Below, in pieces: positions 1 to 64,000 of a DNA stretch of 64,000 nucleotides (positions within the stretch are counted from its first letter, which is position 1; each line of letters opens with the position of its first letter). The stretch covers positions 62,001 through 126,000 of the forward strand of contig JAKAKS010000022.1 in NCBI GenBank assembly GCA_021813405.1, in the 5' to 3' direction. The notes beneath the pieces are model-generated. The model saw nothing but the letters and a program-made list of their open reading frames with translations, ran no database searches and had not been told where the DNA came from. Origin of the DNA: Nitrospirota bacterium. GTDB taxonomy: Bacteria > Nitrospirota > Thermodesulfovibrionia > Thermodesulfovibrionales > JdFR-88. The translations under genes and the position numbers were made by a program.

Positions 1-2270
1 TTAACGATATTAATTATGTAGCAGTCGATTATTCAAACAATGTGTGGGTTACAAGCGCAGCAGGATATAATTACACCCCGGTAACAGAAACAACACCTCC
101 GCGCTCTTACCCCGGCTGGGGCTATAACCCCGGCGGTGGAGGCGAAGGCAGTTATTGGGAGCCCGGGACGTCCAATATAGTGAACTGGTGGGACGGGGCG
201 ATAATAAAACTTAATACCACAAGCTGCGGCATGAACCAGAGCCAGTATCCGTATATTACATATTTCGATACATATAGCGGATCAGGCAACTCGCTAAGCA
301 GCCCCGGCCCAATCGCCGTGGACAAGGCCGGCAACCTCTGGGTTGTCGCATTGGAAGGCGGGTTCCCCAACTATGGGCAGTGGTTCAGCGTAAACACTGC
401 GGAATTCAGTCCTTCAACGGGCAATCTCATATCCCTGCCAAGCGGGGTCCCTGACCACGGGCTGCAGAACTTTAACTCACTGGCTGCGGACCCTGCCGGC
501 AATATATGGGCCTATGCCGGATTATCCGCTCCAGCCAACTATACCGGCACCCCTAATCTCAGCGAAATAGAACCGGGCGGACCGGTTTCAAATTATACGG
601 TACAATCAGCGGGAAGTTTAAACAATGACGCACTGGTCCCTTACAACGGGTCTCCGATGGCCGTTGACCCTTCAGGCAACATCTGGATCGTGAGCACGCC
701 ATACGCATATGTGCCTGGTAATTCTTCTTCAACTGTTTATGAATATGCTCCGGACGGCTCCCTGAAAAACAAGTATATTCTGGGCGTTACCGTGCCCGGA
801 TTTTTTGTTTCGAATGGGCCTGGGCAGATAGCATTCGATCCTTCAGGCAACGCCTGGGTGATAGGAAAAAACGCCAGCGGCGCTGAAGGCGTTATCGTAA
901 TAAACCCGCAATCAGCGGGGGGCCAGCAGGCCTTTTTCCAAGTACCCGACCCTGTTGCCATCACAAGTGGAAGTTATAGCTTAACCCCTCCAGGCGTAAG
1001 CTCTGTAAGCCCCGCGGCAAATGCAACCGGCGTAAGCACATCCTCGCCTGTCACGGCAACCTTCAGCGAGGCAATGAATCCTTCTACTATCAATTCGTCA
1101 ACATTCACCCTTACAGGCCCCAACGGGACTCAGGTGGCAGGAACAGTGATTTATAATGCCACCGCCAATACGGCAACCTTTACCCCGTCATTCCCGCTTA
1201 GCACCGGGACATCTTACACAGCCACAATAACGACGGGGGCCTACGGGGCCAGCAATCTGGCGCTTGCAAGCGCCTATCCGTGGAGTTTCACTACAACCGC
1301 GCCGGCCTCAGGCGGCACCAACACATTTACGATAGGTACCAATCCCGTGGGGATAGCCATCGACGCCTCCGGTAATATCTGGGTGGCTGATTCCGGCGAT
1401 GGTAATGTGGAAGAATTGAACCCGTCCGGCAGCGTAATAGGCACATTTGGCGGCGGCAATATAACGGGGGCGGGGTACATAGCCATAGACGCCTCCGGCA
1501 ATGTCTGGGTAACGCCAAGCAGTGGCAATTTAGCCATAACCGAATTGTTAAAAAGTTCGGGCTACAGCTATACACCAAGCACAACGTTTAATATGGGTAC
1601 GCCAAACAATAGCCCTGGGCGTATAGCAATAGACTCCTCCGGCAATGTCTGGGCGGCAAACACTTATACCGGCACACTGTACGAATTCCTGGCGCCAAAT
1701 TACAAAACATCGAACACATTCCCTGGCTCCATAGGTATTGCCACCGGCCTGGCAATTGACGCCTCCGGCAATGTGTGGGCTGGATATAATGGTTACGGCT
1801 ACGGCCAGGTAACCGAATTGTTGAGCTCAAGCTCATACAGTTCAAGTAACGGGTTTAGCAACTCAGACATGACAGGCGCGGAGGACATAGCGATTGACGC
1901 CTCCGGCAGCGCATGGGTAACAAATCAGGCTGGTTCAAATCCAACTACTTCCGCGGGAACTGCAGTTAAATTAACCGCGCCGTCAACTTACTCCGCGCTA
2001 TATACGGTGGGCAATGGCCCTGATGGCGTGGCGATAGACCACGCCGGCAATATCTGGGTGGCAAACAGCGGCAGCAATACGGTGGAAGAACTGGACCCAT
2101 CCGGCAATATCGTTAAAACATACTCCGTAGGAACAAACCCCGTAGATGTAGCCATCGACTCTTCCGGCGACGTGTGGGTTACCAATAACGGAGATGGCAC
2201 GGTGTCGGAGCTGGTGGGGGTTGCAACGGGGCCCCAGTTCTTCCCGTATGGCGGGCCGCAATTCCCCTAA
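1..2270 (+). CDS. NHL/streptogramin-lyase-like beta-propeller protein with Ig-like domain (5' truncated by window edge)
   Basis: The reading frame is open to the left edge: codons before the first GTG at 42 still encode a propeller repeat (VAVDYSNNVWVT), so the true start lies outside the window. The visible part has many repeats of the type A(I/V)D-x-SGN-(I/V)WV, as in NHL and Vgb/streptogramin-lyase-like propellers, in two blocks at about residues 1-310 and 420-742. Between them is an SbsA-type Ig-like domain (about 315-415, SPAANATGVSTSSPVTATFS). Such proteins are normally secreted or surface exposed and bind ligands or act structurally; real lyase activity cannot be assumed. No sorting signal is seen at the C-terminus, which ends soon after the last blade. 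Family assignment is firm, function unknown. Confidence 0.8.
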   Translation, partial: NDINYVAVDYSNNVWVTSAAGYNYTPVTETTPPRSYPGWGYNPGGGGEGSYWEPGTSNIVNWWDGAIIKLNTTSCGMNQSQYPYITYFDTYSGSGNSLSSPGPIAVDKAGNLWVVALEGGFPNYGQWFSVNTAEFSPSTGNLISLPSGVPDHGLQNFNSLAADPAGNIWAYAGLSAPANYTGTPNLSEIEPGGPVSNYTVQSAGSLNNDALVPYNGSPMAVDPSGNIWIVSTPYAYVPGNSSSTVYEYAPDGSLKNKYILGVTVPGFFVSNGPGQIAFDPSGNAWVIGKNASGAEGVIVINPQSAGGQQAFFQVPDPVAITSGSYSLTPPGVSSVSPAANATGVSTSSPVTATFSEAMNPSTINSSTFTLTGPNGTQVAGTVIYNATANTATFTPSFPLSTGTSYTATITTGAYGASNLALASAYPWSFTTTAPASGGTNTFTIGTNPVGIAIDASGNIWVADSGDGNVEELNPSGSVIGTFGGGNITGAGYIAIDASGNVWVTPSSGNLAITELLKSSGYSYTPSTTFNMGTPNNSPGRIAIDSSGNVWAANTYTGTLYEFLAPNYKTSNTFPGSIGIATGLAIDASGNVWAGYNGYGYGQVTELLSSSSYSSSNGFSNSDMTGAEDIAIDASGSAWVTNQAGSNPTTSAGTAVKLTAPSTYSALYTVGNGPDGVAIDHAGNIWVANSGSNTVEELDPSGNIVKTYSVGTNPVDVAIDSSGDVWVTNNGDGTVSELVGVATGPQFFPYGGPQFP

Positions 2271-2289
2271 AGGGAAAAGCTGGTACTCC

Positions 2290-2319
2290 GGCGGGGGGCG
2301 GCGCCAGCCGCCACCCGCC
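2290..2319 (+). terminator. GC-rich hairpin after the propeller gene, possible terminator
   Basis: Arms GGCGGG-GGCGGC and GCCGCC-CCCGCC pair around a GCCA loop with one mismatch position. It begins about 20 bases after the stop codon. No T-run follows, only AT-rich sequence, so it may act as a transcript end stabiliser or weak terminator. Confidence 0.4.
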
Positions 2320-2411
2320 AAATATATATTAAGGTAAGGGGTATCAGGTGTACTCCTCACCCATTCGCCACTTTTTATTCCTCACACCAATGCAAGCCAT
2401 GCCATGAACTT

Positions 2412-2441
2412 CATGACATATGTCATATGGACAATGTCATG
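2412..2441. repeat. Palindromic element, copy 1 (CATGACAT-N14-ATGTCATG)
   Basis: Perfect 8-bp inverted arms CATGACAT and ATGTCATG are separated by exactly 14 bases. Two further copies with identical arms and identical spacing lie at 26116-26145 and 37691-37720, all three between genes. Here the palindrome is followed about 47 bases later by GGCCACCCCTTCA (2488-2500), which also follows copy 2. Confidence 0.75.
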
Positions 2442-2691
2442 GCAGGGCATGTTATTTATGAAGCGGCGCAACCCGCCCCGGGCCTTCGGCCACCCCTTCA
2501 GGGCGGGGGACTCTCCTGCTCCTTGGACGAGAGAGGGCCTTAAAAATTTTCTTTTATGAAGATGGAACAGACGGAACAAAAATTTGGCCGCAAGCCGCCG
2601 AAAAATAAAGATTATCCGGAAAAGGCCGGAACATATAAAAAAGAAAGGGATAAAAGGAGGCGTAACGGTGCGGGAAAGCGATAATAAAAAG

Positions 2692-3054
2692 CTACAGGCC
2701 CAGCTCTTTTTTAATCCAGGCTTCCACTTCCCCGTTTATGGGGTACATCCCCATCACGTCCTGGCCGGCGCCCTCTCGGACAGCCCTTTCAAGCAGGGCC
2801 ATGGGAGCATCTGTTATTTCCGCAATGGTTTTTGTGGTGAAGTTAAATGTTTTAAGCAGCATCAGGATTGGGGCGGGCAAGCCCTGCATGTACTCGATAT
2901 AAAAAGAAAAGCCCTGGGTCTCCTTGCAGGCCTCCACGTTGCCGCCGGGGGCCACGAACCTGGGCTTCATTATAATTTTTGGGGTAACGTCAAACCGTAC
3001 GTTCCGCGCAAAAACACCGTTTCCTTTAAGCCGTTTTATCTCGATTTCCAGCAT
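2692..3054 (-). CDS. Hypothetical protein, 120 aa
   Basis: A small soluble protein with no domain I recognise. It starts MLEIEIKRLKG and ends WIKKELGL, with a mixed alpha/beta composition and no signal peptide or membrane segment. It lies 27 bases downstream of the hypothetical gene at 3082-3453 on the same strand, so the two probably form a bicistronic operon. Amino-acid usage is natural for a real protein, whereas the long opposite-strand frame over the same DNA has biased composition and is rejected. No function can be proposed. Confidence 0.55.
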   Translation of the reverse strand: MLEIEIKRLKGNGVFARNVRFDVTPKIIMKPRFVAPGGNVEACKETQGFSFYIEYMQGLPAPILMLLKTFNFTTKTIAEITDAPMALLERAVREGAGQDVMGMYPINGEVEAWIKKELGL

Positions 3055-3081
3055 GGCGTCAATTCCCCGGCCCGGCGGCGC

Positions 3082-3453
3082 TCAGGCGTTTCCGGACTGG
3101 CCGGTCTCTTCCTTGAATTTCTCTATAGCGGCAAGCTCCACGTCGTCAAGCATCTCCTGCCTGGCCCTCGCGAGTTTTTCGACGGGCAGTTTCAGCTTTT
3201 TTGCAAGCTTTTCAAGCGGTTCCTGCTTTGCAAAATGCATCTCGGCTATGATGACCTTGAGGGCGTCATCCAGGATGCTCTCCCTGGCCTCCGCATCCTT
3301 CACTTCCAACAGTTTTGCGGCCTCCTCAAAACCCAGGCCCTGCCCAACGGCGGTTTTTATCCGGTTTACGGACTCCGTGTAAAGCCTGTCCTCCTCGGAC
3401 TCCGGCAGGCCGCTATACCAGGCGTCATCAGTTTTCTTGGGCTCTTCAGGCAT
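3082..3453 (-). CDS. Hypothetical helical protein, about 123 aa
   Basis: A charged, helix-rich protein starting MPEEPKKTDDAW, with repeated Lys/Glu/Leu segments (KLAKKLKLPVEKLARARQEML) that suggest helical bundles or a small binding domain. I placed the start at ATG 3453; a TTG-initiated form would begin at 3516 but adds an unlikely Cys-rich stretch. It is first in a two-gene minus-strand unit with 2692-3054 and diverges from the phosphorylase gene at 3540. There is no signal peptide or recognised family. Confidence 0.6.
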   Translation of the reverse strand: MPEEPKKTDDAWYSGLPESEEDRLYTESVNRIKTAVGQGLGFEEAAKLLEVKDAEARESILDDALKVIIAEMHFAKQEPLEKLAKKLKLPVEKLARARQEMLDDVELAAIEKFKEETGQSGNA

Positions 3454-3539
3454 GCAGATATGATAACACAGAGCGCCGGCGCGAGTTGCCGAACTTAAAG
3501 CTTGTATATCTGGCAAGGATTACATAAAATTTTAGACAA

Positions 3540-5270
3540 ATGGAACATATCGAATCCCCGGTTGCGGAATTTATGAAGTCCCCCAAGATCGCCTATTTCT
3601 CCATGGAGATAGGGATTTTAAACGACATGCACACTTACAGCGGCGGCCTTGGCGTGCTTGCCGGAGACACCATCCGCTCCGCAGCGGACCTGAAAATACC
3701 GCTTCTGGCCGTGACCCTGCTTTCCAAAAAAGGGTATTTCAGGCAGGCCATAGACCCTGCCGGCAATCAGTCCGAAGGGCCTGCGGATTGGGACCCGGCC
3801 AAATTCACGGAGCCGCTGCCTGAAAAAATCTACCTGGAGGTCGAAGGCAGGCAAGTGGCCGTAAAGGCCTGGCTTTTTGTCCAGAAGAGCATCACGGGCG
3901 GCAAAGTGCCAATCCTTTTCCTGGACACGGACCTGCCGGAGAACGCACAGACAGACAGGGAAATCACCTGGCACCTTTACGGAGGCGACGAACGCTACCG
4001 GCTGAAGCAGGAGATGGTGCTTGGAATGGGCGGGGTGAGAATATTAAGGAAGCTGGGGTTCGATATCCGCAAATACCACATGAATGAAGGGCACGCAAGC
4101 CTCCTTACGCTGGAGCTGCTTCTGGAGCACCAGCGGGACATAGAATCCGTATGGGACGAGGACCTGGTGTGGGACGTGGACAAGGTAAAAGAGATGTGCG
4201 TGTTTACCACACATACGCCCGTTGAGGCCGGGCACGACCGGTTTTCCTACGAGCTGGTAAAAGACGTGCTGGGCGAGATAATCCCGCTGCGTGTCCTTAA
4301 AAAACTGGCCGGCCAGGAAAAGCTGAACATGACCCACCTTGCCCTGAACCTTACGGAATACGTAAACGGGGTGGCCAAGAAGCACAAGGAAGTTTCCATG
4401 ATGATGTTTCCGGGGTACGAGTTTTCGTCAATTACAAACGGGGTGCATTCGTTTACCTGGACGCACAAGAACCTCCGCCTGCTCTATGACAAGCACCTGC
4501 CCGGCTGGGCAAACGAGCCGGAACTTTTCGTCCGGGTAGACAGGCTGCCCGAAGACGAGCTGTGGGCGGCGCACATGGCCTGCAAGCGGGAACTTATAGA
4601 TCTGGTGAACCGTAAAACCGGTTCCAGCATGAACTGCGATACCCTGACCATCGGGTTTGCCAGGCGGGCCACTGCCTACAAGCGGGGGACGCTTGTTTTC
4701 AGGGACCTGGAGCGCCTGGCGCGCATAGGCGCCGGAAAAATCCAGCTTGTGTTTGCGGGCAAGGCCCATCCCAAGGACACCCCCGGCAAGGCCGGCATAA
4801 AAAAGATATTCGATTGCATCGCCGGGCTGAAGGGCAAGGTAGAAGCGGCATATCTGCCCGATTACGATATGGAGCTGGCCCTGACGCTGGTATCCGGGGT
4901 GGATATATGGCTGAACACTCCGCGGCCGCCAAGGGAGGCCTCCGGCACCTCCGGGATGAAGGCGGCGCACAACGGCGTACCCAATTTCAGCATCCTGGAC
5001 GGCTGGTGGATAGAGGGCCACATAGAAGGGTATACCGGCTGGGCAATCGGCTCCGTTTATACGGAAGGCGCGGATGTTTCGGAAGAAGAGCGCGACGCCC
5101 AGGACGCGGAGGACCTGTACCGCAAGCTGGAAGAGATAATCATCCCCACCTATTACAACAACAGACATCTGTGGATACGGATTATGCAGAATGCCATAGG
5201 CAAGAACGCCTATTATTTCAATACCCACCGCATGATGCTGAGGTATGTAACCGAGGCATATATCCGGTAG
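3540..5270 (+). CDS. glgP: Alpha-glucan (glycogen/maltodextrin) phosphorylase, GT35 family
   Basis: Releases glucose-1-phosphate from alpha-1,4-glucans with phosphate, using pyridoxal phosphate; cytosolic. The N-terminus (IAYFSMEIGI, then HTYSGGLGVLAGD) is diagnostic for the alpha-glucan phosphorylase family, and the C-terminal EASGTSGMKAAHNG around residues 466-478 holds the lysine expected to bind PLP. At 576 residues it is the compact form, shorter than the roughly 800-residue glycogen phosphorylases. The ATG at 3540 gives an N-terminus of ordinary length. The selenoprotein candidate follows 50 bases downstream on the same strand. A lone CBM48 protein at 28551 suggests other glucan metabolism in this organism. 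Confidence 0.92.
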   Translation: MEHIESPVAEFMKSPKIAYFSMEIGILNDMHTYSGGLGVLAGDTIRSAADLKIPLLAVTLLSKKGYFRQAIDPAGNQSEGPADWDPAKFTEPLPEKIYLEVEGRQVAVKAWLFVQKSITGGKVPILFLDTDLPENAQTDREITWHLYGGDERYRLKQEMVLGMGGVRILRKLGFDIRKYHMNEGHASLLTLELLLEHQRDIESVWDEDLVWDVDKVKEMCVFTTHTPVEAGHDRFSYELVKDVLGEIIPLRVLKKLAGQEKLNMTHLALNLTEYVNGVAKKHKEVSMMMFPGYEFSSITNGVHSFTWTHKNLRLLYDKHLPGWANEPELFVRVDRLPEDELWAAHMACKRELIDLVNRKTGSSMNCDTLTIGFARRATAYKRGTLVFRDLERLARIGAGKIQLVFAGKAHPKDTPGKAGIKKIFDCIAGLKGKVEAAYLPDYDMELALTLVSGVDIWLNTPRPPREASGTSGMKAAHNGVPNFSILDGWWIEGHIEGYTGWAIGSVYTEGADVSEEERDAQDAEDLYRKLEEIIIPTYYNNRHLWIRIMQNAIGKNAYYFNTHRMMLRYVTEAYIR

Positions 5271-5320
5271 CACACAGGATAGTAACGGGATAACGGCAGC
5301 ACCGGAAAGGAGGAAGGAAC

Positions 5321-5923
5321 ATGGCACATATCAAGTGGGAGAGCGATCACTCAGAAGCGCTGGCCAGGGCGGCGCAAAGCGGCAAGCCTGTATACCACGA
5401 TTTCTGGTTTCAGGGCTGAGCGGGCTGCAACAGGATGAATACGGTTTCGTATTCAAACGAAGCAGTCCAGAATTTCATCATAAACGAGTTTGTGCCCCTC
5501 AAAATGGAGGTTTCTTTTACAAGGCCATATGAGCTGATGGAAAGGTACATGGTAAGGTGGACGCCAACGCTGCTGGTGGAGGACGCGGAAGGAAAGGTGC
5601 AGCACCAGATGGTGGGCTTTGTGCCGCCGGACGATCTTCTTGCGCATCTGAAGCTTGGCAAGGGCATGTTCTATTTCAATTCCGGCAAGCTGGAGGAAGC
5701 CGCCGGATGGTTCCGGCGTGTTTTTGAGGAGCATCCCAAATCAGGGCCCGCCCCGGAGGCGGTGTTTTATCTGGGTGTGGCCGGATACAGGCTCACCCAT
5801 AAGCCCTCACACCTGCGTACTGCCTACGATACGCTTTTGGCCGGCTACCCGGAGAGCGAATGGAGCAGGAGGGCCGTGGCTTACTCGGCCATCCCCAAGG
5901 AGGAACAGCCGGCCCACGCATGA
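5321..5923 (+). CDS. Thioredoxin-fold/TPR-like selenoprotein candidate with in-frame TGA (Sec33)
   Basis: The frame starts at ATG 5321 behind a strong AGGAGG-type ribosome site (5307-5312) and reads MAHIKWESDHSEALARAA...PVYHDFWFQG, then TGA at 5417-5419, then AGCNRMNTVSYSNEAV and on to the stop at 5923. Read as selenocysteine, the TGA gives a UxxC motif (Sec33, Cys36) exactly where thioredoxins carry CxxC, preceded by the expected hydrophobic strand and followed by the cis-Pro strand RWTPTLLVEDAEG. The C-terminal third (GMFYFNSGKLEEAAGWFRRVFEEHPKSGPAPEA) is TPR-like. A hairpin at 5436-5455 fits a bacterial SECIS. A shorter protein starting at ATG 5435 would lack a proper ribosome site and the first strand and active site. 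Total 200 residues with Sec. A sequencing error or a stop mutation at TGC/TGT is the alternative. Confidence 0.82.
5436..5455 (+). promoter_or_regulatory. SECIS-like hairpin
   Basis: Eight base pairs (TGAATACG with CGTATTCA) close a four-base GTTT loop. The loop begins 24 nt after the TGA and its first base is G. Both match the rules generally used for bacterial SECIS elements: apical loop about 16-37 nt from the UGA and a G among the first two loop bases. The hairpin lies within the coding frame, as expected in bacteria. Confidence 0.72.
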
Positions 5924-5931
5924 GAGAAAGG

Positions 5932-5956
5932 ACCGGCCTGGACCGGTTTACTTTTT
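5932..5956 (+). terminator. Possible terminator after the selenoprotein gene
   Basis: ACCGG and CCGGT pair around a six-base loop, then TTTACTTTTT follows. It sits in the short convergent gap and overlaps the 3' end of the epimerase gene on the other strand. Confidence 0.4.
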
Positions 5957-7000
5957 GAAGTACGCCCTGTACCAGTCCACAAACAGGCGTATGCCGGTTT
6001 GGATTGAGGTGTCAGGCTTGAAACCCGCGTCCTTTACCAGGGCGTCGATATCTGCGTAGGTGGCCGGGACGTCCCCCGCCTGTATGGGCAGAAGGTTCTT
6101 TTGCGCCTTAATGCCCAGGCAGTCCTCCAGGGCCTCTATGAACTGGGTAAGCTCAACCGGGTTGTTATTGCCAATGTTGTAAAGCTTGTAAGGCGCGTAG
6201 CTGGAAGAGGAGTCCGGCCGGTCACCGTTCCATTCCGGATCCGGGGCCGGTATTACGTTTAATACGCGCGCCACGCCTTCCACGATGTCATCGATGTAAG
6301 TAAAATCCCTTTTCATCTTTCCGTAGTTGAATACATCGATGGGCCTTCCCTCCAGTATCGCCCTGGTGAACAGGAAGAGGGCCATATCAGGCCTGCCCCA
6401 CGGCCCGTAAACCGTGAAGAACCTGAGCCCGGTGGTGGGAATTTTATAGAGGCTGGAATATGAGTGGGCCATCAGTTCATTTGCCTTTTTGGTGGCCGCG
6501 TAAAGAGACACCGGGTGGTTTACGTTGTCGCGCACCGAAAACGGCATCTTTGTATTTGCGCCGTAAACCGAGCTGGAGGAGGCATAAACCAGGTGTTTTA
6601 CATCATTATGCCTGCACCCCTCAAGGATATTGAGGAAACCCATGACATTGCTGTTTATATAAGCATAAGGGTCTTTCAGGCTGTGCCTTACGCCGGCCTG
6701 CGCGGCAAGATTGACCACGGCGTCAAATTTGCCGCCGGCAAAGAGCGCTGCCATATGCTGCCTGTCCTCAAGGTCCAGTTTTATGAACCTGTAACCTGCA
6801 TGCCTGCCGCTTTGGACGGGCTTGCCGTACTCTATCTTGTCCTTTTCTATCCCGCTTTCCCGCAGCCTGTCATATTTAAGATTTACGTCGTAATAGTTGT
6901 TAATGTTATCTATGCCGGTTACTTCATCCCCGCGCTCAAGGAGCTTTTTGGCAAGATGAAACCCGATGAAACCGGCCGCCCCGGTTATCAAAACCCTCAT
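5948..7000 (-). CDS. NAD-dependent epimerase, probable UDP-glucuronate 4-epimerase
   Basis: An extended short-chain dehydrogenase/reductase that interconverts the 4-epimers of a UDP-sugar, most likely UDP-glucuronate to UDP-galacturonate for surface polysaccharide. The N-terminal GAAGFIG (residues 7-13) binds [11 protein letters not shown] holds the catalytic Ser region, and YAATKKANE carries the YxxxK pair. [18 protein letters not shown] and [22 protein letters not shown] are typical of the glucuronate 4-epimerase branch. Its 350 residues match the family. It diverges from the polysaccharide cluster starting at 7196 and probably supplies a sugar donor to it. Exact substrate remains inferred. 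Confidence 0.85.
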
Positions 7001-7195
7001 CCATTACCGCCTTTCAACGTAATTGCTTTGAATTTAAACAGTTTTTGAAGGTATATTATATATTTTAAGGCAAGATTCCTTAAAGGACAAGCGGGATTAA
7101 CGGGACGCTAAACCAGTGCTCTTAAGTTTTTGCTGTGCAAAGGCGGGGTCCGAAGGCAAGTTTGGAAACAAGACTCTAAGTTATAATCAAATATA

Positions 7196-8797
7196 ATGTC
7201 CAAAGGCCTTAATTCGCACTTAAAAACCGCTGTAAAGAGCAGTACGCTTATCCTCGTAGCCGCAGCAGCAAGCCAATTCCTCTGGTTTTGCATAAAGATA
7301 CTGATCATCAGAAATACTACCAAAGTGGAATTCGGAATTTATTCGCTTATGCTTACTATATTCGGTATTCTTGCCGCAGTTGTCCCTTTGGGTGTGCCAA
7401 CAGGAGTTTTGAGATTTGTGTCTATAAATCAGGGGGCGGACAAAAAGGCTGAAGCGGATGAAATATCAAAGGCCGGAACTCAATTGACTTTAGGCCTTGG
7501 GCTGGCTGCTTTTGTCTTGATATATCTTTTTTCCGGCCAGATAGCCCGGAATGTTTTTTATACCCCTGAGCTGGCCGGGCCTTTAAAAATGATATCTATC
7601 CTGCTGCCCTTTTCAATATATTCCGCCCTCGTTTTAAACGTACTGCTTGGCAATGGATTTATACGCCAGAAAATTTTTAATGACATTCTAATGCCCGTTT
7701 TTTACGTTCTTTTGGTTTTTTTGGCACTCCGGCTTCACGCGCGTTTTCAGGGGATCCTGTTTGCTTACGTATTATCGAGTCTGTCAGTTTTCCTTTTCAT
7801 TATAGCATTCGGTTTTACGAAACTTGGGAGCGCCTCCCTGATGCCGTTTGCAATGCACAGCCCAATGGCCGGAACGACACGTAATCGCAGACATTGGGAG
7901 TTACTGAAATTTTCCATCCCCTTGCAGGTTGACATTGCAACCTATATGGTTATTTCGTGGACCGACACCTTAATGGTTGGCAGATATGTAAACGCCCAGG
8001 CTGTAGGCACATATAACGTGAGCGTAACCCTTAGTAACCTGCTTGTTTTTCCAATTAACGCTCTTTTCTTTGTCTTTTTGCCCATAGCGGGTGAGCTATA
8101 CGCAAATGGAGGTGGGGAACTTAAAAGGGCTTACCAGGTGCTTACTAAATGGATTTTTGCCATTACCCTGCCTTTATTCTTTGTCCTTTTTTTCTTTCCG
8201 GAGATGTGTATAACCACCCTTTTTGGCACGCGTTTTCTGGCTGCCGCCATGCCCCTGAGATTTCTGGCCATTGGTCTTCTGGTAAACGTCTTTTGCGGCT
8301 TAAACGCACCTCTTGTGATGGTGATGGGCCTATCTCGAGATATCATGAAAATTTCCACAATAGGGGCGGTGTTTAATATTGCATTGAATTATGTACTGGT
8401 AAAAAGGATTGGCTTGGGGCTGGCTGGTGCTGCGGTTTCTACCATGTCCTCTAATATCCTGCTTAATCTCCTTTATTCATTAAAGCTTTACCGGCACAGC
8501 CGGATACATCCGTTTTCCTCCGCATACCTTAAACCTATTTCGGGAGCAGCTATATCCGGACTGCTCATCTACGCAGCGGCAAAAAGCCTTCCGCTTCCCT
8601 ACTGGTTGCTGCCTGTTTACTTTCTCCTCTTCATCATCGGTTACGGAGCCAGCCTCCTTTTTACAAAGAGCATCGAGGAAGAGGATATTTTTATTTTTGA
8701 GAGGGTGCTGAACAGGCTTGGGGCCAACCCAAAATACGCCGCGGCTCTTTTAGGGCGGTTTGCACCCAAAATTGCAAAACCCCGCGCCGATATGTGA
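7196..8797 (+). CDS. Polysaccharide flippase, Wzx/MATE-like
   Basis: Moves lipid-linked oligosaccharide repeat units across the inner membrane. The 533-residue protein has about 12-14 hydrophobic segments with the usual start ([27 protein letters not shown]) and the conserved central helix region around [25 protein letters not shown]. It opens a long plus-strand polysaccharide cluster. The start at ATG 7196 has no clear ribosome site, but the next candidates would remove the first helix. The gene overlaps the open frame upstream of gmd by a few bases only. Confidence 0.85.
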
Positions 8798-8841
8798 TAA
8801 TTTTAATAACTTTATCGCTATATAGTTTAGAACTTCACGCT

Positions 8842-9975
8842 ATGGCAAAAAAGGCTTTGATAACCGGAATTACAGGGCAGGACGGCTCCTATCTGGCCGA
8901 ACTTCTGCTCTCAAAAGGATATGAAGTGCACGGCCTGATAAGGAGGGCGAGCACCTTCAATACAAACCGCATCGACCATATTTACACGGACCCGCATATC
9001 TCAGGGACAAGGCTGTTCCTCCATTATGGAGACCTCTCAGATGCCGGGCAGTTCACGAATCTGATATACAACATTCAGCCAGAGGAAGTTTATCATCTTG
9101 GCGCGCAAAGCCATGTGCGGGTGAGTTTCGACATACCGGAATACACCGGCGACATTACCGGCCTTGGCGCAACAAGGCTGCTGGAGTCCATCAGGCGAAG
9201 TGGGATCAAAGCGAAATTTTACCAGGCGTCCTCAAGCGAGATGTTCGGGGCCGCGCCGCCGCCGCAGAACGAAAAAACCCATTTTTATCCGTGCAGTCCA
9301 TATGCCGCCGGGAAAGTATACGCCTACTGGATCACCGTCAATTACAGGGAAAGCTATAAAATATTCGCCTGCAACGGGATACTTTTCAACCATGAATCCC
9401 CCAGGCGGGGCGAGACGTTCGTTACAAGAAAAATAACCAGGGCTATCGCCAACATCATCGCCGGTAACCAGAAGAAACTGTATCTTGGCAATCTGGAGGC
9501 AAAAAGGGACTGGGGCTTTGCGCCCGAATTCGTGGAATGCCAGTGGCGTATCCTTCAGGAGGACACGCCCGAAGATTATGTGATAGGCACGGGCGAAAGC
9601 CATACTGTAAGGGAATTTCTGGAGCTGGCACTGGATTACGCTGGCATCGAAGTAGAGTGGAGGGGCAAAGGGGCGGGGCAGAAAGGCATTGCCAGATCTG
9701 TTTCCAAACACATTCATGGCGTTAAACCTGGAGATACGCTAATTGAAATAGACCCGAAGTATTTTCGTCCCAGGGAGGTAGACTACCTGCTTGCCGATGC
9801 CAGGAAAGCAAAAAAGAAGCTGGATTGGAAACCGAGGGTAACCTTTAAGGATTTGATAAAGATAATGGTGGACTCCGATATGGAACTGTTGCACGTCACG
9901 CCACCAGGGAAAGGCCGGAAAATACTTCTGGACAAAGGTATAGATTGGACAAAAAACAGGCTGACAATGAGCTAA
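8842..9975 (+). CDS. gmd: GDP-mannose 4,6-dehydratase
   Basis: Converts GDP-D-mannose to GDP-4-keto-6-deoxy-D-mannose, the precursor of GDP-fucose, GDP-rhamnose or GDP-perosamine. The N-terminus [37 protein letters not shown] is diagnostic, with NADP-binding GITGQDG, catalytic YxxxK at [12 protein letters not shown], and the C-terminal signature [21 protein letters not shown] start at ATG 8842, which gives 377 residues; upstream codons in frame are not family-like. No GDP-fucose synthase or other partner reductase is in this window, so the end sugar is unknown. A truncated second gmd start lies at 13580. Confidence 0.93.
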
Positions 9976-10204
9976 CCGGCAAAGTGGGCCTCCCCATCGG
10001 ATTAGCCGGCAGCCTGGCAGGGCCATTTCGTTGCCGGAATGCTCAAGGCAAGTTCTGGTGCAACCCATTCTGGACGGCAGCAGGGCTGGGAAAATTATAT
10101 CTATGTTTTGGTGGACACTTTTGGCATTATTACGGGCAGGAAAGAGATCGTGTTACGCCGCTGCCGGGGCCGGATCAAAATGTGAAGGGGGGATATTTCA
10201 AGTA
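9976..10204 (+). pseudogene. Spacer with probable 3' remnant of a polysaccharide-cluster gene
   Basis: After the gmd stop, one frame ending with TGA at 10183-10185 reads PAAWQGHFVAGMLKASSG... and ...GWENYIYVLVDTFGIITGR, about 55 residues that look protein-like but have an in-frame TAG immediately upstream and no proper start. I read it as the tail of a lost gene, origin not recognised. The ribosome site for the next gene follows (AAGGGGGGAT). Confidence 0.35.
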
Positions 10205-11674
10205 ATGAATACTGAGCATTCCATTCAAAACCGGCCCAAACGGATATTATTTGTAAATCCGGCTAAAAAAGAAGGATTTTACACTGACCGGATTCACATG
10301 GGGTTGAGCCTTTTAGGCAGCATTCTTTCCAAGGAAGGGCATGAAGTAAAAATAATCGATTATGCCTATTTGCGCAGCCTGCGGCAATGCCCATCCATTG
10401 AATCCATTATCAACGATTTTTTACCGGACGTAATAAGTGTTACTATTTTTACATACCACTATACCGCATGCCAGGAGATGCTTGACCGGATTTCAAAATG
10501 CAGCAATGCGCCTATAATTGTGGGCGGGCCCCATGTTACTTTGTTTCCGCAAGACTTCATGAACGATAAACGGATCAGCTACATTGTACGGGGTGAAGCT
10601 GAAAAGATAATCGCCGAGACTGTTAGAAACGCTTCACACCAGCTTGTGCCAGTAGTTATCAATGCCCCCGCCCCTGAGCCTCAAGAAATTCCCGAGGTAA
10701 ATCTGGGCATAGCAGCGGGCAGCGAGTTCCTGAAGGATTATCAAATACAATTAAGCCGCGGATGTCCTTTTACTTGCAGTTTTTGCAATGTAAAGTCTAT
10801 TGCGGGAAGAAAGGTTCGCGCAAGAGACTTGGATACCTGCATTCATCAGATTGAAAAGGCGCTGGCGGAATTCCCAAACATAGAAAGCGTTTCGATTACG
10901 GATGACTGCCCCACTTTCAATAAGGAACGTTTCAAGCAATTTTTAAAGAAATTTGCCAGCAAAAAATTTAATGTAACCTTAACAATTGACAATATGCGCG
11001 CTGACTTGATCGACGAGGAAATGCTTGATCTCTATGTATCGGCGGGCGGCAAAAATATCTGCCTTGGCGTGGAAAGCGCCCACCCTGAGGTATTCAAAAT
11101 GGTTCACAAGAGCGAGTCCCTTGATGACATCGTAAAAGCGGCCAGATTGATAAAGAAATTCAACTTGCAACTTGGCATGTGCTTTGTTATCGGGCTGCCT
11201 GGCGATACCATGGAAAGGCATTTAAGCTCCATTAAACTGGCAAAGGAGTTAAAACCTGATTATGCCTTTTGGAATATGTGCACGCCATGGCCGGGCACTG
11301 AAGTTCACGAATGGTTTAAAGAAAACGGAACTATCGGTGATTTGCGCGATTTTTCAACTTTAATTGTTCCGAAATTCATTTTTCAGGACCCTCCGGTCAC
11401 ATCAGCCCAATTTGGCAAGGAAGATCGCATCAGGGCCTGGCTTATGGCAAATCTGGAAACAAACAGCCTGTTATTTTTCAGCTTCGGCATTCGGAATATA
11501 GGAGGCTTTGTCAGTGAATTCATTGTGCTCCTGCGCCTGGCAAAAAAATATAAGCTAATCAAATCTGTTCCGGTTTATATGGGATATACCGTTAAAAGGT
11601 TCCTGCTTGAAACACGCAATTACTTAGCTGCCACAAGGCGCTCAAAAAGCCACCCTGGGCATAAACAAATATGA
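10205..11674 (+). CDS. B12-binding-domain radical SAM protein
   Basis: A radical SAM enzyme with an N-terminal cobalamin-binding-like Rossmann domain (RILFVNPAKKEG, then MGLSLLGSILSKEGHEVKIIDY) followed by a radical SAM core. The CxxxCxxC cluster motif is in LSRGCPFTCSFCNVKSIAGRKVR. The C-terminal part resembles that of BchE/HpnP-type proteins. Enzymes of this type in polysaccharide clusters usually methylate or rearrange a sugar or lipid carrier, but the substrate cannot be told. Start at ATG 10205, 489 residues. The next gene overlaps by four bases (ATGA), so they are translationally coupled. Confidence 0.85.
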   Translation: MNTEHSIQNRPKRILFVNPAKKEGFYTDRIHMGLSLLGSILSKEGHEVKIIDYAYLRSLRQCPSIESIINDFLPDVISVTIFTYHYTACQEMLDRISKCSNAPIIVGGPHVTLFPQDFMNDKRISYIVRGEAEKIIAETVRNASHQLVPVVINAPAPEPQEIPEVNLGIAAGSEFLKDYQIQLSRGCPFTCSFCNVKSIAGRKVRARDLDTCIHQIEKALAEFPNIESVSITDDCPTFNKERFKQFLKKFASKKFNVTLTIDNMRADLIDEEMLDLYVSAGGKNICLGVESAHPEVFKMVHKSESLDDIVKAARLIKKFNLQLGMCFVIGLPGDTMERHLSSIKLAKELKPDYAFWNMCTPWPGTEVHEWFKENGTIGDLRDFSTLIVPKFIFQDPPVTSAQFGKEDRIRAWLMANLETNSLLFFSFGIRNIGGFVSEFIVLLRLAKKYKLIKSVPVYMGYTVKRFLLETRNYLAATRRSKSHPGHKQI

Positions 11675-12363
11675 AAGAAATCTTTGATGACTATATAGAT
11701 AATGCTTTTGAAGGCGAATACAAACAGGCTGATTTCAAGTTTGGGCAATTTGAGAAAAATTATAAGGCATTGTTCCCTTTTGACAAAAAAGCATTTCTGC
11801 TGGACATAGGAATTGGAAGAGGAGAAATGCTTTCTTGTATGAAAAACTGGGGATATGAAAATTACCTTGGCATCGATATATCGCCAAGCACGGTTAATTT
11901 TTGCCGTGGCTTGGGGTTGAATTGCATTTTAGTGGAAAATACTGTGGAATGGCTAGCTGACAATCAGCAAAAGTTTGACTTGATTACTTTATTAGATGTT
12001 CTGGAACACATTAAAAAAAACGAGACAATCGGCTTCCTTCAAGCCGTCAGGGCGGCTTTAAAACTCGGTGGAACAGTAATAATCCAGGTCCCTAATTTGC
12101 AATCGCCTGATGGTCAACTGCATAGATACAACGACTTCACTCATGAATTTGGATATATAGAGCACAGCCTTGGCCAAGTGCTTAAGACAGCCGGTTTTAA
12201 TCAATTCGAATTCAGAGGTTTTGAAGAAATTGTTTCAGGCGGATTTTTTTATAAAATACTGCGCAAACTATACTGGAATTTTGTGCGTTTTTCACGCTCT
12301 ATTACTGGCAATATCAACCCGGCTATCCTCAATCCTGTTTTTTTTACAATAGTTAAAAAGTAA
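11671..12363 (+). CDS. Class I SAM-dependent methyltransferase
   Basis: A 230-residue methyltransferase of the Methyltransf_11/UbiG type. Motif I is LLDIGIGRGEML, followed by the acidic end of strand 2 (GIDISPSTV), and FDLITLLDVLEHIKK is the post-motif region. It overlaps the radical SAM gene by four bases and shares its terminal A with the next gene (TAATG), so it sits in a tight operon. Probably methylates a sugar of the surface glycan; acceptor unknown. Confidence 0.87.
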   Translation: MKEIFDDYIDNAFEGEYKQADFKFGQFEKNYKALFPFDKKAFLLDIGIGRGEMLSCMKNWGYENYLGIDISPSTVNFCRGLGLNCILVENTVEWLADNQQKFDLITLLDVLEHIKKNETIGFLQAVRAALKLGGTVIIQVPNLQSPDGQLHRYNDFTHEFGYIEHSLGQVLKTAGFNQFEFRGFEEIVSGGFFYKILRKLYWNFVRFSRSITGNINPAILNPVFFTIVKK

Positions 12364-13535
12364 TGTTCAGGTTTTATTCTCTGCGTGAGTTTTTATTATA
12401 CCTGCTGGTAAAGTTCCTTTCCTGTGGAAAAAATTCACATAAAACAGGCCCACGCAAAAAGATACTGCTTGTCCGTTTAGATGGGATAGGTGATTGTATC
12501 CTCTGGCTGGATTCCGCAAGCAAATTTAGGGATATCTACCCTGAAAAAGAATTTGAAATTACTCTCTTGGGCAATGATCTATGGGAGCCCTTGACGGAGG
12601 ATATGCCGTTCTTTGATCAGGTTTGGCCGCTTAGCAGAAAAAGGCTGGACAAATTTTTTTATAAGCTCTCTACATTTTGGAAGATTAAAAAAGCTGGATT
12701 TGATATAGCGATTCAGCCGACGTACTCAAGGGAATTTTTGACCGATGCATTCATTAAAATGAGCTGCGCGCCTGTGCGGATCGGCTCTCAAGGAGATCCT
12801 GCCAATATAAAATTCTGGCAAAAAAAATTAACTGATAAATGGTATACAGTGCTGGTTCCCGCTTCGGCTAAACCTTTAATGGAACTGGAAAGAAATGCTG
12901 AGTTCATGCGTGGGCTGGGTTTAAAAAATGTGCGCGCTGGCCTTTACCAGTTCCGGCCGCACTTAAAACCTGCTGCCACTCAAAATGAAAATTTCTATAT
13001 TCTTTTCCCTGGAGCGTCTTGGACTGGCAAGATGTGGCCCGCATCACGGTTTTTGGAGATTGCTAGGCGGCTTCATGATGCAAAAAAATGGGAAGGGATT
13101 ATTTGCGGCGGCTCAACCGAAACTGAACTTGCGGAGAAAATTATGAAAGCTTCGGACGTGCCTATGAAAAACCTGGCCGGTAAAACCTCACTACATGATC
13201 TGATAAATCTGATCAACAGGGCTCAAATGATCATAACCAACGACACGGCAGCTGTGCATATCGCTGCCGCTTGTGAAACACCCGCGGTCTGCATTCTCGG
13301 AGGTGGGCATTTCGGCAGATATATGCCATACAAACTGGAACAAAGCACATATAAAATAATACCTGTTGGCATTTTCCCCAGGATGGACTGCTTTAATTGC
13401 AATTGGCATTGTATTTACAAAATTCCAGATGGCGAGCCTAAGCCTTGCATTTCAAGCATTTCGGTAGATGAGGTCTGGATCAAAATTGAGGAACTGCTAA
13501 ATAAGCATACACTTTGGTCCGCGCAGGATAAGTGA
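12363..13535 (+). CDS. Glycosyltransferase family 9 (heptosyltransferase-like)
   Basis: Resembles ADP-heptose:LPS heptosyltransferases: ILLVRLDGIGDCILWLDSA at the N-terminus, ILFPGASWTGKMWPASRF at the donor domain start, and ITNDTAAVHIAAACETPAVCILGG, the typical GT9 signature. The C-terminus has a Cys-rich tail (MDCFNCNWHCIYK...PC), common in GT9 members. 390 residues. It implies a lipopolysaccharide-type product, although donor and acceptor are not shown by sequence. It overlaps the preceding methyltransferase by one base. Confidence 0.87.
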   Translation: MFRFYSLREFLLYLLVKFLSCGKNSHKTGPRKKILLVRLDGIGDCILWLDSASKFRDIYPEKEFEITLLGNDLWEPLTEDMPFFDQVWPLSRKRLDKFFYKLSTFWKIKKAGFDIAIQPTYSREFLTDAFIKMSCAPVRIGSQGDPANIKFWQKKLTDKWYTVLVPASAKPLMELERNAEFMRGLGLKNVRAGLYQFRPHLKPAATQNENFYILFPGASWTGKMWPASRFLEIARRLHDAKKWEGIICGGSTETELAEKIMKASDVPMKNLAGKTSLHDLINLINRAQMIITNDTAAVHIAAACETPAVCILGGGHFGRYMPYKLEQSTYKIIPVGIFPRMDCFNCNWHCIYKIPDGEPKPCISSISVDEVWIKIEELLNKHTLWSAQDK

Positions 13536-13579
13536 TTATTTTTGCAAAAACAAAATATATAATTTAAGATAGATAATTT

Positions 13580-13823
13580 ATGGGAAAAAAGGCTTTAATA
13601 ATAGGCATTACAGGGCAGGACGGCTCCTATCTAGCTGGGCTTTTACTCTCGAAGGGATACTGGAAAGCGCGGATGTTATTCATTTCCCCCTTTCAATATA
13701 TGGGCAGGCCCGCATTTGAGAGTTGAAAATATAAAAAACGGCATAAAACAAATTGGAAAGATCAGATGGCAAAATCTGGCGAAAAATTTCGTAAGTGCAT
13801 ACAAGAAGGCCATAAAAAAATGA
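13580..13823 (+). pseudogene. Deletion scar: gmd 5' fragment joined to a glycosyltransferase 3' remnant
   Basis: From ATG 13580 to about 13660 the DNA encodes [20 protein letters not shown] then LLLSKGY, a near copy of the first 27 residues of Gmd at 8842. Homology ends abruptly. In a different frame, [19 protein letters not shown] then IRWQNLAKNFVSAYKKAIKK runs to TGA at 13821-13823 and looks like the C-terminal helix of a GT4-type glycosyltransferase. An internal deletion probably removed the rest of a second gmd and most of the glycosyltransferase. The remnant stop overlaps the next gene start as ATGA. Confidence 0.65.
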
Positions 13824-14692
13824 ATGCGTTGAATTCCAGCACTTCAAATACAGTCCCGCAAAAGGACTATCTTAAGATTCTTCTTGATTATTATTACCCT
13901 ATATATTTTATCTCTCTTTTCAGAGCCCATGAACTCTATAGCGTTGAGCCTTATATATCACTTCTAAAAGACCCGATTCTTGATCTCGGCTGCGGTGATG
14001 GCTTTATATCCAAATTATTGTTTGGCAGGCAGCTGGCTTATGGCATTGATCCGTCGCCCGATGCAATTCGGAATGCCGATAGAATTAAAGCATATGGTAA
14101 AACATTCATAGGGGATGCACATAACATACCTTTGGATGATTGTTCATTGGGCGGGATTTTTAGCAATTGCGTCCTGGAGCATATACCTGATATTGAGCCT
14201 TTAATAAAGGAAATTTCACGCGTACTTAAACCCGGGGCATACTTCATAGCCACTGCACTTTCGCCGTTTTATTACAGTTTAAATCCAGTTTTCAGCTATG
14301 CTGAAAAGCACGGTTTAATAGGCGTTAAAAACAAAATGATAAAAGCGGAAAATGCTTTGCATAATCATGTCTCTGTACTCTATGTTAATGAATATGACGA
14401 GATTTTCCGGGCAAATGGGATGAAACTTGAAAAGAGCAGACATTACATTACCTCAAGCGAAATGGCAATGCACACTTGCTGGATGGGTACATTAAGCAAA
14501 TATATTATCCCCTATCCCGCTTTTTTGACGCACAACGGCTTACTGCTCCGGTTTCTTTATATAAAATACAGGCAATCGCATCGTACTAGGAATATTCAAA
14601 AATTCTACGAAAAATTCCATGACATCTGTTATAAAAAAGGCGATCCTCACGATTCGGGCATAGGCCAGATATTAATAGCCAGGAAGGGATAA
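13820..14692 (+). CDS. Class I SAM-dependent methyltransferase
   Basis: A methyltransferase with motif I ILDLGCGDGFISKLLF, acidic residue in YGIDPSPDAI and post-motif IFSNCVLEHIPDIEPLIKEISRVLKPGAYF. I chose ATG 13820, which overlaps the stop of the upstream glycosyltransferase remnant by the usual four bases; an upstream ATG at 13766 falls inside the remnant sequence and is probably spurious. That gives 290 residues. The C-terminal half (LNPVFSYAEKHGLIG and on) is long for the family and may bind the acceptor. Likely modifies a polysaccharide; substrate unknown. Confidence 0.83.
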   Translation: MNALNSSTSNTVPQKDYLKILLDYYYPIYFISLFRAHELYSVEPYISLLKDPILDLGCGDGFISKLLFGRQLAYGIDPSPDAIRNADRIKAYGKTFIGDAHNIPLDDCSLGGIFSNCVLEHIPDIEPLIKEISRVLKPGAYFIATALSPFYYSLNPVFSYAEKHGLIGVKNKMIKAENALHNHVSVLYVNEYDEIFRANGMKLEKSRHYITSSEMAMHTCWMGTLSKYIIPYPAFLTHNGLLLRFLYIKYRQSHRTRNIQKFYEKFHDICYKKGDPHDSGIGQILIARKG

Positions 14693-14696
14693 ACTG

Positions 14697-15515
14697 GTGC
14701 TTGTATCCGTTATCACAATTACCTTCAACAGCAAAAAATATCTTGAACATACCATTCAAAGTGTTTTAGATCAGGATTATTCCGATATCGAATATATAAT
14801 TGTGGACGGCGGCTCCACCGATGGAACGCTGGATATAATCCGCAAATATGAAACCAGGATAGCTAAATGGATCTCTGAACCCGACAAGGGCATCTCCGAT
14901 GCGTGGAACAAGGGTATAAAAATGTCCTCAGGGGAAATTATAGGTCTTATTAATTCTGACGATTATTATGAACCTGGGGCGCTGAAAGCTGTAGCCGACA
15001 TATTCAGGGAAAACCCGGCGGTAGATATCATCCACGGCAATTTGCGCTTATGGAACGCCATGGAAAATTCCTTTGCAATCGAAAAACCTCCTTCGGAACC
15101 GGAGAAAACTGCCTGGAGGAAAAAGCTTGCCTGGCATCCAACGGTCTTTGTACGGAGGCGGGCTTATGAAAAATTCGGACTTTTCGACCTCTCTTACAGG
15201 TTCGCTATGGATTACGAGCTGATTTTAAGATTTATTAAGTCCGGTGCGGGCCTTTTTTATATCGACCGAGTACTGGCTAATATGAGAACAACGGGCATTA
15301 CCAACAGGTTTTACCGAGAAAACGACAAAGAAGTAAGGTATATCTGTTTAAAATACGGATATAATCGGCTGCTAGTACATGGTTATTATTATTGGATGGC
15401 ATTGTTTCCGCCCATAGAACGCAATTGCGGAAAGTTTATAAAACAGCTTGGCCTCTCCTTCATAATCACTTTGTATAGAAAGGTATTCTATCCAGGTGTG
15501 CCAAAAGACTATTAA
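14697..15515 (+). CDS. Glycosyltransferase family 2
   Basis: GT-A fold transferase: VSVITITFNSKKYLEHTIQS, then YIIVDGGSTDGTLDIIRKY, and LINSDDYYEPGALK with the metal-binding DxD-like motif. The region WHPTVFVRRRAYEKFGLFD followed by MDYELILRF is typical of the WcaA/WbbD-like group. It starts at GTG 14697 behind AGGAAGGGA, four bases after the preceding stop. 272 residues. Adds one sugar to the surface glycan; specificity not deducible. Confidence 0.88.
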   Translation: MLVSVITITFNSKKYLEHTIQSVLDQDYSDIEYIIVDGGSTDGTLDIIRKYETRIAKWISEPDKGISDAWNKGIKMSSGEIIGLINSDDYYEPGALKAVADIFRENPAVDIIHGNLRLWNAMENSFAIEKPPSEPEKTAWRKKLAWHPTVFVRRRAYEKFGLFDLSYRFAMDYELILRFIKSGAGLFYIDRVLANMRTTGITNRFYRENDKEVRYICLKYGYNRLLVHGYYYWMALFPPIERNCGKFIKQLGLSFIITLYRKVFYPGVPKDY

Positions 15516-15585
15516 TTTGCATTACCGGCTAGCAGTTTTATTTAGGCTTACGATTTAAAGGCGAGTTTGCGGCTGTGTAATAACC

Positions 15586-16545
15586 ATGAAAAAGGTTTCA
15601 ATAATGATTCCCACGTATAACCAGGCGCATTACCTCGGGCAGGCAATAGGCTCCGCTTTGGTTCAGGATTACGGGAACCTGGAAGTCGTAATTTCTGACG
15701 ATTGCTCAACGGATGAAACCCCCGCGACGGTCCAAAAATTCAATGACCCCAGAGTAAAATATTTCCGAAACAAAACAAATCTGGGCCGGGTAGGCAATTA
15801 CAGAAAACTTTTATATGAATACGCAAGCGGGGATTACGTATTGCTTCTGGACGGAGACGATTATCTCACTTGCCCGGATTATATAAGCAAGGCCATATCC
15901 GTTTTTGAAAAAGACGGCGATGTTGTTCTGGTCTTTTCAAACCATAAAACTCTATTTGAAAATTCCGGCCAGCATGCCTGCGCTGATATGCATCTGCCCC
16001 TGATAATGAACGGCAACTGGCTTTTTTTAAACTATTACAAAAAAAACATCTGGATTCCCCACCTTACTGCGGTTTACAACAGGCAGGCTGCCCTTGCCAT
16101 TGATTTTTACAGGCTTGATATTGAGAGCTCAGACTGGGAGTCCATACTGAGACTTATCCTTAACAAAAGGGTAGGTTTCATAAATACGGAGGCCGGCGTT
16201 TGGAGAATCCATCAGAGCAACCAGACATCCGCCTTAGATATTGAATTTAAATTGAAGAATATATCTTTTATTGATTCGGTAAGCGCTTATGTTTCAGAAT
16301 TAAATGTTTTTCAGGCAAAAGAGCTGGAAGCATGGAAAATGCGTATGCTCAGGATTTTTCTTACCGGCTATTTCAGCAAATACATAGGCCAGCGCAGATA
16401 TAAGGATGCGAAGGCGGTCTTCATCCTTGCCTCTAAGAAAAACTGGAAGCTAGCATTTTATTTAATATCGGGTGGTATGGCCCAGGGCTGCAGAAAAGTT
16501 CGGTCGGCAATGGCGAATAAACCCAGTCAGGGCAGTGCCACATAA
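15586..16545 (+). CDS. Glycosyltransferase family 2
   Basis: Second GT-A transferase of the cluster: VSIMIPTYNQAHYLGQAIGSAL, then VVISDDCSTDETPATV, and YVLLLDGDDYLTCPDYI with the DGDD metal-binding motif. 319 residues, with a C-terminal helical part probably involved in acceptor or membrane contact. The spacing of 70 bases from the previous gene is larger than elsewhere in this cluster. Its stop shares one base with the AsnB start. Confidence 0.88.
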   Translation: MKKVSIMIPTYNQAHYLGQAIGSALVQDYGNLEVVISDDCSTDETPATVQKFNDPRVKYFRNKTNLGRVGNYRKLLYEYASGDYVLLLDGDDYLTCPDYISKAISVFEKDGDVVLVFSNHKTLFENSGQHACADMHLPLIMNGNWLFLNYYKKNIWIPHLTAVYNRQAALAIDFYRLDIESSDWESILRLILNKRVGFINTEAGVWRIHQSNQTSALDIEFKLKNISFIDSVSAYVSELNVFQAKELEAWKMRMLRIFLTGYFSKYIGQRRYKDAKAVFILASKKNWKLAFYLISGGMAQGCRKVRSAMANKPSQGSAT

Positions 16546-18395
16546 TGTGCGGGATATTCGGATTTGCCGGCAGGGCCTCAAGGCCGGACCGTGATTTCCT
16601 TAAAAAAGCAGTAGACTCGTTTTCATACCGGGGGCCGGACGACGAGGGTTTCTATTTAAACGCGGACAGTACAGTGGGGCTGGCCCATAAGCGGCTATCT
16701 ATTCTGGACCTTTCAGCCGCCGGGCACCAGCCTATGAGCGATGAGTCAAAAACCCGCTGGACCGTTTTTAACGGCGAGATATATAACTTTCTGGAAATAA
16801 AGGAAGACCTGGAAAAGGACGGGGCCAGGTTTTCTTCCACCTCCGATACCGAAGTGCTCCTGTATGCCTACAAAAAATGGGGCAGCCAGTGCGTCAGCCG
16901 GTTCAACGGGATGTTCGCCTTCGGCATCTACAACTCTAAAAGAGGGAAGCTCTTTCTGGCAAGGGACCGGATGGGGAAAAAACCCCTCTTCTATGCCCTG
17001 GCAGGCGGCAATCTGGTCTTTGCCTCAGAGCTGAAGGCTATTCTTTCAACTGGATTTGTCCCTTTTGAGGTGGACCCATCCGCGCTCAATTTTTATTTCG
17101 CGCTAGGTTATGCGCCAAATGACAAATCCATGATCCGGGGCGTCAGAAAACTGCCGCCTGGGTTCTCCATGGAGTTTGATATCGCAAGCGGAAAAGCGGA
17201 AGTAAAACAATACTGGGATGCCCCCGCCTTTGAGGGCCCGCATGATGAAGACCGAGCGCTTGAAGAAATCGAGGAGATCCTGGTGGATTCCGTTAAGAAG
17301 AGATTGATGAGCGATGTGCCGCTTGGTGCCTTTTTAAGCGGCGGCATAGATTCCAGCCTTGTAGTGGCCTTTATGAGGAGGGTGCATAACGGTGAGATAA
17401 AGACCTTCAGCGTGGGATTTGAGGGATCATCGAAAAATGAGCTGCGGTATGCATCCCTTGTGGCGCGCCATTTCGGGACCACCCACAAGGAGATAATGGT
17501 GAAGGCTGATATGGGCGACCTGGAGCGCATCTCCGGCCTGCTGGACGAGCCCATTTATGACAACTCCATGCTGCCCACATATTATCTGTGCAGGCACACA
17601 AGGCAGGACGTAACGGTAGCGCTCTCCGGCGACGGTGGCGACGAGCTTTTTGGCGGCTACATCCATTATCAGTCAGCCGATACGGCAAGAAGGGCTGGAA
17701 AGTTCTTTTTTCCCCCCTTGAATCTGCTGGCGCGGGCGGTTTCTTCCAGGCTGCGCGAAGGTGCGTTCGGCAAAAACACCCTGGCTGGCATCGGCATGGG
17801 GGAAAAGGCCTGCTTTACGTATCCAACCCAGATATTCAGGGAGGGCGAAAGGCAGAGGCTTTTAAGCACTCCCCCTGGAAAAACGGAGCTTATGGCGCCC
17901 AGGCTTTTCAGGGAATCCCTGATGAATGCGAAAAACTACGATTACATAAACCAGATGTGTTATGCGGACATAAAAACCTTCATGGTGGATGACATACTGG
18001 TTAAGGTGGACAGGGCAAGCATGTTTAATTCCCTTGAGGTCAGGTGCCCGATTTTGGACTATCGCATGGCCGAATATTCGTTCAGGCACCTACCCGGAGT
18101 TTTAAAGATACGTGGAGGCGCAAAAAAATATCTTCTTAAAAAACTGGCTGGCAAATACCTGCCCGCCGCGCTGGACCTGGAACGCAAGCAGGGGTTTGAT
18201 ATACCCGGCGACACACTTGGGGGCAATAAATCGAGGGTTCCGCAAAGGCTTCTCGATTTCGGGCCTAACGAGTTTGTATCCAGGCCTTTTATCGAAGCCC
18301 TTGCCAGGGACCAGATTTCCGGCAGGGGCCATCTTTGGCACAAGATTTTCGCGCTCTATTTCTTTTTGCGGTGGCTTGAGGCATGCAGAGGGTAA
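16545..18395 (+). CDS. asnB: Asparagine synthase (glutamine-hydrolysing)
   Basis: An N-terminal Ntn glutaminase with Cys2 as nucleophile (MCGIFGFAG, exposed after Met removal) and a C-terminal ATP-pyrophosphatase domain (LGAFLSGGIDSSLVVAFM). It would convert aspartate to asparagine. Members inside O-antigen or capsule clusters often amidate uronic acids of the polysaccharide instead, which would suit the uronate epimerase at 5948. 616 residues, full length. It overlaps the preceding gene by one base and the next glycosyltransferase by 13 bases, so it is part of the operon. Confidence 0.9.
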   Translation: MCGIFGFAGRASRPDRDFLKKAVDSFSYRGPDDEGFYLNADSTVGLAHKRLSILDLSAAGHQPMSDESKTRWTVFNGEIYNFLEIKEDLEKDGARFSSTSDTEVLLYAYKKWGSQCVSRFNGMFAFGIYNSKRGKLFLARDRMGKKPLFYALAGGNLVFASELKAILSTGFVPFEVDPSALNFYFALGYAPNDKSMIRGVRKLPPGFSMEFDIASGKAEVKQYWDAPAFEGPHDEDRALEEIEEILVDSVKKRLMSDVPLGAFLSGGIDSSLVVAFMRRVHNGEIKTFSVGFEGSSKNELRYASLVARHFGTTHKEIMVKADMGDLERISGLLDEPIYDNSMLPTYYLCRHTRQDVTVALSGDGGDELFGGYIHYQSADTARRAGKFFFPPLNLLARAVSSRLREGAFGKNTLAGIGMGEKACFTYPTQIFREGERQRLLSTPPGKTELMAPRLFRESLMNAKNYDYINQMCYADIKTFMVDDILVKVDRASMFNSLEVRCPILDYRMAEYSFRHLPGVLKIRGGAKKYLLKKLAGKYLPAALDLERKQGFDIPGDTLGGNKSRVPQRLLDFGPNEFVSRPFIEALARDQISGRGHLWHKIFALYFFLRWLEACRG

Positions 18396-19501
18396 AACTT
18401 CTTGCCGTAATGGACCATCTGGGTGGCGGAGGGGCCGAAAAACAGTTTCTGGAGCTAGTAAAAAGGCTGGATAAAAGCATTTTCGATATAGAAGTCTTTC
18501 TTACGGAAGGCGCTGGCAAACGGATGGAAGAAGCTCTCCAGTGCGGGCTGAAGATTACATGCACAACCGCCAAAAGAAACACGTTGAAGGCGCTGCCTGC
18601 CCTGATCAACAGCATGCGGAAATTTGAGCCCGACGTAGTGATGGCCTGGCTTAGCTATTCAATAACCCTGGCGGCGGCCGCTGCCGCGCTTACCGGGCAG
18701 AAGCGCCTGGTCTTTTCAGAAAGAAACTCTATGGAGATGCTTTTCACCGAGGAAGTAAGGTTCGGGGCGATAAAAAAATTTATCTTTAAAAAGTGCCTCT
18801 CCCGCGCCGCCCTGGTAGTTACAAATTCCGGGATAGTGGCCAGGGAGTTTTCGGACCTGGGCTATGCACCCGGAAGCAAACTGAAAGTAGTGCGAAACGG
18901 CATAGACCTGGAAACCCTGGCTCATCTGCCCGCAAAAGAAGCGCTAAGAGAAAAACTGGTCATCCCCGGCGACGGCCTATGCGGAGTTTACGTTGGCAAA
19001 CTGGAGCAGCGCAAAGGGCTTGCCTATTTAATGGAAGCCCTTGACGGAATCAACAACCCGTCCAAGCAATTCCGGATCCTGGGAATCGGTACGGGCAGCA
19101 TGGAGGAAACTCTGCGGCGGCACGGAAGAATAGAACTCCTTGGCTACAAGCCCAATTCTATCGAATATATAAAGGCGGCCGATTTTCTTCTGCTGCCGTC
19201 TCTTTACGAAGGACTGCCAAATGTGGTGCTGGAAGCGCTTGCCGTTGGCACGCCTGTTATAGCATCGCGCGTATCAGGCATTCCCGAGATAATAGAGGAC
19301 GGGGTGGACGGACTGCTTGTTGGCCCCGCCGATGCCATCGCCCTGCGGGCAGCGATGACCCGTTTTCTTGAAGATGGTGGGTTGAGAGCAAAATTTGCCG
19401 CAAACGGGCTTAAAAAAATCAGGGAATTTGCGATGGACAAGATGGTTTCTTCATTTGCCCAATTGCTGCTGGAAGCGGCCAGCCGCTCACCACAGCCTTA
19501 A
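18383..19501 (+). CDS. Glycosyltransferase family 4
   Basis: GT-B fold retaining transferase. The acceptor domain begins VKLLAVMDHLGGGGAEKQFLELVKRL, the linker has VRNGID, and the donor domain has YVGKLEQRKGLAYLMEAL and PSLYEGLPNVVLEALAVGTPVIASRVSGIPEII with the E-x7-E motif. 372 residues. It is the last gene of the plus-strand polysaccharide block and ends tail-to-tail with the aminotransferase gene, overlapping by four bases. Confidence 0.9.
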   Translation: MQRVKLLAVMDHLGGGGAEKQFLELVKRLDKSIFDIEVFLTEGAGKRMEEALQCGLKITCTTAKRNTLKALPALINSMRKFEPDVVMAWLSYSITLAAAAAALTGQKRLVFSERNSMEMLFTEEVRFGAIKKFIFKKCLSRAALVVTNSGIVAREFSDLGYAPGSKLKVVRNGIDLETLAHLPAKEALREKLVIPGDGLCGVYVGKLEQRKGLAYLMEALDGINNPSKQFRILGIGTGSMEETLRRHGRIELLGYKPNSIEYIKAADFLLLPSLYEGLPNVVLEALAVGTPVIASRVSGIPEIIEDGVDGLLVGPADAIALRAAMTRFLEDGGLRAKFAANGLKKIREFAMDKMVSSFAQLLLEAASRSPQP

Positions 19502-20391
19502 CCGTCCCCGCCCCAGATAGACGGGCCGGACTCCTTGGTCTCTTTCACATAAGCCTGCACTTCTTTGGCGTATTCGGCCATCAGCGCCTTGGTTACCTCT
19601 CCGGGCTTGAAGCGCGTATCGCCAATCTTTCCAACCGGCATTATCTCGATTATGGAGCTTGTTACAAAGGCCTCGCTTGCCTCCAGAAGCTGGCTGGCGG
19701 TGAATTTCCCTTCCGCAAGCTTCATGTGCAGCCGCCCCGCAATAGATATTACAACATCCCTTGTTATGCCTTTAAGGATGCCGCACTCGGAAGCCGGCGT
19801 GCAGAGCGCCCCGCCATGCACAAAAAAGATATTGCTTGTGGTCCCTTCGGCCACATGCCCTTCCATATTAAGCATGAGGCCCTCGTCCGCGCCTGCCCTT
19901 AACGATTCCGCCTTGGCAAGGATATTATTCAGGAAGTTAAGCGATTTTATCTGCGGGTCCAGCGCCTCCTTGCAGTTTCTTTTTGTATTGACAATGGCCA
20001 GTTTCATCCCCTGCTCTTTAAAGGAAAGCGGGGGCGGTTTCAGCTTGTCGCAGTAGATTACAAGGGTTGGCCTTTTACACAAGGCCGGATCCAGCCCGAT
20101 GGGGCCCTCGCCTCTTGTTACGGCAAGCCTCAGGTAGGCGTCCCTGAACCCGTTTGCATCCAGGGTATCATAGATTGCGGACTTAAGGCCGTCCATGGTT
20201 TTTGGCAGGTCCAGCAAAATCATCGCGGCCGAGTGGCTGAGCCTTTTAAGGTGCTCTTCCAGCATGAACACCACGCCGTCGTACACCCGCATGGTCTCGT
20301 ACACACCGTCGCCGTAAAGGAAACCGTGGTCGAATATGGAGACCCTGGCCTCGGCCATCCGCACTAGCCCGTCATTCAGATATGCCTTCAT
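19498..20391 (-). CDS. Class IV aminotransferase (branched-chain or D-amino acid type)
   Basis: PLP enzyme of fold type IV: KAYLNDGLVRMAEARVSIFDHGFLYGDGVYETMRVYDG at the N-terminus, PLP lysine in DPQIKSLNFLNNILAK, and phosphate-binding EGTTSNIFFVHGG and GITRDVV. The family includes IlvE, D-alanine aminotransferase and aminodeoxychorismate lyase, which sequence alone separates poorly. I start at ATG 20391 (297 residues); a TATACT hexamer at 20398-20403 lies so close that the transcript may carry almost no leader. Unlikely to belong functionally to the polysaccharide cluster. Confidence 0.85.
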   Translation of the reverse strand: MKAYLNDGLVRMAEARVSIFDHGFLYGDGVYETMRVYDGVVFMLEEHLKRLSHSAAMILLDLPKTMDGLKSAIYDTLDANGFRDAYLRLAVTRGEGPIGLDPALCKRPTLVIYCDKLKPPPLSFKEQGMKLAIVNTKRNCKEALDPQIKSLNFLNNILAKAESLRAGADEGLMLNMEGHVAEGTTSNIFFVHGGALCTPASECGILKGITRDVVISIAGRLHMKLAEGKFTASQLLEASEAFVTSSIIEIMPVGKIGDTRFKPGEVTKALMAEYAKEVQAYVKETKESGPSIWGGDG

Positions 20392-20417
20392 GAAAAAAGT
20401 ATAGCATTTCGGCCCCA

Positions 20418-20442
20418 TTGCAATTTAAAGTTGCAATTTAAA
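20418..20442. repeat. Direct repeat TTGCAATTTAAA in a divergent intergenic region
   Basis: Two exact 12-base copies start at 20418 and 20431, 13 bases apart, between the divergent aminotransferase gene and the micro-ORF operon. Could be an AT-rich promoter element or regulator site. Confidence 0.35.
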
Positions 20443-20513
20443 TTTTTTCTGATAACCTATGATTGTGGGGCAGGCGTTATCTGCTCGTACTGAAAAAAAA
20501 GGGGGTGAAAGCA

Positions 20514-20582
20514 ATGACTGTGGGGCCTTATCTTCAGTATGCCGGGGCCGTAGAGGTTGCGGCCCCGGCGGCAGCAGCGTAG
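20514..20582 (+). CDS. Micro-ORF, 22 aa, containing a strong hairpin
   Basis: ATG 20514 follows GGGGGTGAAAGCA, a good ribosome site, and encodes MTVGPYLQYAGAVEVAAPAAAA. The coding DNA contains a perfect 10-bp stem (GCCGGGGCCG 20541-20550, CGGCCCCGGC 20560-20569, nine-base loop). It may be a real short peptide, a leader peptide controlling downstream expression, or an accident of the hairpin. Confidence 0.4.
   Translation: MTVGPYLQYAGAVEVAAPAAAA
20541..20569 (+). promoter_or_regulatory. Perfect 10-bp GC hairpin at the head of the operon
   Basis: Arms GCCGGGGCCG and CGGCCCCGGC pair perfectly around TAGAGGTTG. No T-run follows, so it is not a standard terminator; an attenuation or translational-coupling role is possible. 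I do not recognise a known riboswitch class. Confidence 0.4.
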
Positions 20583-20597
20583 CTTGGGGGAAACAGG

Positions 20598-20753
20598 ATG
20601 AGCGACAACTCTTGCCAGGCCGCCCTCGCGCCGGGATCCATTAATTACCAATCCGCGGAGGCAAGCCCTTTTTTCCGGGCTGGCATTGAGCACGGCCTGC
20701 CAAACATTTTTTCCCGGACCGGGGCCGCTGGAGAGAACATCCGCGGTTTGTGA
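20598..20753 (+). CDS. Small ORF, 51 aa, unknown
   Basis: ATG 20598 is preceded by GGGGGAAACAGG. The peptide begins MSDNSCQAALAPGSINYQSA and ends GAAGENIRGL; there is no membrane segment and one Cys. It sits between the 22-aa micro-ORF and the helical protein gene with short gaps, consistent with an operon. No family recognised. Confidence 0.4.
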   Translation: MSDNSCQAALAPGSINYQSAEASPFFRAGIEHGLPNIFSRTGAAGENIRGL

Positions 20754-20790
20754 AAAACGGGACCACCCTTATCCGGAGGCGCACATTCAA

Positions 20791-21411
20791 ATGGGAATCC
20801 AGCTAAGCGAACTCAGGCAACTGGCGGTTTTGGCCGTGTTGTTTTACGAGTCCAGGGTGCGGTCGGTAGACAGGATGGCCGGGCTTATCCGGGCCGGCCT
20901 TGAAAACCTGACGCTGGCAAGAAACTGCATAAACGAAAACCTTAGGGAATACCTCTGCGCCACCGAATCCATGAGACGCAGGGACTTCAATTGCCTCATC
21001 AAAAAAGTATTTGCCAGCCAGGACCTAAGGCAGCAGCACATAGGGCTGCTTTTTAAAACGTATCTGGAAAAACAAACGGAGGCGGCCGCCTTTATTAAAA
21101 AGATATTGTCCGGGGAGGAGCCGGGCGGGCCAGCCAAGCTCGAAAAAATCATCCTCCAGGTACACCTTTCGCACCGGGAGCGGGAGATGGAAATATGCGA
21201 GCTGCTGAAGGATTTCCAGAATGAACAGGCAGACTGCATGCGGGCGCTCCACAGGCTTTTAAACAAGCCGGGGCGCAAACTGCCGGAATTCAGGGAGATG
21301 CTCAAAAACATGGTTTTAAAACAGCAGACGGGTATAGAGGAAGTAAAGGCGATAACCGGAAAGATTCAAAATACAGCGGCAGGTTTTCAGCTTGCGGAAG
21401 CGCGTTGCTGA
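20791..21411 (+). CDS. Unrecognised all-helical protein, about 206 aa
   Basis: From ATG 20791, behind CCGGAGG, it begins MGIQLSELRQLAVLAVLFYESR and remains almost entirely amphipathic helix (for example LRQQHIGLLFKTYLEKQTEAAAFIKKIL). A TTG-initiated longer form from 20686 would run through the 51-aa ORF region and is less likely. It lies 34 bases before the GvpO-like gene, so the two are probably co-transcribed. I recognise no domain; a coiled-coil or bundle protein that partners the GvpO-like product is an inference from position. Confidence 0.6.
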   Translation: MGIQLSELRQLAVLAVLFYESRVRSVDRMAGLIRAGLENLTLARNCINENLREYLCATESMRRRDFNCLIKKVFASQDLRQQHIGLLFKTYLEKQTEAAAFIKKILSGEEPGGPAKLEKIILQVHLSHREREMEICELLKDFQNEQADCMRALHRLLNKPGRKLPEFREMLKNMVLKQQTGIEEVKAITGKIQNTAAGFQLAEARC

Positions 21412-21444
21412 AACGCCCCCACAGACAAAAAGGAGGCAATTAAA

Positions 21445-21717
21445 ATGGCTACTGTACTGATTGAAGAAGTGGACCAGGCGGTGATTGCTTTTTTAAAGGA
21501 CGTGCTCCACGCGGATGAAGGTTGCATAAGAATTTTGCAGACAGCCCGGATTAGAGGCGGGTGGAGCGTGGATGCGGGGGTGTTGGAAAAAAACAGGTTT
21601 CTGGAGAGCCTGGGGCTCCCCATGAGCTTGCGGGAGGTAAACGTGTACAGCATAACCCTTAACAATGATCTAGAGGTCCTTTGCTACGTGCAGGTGGCAA
21701 AGGAGGATGCTTTATAA
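21445..21717 (+). CDS. GvpO-like small protein
   Basis: 90 residues behind a near-perfect ribosome site (AAAAAGGAGGCAATTAAAATG). The second half, GGWSVDAGVLEKNRFLESLG followed by VNVYSITLNNDLEVLCYVQVAK, resembles the gas vesicle protein O pattern (GWxVxxEVxExxR...YEVxLDxxGEL..Y). No gas vesicle structural gene gvpA is nearby, so gas vesicles are not implied; GvpO-like proteins also occur outside gas vesicle clusters. Similarity is moderate and judged by eye. Confidence 0.5.
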   Translation: MATVLIEEVDQAVIAFLKDVLHADEGCIRILQTARIRGGWSVDAGVLEKNRFLESLGLPMSLREVNVYSITLNNDLEVLCYVQVAKEDAL

Positions 21718-21826
21718 GGCGTGCCAGCTTAAAACCTTAAGTACAAAATTGATGCAATAGCCATATTATTTCCCTGCCCAACTTTTTTGCCAGGCGAACC
21801 GCTTTTCTTTTCTGTAATATAGAATA

Positions 21827-22369
21827 ATGCGGCAAGCCAAAAAAGAAATTAAGGATTACGCTGTGATGACCGGCCTGCTTGAAAAATGCCATGTGGGCAG
21901 GCTGGGCACAAACGGGGCCGATGGCTATCCGGTTGTGAAGCCGCTTAACTTCGCCTATCACAGTGAAAAGATTTACTTCCACTGCGCCCTGGAAGGCGAA
22001 AAAATAGAAGACATTAAAAAGGACCATCGCGTATGTTTTGAGGTGGACCTCCCCATCGCTCTTGTAAAAAGCAGGGGGGAACCCTGCAGGGCCGAATACC
22101 TGTACAGAAGCGTAATCCTGAAAGGAAGGGCGCATATCGTGGAAGACCCGGACGAGAGATTACAGGCCCTGAAACTCCTTATGCAAAAATACCAGCCCGA
22201 TGGCGGCTACGGCGGGTTCCTGCCGGAAAAACTGCGCATTACCGGCGTGGTAAGAATTGATATAGAGCAGATGACCGGCAAGGAGGACCTTGGCAAAGGC
22301 GAATGCCGGGAGGCGGTTTTAAAGGCGCTGGAGCAGGGGGCCCAGTTGCCGGTTGTGATTGAGAGGTAG
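21827..22369 (+). CDS. Pyridoxamine 5'-phosphate oxidase family protein (flavin/split-barrel fold)
   Basis: MRQAKKEIKDYAVMTGLLEKCHVGRLGTNGADGYPVVKPLNFAYHSEKIYFHCALEGEKIEDIKKDHRVCFEVD is the typical start of the Pnp_oxidase-like putative flavin-nucleotide-binding group (NimA/5-nitroimidazole antibiotic resistance-like). 180 residues. These bind FMN, F420 or haem; true pyridoxal synthesis is unlikely for this subgroup. ATG 21827 lies a few bases after TAATATAGAAT, so the transcript may have a very short leader. Stands alone. Confidence 0.82.
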   Translation: MRQAKKEIKDYAVMTGLLEKCHVGRLGTNGADGYPVVKPLNFAYHSEKIYFHCALEGEKIEDIKKDHRVCFEVDLPIALVKSRGEPCRAEYLYRSVILKGRAHIVEDPDERLQALKLLMQKYQPDGGYGGFLPEKLRITGVVRIDIEQMTGKEDLGKGECREAVLKALEQGAQLPVVIER

Positions 22370-22405
22370 CTTTTGGCTGTCACCCGTAACCCAATGCGGG
22401 AATCC

Positions 22406-22426
22406 AGCAACTTTGCCTCTGGCTGA
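22406..22426. repeat. Short intergenic repeat GCGGGAATCCAGC..CTTTGC, copy A
   Basis: Shares 18-19 of 21 bases with 25498-25518 (CGGGAATCCAGC plus CTTTGC). Both are intergenic. Probably part of a dispersed repeat family. Confidence 0.4.
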
Positions 22427-22503
22427 AAAATTAACATGGTTTTTGTCACAATTTTAACCCCTGTTTTCAAAATTCTCTTAAAATAAAGCTGGAGGTGCTC
22501 CGG

Positions 22504-22716
22504 ATGGAAAAAATTTTCTTCGATGTTAAAAAGGAGTTTTGCCAGGAGTGTTCGATGGCATTGCGGCGGTTTGTCGGGAAGATGGAAGGTGTTGAATCTG
22601 TAGAGATTGAAAACGGCAAAATCGCTCTGGAATTTGACAGCAGGAAAATAACTCCGGAAGAGCTTTCCAGAATCACACGGGAAAGCATAGAGAAACTGGG
22701 GTATAAGACGCAATAA
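22504..22716 (+). CDS. Heavy-metal-associated (HMA)-like domain protein, 70 aa
   Basis: Starts MEKIFFDVKKEFCQECSMALRRFVGKMEGVESVEIENGKIALEFDSRKIT, the beta-alpha-beta-beta pattern of HMA/CopZ-like domains, with the metal-binding Cys pair as CQEC rather than the usual CxxC after GM. Probably a small metal chaperone or redox carrier in the cytosol. ATG 22504 is placed after GGAGGTG. A decayed copy of its middle part is found at 24591-24666, beyond the neighbouring GGDEF-EAL gene. Confidence 0.7.
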   Translation: MEKIFFDVKKEFCQECSMALRRFVGKMEGVESVEIENGKIALEFDSRKITPEELSRITRESIEKLGYKTQ

Positions 22717-22955
22717 AATCGGACTGCGTTGAACCAGTAACGGCCGGGTTGGTTGGCGCGGCGTAACCAGACACTCCCTTTTTTCCACCGCTATCATGAA
22801 ACACAAGCCGCAGGCCCGTGTTTAAGACAAAGAATCTTTCCGGCCTTCAGCCCTCCTGGAAAATATCATAACTGAAAGTGTATATTTTTACGTACGCTTG
22901 CTCTAGCATGGATACGGAGAATAATGCGGCTGCGGCCATCAGATAAAAAGTGCCT

Positions 22956-24587
22956 ATGACATCAAAATATGCCCCTGAGGACAGGATTTTATCCAGGCTG
23001 GCGCTGTATATCATCCTTCTTGCATGGATTGGTATCGGGTTTTACATCTATTTATTTTACAGAGGGGAAAGAGACGGCGTACTGGGATATTTTTTCTCCT
23101 TGGAACAGTCTGGCATTAAATTTCGCGCTCTGATTCTGCTGGCCCCCTTTACTTTGACCATAATCGGTTATCTCATAAATGAAAGGGCAAAGCTTTCCAG
23201 GAAAAATCTTACTGCGGAAAAGGAATTGCAGCAAAAGGCAGGCGAACTTGAAATCGCCAATGCGCAATTGACACAGCAAGCTTTTTACGATTCTTTGACA
23301 AATTTGCCAAACCGGGCCCTCTTTGCCGACCACTTGCATTATTCACTTGAGCGTAAGAAGCGGTATCCGGATTATTCATTTGCAGTCATATTTCTTGACC
23401 TTGATCGTTTTAAGAACATTAACGATGGCCTGGGGCACATTATCGGGGATCAGCTGGTAGTTATGGTAGCTCAACGGTTGAGGAAACAGGTAAGATCCAT
23501 CGACACCATTGCGCGTTTTGGAGGAGACGAGTTTGCCATTCTTATGGGCGGGGTAAAAGAGATATCCGAGGCGGAGGACTTTGCGGAGCGGCTGAATGGC
23601 GAGATGAGAGCCCCTTTTTCCGTATTGGGTCATGAAATATATGTCACCATGAGTATGGGAATAGTGTTCAGCGATACAGCGGACTACAAGAGGCCTGATG
23701 AACTATTGCGCGACGTAGACACGGCAATGTACCAGGCAAAAGCCCGCGGGAAGGCATGTCATGTGATCTTTGACTCAACCATGCATGTTGAAGCATCAAC
23801 AGCTCTCCGGTTTGAAACTGATTTACGGAAAGCATTGGACCGTAGCGAGTTTACCTTATATTACCAGCCTATCATATCGTTGGAGCAAAGGAACATCACT
23901 GGGTTTGAGGCGCTCCTGAGATGGAATCATCCGGAACAGGGGATTATTGCTGCTTCAGAATTCATCAGGGTTGCAGAAGATACAGGATTGATTTTATCTC
24001 TTGGCCCGTGGGCCATTCGCGAAGCATGCCGGCAATTGAAAACGTGGCAGACTCATTTCCCGGCGCATCAGAACGTGACGGTAAGCGTAAATGTTTCGGC
24101 GGCAATATTTTCGCAGCCTAATTTTTATGATATTGTCGAAAACATTCTCCGGGATACGGGCCTCGATGGCAGTTGTTTAAGGCTTGAGATAATTGAAAGG
24201 ACTCTCATTGAGAACCCGGAACCGGCTACTGCTTTGATTAAACGGTTGAAGGGCTTGAATGTCCGGTTTGATATCGATGACTTTGGCACCGGATATTCGG
24301 CATTAAATTATCTTCGCCATTTCCCCATTACGGGGCTGAAAATAGATGGCTCTTTCATCAAAGCTTTATCCACCGACGAAAATAATGCAAAAATTGTCAG
24401 GACGATTATCGCCCTTGGGAACGATCTTGGCCTGGATGTGGTTGCAGAAGGGGTTGAATCAATAGAACAACTGAATGTGTTCAGGACTATGAAAGGTGAA
24501 TACGCCCAGGGATTTCATTTGTTTAAGCCCATGGACAGCAAGACGGCGGGGCATCTTCTTGCCGAGAATAAGATTATCCAGATGTAG
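22956..24587 (+). CDS. Membrane GGDEF-EAL protein (c-di-GMP turnover)
   Basis: Two N-terminal membrane helices (LALYIILLAWIGIGFYIYLF and FRALILLAPFTLTIIGYLI), a short coiled linker, then GGDEF (DSLTNLPNRALF, FLDLDRFKNIND, ARFGGDEFAIL) and EAL (YYQPIISLEQRNITGFEALLRW; DDFGTGYSALNYL; KIDGSFIKAL). Both active-site motifs are intact, so it could make and degrade c-di-GMP; the periplasmic loop between the helices is short. No RxxD-type inhibitory site is obvious from reading. ATG 22956 or GTG 22950 are both possible starts. Flanked by an HMA-like gene and its remnant. Confidence 0.9.
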   Translation: MTSKYAPEDRILSRLALYIILLAWIGIGFYIYLFYRGERDGVLGYFFSLEQSGIKFRALILLAPFTLTIIGYLINERAKLSRKNLTAEKELQQKAGELEIANAQLTQQAFYDSLTNLPNRALFADHLHYSLERKKRYPDYSFAVIFLDLDRFKNINDGLGHIIGDQLVVMVAQRLRKQVRSIDTIARFGGDEFAILMGGVKEISEAEDFAERLNGEMRAPFSVLGHEIYVTMSMGIVFSDTADYKRPDELLRDVDTAMYQAKARGKACHVIFDSTMHVEASTALRFETDLRKALDRSEFTLYYQPIISLEQRNITGFEALLRWNHPEQGIIAASEFIRVAEDTGLILSLGPWAIREACRQLKTWQTHFPAHQNVTVSVNVSAAIFSQPNFYDIVENILRDTGLDGSCLRLEIIERTLIENPEPATALIKRLKGLNVRFDIDDFGTGYSALNYLRHFPITGLKIDGSFIKALSTDENNAKIVRTIIALGNDLGLDVVAEGVESIEQLNVFRTMKGEYAQGFHLFKPMDSKTAGHLLAENKIIQM

Positions 24588-24590
24588 GCG

Positions 24591-24666
24591 TGCAGGCGGT
24601 TTTGCCGGGAGATGGAAGGCGTTGAATTTATCGGAACAGAAACGGCTAAATCGCTTTAAAGTTTAA
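24591..24666 (+). pseudogene. Decayed fragment of the HMA-like gene
   Basis: The stretch (core GATGGAAGGCGTTGAAT) matches 22561-22636 inside the HMA-like gene, with scattered substitutions and at least one indel, and has no start or continuing frame. It lies immediately after the GGDEF-EAL stop. Confidence 0.65.
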
Positions 24667-24718
24667 CAGCACTGGGAATGGTATGTGGCACATTAGTGGT
24701 AAAAAAGGAGGTGTTTTA

Positions 24719-25342
24719 ATGCGACGGGTAAACGCTATAGTGATGATTATAATCGCTTTTGTATTTAGCTCCTCCTTTGCCTGCGCAGAGACCAATCTTC
24801 AAAAGGCCCAAAATCTAGCTGCCTGCCTTTCCGGAGAGCATCCGGGTTCATGCAACCATGAATGGTTGACACCTGAAGAGGCGAAAGAGGTTGCAGCAGC
24901 CGAACGCCGCTACGGGAACAAATTGCTCTTGAAAGCCGCTGAACACGGCGATGCAGAGGCTGCAATGAAAGCGCTCGAATACGGCGCTGACGCCAATGTC
25001 AGAAACAATAGCGGACTGACGCCGCTTCATCTGGTGATTCTTCACGCCGGGCTTGCGGGGCAAGACGTTTATGACCCAATGGGCGACCAGGAAAACAAAT
25101 GGCATGATCTGGCCCGGCTTCTTATCAGCAAAGGCGCTAACGTAAACGCAAAAGACAACCAGGGCAGGACTCCCCTACATTACGCAGCCATTTATAACAC
25201 CCCCGGTCTGGCGCTGATCCTTGTCGGCCATGGCGCTGATGTGGGGATAAAGGATCAAGAAGGCAAAACGGCCTCGCAGTTAGCGGCAGAGGGCGGGCAT
25301 ACAAATCTGTGGAATGTTATCCAGGACAAGAAGGAATTGTAA
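24719..25342 (+). CDS. Secreted ankyrin-repeat protein
   Basis: Begins MRRVNAIVMIIIAFVFSSSFACAETN, a Sec signal peptide with probable cleavage after ACA, behind a perfect ribosome site AAAAAAGGAGG. The mature part has ankyrin repeats: GADANVRNNSGLTPLHLVIL, GANVNAKDNQGRTPLHYAAIY and GADVGIKDQEGKTASQLAAEGG, likely three to four in total with a longer insertion after the first. Likely a periplasmic protein-binding scaffold. 207 residues. No partner gene is adjacent. Confidence 0.82.
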   Translation: MRRVNAIVMIIIAFVFSSSFACAETNLQKAQNLAACLSGEHPGSCNHEWLTPEEAKEVAAAERRYGNKLLLKAAEHGDAEAAMKALEYGADANVRNNSGLTPLHLVILHAGLAGQDVYDPMGDQENKWHDLARLLISKGANVNAKDNQGRTPLHYAAIYNTPGLALILVGHGADVGIKDQEGKTASQLAAEGGHTNLWNVIQDKKEL

Positions 25343-25439
25343 ACGAACTTATGGAAGGTGCCCGGTCGTAAACAAGATTGCCACACGGCGCGCGCAGTGA
25401 CGGCCATAGTTTTTAGTTTGCGTTACAAGGGTAGCGGGC

Positions 25440-25454
25440 GGTTTCGTGAAGCGG
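25440..25454. repeat. Repeat GGTTTCGTGAAGCGG, copy A
   Basis: Identical 15-mer at 46578-46592; the five bases upstream also match at three positions. Both are intergenic. Confidence 0.4.
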
Positions 25455-25497
25455 GCCAGCCCGCCGGTGCATTTGTGTTATGCCCGAGTGCCCTGAT

Positions 25498-25518
25498 CGG
25501 GAATCCAGCGGCTTTGCT
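25498..25518. repeat. Short intergenic repeat CGGGAATCCAGC..CTTTGC, copy B
   Basis: Partner of 22406-22426. About 30 bases on, a CATTCCCGCC / GGTGGGAATCC inverted pair (around 25530-25580) suggests a larger folded repeat unit. Confidence 0.4.
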
Positions 25519-25887
25519 TTTTTTGGATTATCATTCCCGCCCCCCGGCTAAGGCATTCGAGGGCAGGCTCCGGTGGGAATCCAATTTAAACCGGGGTAGC
25601 TGCGGCGTTCGCCGATACGCTTCTGAGCGCTCTCTGAGTTTTTTCTTTTTTCGCGGGCGGTGTTCGTCTACGTTTGGGCCGCGCCTCACCTCTTACAAGC
25701 CTTTCGGAATTACTAGCGCCTGGGCTGTTTCCAACAAGACACTCGCAGACGTACGCTCGCGCGGCCCACTTCGCTCACTACCTGCCAGCTTTCCCCGGGG
25801 TACGGCAAAGGCTTTAAAAGCCCGCATGTAAACGGTATCTGCACTATAAGAGATTTCGCGTGCCCGACACCATCAGTATTCCCGACG

Positions 25888-26046
25888 TTACCGTATTATG
25901 CCATCTAAAATATCAATAATTTTCTTTGAATCTCGAAAATATTTTGCAACATCTGAAAAAGTAACAGTCGGATTCCCACCGTGAGCAAAATTATTTCGAG
26001 CATCAATGAGCAATTTCAAGCAGGGATAGCAATTAGGTGAGCACAT
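25888..26046 (-). pseudogene. 3' remnant of a HEPN-domain gene
   Basis: Minus-strand frame ending at TAA 25888-25890 reads LIDARNNFAHGGNPTVTFSD then VAKYFRDSKKIIDILDGIIR. RNNFAHG matches the Rx4-6H motif of RiboL-PSP/MAE-type HEPN domains, and the following helix is as expected. Upstream, the frame contains an odd Cys-rich stretch and a TGA, so only the C-terminal part survives. HEPN proteins act in toxin-antitoxin and defence systems as RNases; this copy is surely inactive. Confidence 0.5.
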
Positions 26047-26115
26047 GAATATATTCCGGGAATTGGCCTCTGTGCAGCTTCCCAGGTGGCCTCAAAACCT
26101 CAGCAACTCGAAAAT

Positions 26116-26145
26116 CATGACATCGTATCCATTGACAATGTCATG
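26116..26145. repeat. Palindromic element, copy 2 (CATGACAT-N14-ATGTCATG)
   Basis: Same arms and same 14-base spacer length as copies at 2412 and 37691. Followed by a 9-bp hairpin GGCCAGACA (26170-26178) / TGTCTGGCC (26192-26200) and then GGCCATCCCTTCA (26197-26209), a box also following copy 1. Confidence 0.75.
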
Positions 26146-26586
26146 CATGGCCGGGTTATGATGGCCGGGGGCCAGACACTCGGCAACTGAATGTCTGGCC
26201 ATCCCTTCATGGAAGGGGCTCGATGCTCTTTGAAACGATGCGGCGGTACTACAGGAAGAGTTCCGGCCTGCGCGGGTAAGGCCTCCCCAAAAAAAGATTT
26301 TATAAGGCAAAGATTTAGGAATTTGAAAGGCTTTAAAAAACAGGGGGGTTTAGCGTTGTTCAGGTGTTTTTGCGTTTTGTTCATCTGGAAAAGCAAAATC
26401 CCTTAAAATCAGGCACTTGGCAAATGAACAGGGGCGGTAAAAAAGAGGCGAAGCATGAACGGAATGAACGGAAAAAGTTTTAAAACCCTTTTTAAATAGG
26501 CCATTTATGAATTTTGCTGTGAACACTAAAAAAAAGGGGCATGCGCCGAATCCGGAAAGCGAAACAGCGGGCGGTTGTTGAGTAAT

Positions 26587-27918
26587 CTAGTGAACGGCAA
26601 TCTTTTTGAGAATATGGGCCTCAAACCATCCGGCGGCAAGCTTGGCCACTTCCTCCAGGACGCCGGGCTCCTCAAAAAGATGAGTGGCCCCCGGGACTAC
26701 CGCGAGTTTCTTTTCAGACCGGATGAGCGCAAGCGCCTGGCGGTTCAGGGTGAGCACCGTCCTGTCATCCCCGCCCACAATCAGGAGCACCGGGCAGTCC
26801 ACATTTGAGAGCTGCTCGGTTGCCATGTCCGGCCGCCCCCCGCGGGAGACTATCGCCTTTACTAAGCCTTTCAGTCCGGTGGCCGCCTTTAGGGCTGCGG
26901 CGCTGCCGGTACTGGCTCCGAAATATCCTATCGAGAGGTCCCTGGCCGCTTTCTGTTCCATGAGCCACTTGGTTGCCGCGGAGAGCCTTCTGGTAAGCAG
27001 GTCTATATCGAAGCGTCTTTCGTAGGCGGCGTCTTCCTCCGGAGTAAGCAGATCAAAAAGAAGGGTTGCAAACCCCTTCTGGTTTAAATAGCGTGCCACA
27101 TATCTGTTGCGGGGGCTCAGGCGGCTGCTGCCGCTTCCGTGCGCGAATATTATCACTGCACCAGCTTTTCCGGGCATGGTAAGCTCCCCGTTTAGTTCAA
27201 CCCTGCCAGCAGATATCCGCACCGGGCCGCCCTCCGCAGTTTCCTGGGAGCCCGCATTTGCAGGGCTATCACCCGGCCTTGATTTCTTTAATAGTTTGGC
27301 CACCGTCTCGTCTTCCACCTGCTCAAAATTCCTGTAATGGCTGCCGATGGAAAGCAGCATGGGCGGGACCTCCAGGCAGATGAACTCATCGGAAACCGCC
27401 TCCAGTTCCAGGGCTGTCTCCGGCGGCGCCACGGGGACTGCTACAACCAGCCTGCCAGCCTGCGCCGCTCTAACGGCCTCTATCGCGGCCTTGATGGTGG
27501 CCCCCGTGGCCACGCCGTCGTCTATCAGTATCACCGTTTTGCCTTTCAATGAAGGCAGCCCCTTGCCACCCCTTAGCAGGTACTTTCTCCGGGCGATCTC
27601 CTTCTTCTGCCGCTCTATCTCCTTGCCCAGTTCGTCCTTCTGTATGCCGTAAGCGGAGATAATGTTTTCATTGAGGACAACTTCGCCGGTTTCCGAGACC
27701 GCCCCCATGGCAAGCTCCGGCTGCCAGGGCACGCCCAGTTTACGAAGTATCAGAACCTCCAGGGGTACGTTAAGCGCCTTGGCTGCCTCGTATGCCACAA
27801 CCACGCCGCCGCGCGGCAGCCCGATAACAAGAACACCGCCCTTGTCCTTGTAATGGCCCAGCTTGCGGGCAAGCAGTTTTCCCGATTCTTCCCGGTCCCT
27901 GAAGATGCCGCCTTCCAT
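26587..27918 (-). CDS. Fusion of phosphoribosyltransferase and alpha/beta hydrolase domains
   Basis: The N-terminal half (residues about 1-215) is a type I phosphoribosyltransferase-like domain: LVIGLPRGGVVVAYEAAKAL, and the PRPP loop VILIDDGVATGATIKAAIEAV. The C-terminal half (about 235-440) is a dienelactone-hydrolase-like alpha/beta hydrolase with VIIFAHGSGSSR, nucleophile elbow YFGASTGSAAAL, Asp in IVGGDDRTV and His in VPGATHLF. The two-domain arrangement recurs in bacteria, but its role is not established. 443 residues, no signal peptide. Starts MEGGIFRDREESGKLLA at 27918. Confidence 0.85.
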   Translation of the reverse strand: MEGGIFRDREESGKLLARKLGHYKDKGGVLVIGLPRGGVVVAYEAAKALNVPLEVLILRKLGVPWQPELAMGAVSETGEVVLNENIISAYGIQKDELGKEIERQKKEIARRKYLLRGGKGLPSLKGKTVILIDDGVATGATIKAAIEAVRAAQAGRLVVAVPVAPPETALELEAVSDEFICLEVPPMLLSIGSHYRNFEQVEDETVAKLLKKSRPGDSPANAGSQETAEGGPVRISAGRVELNGELTMPGKAGAVIIFAHGSGSSRLSPRNRYVARYLNQKGFATLLFDLLTPEEDAAYERRFDIDLLTRRLSAATKWLMEQKAARDLSIGYFGASTGSAAALKAATGLKGLVKAIVSRGGRPDMATEQLSNVDCPVLLIVGGDDRTVLTLNRQALALIRSEKKLAVVPGATHLFEEPGVLEEVAKLAAGWFEAHILKKIAVH

Positions 27919-28100
27919 ACCTAAATTCTATCAAAACCAGGCCTCCCGTCTATTATGTAATTGGCTCAACTTTGGGAGGCCATCGGGCGGAGGCCACCGT
28001 CCTTTGCGCCGGCTTGCTTTGGCGGCTGAAAAACCCCGCCGCAGCGTATCCTGGCAAAAAAGGCTTCCTAAGCGCCCATTTATCTGCTAACATTCGGGGG

Positions 28101-28487
28101 ATGAAATATTTGGTGCTGCTTGGCCGGGTGCTTTACAGCTGGATATTTCTTACGTCGGTGCCGGAAGACTTCAAAGCCTCCATTATAGGGCTTGCTGCAA
28201 AACAGGGTGTGCCTTTCGCCCACGTGGCCGTTCCGCTGGCCGGGATAACAGCCCTACTGGGAAGCCTGAGCATAATTTTTGGCTTCAAGGCCAAGTGGGG
28301 GGCATGGCTTCTGGTATTATTTCTGGTGCTGGTCACCCCGGCCATGCACAATTTCTGGGCGATAAAAGACCCCATGATGGCTATGATCCAAAGAGTTTCG
28401 TTCATGAAAAACGTCTCGATGCTCGGTGCGGCCCTGATTATAGCCTATTTCGGCTCCGGGCCTCTAAGCCTGGACAGGCGGCCTTGA
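28101..28487 (+). CDS. DoxX-family membrane protein
   Basis: 128 residues with four predicted membrane helices: YLVLLGRVLYSWIFL, VAVPLAGITALLGSLSIIFGF, AWLLVLFLVLVTPAMHNFWAI and NVSMLGAALIIAYFGSGPLSL. The order and the PxxxHNFW-like segment match DoxX/DoxD-type proteins of the inner membrane. ATG 28101 follows GGGGG. Function in the family is loosely linked to quinone or redox processes. No operon partner is obvious; the CBM48 gene starts 64 bases later. Confidence 0.8.
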   Translation: MKYLVLLGRVLYSWIFLTSVPEDFKASIIGLAAKQGVPFAHVAVPLAGITALLGSLSIIFGFKAKWGAWLLVLFLVLVTPAMHNFWAIKDPMMAMIQRVSFMKNVSMLGAALIIAYFGSGPLSLDRRP

Positions 28488-28550
28488 AAAAAACCATATT
28501 TGTGAGAAAATTTAGATAGAAATTTTTTTTATAAACGGAAGGAGGGGCAT

Positions 28551-28922
28551 ATGAGTCCTTTAACGAAGGGCAGGCGGACTAAAAAGGGCAATGGCGACCA
28601 AACGCTTTCAGTAACGGAAACGCTTAAAAAACAATATTTAAAATCCCGCCCGGCCTGCAAGGTTACGTTCATACTGCCTAAAGAGGCGGCCCAGGATGCC
28701 CGCCGCATAACCATAGTGGGCGACTTCAACAACTGGCAAAAGGAATCCACCGTCCTCAGAAAACAAAAGGACGGGGATTTTGCGGTAACGCTGGAACTGG
28801 AGTGCGGCAAGGAATACCGTTACAGATACCTTCTAGATGGCGTGAGATGGGAAAATGACTGGCATGCCGACAGGTACGAGCCTAACCCTTACGGCGGCGA
28901 GGACTCTATCATAGTTGTCTGA
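28551..28922 (+). CDS. Stand-alone CBM48 (isoamylase N-terminal/glycogen-binding) protein
   Basis: A 123-residue protein: VTFILPKEAAQDARRITIVGDFNNW, then YRYRYLLDGVRWENDWHADRYEPNPYGGEDSIIVV, the glycogen-binding E-set fold seen in branching enzyme and AMPK-beta, without any catalytic domain. Trp and Asn in DFNNW and the Leu/Asp of YLLDG are typical carbohydrate-contact positions. It probably binds glucan or acts as a small regulatory subunit. ATG 28551 has a GGAAGGAGGGG site. Follows DoxX with a 63-base gap. Confidence 0.85.
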   Translation: MSPLTKGRRTKKGNGDQTLSVTETLKKQYLKSRPACKVTFILPKEAAQDARRITIVGDFNNWQKESTVLRKQKDGDFAVTLELECGKEYRYRYLLDGVRWENDWHADRYEPNPYGGEDSIIVV

Positions 28923-28979
28923 CTTCCCAGGGCGCCAGTGCGATTTGCCCGGCATGAAGTGTTTGTTTTTTCTTTTTTT

Positions 28980-29006
28980 CAATGTATTCATGTATTCAAT
29001 GTATTC
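28980..29006. repeat. Small tandem repeat of ATGTATTC
   Basis: Three tandem, slightly unequal copies of (A)ATGTATTC lie upstream of lysS, just after a T-rich stretch. Could be replication slippage or an AT-rich promoter region. Confidence 0.3.
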
Positions 29007-29045
29007 CTTGACTTCCAACGGCACGCCTTTTTATAATTGCCTCCT

Positions 29046-30545
29046 ATGTCAGAACCTGTAAACGAGCTTATCGAACAGCGACTAAGGAAGCTAAAAGAAC
29101 TGAAGGAGATGGGCATAGAGCCCTATTCCGCCCCTTTCGACGTGGAAAACCATGCCGGTGAACTTATTGGCAAATACGCCTCTGCCCCTGCCGAAGATTT
29201 TACTAAAGAGCCCCCGGCGGTATCGCTTTCCGGCAGGCTGATGACCGTAAGGGACTTCGGAAAGGCGTCCTTCGCTCACCTTCAGGACTCTACCGGGAAA
29301 ATACAGCTTTATTTCAAAAAAGACGCCATTGGCCCTGAGAACTATTCACTTTTCAAGAAATACATGGATATTGGGGATATCATCGGGGTGAAGGGAAAAC
29401 TCTTCAAGACCCGCACCGGCGAGCTTACGGTGGAGGTCTCCGAATTCAGGCTGCTTAGCAAGTCCCTCAGGCCGCTTCCTGAAAAATGGCACGGGCTTCA
29501 GGATATTGAGACCCGCTATCGCCAGAGATACCTGGATTTAATAGTAAACCCGCAGGTCAAAGAAGCATTCCGGCTCCGCAGCATTCTTATAAAATCATTG
29601 AGGGATTTCTTCGAGGCGGAGAGGTTCATAGAGGTGGAAACCCCAATGATGCATCCAGTTGCGGGCGGGGCGGCGGCAAAACCATTTAAAACACATCATA
29701 ACGCCTTAGGTGTGGACCTGTACTTGCGCATCGCCCCGGAGCTGTATCTTAAGAGGCTTCTCGTTGGCGGCTATGAAAGGGTGTTCGAGATAAACAAGAA
29801 TTTCCGGAACGAGGGCATATCCACCAGGCACAACCCCGAGTTTACTATGCTTGAGTTCTACATGGCAAACAGGGATTACGTTTACCTGATGTCCTTCACC
29901 GAAAAGCTGTTTGGCCATTTGGCACAGAAGACGGTTGGAGCGCTGCGCTTCCCTTACGGGGAGCAGACCATAGACTTTACCCCGCCGTGGCCCAGGCTCA
30001 CCATGATTCAGGCAATGGAGCAAAAAGGCGTGCCCGCCAGAGTAATGGACAGCCACGATTCGGCATTCTCCTGGGCCAGGGAAAACAAAATAGATGTCAA
30101 GCAGGGGGCCTCTTTGGGCAAGATACTTGATGAAATTTTCAAGGAAAAAGTTGAGCCTTATCTCATACAGCCAACCTTTATCATAGATTATCCTTTAGAG
30201 CTGTCGCCCCTGGCCAAGAAGAAGGCTTCAGATCCCTCGCTTGTAGACAGGTTCGAGCTTTTTATAGCGGGCCGCGAAATAGCAAATGCATTTTCGGAAC
30301 TGAACGACCCCATAGACCAGCGGGAACGGTTTGCAAAACAGGTTGAGGAGCGTGCGCGGGGAGACGAGGAAACTCATCCCATGGATGAGGACTTCGTGCG
30401 TGCGCTGGAATTCGGCATGCCGCCCGCGGCTGGCGAAGGGATAGGAATAGACAGGCTTGCCATGCTGCTCACCAACTCGCAGTCCATAAGAGACGTAATC
30501 CTGTTTCCACAGCTTAAGCCGGAGCAGCAGTTTTACCAGCAGTAA
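29046..30545 (+). CDS. lysS: Lysyl-tRNA synthetase, class II
   Basis: Charges tRNA-Lys. An OB-fold anticodon-binding domain (VSLSGRLMTVRDFGKASFAHLQDSTGKIQLYF) is followed by the class II core: motif 1 around FIEVETPMMHPVAGGAAAKPF, motif 2 FEINKNFRNEGISTRHNPEFTMLEFY and motif 3 GEGIGIDRLAMLLTN. 499 residues from ATG 29046; a TTG nine bases upstream is an alternative. The 3' end overlaps the opposite-strand GT14 gene by 32 bases. Full length and certainly functional by motif. Confidence 0.95.
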   Translation: MSEPVNELIEQRLRKLKELKEMGIEPYSAPFDVENHAGELIGKYASAPAEDFTKEPPAVSLSGRLMTVRDFGKASFAHLQDSTGKIQLYFKKDAIGPENYSLFKKYMDIGDIIGVKGKLFKTRTGELTVEVSEFRLLSKSLRPLPEKWHGLQDIETRYRQRYLDLIVNPQVKEAFRLRSILIKSLRDFFEAERFIEVETPMMHPVAGGAAAKPFKTHHNALGVDLYLRIAPELYLKRLLVGGYERVFEINKNFRNEGISTRHNPEFTMLEFYMANRDYVYLMSFTEKLFGHLAQKTVGALRFPYGEQTIDFTPPWPRLTMIQAMEQKGVPARVMDSHDSAFSWARENKIDVKQGASLGKILDEIFKEKVEPYLIQPTFIIDYPLELSPLAKKKASDPSLVDRFELFIAGREIANAFSELNDPIDQRERFAKQVEERARGDEETHPMDEDFVRALEFGMPPAAGEGIGIDRLAMLLTNSQSIRDVILFPQLKPEQQFYQQ

Positions 30546-31554
30546 ATGCGCGTTCAGCTTCTTTAGCCTTGATGATATTTTCAAGCCGGTCCACTAACGC
30601 CAGGTTGGAGTCAGAAAATTTGCGCGCAAACAGGGCCTCACAGCTCCCGTAAATATCGCTTACAAGCACTTTATCGCTTTTTTCAAAGATATCCAGATGG
30701 CCCTCGTTTAAATAAGCTGGGTGGCCTGCCTTATTGGATGATCTCTCCAAAATCCCGTGTTTGGCTCCGCCACCCGTCTGGGCCCAGTCCTCATAAAACA
30801 AATGTCTCCTGATGCGGGGTTTGAATACAGAATTGCCAAGAATGGTGTGAAAGATTGTCTCGTCCGGTCCGAAGGTGCCTTCAAAAAAATTGCAGACCCG
30901 TTTGTTATTTTCAAAAAAATTCACGATGTATTCGCAAGCGCTCCTGGTAAGGGCCCAGTGGGTATTGCCGGCAAATGGCTCCATCAATTTCAAATGTTTC
31001 TCATAGGAGCGCCGGGCTAAGCCTGCCCAGGACATTGCCTTCATGGCCAATTTAATGGCCGGCCTGTCTGAAGGAATTCTCAGGGATTTTAAATGGTTTA
31101 ATTTCTGGTTTCCTATAAACCGCGCACAACCGGGCGATATTTTTTCAGGGTCTCTGCCGCACTGGGGGTTGGCGGTTTCGCCGCCTGGCAATTGAATTGC
31201 ACCAATGAATTCGCAGCCCGCATTCTTCTCAAAAAAATCGGATATATATTCTTCAGACCTCAGCGGATAATCGCTCCCGGTCTCCATCAGAAAATAATCG
31301 AATCCCGCGGGGGCGGTCAGCGCGTGCCTGATTAAAAGCAAAATTGCCTTTACCATCGAGTACTCGCCCCAAAAAACAGGAATGCGGTTTCCTATAAAAA
31401 AAACATTATCCCCTTTAATCGAAGCAAAATCGTTTATATCGCATTTTGCATCCACGTGAATAAAAAAAGCATTATTGGCCGAGGAGAAAAAGTTGATTTT
31501 TCTTCTTAACAGTTCCGGGTTTTTATTGGTTTGTATTAAATGGGCTATCTTCAA
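30514..31554 (-). CDS. Beta-1,6-N-acetylglucosaminyltransferase-like protein (GT14, Core-2/I-branching)
   Basis: MKIAHLIQTNKNPELLRRKIN, NNAFFIHVDAKCDINDF, VFWGEYSMVKAILLLI and FDYFLMETGSDYPLRSEEYI are the hallmarks of bacterial Core-2/I-branching enzymes. 346 residues, no signal peptide. Expected to transfer a sugar to a surface glycan or glycolipid. Isolated from the main polysaccharide cluster. Its last 32 bases overlap the end of lysS tail to tail, giving a shared 3' region. Confidence 0.8.
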   Translation of the reverse strand: MKIAHLIQTNKNPELLRRKINFFSSANNAFFIHVDAKCDINDFASIKGDNVFFIGNRIPVFWGEYSMVKAILLLIRHALTAPAGFDYFLMETGSDYPLRSEEYISDFFEKNAGCEFIGAIQLPGGETANPQCGRDPEKISPGCARFIGNQKLNHLKSLRIPSDRPAIKLAMKAMSWAGLARRSYEKHLKLMEPFAGNTHWALTRSACEYIVNFFENNKRVCNFFEGTFGPDETIFHTILGNSVFKPRIRRHLFYEDWAQTGGGAKHGILERSSNKAGHPAYLNEGHLDIFEKSDKVLVSDIYGSCEALFARKFSDSNLALVDRLENIIKAKEAERAFTAGKTAAPA

Positions 31555-31660
31555 TTATGGAATTCCTGCTTTTGTTTTTTTGATTTTTTCTTGCCGGAGT
31601 TAAACCTAAATTAATGAGAAAGTTATCAAACATTCCACTGGCTGTCAAGATTAGGGTGGG

Positions 31661-34435
31661 TCATTGAGGCGTTACCTCTATGGCGCTTATCTTTGCGTTA
31701 TCAATAACGGCTGCAAACCCGATATCCAGTGCTCCGTTTGAAACAGTTGCCGGGAAGGTCACATCATATGCGGCATCCTTGCCAACCAGGGCATATATAT
31801 CCAGATTGGTTAATATCTGCATGCCCTGCAAGCTCACATTGAAGACACGCTCACCCGGCGCGTTCCAATAAATCTCCGCGAACTTGAGCGTTACGTTATA
31901 GTTGCCGTTTGCCAGCGGAATATTGTAGGAGAAGGTCTTGCCGTACCGCTCTGTTTGATATAGTGTGGGGTCGTTAGTGCCGCTGATGGCTGCCGTTGTG
32001 GATGCGGCAGTGCCTCCTGAGTTATCAGTGTCCGCCTGGTACACGGTTCCGGACTGGCTTGCGTACTGCCCTCCTCCGGAGTTTGTGGCAAAGGAGGTAG
32101 TGTTTGTAGCCGAAGCTATCTCTATTGCGCTAATCTTTGCGTTGTCGGCAACGGTTGTGAAGCTGACATTCAGAATCCCGTTTGTTACAGTTGCTGGTAA
32201 TGTTACATCGTATGCGGCGTCCTTACCAACCAGGGAGTAGATATCCAGGTTGGATATCACCTGCGTGCCCTGCATACTCACATTGAAGACGCGCTGCCCC
32301 GGTGCGTTCCAGTAAATCTCCGCGAACTTGAGCGTCACATCGTAGTTGCCGTTTGCCAGCGGGATATTGTAGGAAAAAGTTTTGCCGTACCGTTCTGTCT
32401 GGTACAGTGTGGGGTCGTTAGTGCCGGTGATACTTGCGGTGGTGGATGCGGCTGTTCCTCCTGAATAATCCGTGTCTGTCTGGTACACCGTGCCGGACTG
32501 GCTTGTGTATTGCCCCCCGCCGGAGTTTGCGGCAAAGGAGGTCCCCACCGCGGTAAACGATGCCGATATCGTATGGTTTGCAGTGATGTTGCTGAAAGTA
32601 TAACTGCCAACCGCGCCAACAGGCGCTCCATCCACCAGCACGGTTGATATGGCATACCCTGCCAACGCTGTTATCGTAAATGTCTGGGCGCTGCCGGAGC
32701 TTACGGTGACTGTTCCGGAAGGCGAGATGTTTCCGCCAGTGCCGGACGAGGCCGATATCGTATAGGTATAAACCGTTGGACTAAATGATGCAGAGATCGT
32801 ATGGCTGCCCGATACGGCACTGAAAGTGTAACTGCTTATCGCCCCTGCCGGTGCTCCATCCACCGTAACTGCCGATATGGAATACCCCTGGGAAGGCGTG
32901 ATCGTGTATGTAAGGCTATTGCCGCTGTTTACTACAGTTGCCCCCGGAGGTGAGATGCTCCCTCCCGTTCCTGTGGACGCCGTTATTGTATATGTATTGG
33001 GGCTTAAGGCAGAGGCAATTTCAATTGCGCTCACTTTAGCGTTGTCAACAACCGAAGTAAAATTGATGGTCAGCATGCCATTTGTAACTGTTGCCGGGAA
33101 GGTCAGATCATAAGCTGCGTCTTTTCCGGCCATCGCATATATATCCAGATTGGTTATAACCTGCGTGCCCTGTATGCTTACATTGAAAACACGCTTGCCG
33201 GGGGCATCCCAGTAAATTTCCGCAAACTTAAGCGTTACGTCGTAGCTGCCATTTGCAAGCGGGATATTGTAGTTGAAATTGCCGTACCGCTCCGTCTGGT
33301 AAAGTGCTGGGTCGGCCGTTCCTGTTATGGCATCGGTAGTAGATGAACTGCCGCCGCCTGAATAATCAGCGTCCGCCTGAAAGATAACGCCAGCCTGGCT
33401 TTCATACTGCCCTCCGCCTGAATTCGCTGAAAAAACCGCATTGCCAATCGAATTTACTGTAAGGGTGGCGTATACGGTCTGAGGCGAGTTCGACGCGCCC
33501 TGGGCCGTTATTGTTATCGCCTTGGTGTATGTCCCGGGTGAAAGGCCGGCGGCATTGGCCGATACGGTTAAATTCGCGCTGCCCGTCCCGCTGGTCTGGC
33601 TGACAGACAGCCATGATGGCGAGGTGTTATCAGCCGAAGCATTCCAGCTCAGCGTTCCTCCTCCCGTATTGGATATGGTCAGGGTCTGGTCCACAGGGTT
33701 GGCACCGGCAATTGTATAAAAATTAAGCGTGGAAGCATTCACAGACAAAATTGGTGTGCTGCCGGAATTAGCCGGATCTCCAGGCAGCACAGGCCAGACG
33801 TAAAAGGCATGCGCAGTGTCATATACATACTGCATACCGTCATCAAAACGGAAAGACATCGCATCGCCTATATCAACCTGCGGCGTGGACCAGAAAATCA
33901 CATATGCGGTCGGCGCGCCTGGCCAGGGCAGCTTTGACAGGTTAATAAAGGGGCCTGCATTGGTGGTCCCATAACCGCTTTGAGCGGTTCCGGAAACGTT
34001 ATAGAACCCCTTGTTGCCCAGTTCATCATAAAACAGGTAGGCCAGCTCGCTTGCCGTGCTGTATGGATAGGCGCTGTTTGCCGCGCATACATTATATGCC
34101 TCGTCCGTGGAGCCGTTATAAGAAAAAGAGTAATTATAATAGCTGCCGTTCACAGGCAGGGCTTGAGGAAGCCGCCAATTGGAGTAGCCCAGGTAATGCG
34201 CTGCGTTCATGGCCGCTATCCATGCCTGGGCCGTAGACCAGCCCATTTGACCACTGGAAAGGATTCCGCTTACGCCGAAAGTTTTGGTTGCGGCAAGATT
34301 GGCGTTCTGAAGCCATGTGATATTAAGGCCGGAGTCATAGACAAGCCCGTTGCCGCGGTTTATCAGGGCGGCATGCGCGGGAGCAGCAATAAACGTGGCG
34401 GCCATTAATATGCCTGCCAAAAGGATTCGTTTCAT
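31661..34435 (-). CDS. Secreted multi-domain protein: DUF1566, BACON, three malectin and two InlB-type repeats
   Basis: 924 residues with signal peptide MKRILLAGILMAATFIAAPAHA. In order: DUF1566/Lcl-type domain (about 25-225; NGLVYDSGLNITWLQNAN...WRLPQALP), BACON-like Ig domain (about 230-330; SVNASTLNFYTIAGANPVDQTL), malectin-like domain 1 (about 338-480), two divergent InlB B-repeats (YTITASTGTGGSISPPG; TISASSGTGGNISPSG), then malectin-like domains 2 and 3, which are nearly identical to each other. Malectin domains bind carbohydrate, so this is likely a surface or secreted glycan-binding protein. No C-terminal sorting signal is seen. It stands alone, upstream of the convergent GT14 gene. 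Confidence 0.85.
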   Translation of the reverse strand: MKRILLAGILMAATFIAAPAHAALINRGNGLVYDSGLNITWLQNANLAATKTFGVSGILSSGQMGWSTAQAWIAAMNAAHYLGYSNWRLPQALPVNGSYYNYSFSYNGSTDEAYNVCAANSAYPYSTASELAYLFYDELGNKGFYNVSGTAQSGYGTTNAGPFINLSKLPWPGAPTAYVIFWSTPQVDIGDAMSFRFDDGMQYVYDTAHAFYVWPVLPGDPANSGSTPILSVNASTLNFYTIAGANPVDQTLTISNTGGGTLSWNASADNTSPSWLSVSQTSGTGSANLTVSANAAGLSPGTYTKAITITAQGASNSPQTVYATLTVNSIGNAVFSANSGGGQYESQAGVIFQADADYSGGGSSSTTDAITGTADPALYQTERYGNFNYNIPLANGSYDVTLKFAEIYWDAPGKRVFNVSIQGTQVITNLDIYAMAGKDAAYDLTFPATVTNGMLTINFTSVVDNAKVSAIEIASALSPNTYTITASTGTGGSISPPGATVVNSGNSLTYTITPSQGYSISAVTVDGAPAGAISSYTFSAVSGSHTISASFSPTVYTYTISASSGTGGNISPSGTVTVSSGSAQTFTITALAGYAISTVLVDGAPVGAVGSYTFSNITANHTISASFTAVGTSFAANSGGGQYTSQSGTVYQTDTDYSGGTAASTTASITGTNDPTLYQTERYGKTFSYNIPLANGNYDVTLKFAEIYWNAPGQRVFNVSMQGTQVISNLDIYSLVGKDAAYDVTLPATVTNGILNVSFTTVADNAKISAIEIASATNTTSFATNSGGGQYASQSGTVYQADTDNSGGTAASTTAAISGTNDPTLYQTERYGKTFSYNIPLANGNYNVTLKFAEIYWNAPGERVFNVSLQGMQILTNLDIYALVGKDAAYDVTFPATVSNGALDIGFAAVIDNAKISAIEVTPQ
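31673..32545. repeat. Tandem repeat encoding two near-identical malectin domains
   Basis: The DNA of about 31673-32090 repeats at about 32105-32545 with high identity, including long identical stretches such as around CGTACCGCTCTGT. A third, more diverged copy lies at about 33000-33430. Recent tandem duplication is the simple explanation. Confidence 0.7.
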
Positions 34436-34674
34436 GGTTTACTTACATTTTAGGACTGCATAATCAGAAATTGTGATGCTTATTGTTGCGCTTTTATTTT
34501 CAATTATTAATTAACACCCCCCGTCATATAATCCGAAAACCGGAAGGAGTCAGAGCTGCTTCTTACGGTTGCAGCGCCTTGCGCACAGGCCAGGAATCAA
34601 ACAAGGGGCGTTGACAATGAAACCGTTACAGGTATAACCGTGATAAGTGAGGCAATCCTTTTTATGATAAGGGA
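34436..34674. other. Intergenic region upstream of the malectin protein gene
   Basis: AT-rich promoter-proximal part next to 34435, then a mixed segment with several short inverted repeats between 34540 and 34620. I see no gene and no riboswitch I can name. Confidence 0.4.
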
Positions 34675-37143
34675 CTACTTCAACTGGACAATTGTCACAC
34701 CGGCGCCGCCTTCGCCCTGGCCGCCAGAACGGAACGAGCCCACAAGAGGATGGGTTTTCAGGTAATCACGGACCGCGCGCATGAGGGCGCCAGTGCCTAT
34801 GCCGTGTATTATGACCGCCTCGGAGATGCCAGCCATCGAGGCATCGTTTAAAAAAGGCTCAACCAGCTCAAGCGCCTCTTCAACCCGCTTGCCCAGCAGA
34901 TTTATCCGCGTGGTTACAGCCTCTTCGCTTTTACTGATTTCAACACCCGGCTTTACGCGGGGCAATCCTGTCCCCGCCAGGTTTGCCTCCAGTTCGGAAA
35001 TCGATGCGTCAAATGCAAGCCCGCCCGCCTCGATGCGCGCCTTTCCGGATTTCCTGTCTATCCGGGCAACAGTGCCCTCCATGCCGAAGGAAGGAACAAA
35101 TACCCGGTCTCCTGTTTTCAGTTCCTCCGGGTTTATGGACTGCGCTCTTTCCGGCTGGAGTTCGCGCAATCTCCGGTCTAATGATGAAATCATACCGGCA
35201 AGCCCTTTGGCCGCTATTTTTGTCCCCTGCCCTTTCTGAGCCTGCCGGGCTTTTTTCTCCTCTTCCAGAATGGCGTTTACATGCCTTTTGGCATCCAGCG
35301 CGGCGGCGCGGGCTTCTTCAAGCGCCTTTTGAAGTATCTCTTTTTTTTCTTTTTCGGCCTTTGCAATCTGTTGCCGTAATTGCGCCTCTTTGGCCTCAAG
35401 GCTTGCCCGGATTTCCCTTGCCTGCACGTTCATGCGCTCGTATTCTTCCCTTGTGTCTTTCAGGCTTTTTACAAGCTCGTGAAATTCGCTTTTCACCGAG
35501 CCAAGGAGCGCGGCCGCGCGGGAGAGGACTTCCGCGGGCATGCCGTATCTGGCGGCTATTTCCAGGGCGCGGGACTGGCCCGGCTCTCCCGTTTTAAGCC
35601 TGAAAAGAGGGGTCATTGTACGCTGGTCGAAGTCCATCGAGGCGTTCACCATTCCGGGGCTCTGCTGTACATGGCCGATAATATCGAGCAGATGGGTTGT
35701 GGCTATCACCAGCGCGCCCTTGTCCTTCAGCGTTTCCAGCACCGCGTTTGCTATCGCCGCTCCCTGGGCGGGGTCTGTGCCCGTGCCCAGTTCGTCCATG
35801 AGCACAAGGCTTTTAGTGCCGGCGCCGGACACTATCCGGGATATGCCTGCAACATGGGCGGCAAACGTGGAGAGGTTATCCTCTATGGACTGCTCGTCCC
35901 CGATGTCCAGAAGTATGCCGTCCAGCACGGGGAAATCGGAGTCCGCCCTGGCGCAAACGGGCATCCCCGCAAGGGCCATCGCGGAAAGCAGGCCAGCTGT
36001 CTTCATTGCGATTGTCTTGCCGCCGGCATTCGGGCCTGTTATTACCATTACCTGCCGGCGGCCTCCGTCCTGCGCTTCCCCAAGCATCAAATCCAGAGGC
36101 ACCACTTCTCTGGCGGCCGCGGCGGCATCCGCAGGCCTGGCCAGAAGCAGAAGCGGGTGCCTGCCCGAAGAGATTTTGAGCCTTCCGGATTCGTTAAGGC
36201 AGGGGCGCTCCGCGTTTATGGAATCCGAAAAGGAAGCGATTGCGTTTAGAACGTCCAGTTCGATCAAGATGCGGTACCTGGGTTCAAGCTCCGGGGCGTT
36301 TTCCCGGAACAGTTCGCTTAACTCCCTAAGCACTCGGATCACTTCGGCCTTCTCCTCGGCCCTGAGGTTTTCGGACTCGTTTGAAAGGGATATGATCTCC
36401 ACAGGCTCTATGAACGCGGTCTCGCCGGAGCGCGATACATCATGCACCACACCCGGCACCTGCCCCTTTGAATCCATCCTCACCGGCAGCACCCACCTGC
36501 CGGAGCGCTGGCTTATAAACCCGTCCTGCAAAAAGACGGCGGTGCCGCGGTCGCGGGCAAGATCTTCAAGCCTTTTGCCTATCTTTGAGTCCAGCCCGCG
36601 TATCTTCTGCCTCAGCCCGGCAAGGGCGGACGACGCCCCGTCCAGCACGCCGCCCTCCGGGTCGAAAGAGCGTCTTATCCGGGAAAGCAGGCGCTTGTAA
36701 ATGCCGGTTTGAAAACTGGCTTCCGGCGGGCCTTCATGCTGGTCTGCAAGCCCGGCCGTAAACCCGGCAAGAAGCGGAAAGTACTTTGTTTGCCCCGGCA
36801 TCTGGCTGGCTTCGCGCACCCGTCCCGGTATTGCGGTTATCATGCCCAGCACGGGGGCAAGCGCCAGGAATTCCGTGGGCTCCAGGATGGCCCCAGCCGG
36901 CCTTATCTTTTCAAAGACACTGCCCAGATCCCCGAAACTCTCCAGCCCCAGAGGATTCCTGCCTCCAGAGCCCAGCCGCCTTATCTCCTCAACCAGCCCC
37001 TGTCTTTTTTCTATATGGGATTTGCCCGAATATGGCGCAAGCGACATGACAGCCGTGCGGGAGGGCTCCCCCATCGCATGGCCTCTCACGGCCGCCAGAA
37101 CTTTATCGAACTCCAGCGCGCGAAGCGCCTCAGCCTGGATCAT
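34675..37143 (-). CDS. mutS2: MutS2 family ATPase/endonuclease
   Basis: An 822-residue MutS homologue without the mismatch-recognition domain. It has the MutS core, Walker A ITGPNAGGKTIAMKTAG, Walker B region SLVLMDELGTGTDPAQG, a long coiled-coil with EKEKKEILQKALEEARAAALDAK, and a C-terminal Smr nuclease domain (AVIIHGIGTGALMRAVRDYLKTHPLV). MutS2 acts on branched DNA and, as RqcU/MutS2 in some bacteria, on collided ribosomes. It overlaps the release-factor-like gene by four bases (ATGA), an interesting link to ribosome rescue. Confidence 0.93.
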   Translation of the reverse strand: MIQAEALRALEFDKVLAAVRGHAMGEPSRTAVMSLAPYSGKSHIEKRQGLVEEIRRLGSGGRNPLGLESFGDLGSVFEKIRPAGAILEPTEFLALAPVLGMITAIPGRVREASQMPGQTKYFPLLAGFTAGLADQHEGPPEASFQTGIYKRLLSRIRRSFDPEGGVLDGASSALAGLRQKIRGLDSKIGKRLEDLARDRGTAVFLQDGFISQRSGRWVLPVRMDSKGQVPGVVHDVSRSGETAFIEPVEIISLSNESENLRAEEKAEVIRVLRELSELFRENAPELEPRYRILIELDVLNAIASFSDSINAERPCLNESGRLKISSGRHPLLLLARPADAAAAAREVVPLDLMLGEAQDGGRRQVMVITGPNAGGKTIAMKTAGLLSAMALAGMPVCARADSDFPVLDGILLDIGDEQSIEDNLSTFAAHVAGISRIVSGAGTKSLVLMDELGTGTDPAQGAAIANAVLETLKDKGALVIATTHLLDIIGHVQQSPGMVNASMDFDQRTMTPLFRLKTGEPGQSRALEIAARYGMPAEVLSRAAALLGSVKSEFHELVKSLKDTREEYERMNVQAREIRASLEAKEAQLRQQIAKAEKEKKEILQKALEEARAAALDAKRHVNAILEEEKKARQAQKGQGTKIAAKGLAGMISSLDRRLRELQPERAQSINPEELKTGDRVFVPSFGMEGTVARIDRKSGKARIEAGGLAFDASISELEANLAGTGLPRVKPGVEISKSEEAVTTRINLLGKRVEEALELVEPFLNDASMAGISEAVIIHGIGTGALMRAVRDYLKTHPLVGSFRSGGQGEGGAGVTIVQLK

Positions 37144-37499
37144 TCCCCTTGCACCTCAGTCAATTTCTCTTTAAGCCGCCTTTTTCTTCTGGCCTTCTGC
37201 TTCCTAACCCGCTGCGCCTCTTTGCCAGACGCGGTCTCCATCCCGCGCGAGGCCTTTATCTTTTCCAGCAGTATCCGCCTGGCCAGGAAGCGGTTTACGG
37301 ACTGGCTTCTTTCGGCCATGCACTTTACTTCTAAACCCGTTGGCAAATGCCTCAGGCAGACGCACGTGGATGTCTTGTTCACCTTCTGCCCGCCCCTGCC
37401 GGAGCTGCGGACGAATTTTTCCTCTATGTCCTGCTGCCTTATCCCCAGCGCGGCCATCTCCTCGTTCAGGAGCTTTTCCTTCTCCGGGCTTACGTGCAT
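37140..37499 (-). CDS. Peptide chain release factor-like protein (ArfB/PrfH-like, GGQ)
   Basis: 119 residues containing the RF-1 catalytic domain: FVRSSGRGGQKVNKTSTCVCLRH has the GGQ tripeptide that hydrolyses peptidyl-tRNA, followed by a basic tail (KEAQRVRKQKARRKRRLKEKL) like that which enters the mRNA channel in ArfB. There is no stop-codon recognition domain. It would rescue stalled ribosomes. It is translationally coupled to mutS2, and starts at ATG 37499. Confidence 0.85.
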   Translation of the reverse strand: MHVSPEKEKLLNEEMAALGIRQQDIEEKFVRSSGRGGQKVNKTSTCVCLRHLPTGLEVKCMAERSQSVNRFLARRILLEKIKASRGMETASGKEAQRVRKQKARRKRRLKEKLTEVQGE

Positions 37500-37690
37500 T
37501 TCTTATTTTAGCCTCTTTTTGCGTCTCAATCCGGCCTAGCTTTACTCTTTTTTTTATGTTCAAATCAAAATCTTCAACCCGTTGATTTTAAATATAAACC
37601 AGAAAATTTTTGTTCAAACCGTTCAATCTGCCCTTATTTAAAGGGGGCCGGGGATTACGCTGCCCCATTGATATTAATAGCACGGCCGTG

Positions 37691-37720
37691 CATGACATGG
37701 TCAAGGGTATCAATGTCATG
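37691..37720. repeat. Palindromic element, copy 3 (CATGACAT-N14-ATGTCATG)
   Basis: Arms and spacing as in copies 1 and 2. Read on the minus strand its spacer matches copy 2 at 8 of 14 positions, including TTGAC next to the right arm, which suggests this copy is inverted relative to the others. Confidence 0.75.
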
Positions 37721-37735
37721 GCTGCCAGCCGGATT

Positions 37736-37796
37736 TGCCGGACGGCATGGAGGGCGGCGGCGCCATTGCTGCCCCGCCCTTGTCCGGCAGGCTGTT
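37736..37796 (+). terminator. Nested GC hairpin with T-run upstream of secD
   Basis: Outer arms TGCCGGAC (37736-37743) and GTCCGGCA (37782-37789) enclose inner arms AGGGCGG (37751-37757) and CCGCCCT (37774-37780), followed by GGCTGTTTTT. It has the form of an intrinsic terminator, yet no gene precedes it on this strand, so attenuation of secDF or a repeat-element stem is possible. Confidence 0.4.
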
Positions 37797-37869
37797 TTTA
37801 TGGCACAATAAATGCCAAATTCTTTTTTCCCGGCCTGGGTTTTCCAGGCCCAGGAGGAGTTTTCTAATA

Positions 37870-39492
37870 ATGAAAAAGCGCATTTTCTGGCGGCTTGCGT
37901 TCATGCTGGTCCTTGTAGTAGCCTCTTTCATCTATTTCCTGCCTAACCTGTCCATCTTCAGCCAGATGCCCCAGTGGTGGAAAAACACCATGCCCAACAA
38001 GGGGATGAACCTTGGGCTGGACCTGCAGGGCGGCATTAACCTGCTTTACCGGGTTGAGGGTGAAAAGGCGGTAGAAAACACCGTTAACAGGCTTGCACAG
38101 GCGATAAAAAGCGGCCTGGACGCCAAGGGCATAAAGGCGGACGTAACCCAGGACGGGCTGAACATAAAAATCTCCCCTGCCAGTCCGGACGCCCAGAAGT
38201 TCGTGGAATCCAATTATCCGGACCTGGCCCCAGGCACGCAGGATAACGTCGCTGTTTATACCCTCCGCAGCGCGCAGGTGCAGAGCATAGAGCAAAACGC
38301 GGTGGACCAGGCGCTTGAAACCATAAGAAACAGGGTGGACCAGTTTGGCGTGGTATCACCCATTATCCAGAGGCAGGGACAAAACGATATAGTGGTGCAG
38401 CTGCCGGGCATTAAAGACCCGCAGAGGGCCATCCAGCTGATCGGAAAAACAGCCCTGCTGGAGTTTAAGCTTCTTGATGAGGAAAGCCCCGTTGCTGCAC
38501 AGTTGCCCAGGGAAGTGCTGCCATCCGAAATGCAGAGCCTGGTTTCACAATATGCTGGCAAAATACCCGCCGGAGACCAGATACTCTTTGGCAGGGAGAC
38601 AGACAAGGACACGGGAGCCATAAGGGAAATCCCGTACCTGGTGCAGAGCCAGACCCTGATGACCGGCGATTTCATAACCGAAGCCAATATGGAGATAGAC
38701 AACCGGACTAATGAATACACAGTGGCGCTAAAGTTCAATCCCGAGGGCGCAAAGATATTCGGCGACATTACGTCTAAAAACGTAGGGAAAAGACTGGCCA
38801 TAATCCTGGACAACAACGTTTACTCCGCCCCGAACATAAGAGAAGCCATAACCGGAGGGGACGCCCAGATATCCGGGAGTTTCACCCTTAATGATGCCAA
38901 GGACCTGGCCATAGTTCTTAAGGCGGGCGCGCTCAAGGCCCCCTTGAAGATGCTCCAGAACGTTACCGTTGGACCGTCTTTGGGAAGGGACTCGATAGAC
39001 GCCAGCAGGACGGCCGGGCTGTTGGCGCTGGCCCTGGTTATCCTGTTCATGGCCTTTTACTACAAGCTTTCAGGGCTTATCGCGGACGTTGCCCTTCTGC
39101 TTAATCTTGTGTTTCTCTTCGGGGCCATGGCGCTTATGCACGCCACGCTCACCCTGCCAGGCCTGGCCGGCGTAATACTGGCTGTTGGTATGGCCGTGGA
39201 CTCAAACGTGCTCATGTTCGAGAGGATGAGAGAGGAGCTAAGGGCGGGCAAGTCGCCCAGGAGCGCAGTGGACAGCGGCTACAAAAAGGCCTTCTGGACT
39301 ATATTCGATTCCCATGTCACCACGTTCATAACCGCTATAGTGCTCTTCCAGTTTGGCACCGGCCCCATAAAGGGTTTTGCCGTTACGCTTTCAATGGGCG
39401 TTGCCATAAACCTGGTGACGGCCCTTATCGGCACCAAGACCGTCTTCGACCTGATATATCTGAAAAAAGACGTTAGGAGGCTCAGCATATGA
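37870..39492 (+). CDS. secD: Protein translocase subunit SecD
   Basis: Inner-membrane RND-like partner of SecYEG that uses proton flow to complete protein export. 540 residues from ATG 37870 (ribosome site CAGGAGGAG). TM1 is near the N-terminus (RLAFMLVLVVASFIYFLPNL), then NLGLDLQGGINLLYRV, the periplasmic P1 domain (QALETIRNRVDQFGVVSPIIQRQG), and the C-terminal five-helix RND core with LAVGMAVDSNVLMFERMREEL. It overlaps secF by four bases. YajC is not adjacent. Confidence 0.95.
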   Translation: MKKRIFWRLAFMLVLVVASFIYFLPNLSIFSQMPQWWKNTMPNKGMNLGLDLQGGINLLYRVEGEKAVENTVNRLAQAIKSGLDAKGIKADVTQDGLNIKISPASPDAQKFVESNYPDLAPGTQDNVAVYTLRSAQVQSIEQNAVDQALETIRNRVDQFGVVSPIIQRQGQNDIVVQLPGIKDPQRAIQLIGKTALLEFKLLDEESPVAAQLPREVLPSEMQSLVSQYAGKIPAGDQILFGRETDKDTGAIREIPYLVQSQTLMTGDFITEANMEIDNRTNEYTVALKFNPEGAKIFGDITSKNVGKRLAIILDNNVYSAPNIREAITGGDAQISGSFTLNDAKDLAIVLKAGALKAPLKMLQNVTVGPSLGRDSIDASRTAGLLALALVILFMAFYYKLSGLIADVALLLNLVFLFGAMALMHATLTLPGLAGVILAVGMAVDSNVLMFERMREELRAGKSPRSAVDSGYKKAFWTIFDSHVTTFITAIVLFQFGTGPIKGFAVTLSMGVAINLVTALIGTKTVFDLIYLKKDVRRLSI

Positions 39493-40400
39493 TAGAGCTC
39501 ATCAAGAACACAAAAATAGACTTCATGAGCAAGCGGGCCTTCGCGTTCGCATTCTCGGGCATCCTGGTGGCCCTTGGCATCTTCTCGCTGGTCCAGATAT
39601 GGCGGGGGCACGCCAACCTGGGCATAGATTTCGCCGGGGGCACGCAGGTGGAGATAAAATTTGACAAGTATGTACCTTTGCAGCAGGTGAGGGTTGCCCT
39701 TGAAAAGGCGGGGCTCACCGGCATGGAATACCAGGACCTGCCCACGCTGGACAAGGTATTGATAAAGAGAAAAGGCACCCTTGAAAACCTGGGAGGCATA
39801 TCCAATTCGATAACCGGAACGCTCCAGCAGAATTTCGCTGATGCCAAGCCGGTTATAGATTCCACCACGGAAATCGGCCCGGAGGTAGGCTCCAGGCTGC
39901 GCAATGACGCTATTTTGGCCTCTCTCATCGCCGCGCTGGCGATACTTGTATACGTGGCCATTCGCTTCCAGTTCCGGTTCAGCATCGGGGCCGTGATAGC
40001 CACCTTCCATGATGTTATGGCGGTGCTTGGCGTTTTCTACCTGATGGGCAAGGAAGTCAACCTTATATTCGTAAGCGCGCTTCTGACCATAGCCGGCTAC
40101 TCGCTTACCGATACGGTGGTTGTGTTTGACAGGATTAGGGAGAACCTGAAGCTGTCGCCCAAGGACCCCGTAGAAAAAGTGGTCAATCTAAGCATAAACG
40201 AGGTGCTTTCTAGGACATTGATAACCTCCCTTACCGTTATATTCTGCTCTCTGGCCCTGCTCTTCTTCGGGGGCGAGGTGATTCACGACTTTGCGCTTGC
40301 CATCACACTGGGGGTTATCGTAGGCACGTACTCCTCCTGGTTTGTTGCAAGCCCGGCGGTCCTGCTGGTTGGCGGGGGCAAGATAGCCCGCAAGCGCTAA
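39489..40400 (+). CDS. secF: Protein translocase subunit SecF
   Basis: 303 residues. LGIDFAGGTQVEIKF is the SecF first periplasmic motif, and AGYSLTDTVVVFDRIRENL the conserved TM4-5 region that carries the charged residues, with NEVLSRTLITSLTVIFCSLALLFFGG near the end. It forms a complex with SecD, overlapping it by four bases. recJ follows 12 bases later. Confidence 0.95.
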   Translation: MIELIKNTKIDFMSKRAFAFAFSGILVALGIFSLVQIWRGHANLGIDFAGGTQVEIKFDKYVPLQQVRVALEKAGLTGMEYQDLPTLDKVLIKRKGTLENLGGISNSITGTLQQNFADAKPVIDSTTEIGPEVGSRLRNDAILASLIAALAILVYVAIRFQFRFSIGAVIATFHDVMAVLGVFYLMGKEVNLIFVSALLTIAGYSLTDTVVVFDRIRENLKLSPKDPVEKVVNLSINEVLSRTLITSLTVIFCSLALLFFGGEVIHDFALAITLGVIVGTYSSWFVASPAVLLVGGGKIARKR

Positions 40401-40412
40401 AATGGCCCGTTA

Positions 40413-42101
40413 GTGGAACGGCAATGGGTAATCCAGCGTACCAACCCCGAATATAGGGACTATCTCTGCAAAGTGGCCGGCATCTCGCCGGCCCTTTCGC
40501 AGGTGCTTATAAACCGCGGCATTAAGACCCCCGAAGCTGTTAAAAACTTCCTGGGGGCAGGTGCGTCCGCGCTTGGCAATCCTATGGATTCCAAGGGCGT
40601 GCCGGAAGCGGCGGAGATAATAAAAAAGGCCGCGGCCTCAGGAAAGCCCGTGCTGGTACATGGTGATTACGACGTGGACGGTGTTGCCTCCACCTCCATC
40701 ATGGTAGGGGCCTTGAAGGCCATCGGGGCCAGCCCGGTCTATTTCATCCCTAACCGCTTTGTCCATGGCTACGGGTTCCATAAGGACTGCATAGAACTTG
40801 CAATCCAGCACGGGGCCGGGCTTGTGGTGACAACGGACTGCGGGATAACCGGTTTCGAAACGGCCGGGCTTGCAAAGGAAAAGGGCCTGCCGGTAGTGAT
40901 AACGGACCACCACGAACCGGAAAGGGGGCCCACCGGCTGCCCGCTTCTGCCTCCGGCTGATGCCGTAGTAAACCCGAAGCTTACCGCAGGTGAGACTGAA
41001 CTCTCCGGTACGGGAGTGGCTTTCAAGCTGGCACAGGCCCTTATGGGAGACGATGCGCTTCAATTCCTGGATATAGCCGCCCTGGGCACCGTGGCGGACC
41101 TTGTGCCGCTTGTGGCTGAAAACCGCTCAATAGTAAAGGCCGGGATGGAGCTGATAGAAAGCGCGGGCCGGCCGGCAATAAAGGCGTTGATAGAAATCGC
41201 CGGGGCCTCGGGCAAGGATATAACGGCAAGGCTTATGAGTTTCTCGCTTGTGCCTCGGCTGAATGCGCCCGGAAGACTTGAAAGCGCATCCGAGGTGGTG
41301 GCCTTTCTTCTTTGCAGCAATGAAAGTGAAGCCTTTGAGCGGGCTTCCCGGCTGGACCGGCTGAACAAGGAAAGGCAAAGGCTGGAGGAGAACACCTTCC
41401 AGGATGCTATAAAAAAACTGGAACATCTGGCGGGAAGCGCCGCGCCGGATTCGATAGTTGTGGCCGGCGAGGGTTGGCACAAGGGAGTGCTGGGCATAGT
41501 GGCCTCCCGTCTGGCGGAGAAATACGGAAGGCCGGCCATTGTGTTGTCGATAGATGGCGATTATGCGCGGGGCTCCGGCCGGAGCGTCCCCGGATTCGAC
41601 CTTTACGGCGGGCTCTGTGCGCTGAAAGAGATGCTGGCCGGTTTCGGCGGGCACAGGCAGGCTGCGGGGCTACGCATAAGCACAGGCAGGATAGACGGGT
41701 TCCGGGAGGCGTTTTCCAGCCTGGCGGCCGCTTCCATAAGCGAATACCGCCCTGTTTTGAAGATAGACTCTGATATCACACTGAAGGAAGTGAATTTCGG
41801 GCTGGTAAAAGAGACCGCCCTGCTGGAGCCCTTCGGTTTCGGCAATCCGGAGCCGCTGTTTGGCGCCAAGGAGTTGGAGGTGCTCAGCATGAAGGTGGTT
41901 GGAAACGGCCATCTGAAGCTCCGGCTGCGGCAGGGCAAAAGCCATCTGTCTTACGACGCAATAGGATTCGACATGGCAGGAAGCGCCCCGGCCATAGAGG
42001 ATTGCCTGCTTGTGGATGCCGCCTTTTTCCCCATGGCCAACCAGTGGGAGGGTAGAAAGACACTTCAGCTTAATTTAAAAGGCATCCGGCCCGCCGTTTG
42101 A
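40413..42101 (+). CDS. recJ: Single-stranded-DNA-specific exonuclease RecJ
   Basis: 5'-3' ssDNA exonuclease in recombination and repair. DHH phosphoesterase motifs: VLVHGDYDVDGVASTSIM (motif I), VVTTDCGITG, VITDHHEPERG (DHH), and GVAFKLAQAL; the DHHA1 domain has ARGSGRSVPGFDLYGGL and GFGGHRQAAGLRI, followed by the OB-fold. 562 residues, starting at GTG 40413. It is in line with secDF, a co-location common in many bacteria. Confidence 0.94.
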   Translation: MERQWVIQRTNPEYRDYLCKVAGISPALSQVLINRGIKTPEAVKNFLGAGASALGNPMDSKGVPEAAEIIKKAAASGKPVLVHGDYDVDGVASTSIMVGALKAIGASPVYFIPNRFVHGYGFHKDCIELAIQHGAGLVVTTDCGITGFETAGLAKEKGLPVVITDHHEPERGPTGCPLLPPADAVVNPKLTAGETELSGTGVAFKLAQALMGDDALQFLDIAALGTVADLVPLVAENRSIVKAGMELIESAGRPAIKALIEIAGASGKDITARLMSFSLVPRLNAPGRLESASEVVAFLLCSNESEAFERASRLDRLNKERQRLEENTFQDAIKKLEHLAGSAAPDSIVVAGEGWHKGVLGIVASRLAEKYGRPAIVLSIDGDYARGSGRSVPGFDLYGGLCALKEMLAGFGGHRQAAGLRISTGRIDGFREAFSSLAAASISEYRPVLKIDSDITLKEVNFGLVKETALLEPFGFGNPEPLFGAKELEVLSMKVVGNGHLKLRLRQGKSHLSYDAIGFDMAGSAPAIEDCLLVDAAFFPMANQWEGRKTLQLNLKGIRPAV

Positions 42102-42126
42102 ACCGCATTTCATATTGTCGTATAAT
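42098..42126 (+). promoter_or_regulatory. Sigma-70-type promoter of the lipoprotein gene
   Basis: TTGAAC and TATAAT separated by exactly 17 bases. The -35 box overlaps the end of recJ. The expected start of transcription near 42133 is only about six bases before ATG 42139, so the message may be nearly leaderless, or translation starts at ATG 42160. Confidence 0.6.
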
Positions 42127-42138
42127 TTGGGAATTCAA

Positions 42139-42546
42139 ATGACAACCTGGTTTAAAACTATGCGCCGTCCAGCGCGCCTGATGCCCGCCATTATGGCGGC
42201 GGGGCTGGTATTATCCGCTTGTGCGGCCCCACAACCAAGGCCGCAGGTTGTGGAAGAGTCATATTCGGTAGGATACCTTAGGGCAACTGTAAACAGGCCG
42301 ATATCCATGACCCAGGAGGCCGTTGAAAAGGGCTATCTTGCCCTCGGCATAGCTATAAGAGCAGAAAGGGGCGACCAGCTCACCGGCATAGTGGAAGGGC
42401 AGCTTGCGGACCAGAGGTCCGTTACAACCGGTCTGCGCTCCATAGACCCAAACAGGACGGGCGTTTCCATAAGGATAGGCGCTCTGGGCGATAAAGCTCT
42501 CTCCGCCCGCATACTGCAAAGTATTAAAAAGAATCTGAACAGATAA
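42139..42546 (+). CDS. Small lipoprotein, DUF3568-like
   Basis: The N-terminus MRRPARLMPAIMAAGLVLSACAAP (from ATG 42160) is a lipoprotein signal with lipobox LSAC, so the protein is anchored by Cys at the inner or outer membrane. The mature part, ESYSVGYLRATVNRPISMTQ then AVEKGYLALGIAIRAERG, fits the DUF3568 pattern of about 90 residues. ATG 42139 adds seven residues and is given as the start, but 42160 is as likely. It has its own promoter and does not belong to the nif unit downstream. Confidence 0.7.
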   Translation: MTTWFKTMRRPARLMPAIMAAGLVLSACAAPQPRPQVVEESYSVGYLRATVNRPISMTQEAVEKGYLALGIAIRAERGDQLTGIVEGQLADQRSVTTGLRSIDPNRTGVSIRIGALGDKALSARILQSIKKNLNR

Positions 42547-42644
42547 CCGTTTTATACCGCCTCCTGCAACATAAAAGGCTTGCCGGTCAACAAAATTGCA
42601 AGTGGGTTTCACATTGACAGCATTAAATATCAGGCAGTTGCCTG

Positions 42645-42660
42645 TGGCACAGCTGATGCA
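42645..42660 (+). promoter_or_regulatory. Sigma-54 promoter of nifB-hesA-modABC
   Basis: TGGCAC-AGCTG-ATGCA, with GG at 42646-42647 and GC at 42658-42659, ten bases apart as required for the -24/-12 elements. The nifB start is 40 bases downstream. I found no exact TGT-N10-ACA NifA site upstream. Confidence 0.7.
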
Positions 42661-42698
42661 TAATCGTTTCCGGAAAATGAACCCCGGAGGATGAAAAA

Positions 42699-43586
42699 AT
42701 GAATACCGGAAACAATATGGGAAAACAAATGGAACGGCACCCCTGTTTCTCAGAAAAGGCCCACAAAAAATTTTCCCGGCTTCACTTGCCCGTTGCGCCA
42801 AGGTGCAATATTGGATGCAATTACTGCGTCCGCAAATACGACTGCGTGAACGAGTCCCGCCCCGGCGTGACAAGCAGGGTGTTTACCGCGGCTGAGGCCG
42901 TCGAGCGCGCGAAATTGGCCACGGAGCGCACCGGTTCTTTAAGCGTTGTTGGCATTGCAGGGCCCGGGGACCCGCTTGCCAATGAGGCCACTTTTGAAAC
43001 CCTCCGGCTTTTAAAAAAAGAACTGCCGGACCTGGCGACCTGCGTGTCCACCAACGGGCTTTTACTGCCCGGGCGGCTGAAGGACCTTATACACTTTGGA
43101 TTAAAGAGCCTTACCATTACAATAAACGCGCTTACAATCCAGACGGCGGAAAAGATTTATGCTCATGTATTTGACGGCAAGAAAATACTTACCGGCCAGG
43201 AAGCCGCGGAGCGCCTTCTTACTGCCCAATGGAACGGTTTGCGCGAGGCCGTTGACGCAGGGCTTGCCGTTAAGGTGAACACAATCTGTATCCCCGGCGT
43301 AAACGAGGATGAAATACGGCATATAGCATTTCAGGCCGCAACAATAGGGGCAGCTATAATGAACATAATGCCCCTTATACCTCAGGGCGCCTTCAGCGCC
43401 ATTAAAAGGCCCGATTGCAGAATGATGGACCGGGTGCGCGGCGCGTGCAGGCTTCATATCCAGGTAATGACCCATTGCAGGCAGTGCAGGGCGGACGCCT
43501 TCGGCCTTCTGGGGGAGGACAAGGATGTTGAACTTGAGGTTCTAAATGCCAATATCGGAGAGGATTACTGTGACATGGTCTTCTGA
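42699..43586 (+). CDS. nifB: Nitrogenase cofactor biosynthesis protein NifB (short form)
   Basis: Radical SAM enzyme that fuses two 4Fe-4S clusters with a carbide to make NifB-co, the core of FeMo-co. HPCFSEKAHKKFSRLHLPVAPRCNIGCNYC holds the SAM-cluster cysteines C36, C40 and C43, and further Cys residues near the N-terminus and GACRLHIQVMTHCRQCRADAFGLLGED at the end bind the substrate clusters. 295 residues: the C-terminal NifX-like domain of proteobacterial NifB is absent, as in archaea and many anaerobes. First gene behind a sigma-54 promoter, overlapping the hesA frame. Confidence 0.95.
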   Translation: MNTGNNMGKQMERHPCFSEKAHKKFSRLHLPVAPRCNIGCNYCVRKYDCVNESRPGVTSRVFTAAEAVERAKLATERTGSLSVVGIAGPGDPLANEATFETLRLLKKELPDLATCVSTNGLLLPGRLKDLIHFGLKSLTITINALTIQTAEKIYAHVFDGKKILTGQEAAERLLTAQWNGLREAVDAGLAVKVNTICIPGVNEDEIRHIAFQAATIGAAIMNIMPLIPQGAFSAIKRPDCRMMDRVRGACRLHIQVMTHCRQCRADAFGLLGEDKDVELEVLNANIGEDYCDMVF

Positions 43587-44337
43587 AAAAAAACCGGCCT
43601 GCCAGCCGGATTTGGAGAGGTACAAGAGACAGCTGATGCTCCGGGGATTTACCCCCGGGCATCAGCAAAAACTCTGCAATTCCACCGCGCTTGTGGGCGG
43701 GGTGGGAGGGCTTGGCGGGACGGCCGCCGTTTATCTGGCGGTTGCCGGGATTGGCAAACTTATAATATTTCATTCTGGAAATCTTACTCTCTCGAATATG
43801 AACAGGCAGATTCTTATGAAAAATGACCGGATAGGCCAGCCCAGGGCTCCACAGGCAAAAGAGACTATCAACGCTATAAATCCGGACGTGATAGTTGAAA
43901 CTCACGATGCCCGGATTAACAAGGAGAACCTGGCCCCGGCCCTCGCCAGTTCAGATATAGCGTTGTCGGCCCGTCCCAATTTCAGTGAACGCAGGGTTCT
44001 AAATGAGGGCTGTGTCCGCCTTGGAAAACCGATGGTGGAGGCCGCAATGGACGGCATGCAGGGTTATTTGTTTAACTATATACCTGGAAAAAAGACGCCC
44101 TGTCTTGAATGCGTCTTCCCTGAAACCGACCCGCAATGGGAGGAATTGGGATTTTCGGTTATAGGGCCTGTTCCCGGCGTGCTTGGGGCAATGATGGCCA
44201 TGGAGGCGATTAAAATAATTACAGGCTTTGGCAGGCCGCTTGAATCCCATATGCTCATATACGATGCTTTAAATACAGAAACAAAAAGATTTCATATCAG
44301 GAGGAACGGGAAATGTCCGGTTTGCGGAAGGTCTTAA
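43546..44337 (+). CDS. hesA: HesA/MoeB/ThiF-type E1-like adenylyltransferase
   Basis: ERYKRQLMLRGFTPGHQQKLCNSTALVGGVGGLGG shows the ThiF/MoeB ATP-binding fold. The C-terminus has two CxxC zinc sites (PCLECVFPETD; CPVCGRS). The usual catalytic Cys loop near residue 190 is not obvious. HesA in nif clusters is thought to help Mo or sulfur handling for cofactor supply. The start is either ATG 43546, overlapping nifB by 41 bases, or GTG 43570 behind GGAGAGGA; both are plausible. The end overlaps modA. Confidence 0.8.
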   Translation: MPISERITVTWSSEKKPACQPDLERYKRQLMLRGFTPGHQQKLCNSTALVGGVGGLGGTAAVYLAVAGIGKLIIFHSGNLTLSNMNRQILMKNDRIGQPRAPQAKETINAINPDVIVETHDARINKENLAPALASSDIALSARPNFSERRVLNEGCVRLGKPMVEAAMDGMQGYLFNYIPGKKTPCLECVFPETDPQWEELGFSVIGPVPGVLGAMMAMEAIKIITGFGRPLESHMLIYDALNTETKRFHIRRNGKCPVCGRS

Positions 44338-45089
44338 CTGTTTTTTTATTAGTTTTGTTTATTTCAGCTCCCATGGCGGCGCATGCTGCCCATGGCGGCT
44401 CTATAACGGTATCGGCAGCTGCAAGCCTGAAGGATGTGCTGAACGCGCTTGGCAGCACTTTTGAACATGAAAACCCCGGAACGAAAATCCGGTTTAACAT
44501 GGGCTCTTCCGGTGAACTGATGGTTCAGATAGCAGCTGGCGCCCCGGCGGACATATTCATCGCGGCCTCGCCCCGCGAGGTTGCCCAGCTGCAAAAAAAA
44601 GGGCTTATCGAGCCCGGCTCCGTGTTCCAGCTGGCGGGCAATTCCGTTGTGCTTATAAGCCCGGCCAACAGTTCGAAAGTCCACTCGTTCAATGATCTTT
44701 TAAGGCCGGATGTGATCAGGATAGCAATCGGGAACCCAAAAACCGTCCCGGCAGGCCGTTACGCCCTGGAGGTCCTTCATAAACTGGGGCTTTACGACAG
44801 GCTTAAATACAAATATATCTATTCCGAAGATGTGAGGCAGGCGCTTAATTACGCTTCAACGGGCGAAGTGGACGCCGCGATAGTGTATGGGACAGATGCC
44901 GCAATCGCAGGGCAGTCGGTAAGAATCGCCGCCGTTGCCCCGGCGTCTTCGCACAAGCCTGTGGTGTATCCGGCTGCGGTGGTTAAAGGTTCCAGGAACC
45001 TGAAGCTTGCGCGCGCGTTCATGGCTTTCCTGCGCTCGCCGCGTGCCGCTGTCATTTTAAAACGCTATGGGTTCACGAAAGGAAAATAA
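44313..45089 (+). CDS. modA: Molybdate ABC transporter substrate-binding protein
   Basis: Signal peptide MSGLRKVLTVFLLVLFISAPMAAHA, then ITVSAAASLKDVLNALGSTFEHENPGTKIRFNMGSSGELMVQI and GAPADIFIAASPREVAQL, the classical ModA signature where Ser and Ala contact the oxyanion. 258 residues; periplasmic. It follows hesA with a 25-base overlap (ribosome site CAGGAGG), which ties molybdate import to nitrogenase expression. Confidence 0.93.
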   Translation: MSGLRKVLTVFLLVLFISAPMAAHAAHGGSITVSAAASLKDVLNALGSTFEHENPGTKIRFNMGSSGELMVQIAAGAPADIFIAASPREVAQLQKKGLIEPGSVFQLAGNSVVLISPANSSKVHSFNDLLRPDVIRIAIGNPKTVPAGRYALEVLHKLGLYDRLKYKYIYSEDVRQALNYASTGEVDAAIVYGTDAAIAGQSVRIAAVAPASSHKPVVYPAAVVKGSRNLKLARAFMAFLRSPRAAVILKRYGFTKGK

Positions 45090-45094
45090 AAAAA

Positions 45095-45757
45095 GTGGCT
45101 GATGCAGCCTTCCCGCTGTGGCTGTCTATAAGAGTGGCGCTGGTATCCACCTTATTTGTGGCTGCCATCGGGATACCCGCTGGATATCTGCTTGCCGGGA
45201 AAAATTTTAAAGGCAAAGAGGTGCTGGACGCCGCGCTTACAATGCCGCTAGTGCTTCCGCCCACGGTGGCCGGGTATTTCCTGATAGTAATATTCGGGCG
45301 CTTCGGGCTTTTGGGACGTTATATATACGCGGCAACCGGCTTTAATATCATGTTTACATGGTATGCGGCCGCGCTTGCCTCTTTTGTGGTGGCGTTTCCA
45401 TTAATGATAAGGACCGCGCGGGCGGCCGTCGAGTCAGTGGATTTGAAATTTGTAAACGCCTCCCGCTTGCTTGGGCATGGTGAACTGGTCACGGCCCTTA
45501 AGGTAGTGCTGCCGCTTGCCAGAAAGAGCATCCTGGCCGGGGTTATCCTCTCGTTAGCAAGGGGAATGGGCGAGTTCGGGGCCACGCTGATGCTGGCTGG
45601 CAACATCCCGGGCAAAACACAGACGATGCCGCTTGCAATCTATACGGCCGCTGCCGGAGGGGACTGGAAAGCCGCCGAGTACATGGTGATATTGTTTACG
45701 CTTCTGTCGGGGGTTGCTCTGTACGCGGCCAACAAGCTCACAAGGAAATCCGCATGA
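45095..45757 (+). CDS. modB: Molybdate ABC transporter permease
   Basis: 220 residues with about five or six membrane helices: ALVSTLFVAAIGIPAGYLLAG, LTMPLVLPPTVAGYFLIVIF, and the EAA loop (LARGMGEFGATLMLAGNIPG) that docks on ModC. Starts at GTG 45095, five bases after modA, and its stop overlaps the modC start by four bases. Confidence 0.92.
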   Translation: MADAAFPLWLSIRVALVSTLFVAAIGIPAGYLLAGKNFKGKEVLDAALTMPLVLPPTVAGYFLIVIFGRFGLLGRYIYAATGFNIMFTWYAAALASFVVAFPLMIRTARAAVESVDLKFVNASRLLGHGELVTALKVVLPLARKSILAGVILSLARGMGEFGATLMLAGNIPGKTQTMPLAIYTAAAGGDWKAAEYMVILFTLLSGVALYAANKLTRKSA

Positions 45758-46500
45758 CAGGCGTAAGTGTAAATCTTTTTAAAAAAGTGCGCGGCTTTAC
45801 CCTGGATGTAAGCTGGCATTCGGCTGATGGGATAACTGTGATCTTCGGCCATTCCGGGTCCGGCAAATCCACCACGCTGGACATGATTGCCGGGTTCCGG
45901 TTGCCTGATTCCGGCCACGTTACGGTGAACGGGAAAAAACTATTCGAGAGCGCAAGCCAGCTGAACATCCCCGTAAAGAAAAGGGCCTTGGGTTACGTGT
46001 CCCAAGATCCCGCGCTGTTTCCCCATATGACCGTGAGGCAAAATATCGCTTACGGACATGCAGGGCTGGACAAGGCCAGCCTGAAGCTCGCAACTGACGA
46101 GATGCTGCATGTCTTCGGGGTGGAAAAGATTGAAAAAAACAGGCCGGCAGAGATATCCGGAGGGCAGAAAAAAAGAGTGGCGCTTGCCAGGGCGCTAATC
46201 GGGCGGCCCGGCGCCCTGTTGCTGGATGAGCCGTTTTCAGGCCTGGACCATCCTTCACGCGCCGGGTTTGGCAAACTGCTGCTCGAAACAAGAGAAAAAT
46301 TCGGCATCCCGGTTTTGATGGTTACACACAACCCGGCGGAGGCAATTGAGCTGGCGGAAAAAGTAATCGTCTATTGCGATGGGAAAATAGAACTGGCAGG
46401 CGCTCCCCACGAGGTCTTCCCGGCTGTATCCGGCCAGAAGGCGTTTCACACCCAGTCCCTGAATAGCCTTCCCGGTCCCGCGCGCCGCCTGTCCTTATAG
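45754..46500 (+). CDS. modC: Molybdate ABC transporter ATP-binding protein (short, without TOBE domain)
   Basis: Walker A FGHSGSGKSTTLDMIAGF, Q-loop YVSQDPALFPHMTV, signature ISGGQKKRVALARAL, Walker B LLLDEPFSGLD and switch His in VTHNPAEAI. At 248 residues it ends after the ATPase domain; the usual C-terminal MOP/TOBE domain that senses molybdate in the roughly 350-residue ModC is missing. Last gene of the nifB unit; nifH has its own promoter 350 bases downstream. Confidence 0.9.
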   Translation: MTGVSVNLFKKVRGFTLDVSWHSADGITVIFGHSGSGKSTTLDMIAGFRLPDSGHVTVNGKKLFESASQLNIPVKKRALGYVSQDPALFPHMTVRQNIAYGHAGLDKASLKLATDEMLHVFGVEKIEKNRPAEISGGQKKRVALARALIGRPGALLLDEPFSGLDHPSRAGFGKLLLETREKFGIPVLMVTHNPAEAIELAEKVIVYCDGKIELAGAPHEVFPAVSGQKAFHTQSLNSLPGPARRLSL

Positions 46501-46707
46501 GGTTCTTCAGGATTTCTCGTCATTAAAAGCCTCCTTTTATTGTCCGTATGGATTTGCCGTACCTTGGAAACGCAGGTGGTTTCGTGAAGCGGCCGAATTC
46601 CCGAATAGCCTTTCGTTAAGATGCTATTAACTTCCGGCCAAAAATTTCCCTTCCCCTCACTTTTTGTTCACAAAAAAGCAACGATTGTAGATTTTGCAGC
46701 GACAGTA

Positions 46708-46719
46708 TTGTAAATACAA
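46708..46719. promoter_or_regulatory. TTGTA-AA-TACAA palindrome upstream of the nif promoter
   Basis: Perfect 12-base inverted repeat about 60 bases above the -24 box, with a further ATTGTA half-site at 46684. It could bind an activator or repressor; identity unknown. Confidence 0.35.
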
Positions 46720-46765
46720 CGGGCTTTAACTTTTCAAATCCCCTGTTTTGCGCGCGTTTCCGGGC

Positions 46766-46781
46766 TGGCACGCCAGTTGCT
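46766..46781 (+). promoter_or_regulatory. Sigma-54 promoter of nifHDK-EN-X-I1-I2
   Basis: TGGCAC-GCCAG-TTGCT with GG at 46767-46768 and GC at 46779-46780, ten bases apart; it matches the consensus TGGCAC-N5-TTGC fully. Predicted transcription start is near 46792, 60 bases before the nifH ATG. Confidence 0.85.
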
Positions 46782-46819
46782 TTGATATCAGCAAGACGTG
46801 TGTGGCAACAACTGTATAA

Positions 46820-47689
<870 letters not shown>

Positions 47690-47715
47690 TTTCGTACGAA
47701 AGGAAGAGAGCTGAA

Positions 47716-49149
47716 ATGGGCAGGATAGAAGATACTCAAAAACTTATAGACGAAGTCCTTGAAGTATATCCGGAAAAGACAAAAAAGGACCGCGCCAAAC
47801 ACGTTAAGCCAAACGACCCCACGGGCCAATGCTCCACGTGCGCGGTGAAGGCCAATATCAAATCCAGGCCCGGCGTTATGACCGTGCGCGGGTGCGCCTA
47901 TGCGGGGGCCAAGGGCGTTGTGTGGGGGCCTGTAAAAGACCAGATCACTATCAGCCACGGCCCGATTGGGTGCGGGCAGTACAGCTGGTGGTCCAGGCGC
48001 AACTACTATAACGGCCAGACCGGTGTGGACACATTCGGCACGATGCACATCACCACCGATTTCCAGGAGAAAGATATCGTTTATGGCGGCGACAAGAAGC
48101 TGGATGCGGCCATAAAGGAATTAAAGGAGCTCTTCCCGCTTGGCAAAAGCATCGGCGTGCTCTCTGAATGCCCAGTGGGGCTTATCGGCGACGACATAGA
48201 GGCCGTGTCAAAAAAGGCCTCAAATGAGCTTGGCATCCCGATTGTGCCAGTGCGGTGCGAGGGGTTCAGGGGTGTCAGCCAATCCCTGGGACATCATATC
48301 GCAAACGACACGATACGGGACCACATACTTGAAAAGATAGAGGGGAAACTGGACCAGTCCACCCCTTATGACGTAAACCTTGTCGGCGATTACAACATAG
48401 GCGGAGACGCCTGGGCCTCAAGAAAAATACTGGAGGAGATGGGGCTTCGCGTGATAGCCCAGTGGACCGGCGACTCCACCATTAACGAGCTGGCGATCGC
48501 GCCAAAGGCCAAGCTGAACCTGATCCATTGCTACCGCTCGATGAATTACATATGCAGGCACATGGAGGAAAAGTACGGCATTCCGTGGACGGAGTTCAAC
48601 TTCTTCGGCCCCACAAAGATATACCAGAGCATAAGAAAGATCGCGTCATTCTTTGATGACAAAATCAAGGCAAATGCCGAGGCGCTGATCGAAAAATACA
48701 AGCCCGCCATGGACGCTGTTGTGGAGGAGTTCAGGCCGCGGCTGGAAGGCAAGAAGGTGATGCTTTACGTTGGTGGCTTGAGGCCCAGGCATACTGTGGG
48801 GGCCTACGAGGACCTGGGGATGGAGGTAGTGGCTTCGGGGTACGAGTTTGGCCATAACGACGACTACAAAAGGACGTACCCGGAGATGAAGGAAGGCGCG
48901 GTGATAATGGACGACGCCACCCTTTATGAGCTTGAGGAATTCACCCGCAGGCTGCGCCCCGACATGGTTGGCTCCGGCATAAAGGAGAAATACTCCTATC
49001 ATAAAATGGGCGTGCCCTTCCGGCAGATGCACTCGTGGGATTATAGCGGCCCGTATCACGGGTTCGACGGTTTCCCGGTGTTTGCAAGGGACATGGACAC
49101 GACGGTGAACAGCCCCACGTGGAAGCTTATACGGAGGAAGAAAAGATAA
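47716..49149 (+). CDS. nifD: Nitrogenase MoFe protein alpha chain
   Basis: 477 residues. P-cluster ligands Cys60 (VRGCAYAG), Cys86 ([11 protein letters not shown]) and Cys152 ([12 protein letters not shown]); FeMo-co ligands Cys272 ([11 protein letters not shown]) and His439 ([14 protein letters not shown]). These show a molybdenum-type enzyme, and no anfG/vnfG-like delta gene follows. The stop overlaps the nifK ATG by one base (TAATG). Confidence 0.97.
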
Positions 49150-50657
49150 TGAAAAAGGTAATGGACCATAACGAACTATTTACGCGCCCGGAATACAAGG
49201 AGCAGTTCGAGCGCAAAAAGACATTCGAGAACTGCCCGTCTGACGAAGAGATAAAGAAGGTGGCAGATTGGACAAAGACGCCCGAGTACAAGGAGCTTAA
49301 TTTCCAGAGGCAGCACATAAAAATAAACCCGGCCAAGGCCTGCCAGCCGCTTGGGGCAGTCTATTGCGCGGCGGGGTTTGAGGGGTCCATGCCGTTTGTG
49401 CAGGGCGCGCAGGGCTGCGTTGCGTATTTCAGAAGCCATCTAAGCAGGCACTTCAAGGAGCCCTTTTCGGCCATATCCACCTCCATGACCGAGGACGCTG
49501 CGGTTTTCGGCGGGCTCAATAACATGCTGGAGGGGCTTGAAAACGCATACGCGCTTTACAAGCCGAAGATGCTCTCCGTAAGCACAACCTGCATGGCGGA
49601 GGTTATCGGGGACGACCTGAACGCCTACATAAAACAGGCGCGCGAAAAAGGAGTTATTCCGGCAAACCTGCCCGTGGCATTTGCCCATACGCCAAGCTTT
49701 GTTGGCTCGCACCTGACCGGCTACGACAATATGCTGAAAGGCATTCTCTCCGCGCTTACGGCCCACAAAAAAGGGGAGCCAAACGGGAAATTGAACATCA
49801 TTCCCGGGTTCGATCCATATACGGGCAATATAGAGGAGATCAAGCGCATCCTTAACATGATGGGCGTGCCTCATACCGTGCTTGCCGATGTGACAGATGT
49901 CTTTGATTCACCAAACACCGGCGAGTATAAACTCTATCCGGGCGGCACGCCGCTTGAGGACGCGGCGGATTCGATAAACGGCGAAGCCACCATCGCCCTC
50001 CAGAAATACTCTACCCAGAAGACGATTGATTACATCCATAAGCACTGGGGACAGAAGACCGTGACAACAAACCCGATTGGAATAAAGGGCACCGACGCTC
50101 TTCTGGAGGAGCTGAGCAGAATTTCAGACAGACCCATACCGGAGGAGCTTGAAAACGAGCGGGGCCGGGCGGTGGATGCGATGATAGATTCCCATCCCTA
50201 CGTGCACGGCAAGAGGTTTGCACTTGTGGGCGACCCAGACCTTCTGCTGGGTTTGATGGCGCTCATTATGGAAATGGGCGGCCTTCCCGCGCATATCGTG
50301 TGCACTAACGGAGACAAAAATTTCGAGCAGGAGGCAAACGAGCTTCTGGCGTCAAGTCCGTTTGGGCGCGAAGGCAGGGTTTATGTTGGCAAGGATATGT
50401 GGCACCTGCGCTCGCTGCTCTTCACGGAACCCGTGGACGTGCTTATAGGAAATTCGTATGCCAAGTTCCTTTGGAGGGACACCGGCACGCCGCTTGTACG
50501 CATTGGTTTCCCGCTCTTTGACAGGCACCACCTGCACAGGTATCCGGTTATCGGCTACAAGGGGGCGATGAATCTCGTTAACTGGATAGTCAATACCATC
50601 CTGGACGAGATGGACAGAAAAACGATGCACTCGGCGAGTTTTGACGTAATCCGGTAA
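49149..50657 (+). CDS. nifK: Nitrogenase MoFe protein beta chain
   Basis: 502 residues from ATG 49149 (ribosome site GGAGGAAG); codons upstream in frame belong to nifD. P-cluster ligands Cys65 (KACQPLGA), Cys90 (GAQGCVAYF) and Cys148 (STTCMAEVIGDD) are present. The N-terminal extension before Cys65 is of the longer type, with an FTRPEYKEQF motif. Pairs with NifD as an alpha2beta2 heterotetramer. Confidence 0.97.
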   Translation: MKKVMDHNELFTRPEYKEQFERKKTFENCPSDEEIKKVADWTKTPEYKELNFQRQHIKINPAKACQPLGAVYCAAGFEGSMPFVQGAQGCVAYFRSHLSRHFKEPFSAISTSMTEDAAVFGGLNNMLEGLENAYALYKPKMLSVSTTCMAEVIGDDLNAYIKQAREKGVIPANLPVAFAHTPSFVGSHLTGYDNMLKGILSALTAHKKGEPNGKLNIIPGFDPYTGNIEEIKRILNMMGVPHTVLADVTDVFDSPNTGEYKLYPGGTPLEDAADSINGEATIALQKYSTQKTIDYIHKHWGQKTVTTNPIGIKGTDALLEELSRISDRPIPEELENERGRAVDAMIDSHPYVHGKRFALVGDPDLLLGLMALIMEMGGLPAHIVCTNGDKNFEQEANELLASSPFGREGRVYVGKDMWHLRSLLFTEPVDVLIGNSYAKFLWRDTGTPLVRIGFPLFDRHHLHRYPVIGYKGAMNLVNWIVNTILDEMDRKTMHSASFDVIR

Positions 50658-50673
50658 TTAACAAGGTGATTAT

Positions 50674-53280
50674 ATGCTGCCCTCTTTAAATAAATTGACG
50701 GAGCACGGCTGCCAGGCGGGCGCGCAGGGAAAAAGGAAAGGCCCGAAAGAGCACGTCTGCCGGGCACGGGGCGGGGAGTCCTGCGCGTTTGACGGGGCGA
50801 TGATCGTCCTGCAGCCAATAGCGGACGCCGCGCACATAGTGCACGGCCCGATAAGCTGCGCCGGGAACTCCTGGGAGGGCAGGGGCGCGCTATCGGATAA
50901 AGGCACACTCCATAGGATGGGTTTTACTACCGATATGGACGAAATGGACATCGTATACGGCTCCGGCGAAAAGCTCCGCCGGGCAATCATTGAAGTCCAT
51001 GCCCGGGTAAAACCGAAGGCCGCATTTGTTTATTCTACCTGTGTCAGCGGCCTTATGGGCGAGGACATCGATTCTGTTTGCAAGATGGCGGCCCGGCAGA
51101 TTGGCATTCCTGTTATACCCGTAAACGCTCCTGGCTTTGTTGGCCCAAAAAACCTTGGCAACCGGATCGCGGGTGAAGTACTGCTTGACCATGTGATAGG
51201 CACCGGAAATGCGCCGGGCACTACAAGTTACGATGTGAATCTGATCGGCGAGTACAACATAGCGGGCGACCTGTATGACCTAGAGCCGCTTATCTGCGGG
51301 GCTGGTGGAAATCTTCTGTCGCGCCTCACCGGAAATTCCACCTTCAAAGAGATAACATACGCCCACCGGGCAAAGCTCAATATCGTGGTGTGTGGCCGGG
51401 CACTCATAAACGTGGCAAAGGAGATGGAGAAGCGTTATGGAATCCCATATATAGAGGCCTCGTTCTTCGGAATGGCCGAGTGCTCCAGGTCTTTAAGGGC
51501 CATGGCGCAAAAACTCTCCGAAATAAACAATGATCCGGAGTTTCTTAAAAAGGCCGGGGAATTCATAAGCCAAAAAGAGGCGCAGACTATATGCGCACTG
51601 GATAAATATAAGCACCTCGCCGGCAAAAAGGCCGTGCTTTATACGGGAGGTGTTAAAAGCTGGTCCTTCATCCGTGCCCTTAACGATCTTGGCATAGAAG
51701 TTAGCGCCGTAGGAACGAAGAAAAGCACCTTCGAAGACGAAGAGAAGATGAAAGAGATTCTCGGGGAAAACGCCCCGCTTGTGGAGGACGTATCGCCAAA
51801 AAAATTAACAAAGCTGATGCGCGATTCCAAAGCCGATATGCTTATAGCCGGAGGCAGGAATATCTATCTGGCCGCCAAGGAGGGGTTTCCGTTTGTTGAT
51901 GTTAACCAGGAGCGGCACACTGCTTATGCCGGATATGCCGGACTTTTAAACTTCGCGAATGACATTTCCAAGAGCATACGTTTTTATACAGGCCCTCTTT
52001 CATGCACGCCAAAAATACGCGATGAGAGAGAGACCGGGCGCAGCGCAAGCATAGACCCTCTCAAACATTCGCCGGCAATTGGCGCGGCGATAGCCCTTCA
52101 GGGCGTTCACGGTGCGCTGTCCCTTATACATGGGGCGCAAGGGTGCGGGTTTTTAGGAAAGGTCCTGATTACCAAGCATTACAGGGAGCCCATATCGCTT
52201 GCCTCAACAAAGCTATTTACCGAAGAGGTTGTAATGGGCAGCGAGGAGAAGCTGGAACGCTCTCTTATGGAAGCAGTTGAAAAGCAGAGGCCGGAAGTTA
52301 TAGGCGTGCTCTCATCGGGTCTCGTTTCAGTTAAAGGCGACGACAGCTCCCCCGTGTGTAAAAAAGTTCAGGCCAAGACTGGCATCCCAGTTCTGGATAT
52401 AGCCGTGCCGGATTACGCAGGCGGACTTGAAACGGGCTACGTTAAAGCGATTGAAGCGCTGGTTGCACTGGCAGACAAAAAAACAGGCGCCGGGAAAAAT
52501 AGCGTGAATGTTTTCATGGGCGCACACCATACTCCTGCGGACTTTTCCGCTTTAAAAGAGAGCGTCCAGTCATTCGGGCTTACCCCGTTAATGCTGCCGG
52601 ACCTGACTGCGCTGGATGGAAGCAGGGAGAGTTTTACCCCGTTAGCCGAAGGCGGCATCAGCCTGGAGCAGATAAACAAGATGGGCTACGCCATGCTTAC
52701 CTTGGCCATAGGCCCCCAGATGGAGCCGCCAGCAAAAATACTCAGCGAGCTTTCCGGCGTTCCATATATTACGCTGGACGGGATCACGGGGGCACCGGAC
52801 TGCGGCCTTCTTTTCAAGATCCTCCTGGAACTCTCCGGTGTCCCTGTGCCAAAAAAGTTTACAAGAGAGCGGCATATATTAAACGACCTGCTGACGGACG
52901 CGCATCATTATTTATCAGGCAAAAAAATCTGCCTGGCCCTGGAGCCTGCGCACGCGCTGGGCATTTCCAGGCTTATCGCCCGGACAGGGGCAGAGGTGTC
53001 CCTGGCGGTTGTGCCGCAGAAGGCGGGCTTTCTGGACAGGATAGCGGCACGTGAAGTAATTATCGGGGATTTCGGCGCGATTGAGGGGGATTTTGACCTG
53101 CTCATATCAAACTCGCACGGCGGCAATACGGCCTTGAGGCTTGGCATCCCAATGCTTGAAGAGGGGTTTCCCGTATACAAAAGTTTCGGGTATTGCCAGA
53201 AGGAATCCATCGGGTACAGAGGAGCGGCCAGGCTTGTATCGGACATGGCAAATATTTTCTTAAAGGAGGCACACCGGTGA
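50674..53280 (+). CDS. nifEN: Fused FeMo-co scaffold protein NifEN
   Basis: 868 residues joining both scaffold subunits in one chain. Residues about 1-435 are NifE (GESCAFDGAMIVLQPIADAAHIVHGPISCAGNSW; YSTCVSGLMGEDIDSVC), and about 445-868 are NifN (HSPAIGAAIALQGVHGALSLIHGAQGCGFL; SSGLVSVKGDD). The scaffold receives the NifB product and exchanges Fe for Mo-homocitrate. Fused nifEN genes are known in some bacteria such as Geobacter. Start ATG 50674 behind AAGGTGAT, 16 bases after nifK; the end overlaps nifX by four bases. Confidence 0.95.
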   Translation: MLPSLNKLTEHGCQAGAQGKRKGPKEHVCRARGGESCAFDGAMIVLQPIADAAHIVHGPISCAGNSWEGRGALSDKGTLHRMGFTTDMDEMDIVYGSGEKLRRAIIEVHARVKPKAAFVYSTCVSGLMGEDIDSVCKMAARQIGIPVIPVNAPGFVGPKNLGNRIAGEVLLDHVIGTGNAPGTTSYDVNLIGEYNIAGDLYDLEPLICGAGGNLLSRLTGNSTFKEITYAHRAKLNIVVCGRALINVAKEMEKRYGIPYIEASFFGMAECSRSLRAMAQKLSEINNDPEFLKKAGEFISQKEAQTICALDKYKHLAGKKAVLYTGGVKSWSFIRALNDLGIEVSAVGTKKSTFEDEEKMKEILGENAPLVEDVSPKKLTKLMRDSKADMLIAGGRNIYLAAKEGFPFVDVNQERHTAYAGYAGLLNFANDISKSIRFYTGPLSCTPKIRDERETGRSASIDPLKHSPAIGAAIALQGVHGALSLIHGAQGCGFLGKVLITKHYREPISLASTKLFTEEVVMGSEEKLERSLMEAVEKQRPEVIGVLSSGLVSVKGDDSSPVCKKVQAKTGIPVLDIAVPDYAGGLETGYVKAIEALVALADKKTGAGKNSVNVFMGAHHTPADFSALKESVQSFGLTPLMLPDLTALDGSRESFTPLAEGGISLEQINKMGYAMLTLAIGPQMEPPAKILSELSGVPYITLDGITGAPDCGLLFKILLELSGVPVPKKFTRERHILNDLLTDAHHYLSGKKICLALEPAHALGISRLIARTGAEVSLAVVPQKAGFLDRIAAREVIIGDFGAIEGDFDLLISNSHGGNTALRLGIPMLEEGFPVYKSFGYCQKESIGYRGAARLVSDMANIFLKEAHR

Positions 53281-53696
53281 GAGTGGCATTTGCAACCACG
53301 GACGGCGTTTCGGTTAACGAGCACTTCGGCAGGGCCGGGATGTTTTCAATCTACGAATTTTCAAGAGGTGAATATAATTTTCTTGAAGCAAGAAAGTTCG
53401 CTGACGGCAGGGACACGGAAATAGAGGCCGCCAAAGGCATGGGGGCCGAACATGAGGATAAGGTGCAGAAGAAAGTGGACGCACTTTCAGACTGCCGGAT
53501 CGTATACATGACGGAGGTAGGCGGGCCGTCAGCCGCAAGGCTCATAAAAAATGGCGTCATGCCGCTGAAGGTGGCAGACAGCACGCCTGTGCTTGAGCTG
53601 ATGGAAAAACTTGTGCAGACTGCGGGCAAGCAGAAAGCCCCGGTGTGGCTCAGGAGGGCGCTTGAAGAGAGCGCACCAGAAAACAAGATTGAATAA
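53277..53696 (+). CDS. nifX: NifX-family FeMo-co binding protein
   Basis: 139 residues starting at GTG 53277, four bases before the nifEN stop, with AAAGGAGG in front. MRVAFATTDGVSVNEHFGRAGMFSIYEF is the typical DUF/NifX-NafY-like Fe-Mo cofactor binding fold. A CMTEVGGPS-type motif appears as IVYMTEVGGPSAARLIKNGVMPLKV. It carries or stores FeMo-co intermediates. Since this NifB lacks a NifX domain, this separate copy is likely the only one needed here. Confidence 0.9.
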   Translation: MRVAFATTDGVSVNEHFGRAGMFSIYEFSRGEYNFLEARKFADGRDTEIEAAKGMGAEHEDKVQKKVDALSDCRIVYMTEVGGPSAARLIKNGVMPLKVADSTPVLELMEKLVQTAGKQKAPVWLRRALEESAPENKIE

Positions 53697-53729
53697 TGGC
53701 AATAACGGCAACGAAGGAGGAGTTTTAAG

Positions 53730-54047
53730 ATGAAAATGATCAGGGCTTTTATCAGGCCGGAAAAGGAGCAGGAAGTGGTGCTTGCGCTTGAGGGCGCAGG
53801 CTATCCATCGCTTACCAAGATGCCGGTGTTTGGCAGGGGCAAGCAGAAGGGTCTCCAGATAGGCCCGGTGCATTATGACGAGCTGCCGAAGACTTTGATA
53901 ATGATGGTGGTGGAGGAGTCCGCAATGGAAAACGTTATAAAGATCATACGGGAAAAGGCTCTTACGGGTTTTATCGGTGACGGCAAGATATTCATAAGCC
54001 CGGTTGAAGAGTCCTACACCATAAGGACAGGGCAGGCTGGGCTATGA
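53730..54047 (+). CDS. nifI1: Nitrogen regulatory PII-like protein NifI1
   Basis: 105 residues. The PII core is clear (AFIRPEKEQEVVLALEGAGYPSLTKMPVFGRGKQKG; IGDGKIFISPVEESYTIRTGQAG). The T-loop is short and lacks the uridylylated Tyr of GlnB, as in NifI1. With NifI2 it binds and inactivates the MoFe protein when 2-oxoglutarate is low. It is 33 bases after nifX and overlaps nifI2 by four bases. In archaea and clostridia the pair sits between nifH and nifD; here it is downstream. Confidence 0.9.
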   Translation: MKMIRAFIRPEKEQEVVLALEGAGYPSLTKMPVFGRGKQKGLQIGPVHYDELPKTLIMMVVEESAMENVIKIIREKALTGFIGDGKIFISPVEESYTIRTGQAGL

Positions 54048-54460
54048 AAGAGATAACGGCCATAATCAGAAGGGACAAGCTGCCGGTTACAAGGGCTGCC
54101 CTGGAGGCCCTTGGTTATCCATCGCTTACTATTCAAAGCGTGGAAGGACGCGGAAAACAAAAAGGAGCGCTCTGCGCGGAAATGGATTCCGAGCTGCCAG
54201 ACGCCTTCTGCACGGCGGTAAAACTAACGCCCACACCTTCTTCATATGCGCTGGAGCATACCCTGCCCAAAGCGGCCCTTTTTGTTCCAAAGCGGCTCCT
54301 TACGATAGTGGCCCCGGATGACGTTGTAACCACCATTGTAAAAGCAATAGTCAAGGCCAACCAGACCGGCAGGAACGGGGACGGTAAGATATTTGTTTCG
54401 CCTATCGAGGGCGCTTTGAGGATAAGGACCGGCGAGCAGGCCGGAGAGGCAATTTCCTGA
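54044..54460 (+). CDS. nifI2: Nitrogen regulatory PII-like protein NifI2
   Basis: 138 residues. Longer T-loop than NifI1, as expected for NifI2: SVEGRGKQKGALCAEMDSELPD followed by LTPTPSSYALEHTLPKAALFVPKRLLTIVAPDDVV, then NGDGKIFVSPIEGALRIRTGEQ. Translationally coupled to NifI1 through a four-base overlap. Acts in the reversible nitrogenase switch-off complex. Confidence 0.9.
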   Translation: MKEITAIIRRDKLPVTRAALEALGYPSLTIQSVEGRGKQKGALCAEMDSELPDAFCTAVKLTPTPSSYALEHTLPKAALFVPKRLLTIVAPDDVVTTIVKAIVKANQTGRNGDGKIFVSPIEGALRIRTGEQAGEAIS

Positions 54461-54472
54461 TACGGAGGTAGG

Positions 54473-54745
54473 ATGATGGCTGCCGGACTGACCAGAAGCG
54501 GGAGCGCCTGGACGCCCAGGTTCCTGGAATCAATAGACATTGAAAAATGCATCGGCTGCGGCCGCTGCTACAAGGTATGCGGGCGTGGCGTCCTTGAGCT
54601 GATTGAAAAACCTTTTGAGGGCGAGGACGAATACGGCGACGATATGGGAAACAAGGTGATGTCCGTAGTCAATCCCGGAAACTGCATAGGCTGTGAAGCG
54701 TGCGCGCGTGTGTGCACAAAAAAATGCCAGGCGCACTCGGATTAG
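54473..54745 (+). CDS. fdxB: nif-associated 2[4Fe-4S] ferredoxin (FdxB / ferredoxin III type)
   Basis: 90 residues with two clusters: CIGCGRCYKVCGRG and CIGCEACARVC, separated by a long Asp/Glu-rich insertion (EKPFEGEDEYGDDMGNK), a pattern of the nif-specific ferredoxin III family. Likely electron donor to NifH or to cofactor synthesis. ATG 54473 follows ACGGAGGTAGG. Last gene before the terminator at 54801. Confidence 0.88.
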   Translation: MMAAGLTRSGSAWTPRFLESIDIEKCIGCGRCYKVCGRGVLELIEKPFEGEDEYGDDMGNKVMSVVNPGNCIGCEACARVCTKKCQAHSD

Positions 54746-54800
54746 CTCCGGGCTTATCCCCCAGTCAGGTCCCGATCTAGTTTTTTTAACCGGCCCGTAA

Positions 54801-54830
54801 CTGACAGGCGGCAATATGCCGCCCTGTCAG
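54801..54830 (+). terminator. Terminator-like hairpin at the end of the nif operon
   Basis: CTGACAGGCGGC pairs with GCCGCC-CTGTCAG through one bulged C around AATAT, then ATTTATT follows. Located 55 bases after the ferredoxin stop. Confidence 0.6.
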
Positions 54831-54960
54831 ATTTATTGCGCTCTTCCTTTTTAACTTGCGCTCTTATTTCCTGTACGTGAAAGACGTGTTATAGTTTTTT
54901 CATACAAGTTAAATGCCGCTTTGGGAAACTCAACACGGGTAATTACCGGGGGCAGGGAGA

Positions 54961-56745
54961 TTGACGGCATTGGATGAATTACGCACCCCTCAGGCGGACA
55001 AAGCAAAAAAAAACTCTTCGGATGAGATCCGGATGGAGCAGGTACGGCTTGCATTCAAGGATTTGCCCACCATGCAGACGGCCTCTTTCATTGTGGCCCT
55101 GGTCCTCTCCTGGCTTATATGGAAGATTGTCCCGCCTGCGCACATTTTTGCGTGGGACCTGCTTATTCTGGGCGTAGTTGCAAGCCGGATAATGTTATAT
55201 TACCGGTTTCTCCGCGTACGCAATGGCTCTTTTGCCGCTGAGGATTGGCAAAAAAGGTTTCTGGTTTTAAGCCTTATTTCAGGGACGGTCTGGGGACTGT
55301 CAGCTTTTATGATATTCCCAGTATGCAATGTAGGGGTGATAGCCATTTTTCTGCTGGCGCTTGCCAGCCTGGCAGCTGCAACAACGATAACTCATGCGGC
55401 AATCCGGACGGCCTCCGCGTCATGGGCAGTGCCTGCTTTGCTTCTGTATGCTGCCCATTGCGTTGTTATGGGAGGCGCGCCTGACTATACCCTGGCTTTT
55501 TTAACGGTGCTTTATCTGCTTGCAGTCCTGCGGCTTTCACTCATACATAACAAGAACATTACATCCGCCATCACCTTGAAATTTGAAAATCTGGATCTTA
55601 TTGAAAATGTAAAAAAGGCAAACGAGCATTTAAGCCAGGACATCTTCAGGCGCAAACAGGCAGAAAAGGCACTGAATGAATACCGGCAGGAACTGGAGCG
55701 GCTGGTTGAAAAGCGCACAGCGGAACTTCTTGAGACCGAAAAGAGATATCGCCTGCTTTTTGAAAAAGCCCATGATGCTATTTTTATCATAGACGCGGAA
55801 GGGCCGGATTCCGGCAGGATTGTAGCGGCAAATGAAACGGCGGCAAGTATGCACGGATACACCGTTGAGGAGCTTTTGAAAATGAGCATAATGGATGTGG
55901 ACTCTCCCGAGGACGCCAGACTATCAGTGGAGCGCCGTGCATTAATAATGAAAGGGCAATGGCTGCATGCGGTGATAAACCACCGGAAAAAAGACGGTAC
56001 GATTTTCCCGGTGGAGATCAGCTCTGGCCTGATGGAGCAGGGCGGCCATAAATACTTTTTCGCTATCGAGCGGGACGTAACCGAGCGCAGGAAAACTGAC
56101 GAGAAGATAGCGGCCGCCCTGAAGGAAAAAGAGGTGCTCCTTAAAGAGGTCTATCACCGCACGAAGAACAACATGCAGGTAATATCGTCTTTGCTGGGCC
56201 TTCAGGCGGCAGCCGTGGAGGACCGCCTCCTCCAGCGGGCGTTTAAAGAGATGCAGGACCGGATCAGGGCAATGTCGCTTGTGCATGAGGAGTTGTATGA
56301 ATCAACCGACCTTTCCAACCTGGATATGAAACGGTATCTTGAGGCCCTGGCCCTTGGCATGAAGGAAAGTTACATCGCGGACACGGCAAGGATATCGATT
56401 GACGTTGAGGCCGAGAGCATCCCATTGTCCATAGACCTGGCCATCCCCTGCGGGCTTATAATAAATGAGTTGCTCGCCAACTCACTAAAACATGCCTTCC
56501 CGGGGCGGATGACCGGCAGCATCAGTATTGGCCTGCACAGAAAGAGCGGCGATGAGTTGGAGCTTGCCTATTCCGACAACGGCATTGGGCTTCCGGAAGG
56601 CCTGGATATAAAAACGACAAAAACTCTTGGTTTGAGGCTTGTAAATAATCTTGTTGCCAGCCAGCTGAGAGGCACTTTACAGGTGCACCGTGAAAACGGC
56701 GCCGCATTTGTCATACGCTTCAGCTCAACGGTAAATCACGGATAA
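54961..56745 (+). CDS. Membrane sensor histidine kinase, PAS and HisKA_2/HATPase type
   Basis: Begins at TTG 54961 with GGGGG upstream; a later ATG at 55033 is possible. N-terminus has about six membrane helices (FIVALVLSWLIWKI to LTVLYLLAVLRLSLI), a coiled coil, a PAS domain (YRLLFEKAHDAIFIID; FPVEISSGLMEQGG; FAIERDVTERRK), the HisKA_2 histidine in EVYHRTKNNMQVISSLLGLQA, and a HATPase domain (LIINELLANSLKHAFP; YSDNGIGLPEG; LGLRLVNNLV). 594 residues. No response regulator is adjacent, so its partner is unknown. A nif role is not implied. Confidence 0.88.
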   Translation: MTALDELRTPQADKAKKNSSDEIRMEQVRLAFKDLPTMQTASFIVALVLSWLIWKIVPPAHIFAWDLLILGVVASRIMLYYRFLRVRNGSFAAEDWQKRFLVLSLISGTVWGLSAFMIFPVCNVGVIAIFLLALASLAAATTITHAAIRTASASWAVPALLLYAAHCVVMGGAPDYTLAFLTVLYLLAVLRLSLIHNKNITSAITLKFENLDLIENVKKANEHLSQDIFRRKQAEKALNEYRQELERLVEKRTAELLETEKRYRLLFEKAHDAIFIIDAEGPDSGRIVAANETAASMHGYTVEELLKMSIMDVDSPEDARLSVERRALIMKGQWLHAVINHRKKDGTIFPVEISSGLMEQGGHKYFFAIERDVTERRKTDEKIAAALKEKEVLLKEVYHRTKNNMQVISSLLGLQAAAVEDRLLQRAFKEMQDRIRAMSLVHEELYESTDLSNLDMKRYLEALALGMKESYIADTARISIDVEAESIPLSIDLAIPCGLIINELLANSLKHAFPGRMTGSISIGLHRKSGDELELAYSDNGIGLPEGLDIKTTKTLGLRLVNNLVASQLRGTLQVHRENGAAFVIRFSSTVNHG

Positions 56746-56773
56746 CAAATCTGGAACGCAGGCCCCTGCCCGA

Positions 56774-57472
56774 TTATCTTTGGGCTTCGATGCCCGATTT
56801 CTTAATAAGAGCAGGCCATAAGTTCTCCGGCGATTTGCCAAACACTGTGCCGGCGTCCGTCTCCCGGACGTACCAGCTGCCTTTTGCCAGTTCAGATTCC
56901 AGCTGGCCTGGCGCCCACCCTGCATATCCCACGTAAAGACGGAACTTGGCATCTGGCCTGACGGCCAGGCGTTTAAATGTGCCAATCTCTATGCTGGCGT
57001 AAACCCCATCCAGCACCTTAAATGAATTGGACGGTTGTTTCTTTGCAGAAATCAGAAGAAACATCTGGTCCATCTGCACAGGCCCGCCAAAGAAAGCCGT
57101 ATCCTTCCTTTTTTCCAGACCTTTAATTTTTGGAAACAGCTTTGAAAGCAGCATTTCGGATGGCCTGTTTATTATCAGCCCCATCGTGCCGGTTTGATCA
57201 TAGTTTATAAGCAGAATAACCGATTGCTGGAATATAGGGCCTTCAAGCTGCCGGGTTGCTACAAACAGCTTGCCCACTGAGAGCCCGGGATAGGGCTGCC
57301 AACCAGTCTGCTCTCCTGGAGTGATGCTGCTGGGCAGCGAGCAAAGTAGCTCCCTGGCGCCAGCGGGTTGTAGTGCGGCGAAAAGGCCCGTAAGAAACGC
57401 TGCGATGGCCACGGCGGCCAGAAAAAAACTGGTGTACGCAAGGCGTCCCAAAAACCGCTTCCGCTTCACCAC
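56774..57472 (-). CDS. YqgE/AlgH family protein with an N-terminal membrane segment
   Basis: UPF0301 (DUF179) protein: LSVGKLFVATRQLEGPIFQQSVILLINYDQTGTMGLIINRPSEM, FFGGPVQMDQMFLLIS, and LYVGYAGWAPGQLESELAKGSWYV, all diagnostic. Unlike most members, which are cytosolic and about 190 residues, this one has an added N-terminus with a membrane helix (YTSFFLAAVAIAAFLTGLF), making it 232 residues and probably exported or anchored. GTG start at 57472, four bases downstream of the gyrB stop, so likely co-transcribed. Function of the family is not established. Confidence 0.85.
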   Translation of the reverse strand: MVKRKRFLGRLAYTSFFLAAVAIAAFLTGLFAALQPAGARELLCSLPSSITPGEQTGWQPYPGLSVGKLFVATRQLEGPIFQQSVILLINYDQTGTMGLIINRPSEMLLSKLFPKIKGLEKRKDTAFFGGPVQMDQMFLLISAKKQPSNSFKVLDGVYASIEIGTFKRLAVRPDAKFRLYVGYAGWAPGQLESELAKGSWYVRETDAGTVFGKSPENLWPALIKKSGIEAQR

Positions 57473-57476
57473 ACAA

Positions 57477-59906
<2,430 letters not shown>

Positions 59907-60036
59907 TCACCTTTCGCCCCTCTTCAGGCGAGCATTCAATGAACCTGATAGCTTGCCCCGCCATGAAAGAATTGGATGCTGCTTTTAAAACAAAATGTCT
60001 ATTTATTATAACAGTTTAAGGCGGGTAAGGGGGGTT

Positions 60037-60060
60037 AAAAAAGGGCTCCGGTACAGCCCC
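60037..60060 (-). terminator. Intrinsic terminator of the membrane protein gene
   Basis: On the minus strand GGGCT-GTACCGG-AGCCC is followed by TTTTTT. It begins about 16 bases after the stop of the membrane protein and separates it from gyrB. Confidence 0.65.
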
Positions 60061-60075
60061 AAGGGTGGTGAAATA

Positions 60076-61812
60076 TCAGGCCTGCTGCGCTCCTGAAAGA
60101 TGGGATGGCCCGGGGCCCTTTTTTATTGGCCCCCGGATAAGGAAAAAAAGAATGGTAACAGCTGTAAGCACTGAAACGGCCCATCCTGTAACCCTGGGCC
60201 ACGTTGTTCCAAACCATAGTTTAATCGAGTGCAAGCCCGCCGGCACCCTGAATGTAATGAACCCTTCGGGGGTGGTGTAAATGGGGGTGTCCCGGCCATC
60301 TATACTGAGTTCCCAGCCGGGAAAGTAAAACTGCGTAATAGTCATATTGCCCGGTTTAACGGCCCTGGCTCGCAGCTGGATACCGGAGCCTCCGGTCTGC
60401 AACTGCTCCGCTTGAATGCCAGCGTCTGCATACAGCAAATGATAGATTTTGGGGGTTACAGGTATCGTTTCCCACCTGGGCCGGAATTCGTCGATCACTG
60501 ATATGCCCATCAGGGTAGGAATGTTCTCTTTGATTGCCCGCCTCGATGAAACGGCCCTTTGATTGCCGGAAGCAAAAACACACAGCGCAAAGGCAAGCAG
60601 CAGCAGCAAAGCCGGCCCGGCTGGCATCCGGGTTGCCGGTTTTAAGCTGGTTGAATACCCTGTCAGGGCGGCCAGAAACAGAGTTGCGGTGCCCAGGTAG
60701 CTGAAAGGAAACAGGACGAACTGCATCAACTCAACGTTTTTGTATATTACTGCGGAGGGGGGTATAGTCATGAAAAGCCCCAGCAACCCCAGAAACAGGA
60801 CGGTAATACCAAACCCCCTTTTACCCTTGGCGCCGATAATGACTATAAGCGAAAGTGCGGAAAAGGCTAAAAGGACATATCCGATCTGAAAATTCTGCCT
60901 GGCCCAGACTGAACCATATTGCAACACATAGCCTGGTTTATACCTGGCCAGCCAATCTATCGGGGACGCGAAGTGTTCATAATACCGATCCCTGCTCAGC
61001 AGAACGCCCCTGAAGTCATACAGATAGCCAGCTTCGGCCAACACTGGCAACCAATAAAACGCAGACACCCCGATGCCGGCTGCGGGGCCCGCGGCAGCCT
61101 TTAAAAACATCCGTAAGCGGCCGCCGGATGAAAATGTCCGCCATAAAATGTAAATGGCGGCAAAGGGGGCCACCATGAAACCTACCAGGTTATGAGTCAA
61201 TGTTATTGCAGCGGTGGCAGACGCCGTCAGCGCCAACCCCCGCAGATAATCATTTGGGGAATACATGGTGTCAATGCCATAAAAAAGCCAGGGTAATAGG
61301 TTTATCGCGGCCAATTCCGGCAGGGCTCCGCGTATATATAAATTGTCGAAATGGTATGGGACAAATAAAAAGATTGTGGAGGCTATCATCGCCCCGAAAA
61401 TATCGACGTGCCGCCTTGTCCAGAAAAACATACCAAGCCATCCAAGGAAAAGGCCAAGCATGCATACGGTTTTTACTGCGGGCAGCAACGGGACTCCAAG
61501 GGCGTGCAGATAGCCAGATGCCAGATAAAAAGCCGGTGGATAAAAATTTAAAAACCCGGACCCTTTACCGGCGGCCGCCGCCGTTATCCAGCGCGGGTAC
61601 AGATCGCCATGGCGCACTGCGTATGCCACGGCCTCCACCCGTTGAATATGCAGGAATGCGTCATAGGTAACGAACCACCCGTCCCGCAGCAATGGCCATG
61701 CCGCAACTATGGTCTGGATTATTCCAAAAAAGATGATAAGCGCCCATGTACGGAAGGAAATAGCGCCGGGACCGGTTTCCTCATTGTGCCGGAACACCTT
61801 TGTTTCCATCAT
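60076..61812 (-). CDS. Multi-spanning membrane protein, PTPS-related (GT-C-like)
   Basis: 578 residues with about 11-13 membrane helices and a periplasmic loop; the start region WFVTYDAFLHIQRVEAVAYAVRHGDLYPRWITAAAAGKGSGFLNFYPP is the 6-pyruvoyl-tetrahydropterin-synthase-related membrane domain family, which resembles GT-C glycosyltransferases or Wzy-like enzymes. The end (PGWELSIDGRDTPIYTTPEGFITFRVPAGLHSIKLWFG) is a YfhO-type C-terminal domain. Likely uses polyprenyl-phosphate sugars; not shown. Sits unusually between dnaN and gyrB. Confidence 0.78.
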   Translation of the reverse strand: MMETKVFRHNEETGPGAISFRTWALIIFFGIIQTIVAAWPLLRDGWFVTYDAFLHIQRVEAVAYAVRHGDLYPRWITAAAAGKGSGFLNFYPPAFYLASGYLHALGVPLLPAVKTVCMLGLFLGWLGMFFWTRRHVDIFGAMIASTIFLFVPYHFDNLYIRGALPELAAINLLPWLFYGIDTMYSPNDYLRGLALTASATAAITLTHNLVGFMVAPFAAIYILWRTFSSGGRLRMFLKAAAGPAAGIGVSAFYWLPVLAEAGYLYDFRGVLLSRDRYYEHFASPIDWLARYKPGYVLQYGSVWARQNFQIGYVLLAFSALSLIVIIGAKGKRGFGITVLFLGLLGLFMTIPPSAVIYKNVELMQFVLFPFSYLGTATLFLAALTGYSTSLKPATRMPAGPALLLLLAFALCVFASGNQRAVSSRRAIKENIPTLMGISVIDEFRPRWETIPVTPKIYHLLYADAGIQAEQLQTGGSGIQLRARAVKPGNMTITQFYFPGWELSIDGRDTPIYTTPEGFITFRVPAGLHSIKLWFGTTWPRVTGWAVSVLTAVTILFFLIRGPIKKGPGPSHLSGAQQA

Positions 61813-61939
61813 ATCATCGTTATTTTAAAGATAAAAAGGGTCTTTTTGTGATACCGGGGAAATTCAGGTCCCGGTTCACCGCAGATGGCAGGACCGCCAG
61901 AGCTTCTTTGAATTTGTTGCAGACGCAAATTGGTCCGCG

Positions 61940-63070
61940 CTAAATCCTCATCGGCATGACCACGCACCTGTAATCGCCGCCGCCCATTGTCTTTAAGAGC
62001 GTTGGGGAAAGCGGGTCCTGGAATTCAAATATCACCTTGCCCTTGCCTTCCTCGCCGCCGCCGTCTGTAAAACTCTCCATGGCCACAAGAGCGTCTATGA
62101 GGTACTTGGCATTAAAGCCGATTGTAACGGGTTCTCCGTCATAATCCGCCGGAACTTCGTCCCTGGCCTCGCCCAGGTCCGGGTTGGAGGAACTGAGGGT
62201 GAGCATACCCTTTTCAGCGTCCAGCCGCACGGCGTTGCTTCTTTCGCGGCTCATTATGGACACCCTTTTGAGCGCCTTTGCAAACTGTTCCCTGTCTATG
62301 GTGGCCTTTTTATCGCTGGAGGCCGGTATCACCTGGGAGTAGTTGGGGTATGCGCCCTCGATAAGCCTGGTTAAAAACTCCATCCCGCCCACGCTGAAAA
62401 GTATATGGTTTTTGCCCAGGGAGAGTTTCACCGAGCCTTCGGAGGGCAGGAATTTCCTGAGTTCGGCTGCCGCCTTCCTCTGGACGATAAGCTTTTTTTC
62501 CTCTCCCTTCACATCCTCTATGGATTTGGAGATGACGGCCATCCTGTGGCCGTCTGTGCCAACAAGCGTAAGTTTGCCCTCCGCCGGTATTATGTGAAAA
62601 AGAATGCCGTTTAACGTATAGCGGGTATCGCTCTCTCCGGCCGCGTAGACTGACTTGTCTATCATCTCGGAGAGTTTGGCCGCCGGCACTTCAATCTGCT
62701 CGGCCTCGCCAAGGTCCGGCCAAGCCGGGTAATCCTCGGACGGCAGACAGGCCAGCCTGAAACTGGTCTGCCCGGCTTTCACCCTTATCCATTGGGAATC
62801 TTCGGATTCTATTGTAATATCGCCTTCTATTTCGCGGACTATCTCAAAGAGCTTTCTTGCCGGTATGCAGAGTTTACCCTCTGCATCGGCCTCTGCAGCA
62901 AGAGGCTCGCGGATGGCCGTCTCCAAATCGGTTGCGGTGATGGATGAGCCATTTTTCCCGGCCACGAGCAGGAAATGCGAGAGTACCGGCATGGTGCTCT
63001 TTTTTTCCACCACAGACTGTATGTCCGCTAGTTTTTGCTGGCATTCCTGCCTGGAAACCGTGATCTTCAT
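61940..63070 (-). CDS. dnaN: DNA polymerase III sliding clamp (beta subunit)
   Basis: 376 residues with three topologically repeated clamp domains. MKITVSRQECQQKLADIQSVVEKKSTMPVLSHFLLVAG, DSDTRYTLNGILFHI, VGTDGHRMAVIS and the C-terminal GDYRCVVMPMRI are typical. Ribosome site GGAGG lies about 10 bases before ATG 63070. Follows dnaA by 16 bases on the same strand. Confidence 0.97.
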   Translation of the reverse strand: MKITVSRQECQQKLADIQSVVEKKSTMPVLSHFLLVAGKNGSSITATDLETAIREPLAAEADAEGKLCIPARKLFEIVREIEGDITIESEDSQWIRVKAGQTSFRLACLPSEDYPAWPDLGEAEQIEVPAAKLSEMIDKSVYAAGESDTRYTLNGILFHIIPAEGKLTLVGTDGHRMAVISKSIEDVKGEEKKLIVQRKAAAELRKFLPSEGSVKLSLGKNHILFSVGGMEFLTRLIEGAYPNYSQVIPASSDKKATIDREQFAKALKRVSIMSRERSNAVRLDAEKGMLTLSSSNPDLGEARDEVPADYDGEPVTIGFNAKYLIDALVAMESFTDGGGEEGKGKVIFEFQDPLSPTLLKTMGGGDYRCVVMPMRI

Positions 63071-63086
63071 CGTATATGGCCCTCCA

Positions 63087-64000
63087 TTAATGCTTCAGTT
63101 TTCCCATTAAGGACTGGATCATCTGGCTGAAACTTTCGTCCCTGGCCCTTCTATCTGCAATCTGCTTGCAGGCGTAAATAACAGTTGCGTGGTCCTTGCC
63201 TCCGGCTGCCTTGCCTATCTCGCTAAGGGAGCTGCCGGTGAGTTCCCTGGCCACATACATTGCAACCTGCCTAGGTATGGCCACTTCCTTGGTGCGTTTT
63301 TTCGCCTTGAGGTCGGCCAGTTTCATCCCGTAATGCTCCGCAACCCCCTTCATTACGGTTTCCACTGTAAGAGGTTTATCCTCATCCTCGATAAGAATGT
63401 CCTTTAGAACGGTTTTGGCCATCTCCATATCTATGGGCCTGCCTGAAAGAGAGGAGTGGGCCGCTAGCCTTATAAGGCAGCCCTCCAACTCCCTTATATT
63501 GGATTTTATCCTGCGGGCCAGAAATTCTTCTATCTCCTTGGAGAGCGTTATCCGCTCCATATCCAGCTTTTTCCTTATAATGGCAAGCTTGGTCTCATAT
63601 TCAGGCGGCTGTATATCCGCAATCAGCCCCATGTTAAACCTGGAGCGGAGCCTGTCTGTTACGTTCTTTATCTCTTTTGGCGGCCTGTCGCTGGATATTA
63701 CTATCTGTTTTTGCCGTTCATAAAGGGAATTAAATGTATGGAAAAGCTCCTCCTGGGTGGCCACCTTGTTTTCGATGAACTGAATGTCGTCTATCAGAAA
63801 CAGGTCCAGCGTTCGGTATTTGGATTTAAGCTCGTCCGTTTTCCCGTGGCGCACGGCGTGGACCACCTCGTTTGTAAACTGCTCCGCAGACACATAGTGG
63901 ACCTGAAAATCCTTAACCTTTTCGGCCACCACATTTCCAATAGCGCTAAGCAGATGGGTTTTGCCCAGCCCAACACCTCCAAAAACAAAAAGCGGGTTAT
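63087..64000 (-). CDS. dnaA: Chromosomal replication initiator DnaA (5' part outside the window)
   Basis: The frame runs off the right edge: NPLFVFGGVGLGKTHLLSAIGN there holds the Walker A motif of AAA+ domain III. Visible are Walker B LFLIDDIQFIENK, sensor region ISSDRPPKEI, LRSRFNMGLIADIQPPEYETK, and the C-terminal DNA-binding domain with VAMYVARELTGSSLSEIGKAAGGKDHATV (DnaA-box recognition). 304 residues of about 450. oriC is expected nearby, probably upstream of dnaA beyond the edge. Confidence 0.97.
   Translation of the reverse strand, partial: NPLFVFGGVGLGKTHLLSAIGNVVAEKVKDFQVHYVSAEQFTNEVVHAVRHGKTDELKSKYRTLDLFLIDDIQFIENKVATQEELFHTFNSLYERQKQIVISSDRPPKEIKNVTDRLRSRFNMGLIADIQPPEYETKLAIIRKKLDMERITLSKEIEEFLARRIKSNIRELEGCLIRLAAHSSLSGRPIDMEMAKTVLKDILIEDEDKPLTVETVMKGVAEHYGMKLADLKAKKRTKEVAIPRQVAMYVARELTGSSLSEIGKAAGGKDHATVIYACKQIADRRARDESFSQMIQSLMGKLKH

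Follow-up and report, generated by a model that had tools for sequence, protein, structure and literature searches.

A probable thioredoxin-fold selenoprotein with a TPR-like tail in Nitrospirota

Results

A reading frame interrupted by one TGA

The window analyzed here is a 64,000-nucleotide stretch of the Nitrospirota contig JAKAKS010000022.1, and coordinates are counted from its first base. On its forward strand lies a frame of 200 residues that runs from ATG 5321 to a TGA stop at 5921-5923 (Table 1). The only in-frame stop ahead of that end is another TGA, at codon 33, and reading through it gives a product of the form MAHIKWES...YHDFWFQG-U-AGC-NRMN... An earlier note on this DNA had described the frame, its strong ribosome-binding site and the single TGA, all of which we confirm; almost all of the relatives inspected likewise have a GGAGG-like site ahead of the equivalent start. 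As that note had anticipated, the open reading frame listing contains only the 3' part of the gene, from which the active site is lost. Standard annotation that does not handle selenocysteine (Sec) would therefore truncate the protein and drop its catalytic residue.

The alpha-glucan phosphorylase-like gene immediately upstream is retained beside the TGA-containing gene only in a relative from the same genus. Because the gene neighborhood is conserved no further than the genus, we rejected an operon-based function in glycogen metabolism. Elsewhere in the window, positions 42-2270 hold a 742-aa frame with many repeated 'IDASGNVWV' units, which by eye resembles a beta-propeller of the NHL type.

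Table 1. Features at the locus, in window coordinates
Feature	Position	Strand	Remarks
Alpha-glucan phosphorylase-like gene	3540..5270	+	50 bases upstream of selenoprotein gene, same strand
Ribosome-binding site AGGAGG	5308..5313	+	7 bases 5' of ATG 5321
Predicted selenoprotein gene	5321..5923	+	200 residues; TGA 33 read as Sec; stop TGA 5921-5923
Thioredoxin-fold domain, residues 4-111	5330..5653	+	Pfam Thioredoxin_2, E 7.8e-13; structural model; Foldseek DsbD-gamma, TMt 0.75-0.79
In-frame TGA, predicted Sec33, attacking residue of U-A-G-C	5417..5419	+	TGA in 22 Sec genomes, TGC in 5 Cys orthologues
SECIS element (bSECIS type), within coding sequence	5420..5470	+	-22.9 kcal/mol, z -5.6
Cys36, predicted resolving residue of UxxC	5426..5428	+	Invariant in family alignment
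Truncated ORF from table-11 gene finding	5435..5923	+	162 aa; starts at Met39 inside SECIS region; lacks active site
Apical hairpin GAATAC-GGTTTC-GTATTC	5437..5454	+	24-sequence alignment
C-terminal TPR-like helices, residues 112-190	5654..5890	+	TPR_16/TPR_6 matches; structural model

The TGA codon is conserved and alternates with a cysteine codon

We surveyed 101 relatives and 396 genomes of the phylum, two sets that overlap. Full-length homologues that keep the TGA at this codon occur in 22 separately assembled Nitrospirota genomes, including that of the window, at protein identities ranging down to about 30%, and their motif is UxGC wherever it was read. About 5% of the Nitrospirota genomes sampled thus have a member of the family. 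In five other genomes, all from one other family (L071-L075), full-length copies carry TGC at this site (CTGC); one of them shares 31% identity with the window protein across 185 columns. The family therefore shows what is expected of a bacterial selenoprotein, a UGA that is conserved among some relatives and replaced by Cys in others, and it bears out the proposal in the earlier note that the TGA stands where the first Cys of a thioredoxin CxxC motif belongs and that relatives with Cys at position 33 should exist. The Cys-type motif given there, FFxPxCxGCxxMD, resembles that of the Sec relatives (F[FY]NPGUIGCQQMDA), whereas the true Cys relatives have FFHYxxCTGC.

Next to the window genome stands 'Nitrospirae bacterium DBS2-1.bin64', which belongs to the same genus and shares 92% protein identity. 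Comparison with the same-genus relative gave dN 0 and dS 0.36 over the 30 codons before the TGA, and dN 0.04 and dS 0.29 over the 157 codons after it, so that purifying selection acts on both flanks.

One genome (G084) carries, besides its Sec copy, a Cys-form paralogue with the motif CPVC (L052, G084:C10:29113-29664) that sits on a long branch of the family tree. The tree, rooted at its midpoint only, needs two changes between Cys and Sec. Searches for family relatives gave no match in phages and none in plasmids, where three weak thioredoxin-domain matches were the only ones; in a scan of genome contigs, the same-genus Nitrospirae MAG was the only match. The same superfamily has a branch of shorter selenoproteins in another family of the class (L076, L077 and L078; G340, G216, G268, G344 and G315). 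Its members are single-domain, thioredoxin-like Sec genes of about 120 aa, with a TGA (UDAC or UGAC where read) and a related hairpin.

A SECIS element follows the TGA

From the TGA onward, a 54-base segment has a predicted folding energy of -22.9 kcal/mol (z -5.6 against shuffles), and none of 2000 synonymous resamplings was as stable as the native fold. Across 24 aligned Sec genes, 95% of cells in the stem of the apical hairpin (5437-5442/5449-5454) are paired, compared with 88% in shuffles, and 14 cells are compensatory, a number reached by none of 500 shuffles. Two of its pairs show double changes, A-U to G-C and U-A to A-U, and the G at 5444, the second place in the loop, is invariant. 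Control hairpins slid along the alignment are only 23-60% paired. In three divergent members (L031-L033) the shared hairpin pairs badly, and a shifted one may take its place. A scan of raw fold energy along the gene makes a weak comparison, placing the element at rank 8 of 183 windows; the argument is carried by the synonymous null and the covariation.

In E. coli fdhF, the SECIS is a stem-loop directly after the UGA, with a small apical loop containing GG or GU. The element described here is alike in following the UGA directly and in its small GG/GU loop; it differs in having a stem sequence of its own, constrained by a different protein sequence. The bSECIS model requires a loop of 3-9 nt, an upper stem of 4-16 bp, a G in the first two loop positions, a distance of 16-37 nt from the UGA and a minimum free energy of -7.5 or lower (PMC13188914). 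All of these constraints are satisfied: the loop has 6 nt (4 if a G-C pair is closed), the stem 6-8 bp, G stands first and second, the spacing is 23-24 nt, and the energy lies well below the limit.

Selenocysteine machinery and other readings of the TGA

The genome that contains the window encodes a single tRNA-Sec, with anticodon tca (UCA), together with selA, selB and selD; the four genes that the earlier note had proposed looking for (selA, selB, selC and selD), and that a bacterial selenoprotein is expected to have in its genome, are therefore all present. Its selD (L018:1375-2610, G000:C4) is itself a selenoprotein gene, with a UGA at the classical Sec site (SCAGUAAK). Among the relatives, selA scored over the cut-off in 18 of the 22 TGA genomes (10/12 in one set and 8/10 in the other) and in none of the five Cys genomes (Fisher p 0.0016, uncorrected for shared ancestry, the Cys genomes being a single clade). 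Within a single phylum, then, whether the site holds Sec or Cys goes with whether selA is there, and the family offers a natural test of the contribution of Sec to a thioredoxin fold. Over-cut-off selB was found in 11 of 12 genomes tested; G073, G009 and G011 have it on the contig that carries the selenoprotein gene, no more than about 10 kb away. In the remaining four TGA genomes selA went undetected; G041 has tRNA-Sec with neither selA nor selB detected, and G068 has selB with no detected selA and no strong tRNA-Sec. We read these patchy absences as gaps in draft assemblies. The presence of tRNA-Sec does not separate genomes with the selenoprotein gene from those without it, because most of the order has this tRNA.

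These data also bear on other ways in which the TGA might be read. The UGA could specify an ordinary amino acid, either Trp or Cys, the latter inserted by a selC*-type tRNA-Cys with a UCA anticodon. The selC* tRNA-Cys has been reported from Nitrospirae, and the UCA anticodon occurs in some selC* tRNAs (PMC7609411); related genomes do contain tRNA-Cys genes of selC* length. The anticodon of those long genes, however, is GCA, and in the window genome every RF01852 match given with a locus is either the tRNA-Sec(UCA) itself or an ordinary tRNA for Ser, Leu, Tyr or Gly. Moreover, TGA ends 10 of the 36 long open frames in the window, implying that the codon is not reassigned genome-wide, and the Cys orthologues use TGC in genomes where selA was not found. 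We therefore consider this reading very improbable.

The two remaining alternatives have, in our judgment, a negligible chance of being right. A pseudogene or sequencing error, in which a TGC or TGT codon was mutated or misread as TGA, would take a single base change from TGC in a genome that is apparently a draft (56 contigs), but it is refuted by the conservation of the TGA across the 22 assemblies, and the selection on both flanks and the conserved SECIS hairpin also stand against it. The other alternative is that the locus makes two proteins, a 32-residue leader that stops at the UGA and a 162-residue product from Met39 with no redox function. Gene finders would call it in this way, and Met39 is conserved in many relatives; yet the 32 residues form the conserved beta-alpha-beta start of a thioredoxin (Trp6, Asp27, Phe28), in almost all inspected relatives it is the first ATG that has the ribosome site ahead of it, and ahead of 5435 there is none, that stretch being taken up by the SECIS.

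A thioredoxin fold with a helical tail

The best Pfam match of the protein is Thioredoxin_2 (PF13098), at 49.1 bits against a cut-off of 27, and with its predicted thioredoxin fold we place it in that family; Thioredoxin_7 and DsbH-like models match the same residues (4-111). Past residue 112 the window protein itself shows weak TPR matches. In the first alignment all 13 members match thioredoxin models, and TPR_16 and TPR_6 each match 8 of the 13 at E<0.01. Thr81-Pro82, at the usual place of the cis-Pro, is invariant or nearly so.

A structure predicted from the family alignment (pLDDT 94.4, pTM 0.90) has a thioredoxin fold in which residue 33 comes immediately ahead of a helix (34-43), followed by tail helices at 103-120, 124-137, 144-159, 163-175 and 180-190 with pLDDT about 98. 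Foldseek's top match over the whole chain was Salmonella/E. coli YbbN (CnoX), over about 190 columns, although the two chains superpose poorly (TMq 0.37, rmsd about 11 A); next came matches to the first domain, from DsbD-gamma, DsbH and thioredoxins. In sequence, the thioredoxin domain comes closest, among solved proteins, to a Bacteroides disulphide isomerase (2kuc) and to DsbD-gamma. Inspection of the N-terminus revealed no signal peptide, and there is no membrane segment; a cytosolic location is therefore likely.

Discussion

We conclude, with a probability of about 95%, that this is a true selenoprotein gene, whose product is a cytosolic thioredoxin fold with the active site Sec33-x-Gly-Cys36 and a short TPR-like tail, and that SelB and Sec-tRNA(UCA) decode UGA 33 through the stem-loop at 5420-5470. 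To judge from its sequence, the gene is built for Sec, and Sec is probably what is inserted at residue 33. The earlier note had reached the selenoprotein reading, which our results support; it had missed the SECIS hairpin, the TPR-like tail and the spread of the family through the phylum.

Thioredoxin-like selenoproteins with a UxxC motif are an established kind (PMC1794560, PMC9312934, PMC13188914). The nearest entry in the review tables is a predicted PF13098 UxxC selenoprotein, 'thiol:disulfide interchange protein', listed for the deltaproteobacteria Geobacter and Syntrophus (PMC1794560; PMC13188914 Table 1). It shares with the window protein the Pfam domain, the UxxC motif and a predicted redox role, but, in a comparison by description only, no tail is described for it and no Nitrospirota member is listed (PMC1794560; PMC13188914). 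These two reviews contain no mention of TPR, nor of a Nitrospirota selenoprotein of this kind. None of the NCBIfam selenoprotein families scored over its cut-off, the best being TsoB (44.5 bits against 805), followed by VPGUxxT type 2 (25.1 against 275) and Trx7/PDZ (12.3 against 300). The family thus appears to be an uncatalogued addition to the prokaryotic selenoproteome, the nearest candidate having been compared by description, and is perhaps a new subfamily of the known UxxC thioredoxin-like selenoproteins.

The thioredoxin domain has its closest solved relatives in the C-terminal domain of DsbD and in disulphide isomerases of the 2kuc type, from which it differs by Sec in place of the first Cys. 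DsbD-gamma, furthermore, forms the periplasmic portion of a membrane protein, whereas the window protein has neither a signal peptide nor a membrane segment. As a whole, the architecture recalls the chaperedoxin CnoX/YbbN (PDB 3qou, 3qdn), with an N-terminal thioredoxin domain, C-terminal TPR-type helices and a cytosolic location. E. coli CnoX joins a thioredoxin to a TPR domain, and the Caulobacter protein, which has a CxxC motif, is active as an oxidoreductase and also acts as a holdase (PMC8129009). The motif is S/CxxC in CnoX and UxxC here, and the tail of about 80 residues, with 4-5 helices, is much shorter than the two five-helix subdomains of CnoX (PMC8129009). YbbN is also absent from the best 60 of 202 sequence-profile matches. 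By analogy, CnoX offers the nearest functional model; because of the much shorter tail and the lack of a sequence match among the matches listed, we do not claim that the protein belongs to the CnoX group. Another chaperedoxin-like protein from the same phylum, Leptospirillum TFP2, was set aside because it has no TPR domain and carries a WCPGC motif.

What the protein does is a more evenly balanced question. There is roughly an even chance that it serves as a cytosolic selenol/thiol reductase of client proteins, whose tail selects or holds those clients as in CnoX-type proteins. In such a mechanism, the Sec selenolate would attack disulfides or oxidized thiols of cytosolic clients, Cys36 would resolve the mixed selenenyl-sulfide, and a cytosolic thioredoxin reductase system would recharge the enzyme. 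Recruitment of the clients would presumably fall to the TPR-like tail. A bolder proposal, which we consider rather unlikely, is that the protein is a selenium-based chaperedoxin of Nitrospirota, both holding oxidized clients and reducing them with its selenol; if true, this would join a CnoX-like architecture to selenocysteine chemistry.

Finally, the tRNA searches turned up long tRNA-Cys(GCA) genes in several genomes of the same order, scoring 55-64 bits as tRNA-Sec (L081:2550-2642 in G090:C35, L085-L088, L090 and L091). The one in G090 is followed on its own strand, after about 40 bases, by a second selB, in agreement with the selC*/selB* arrangement described by others, of which the tRNA has been reported from Nitrospirae and the second selB only from two deltaproteobacterial groups (PMC7609411).
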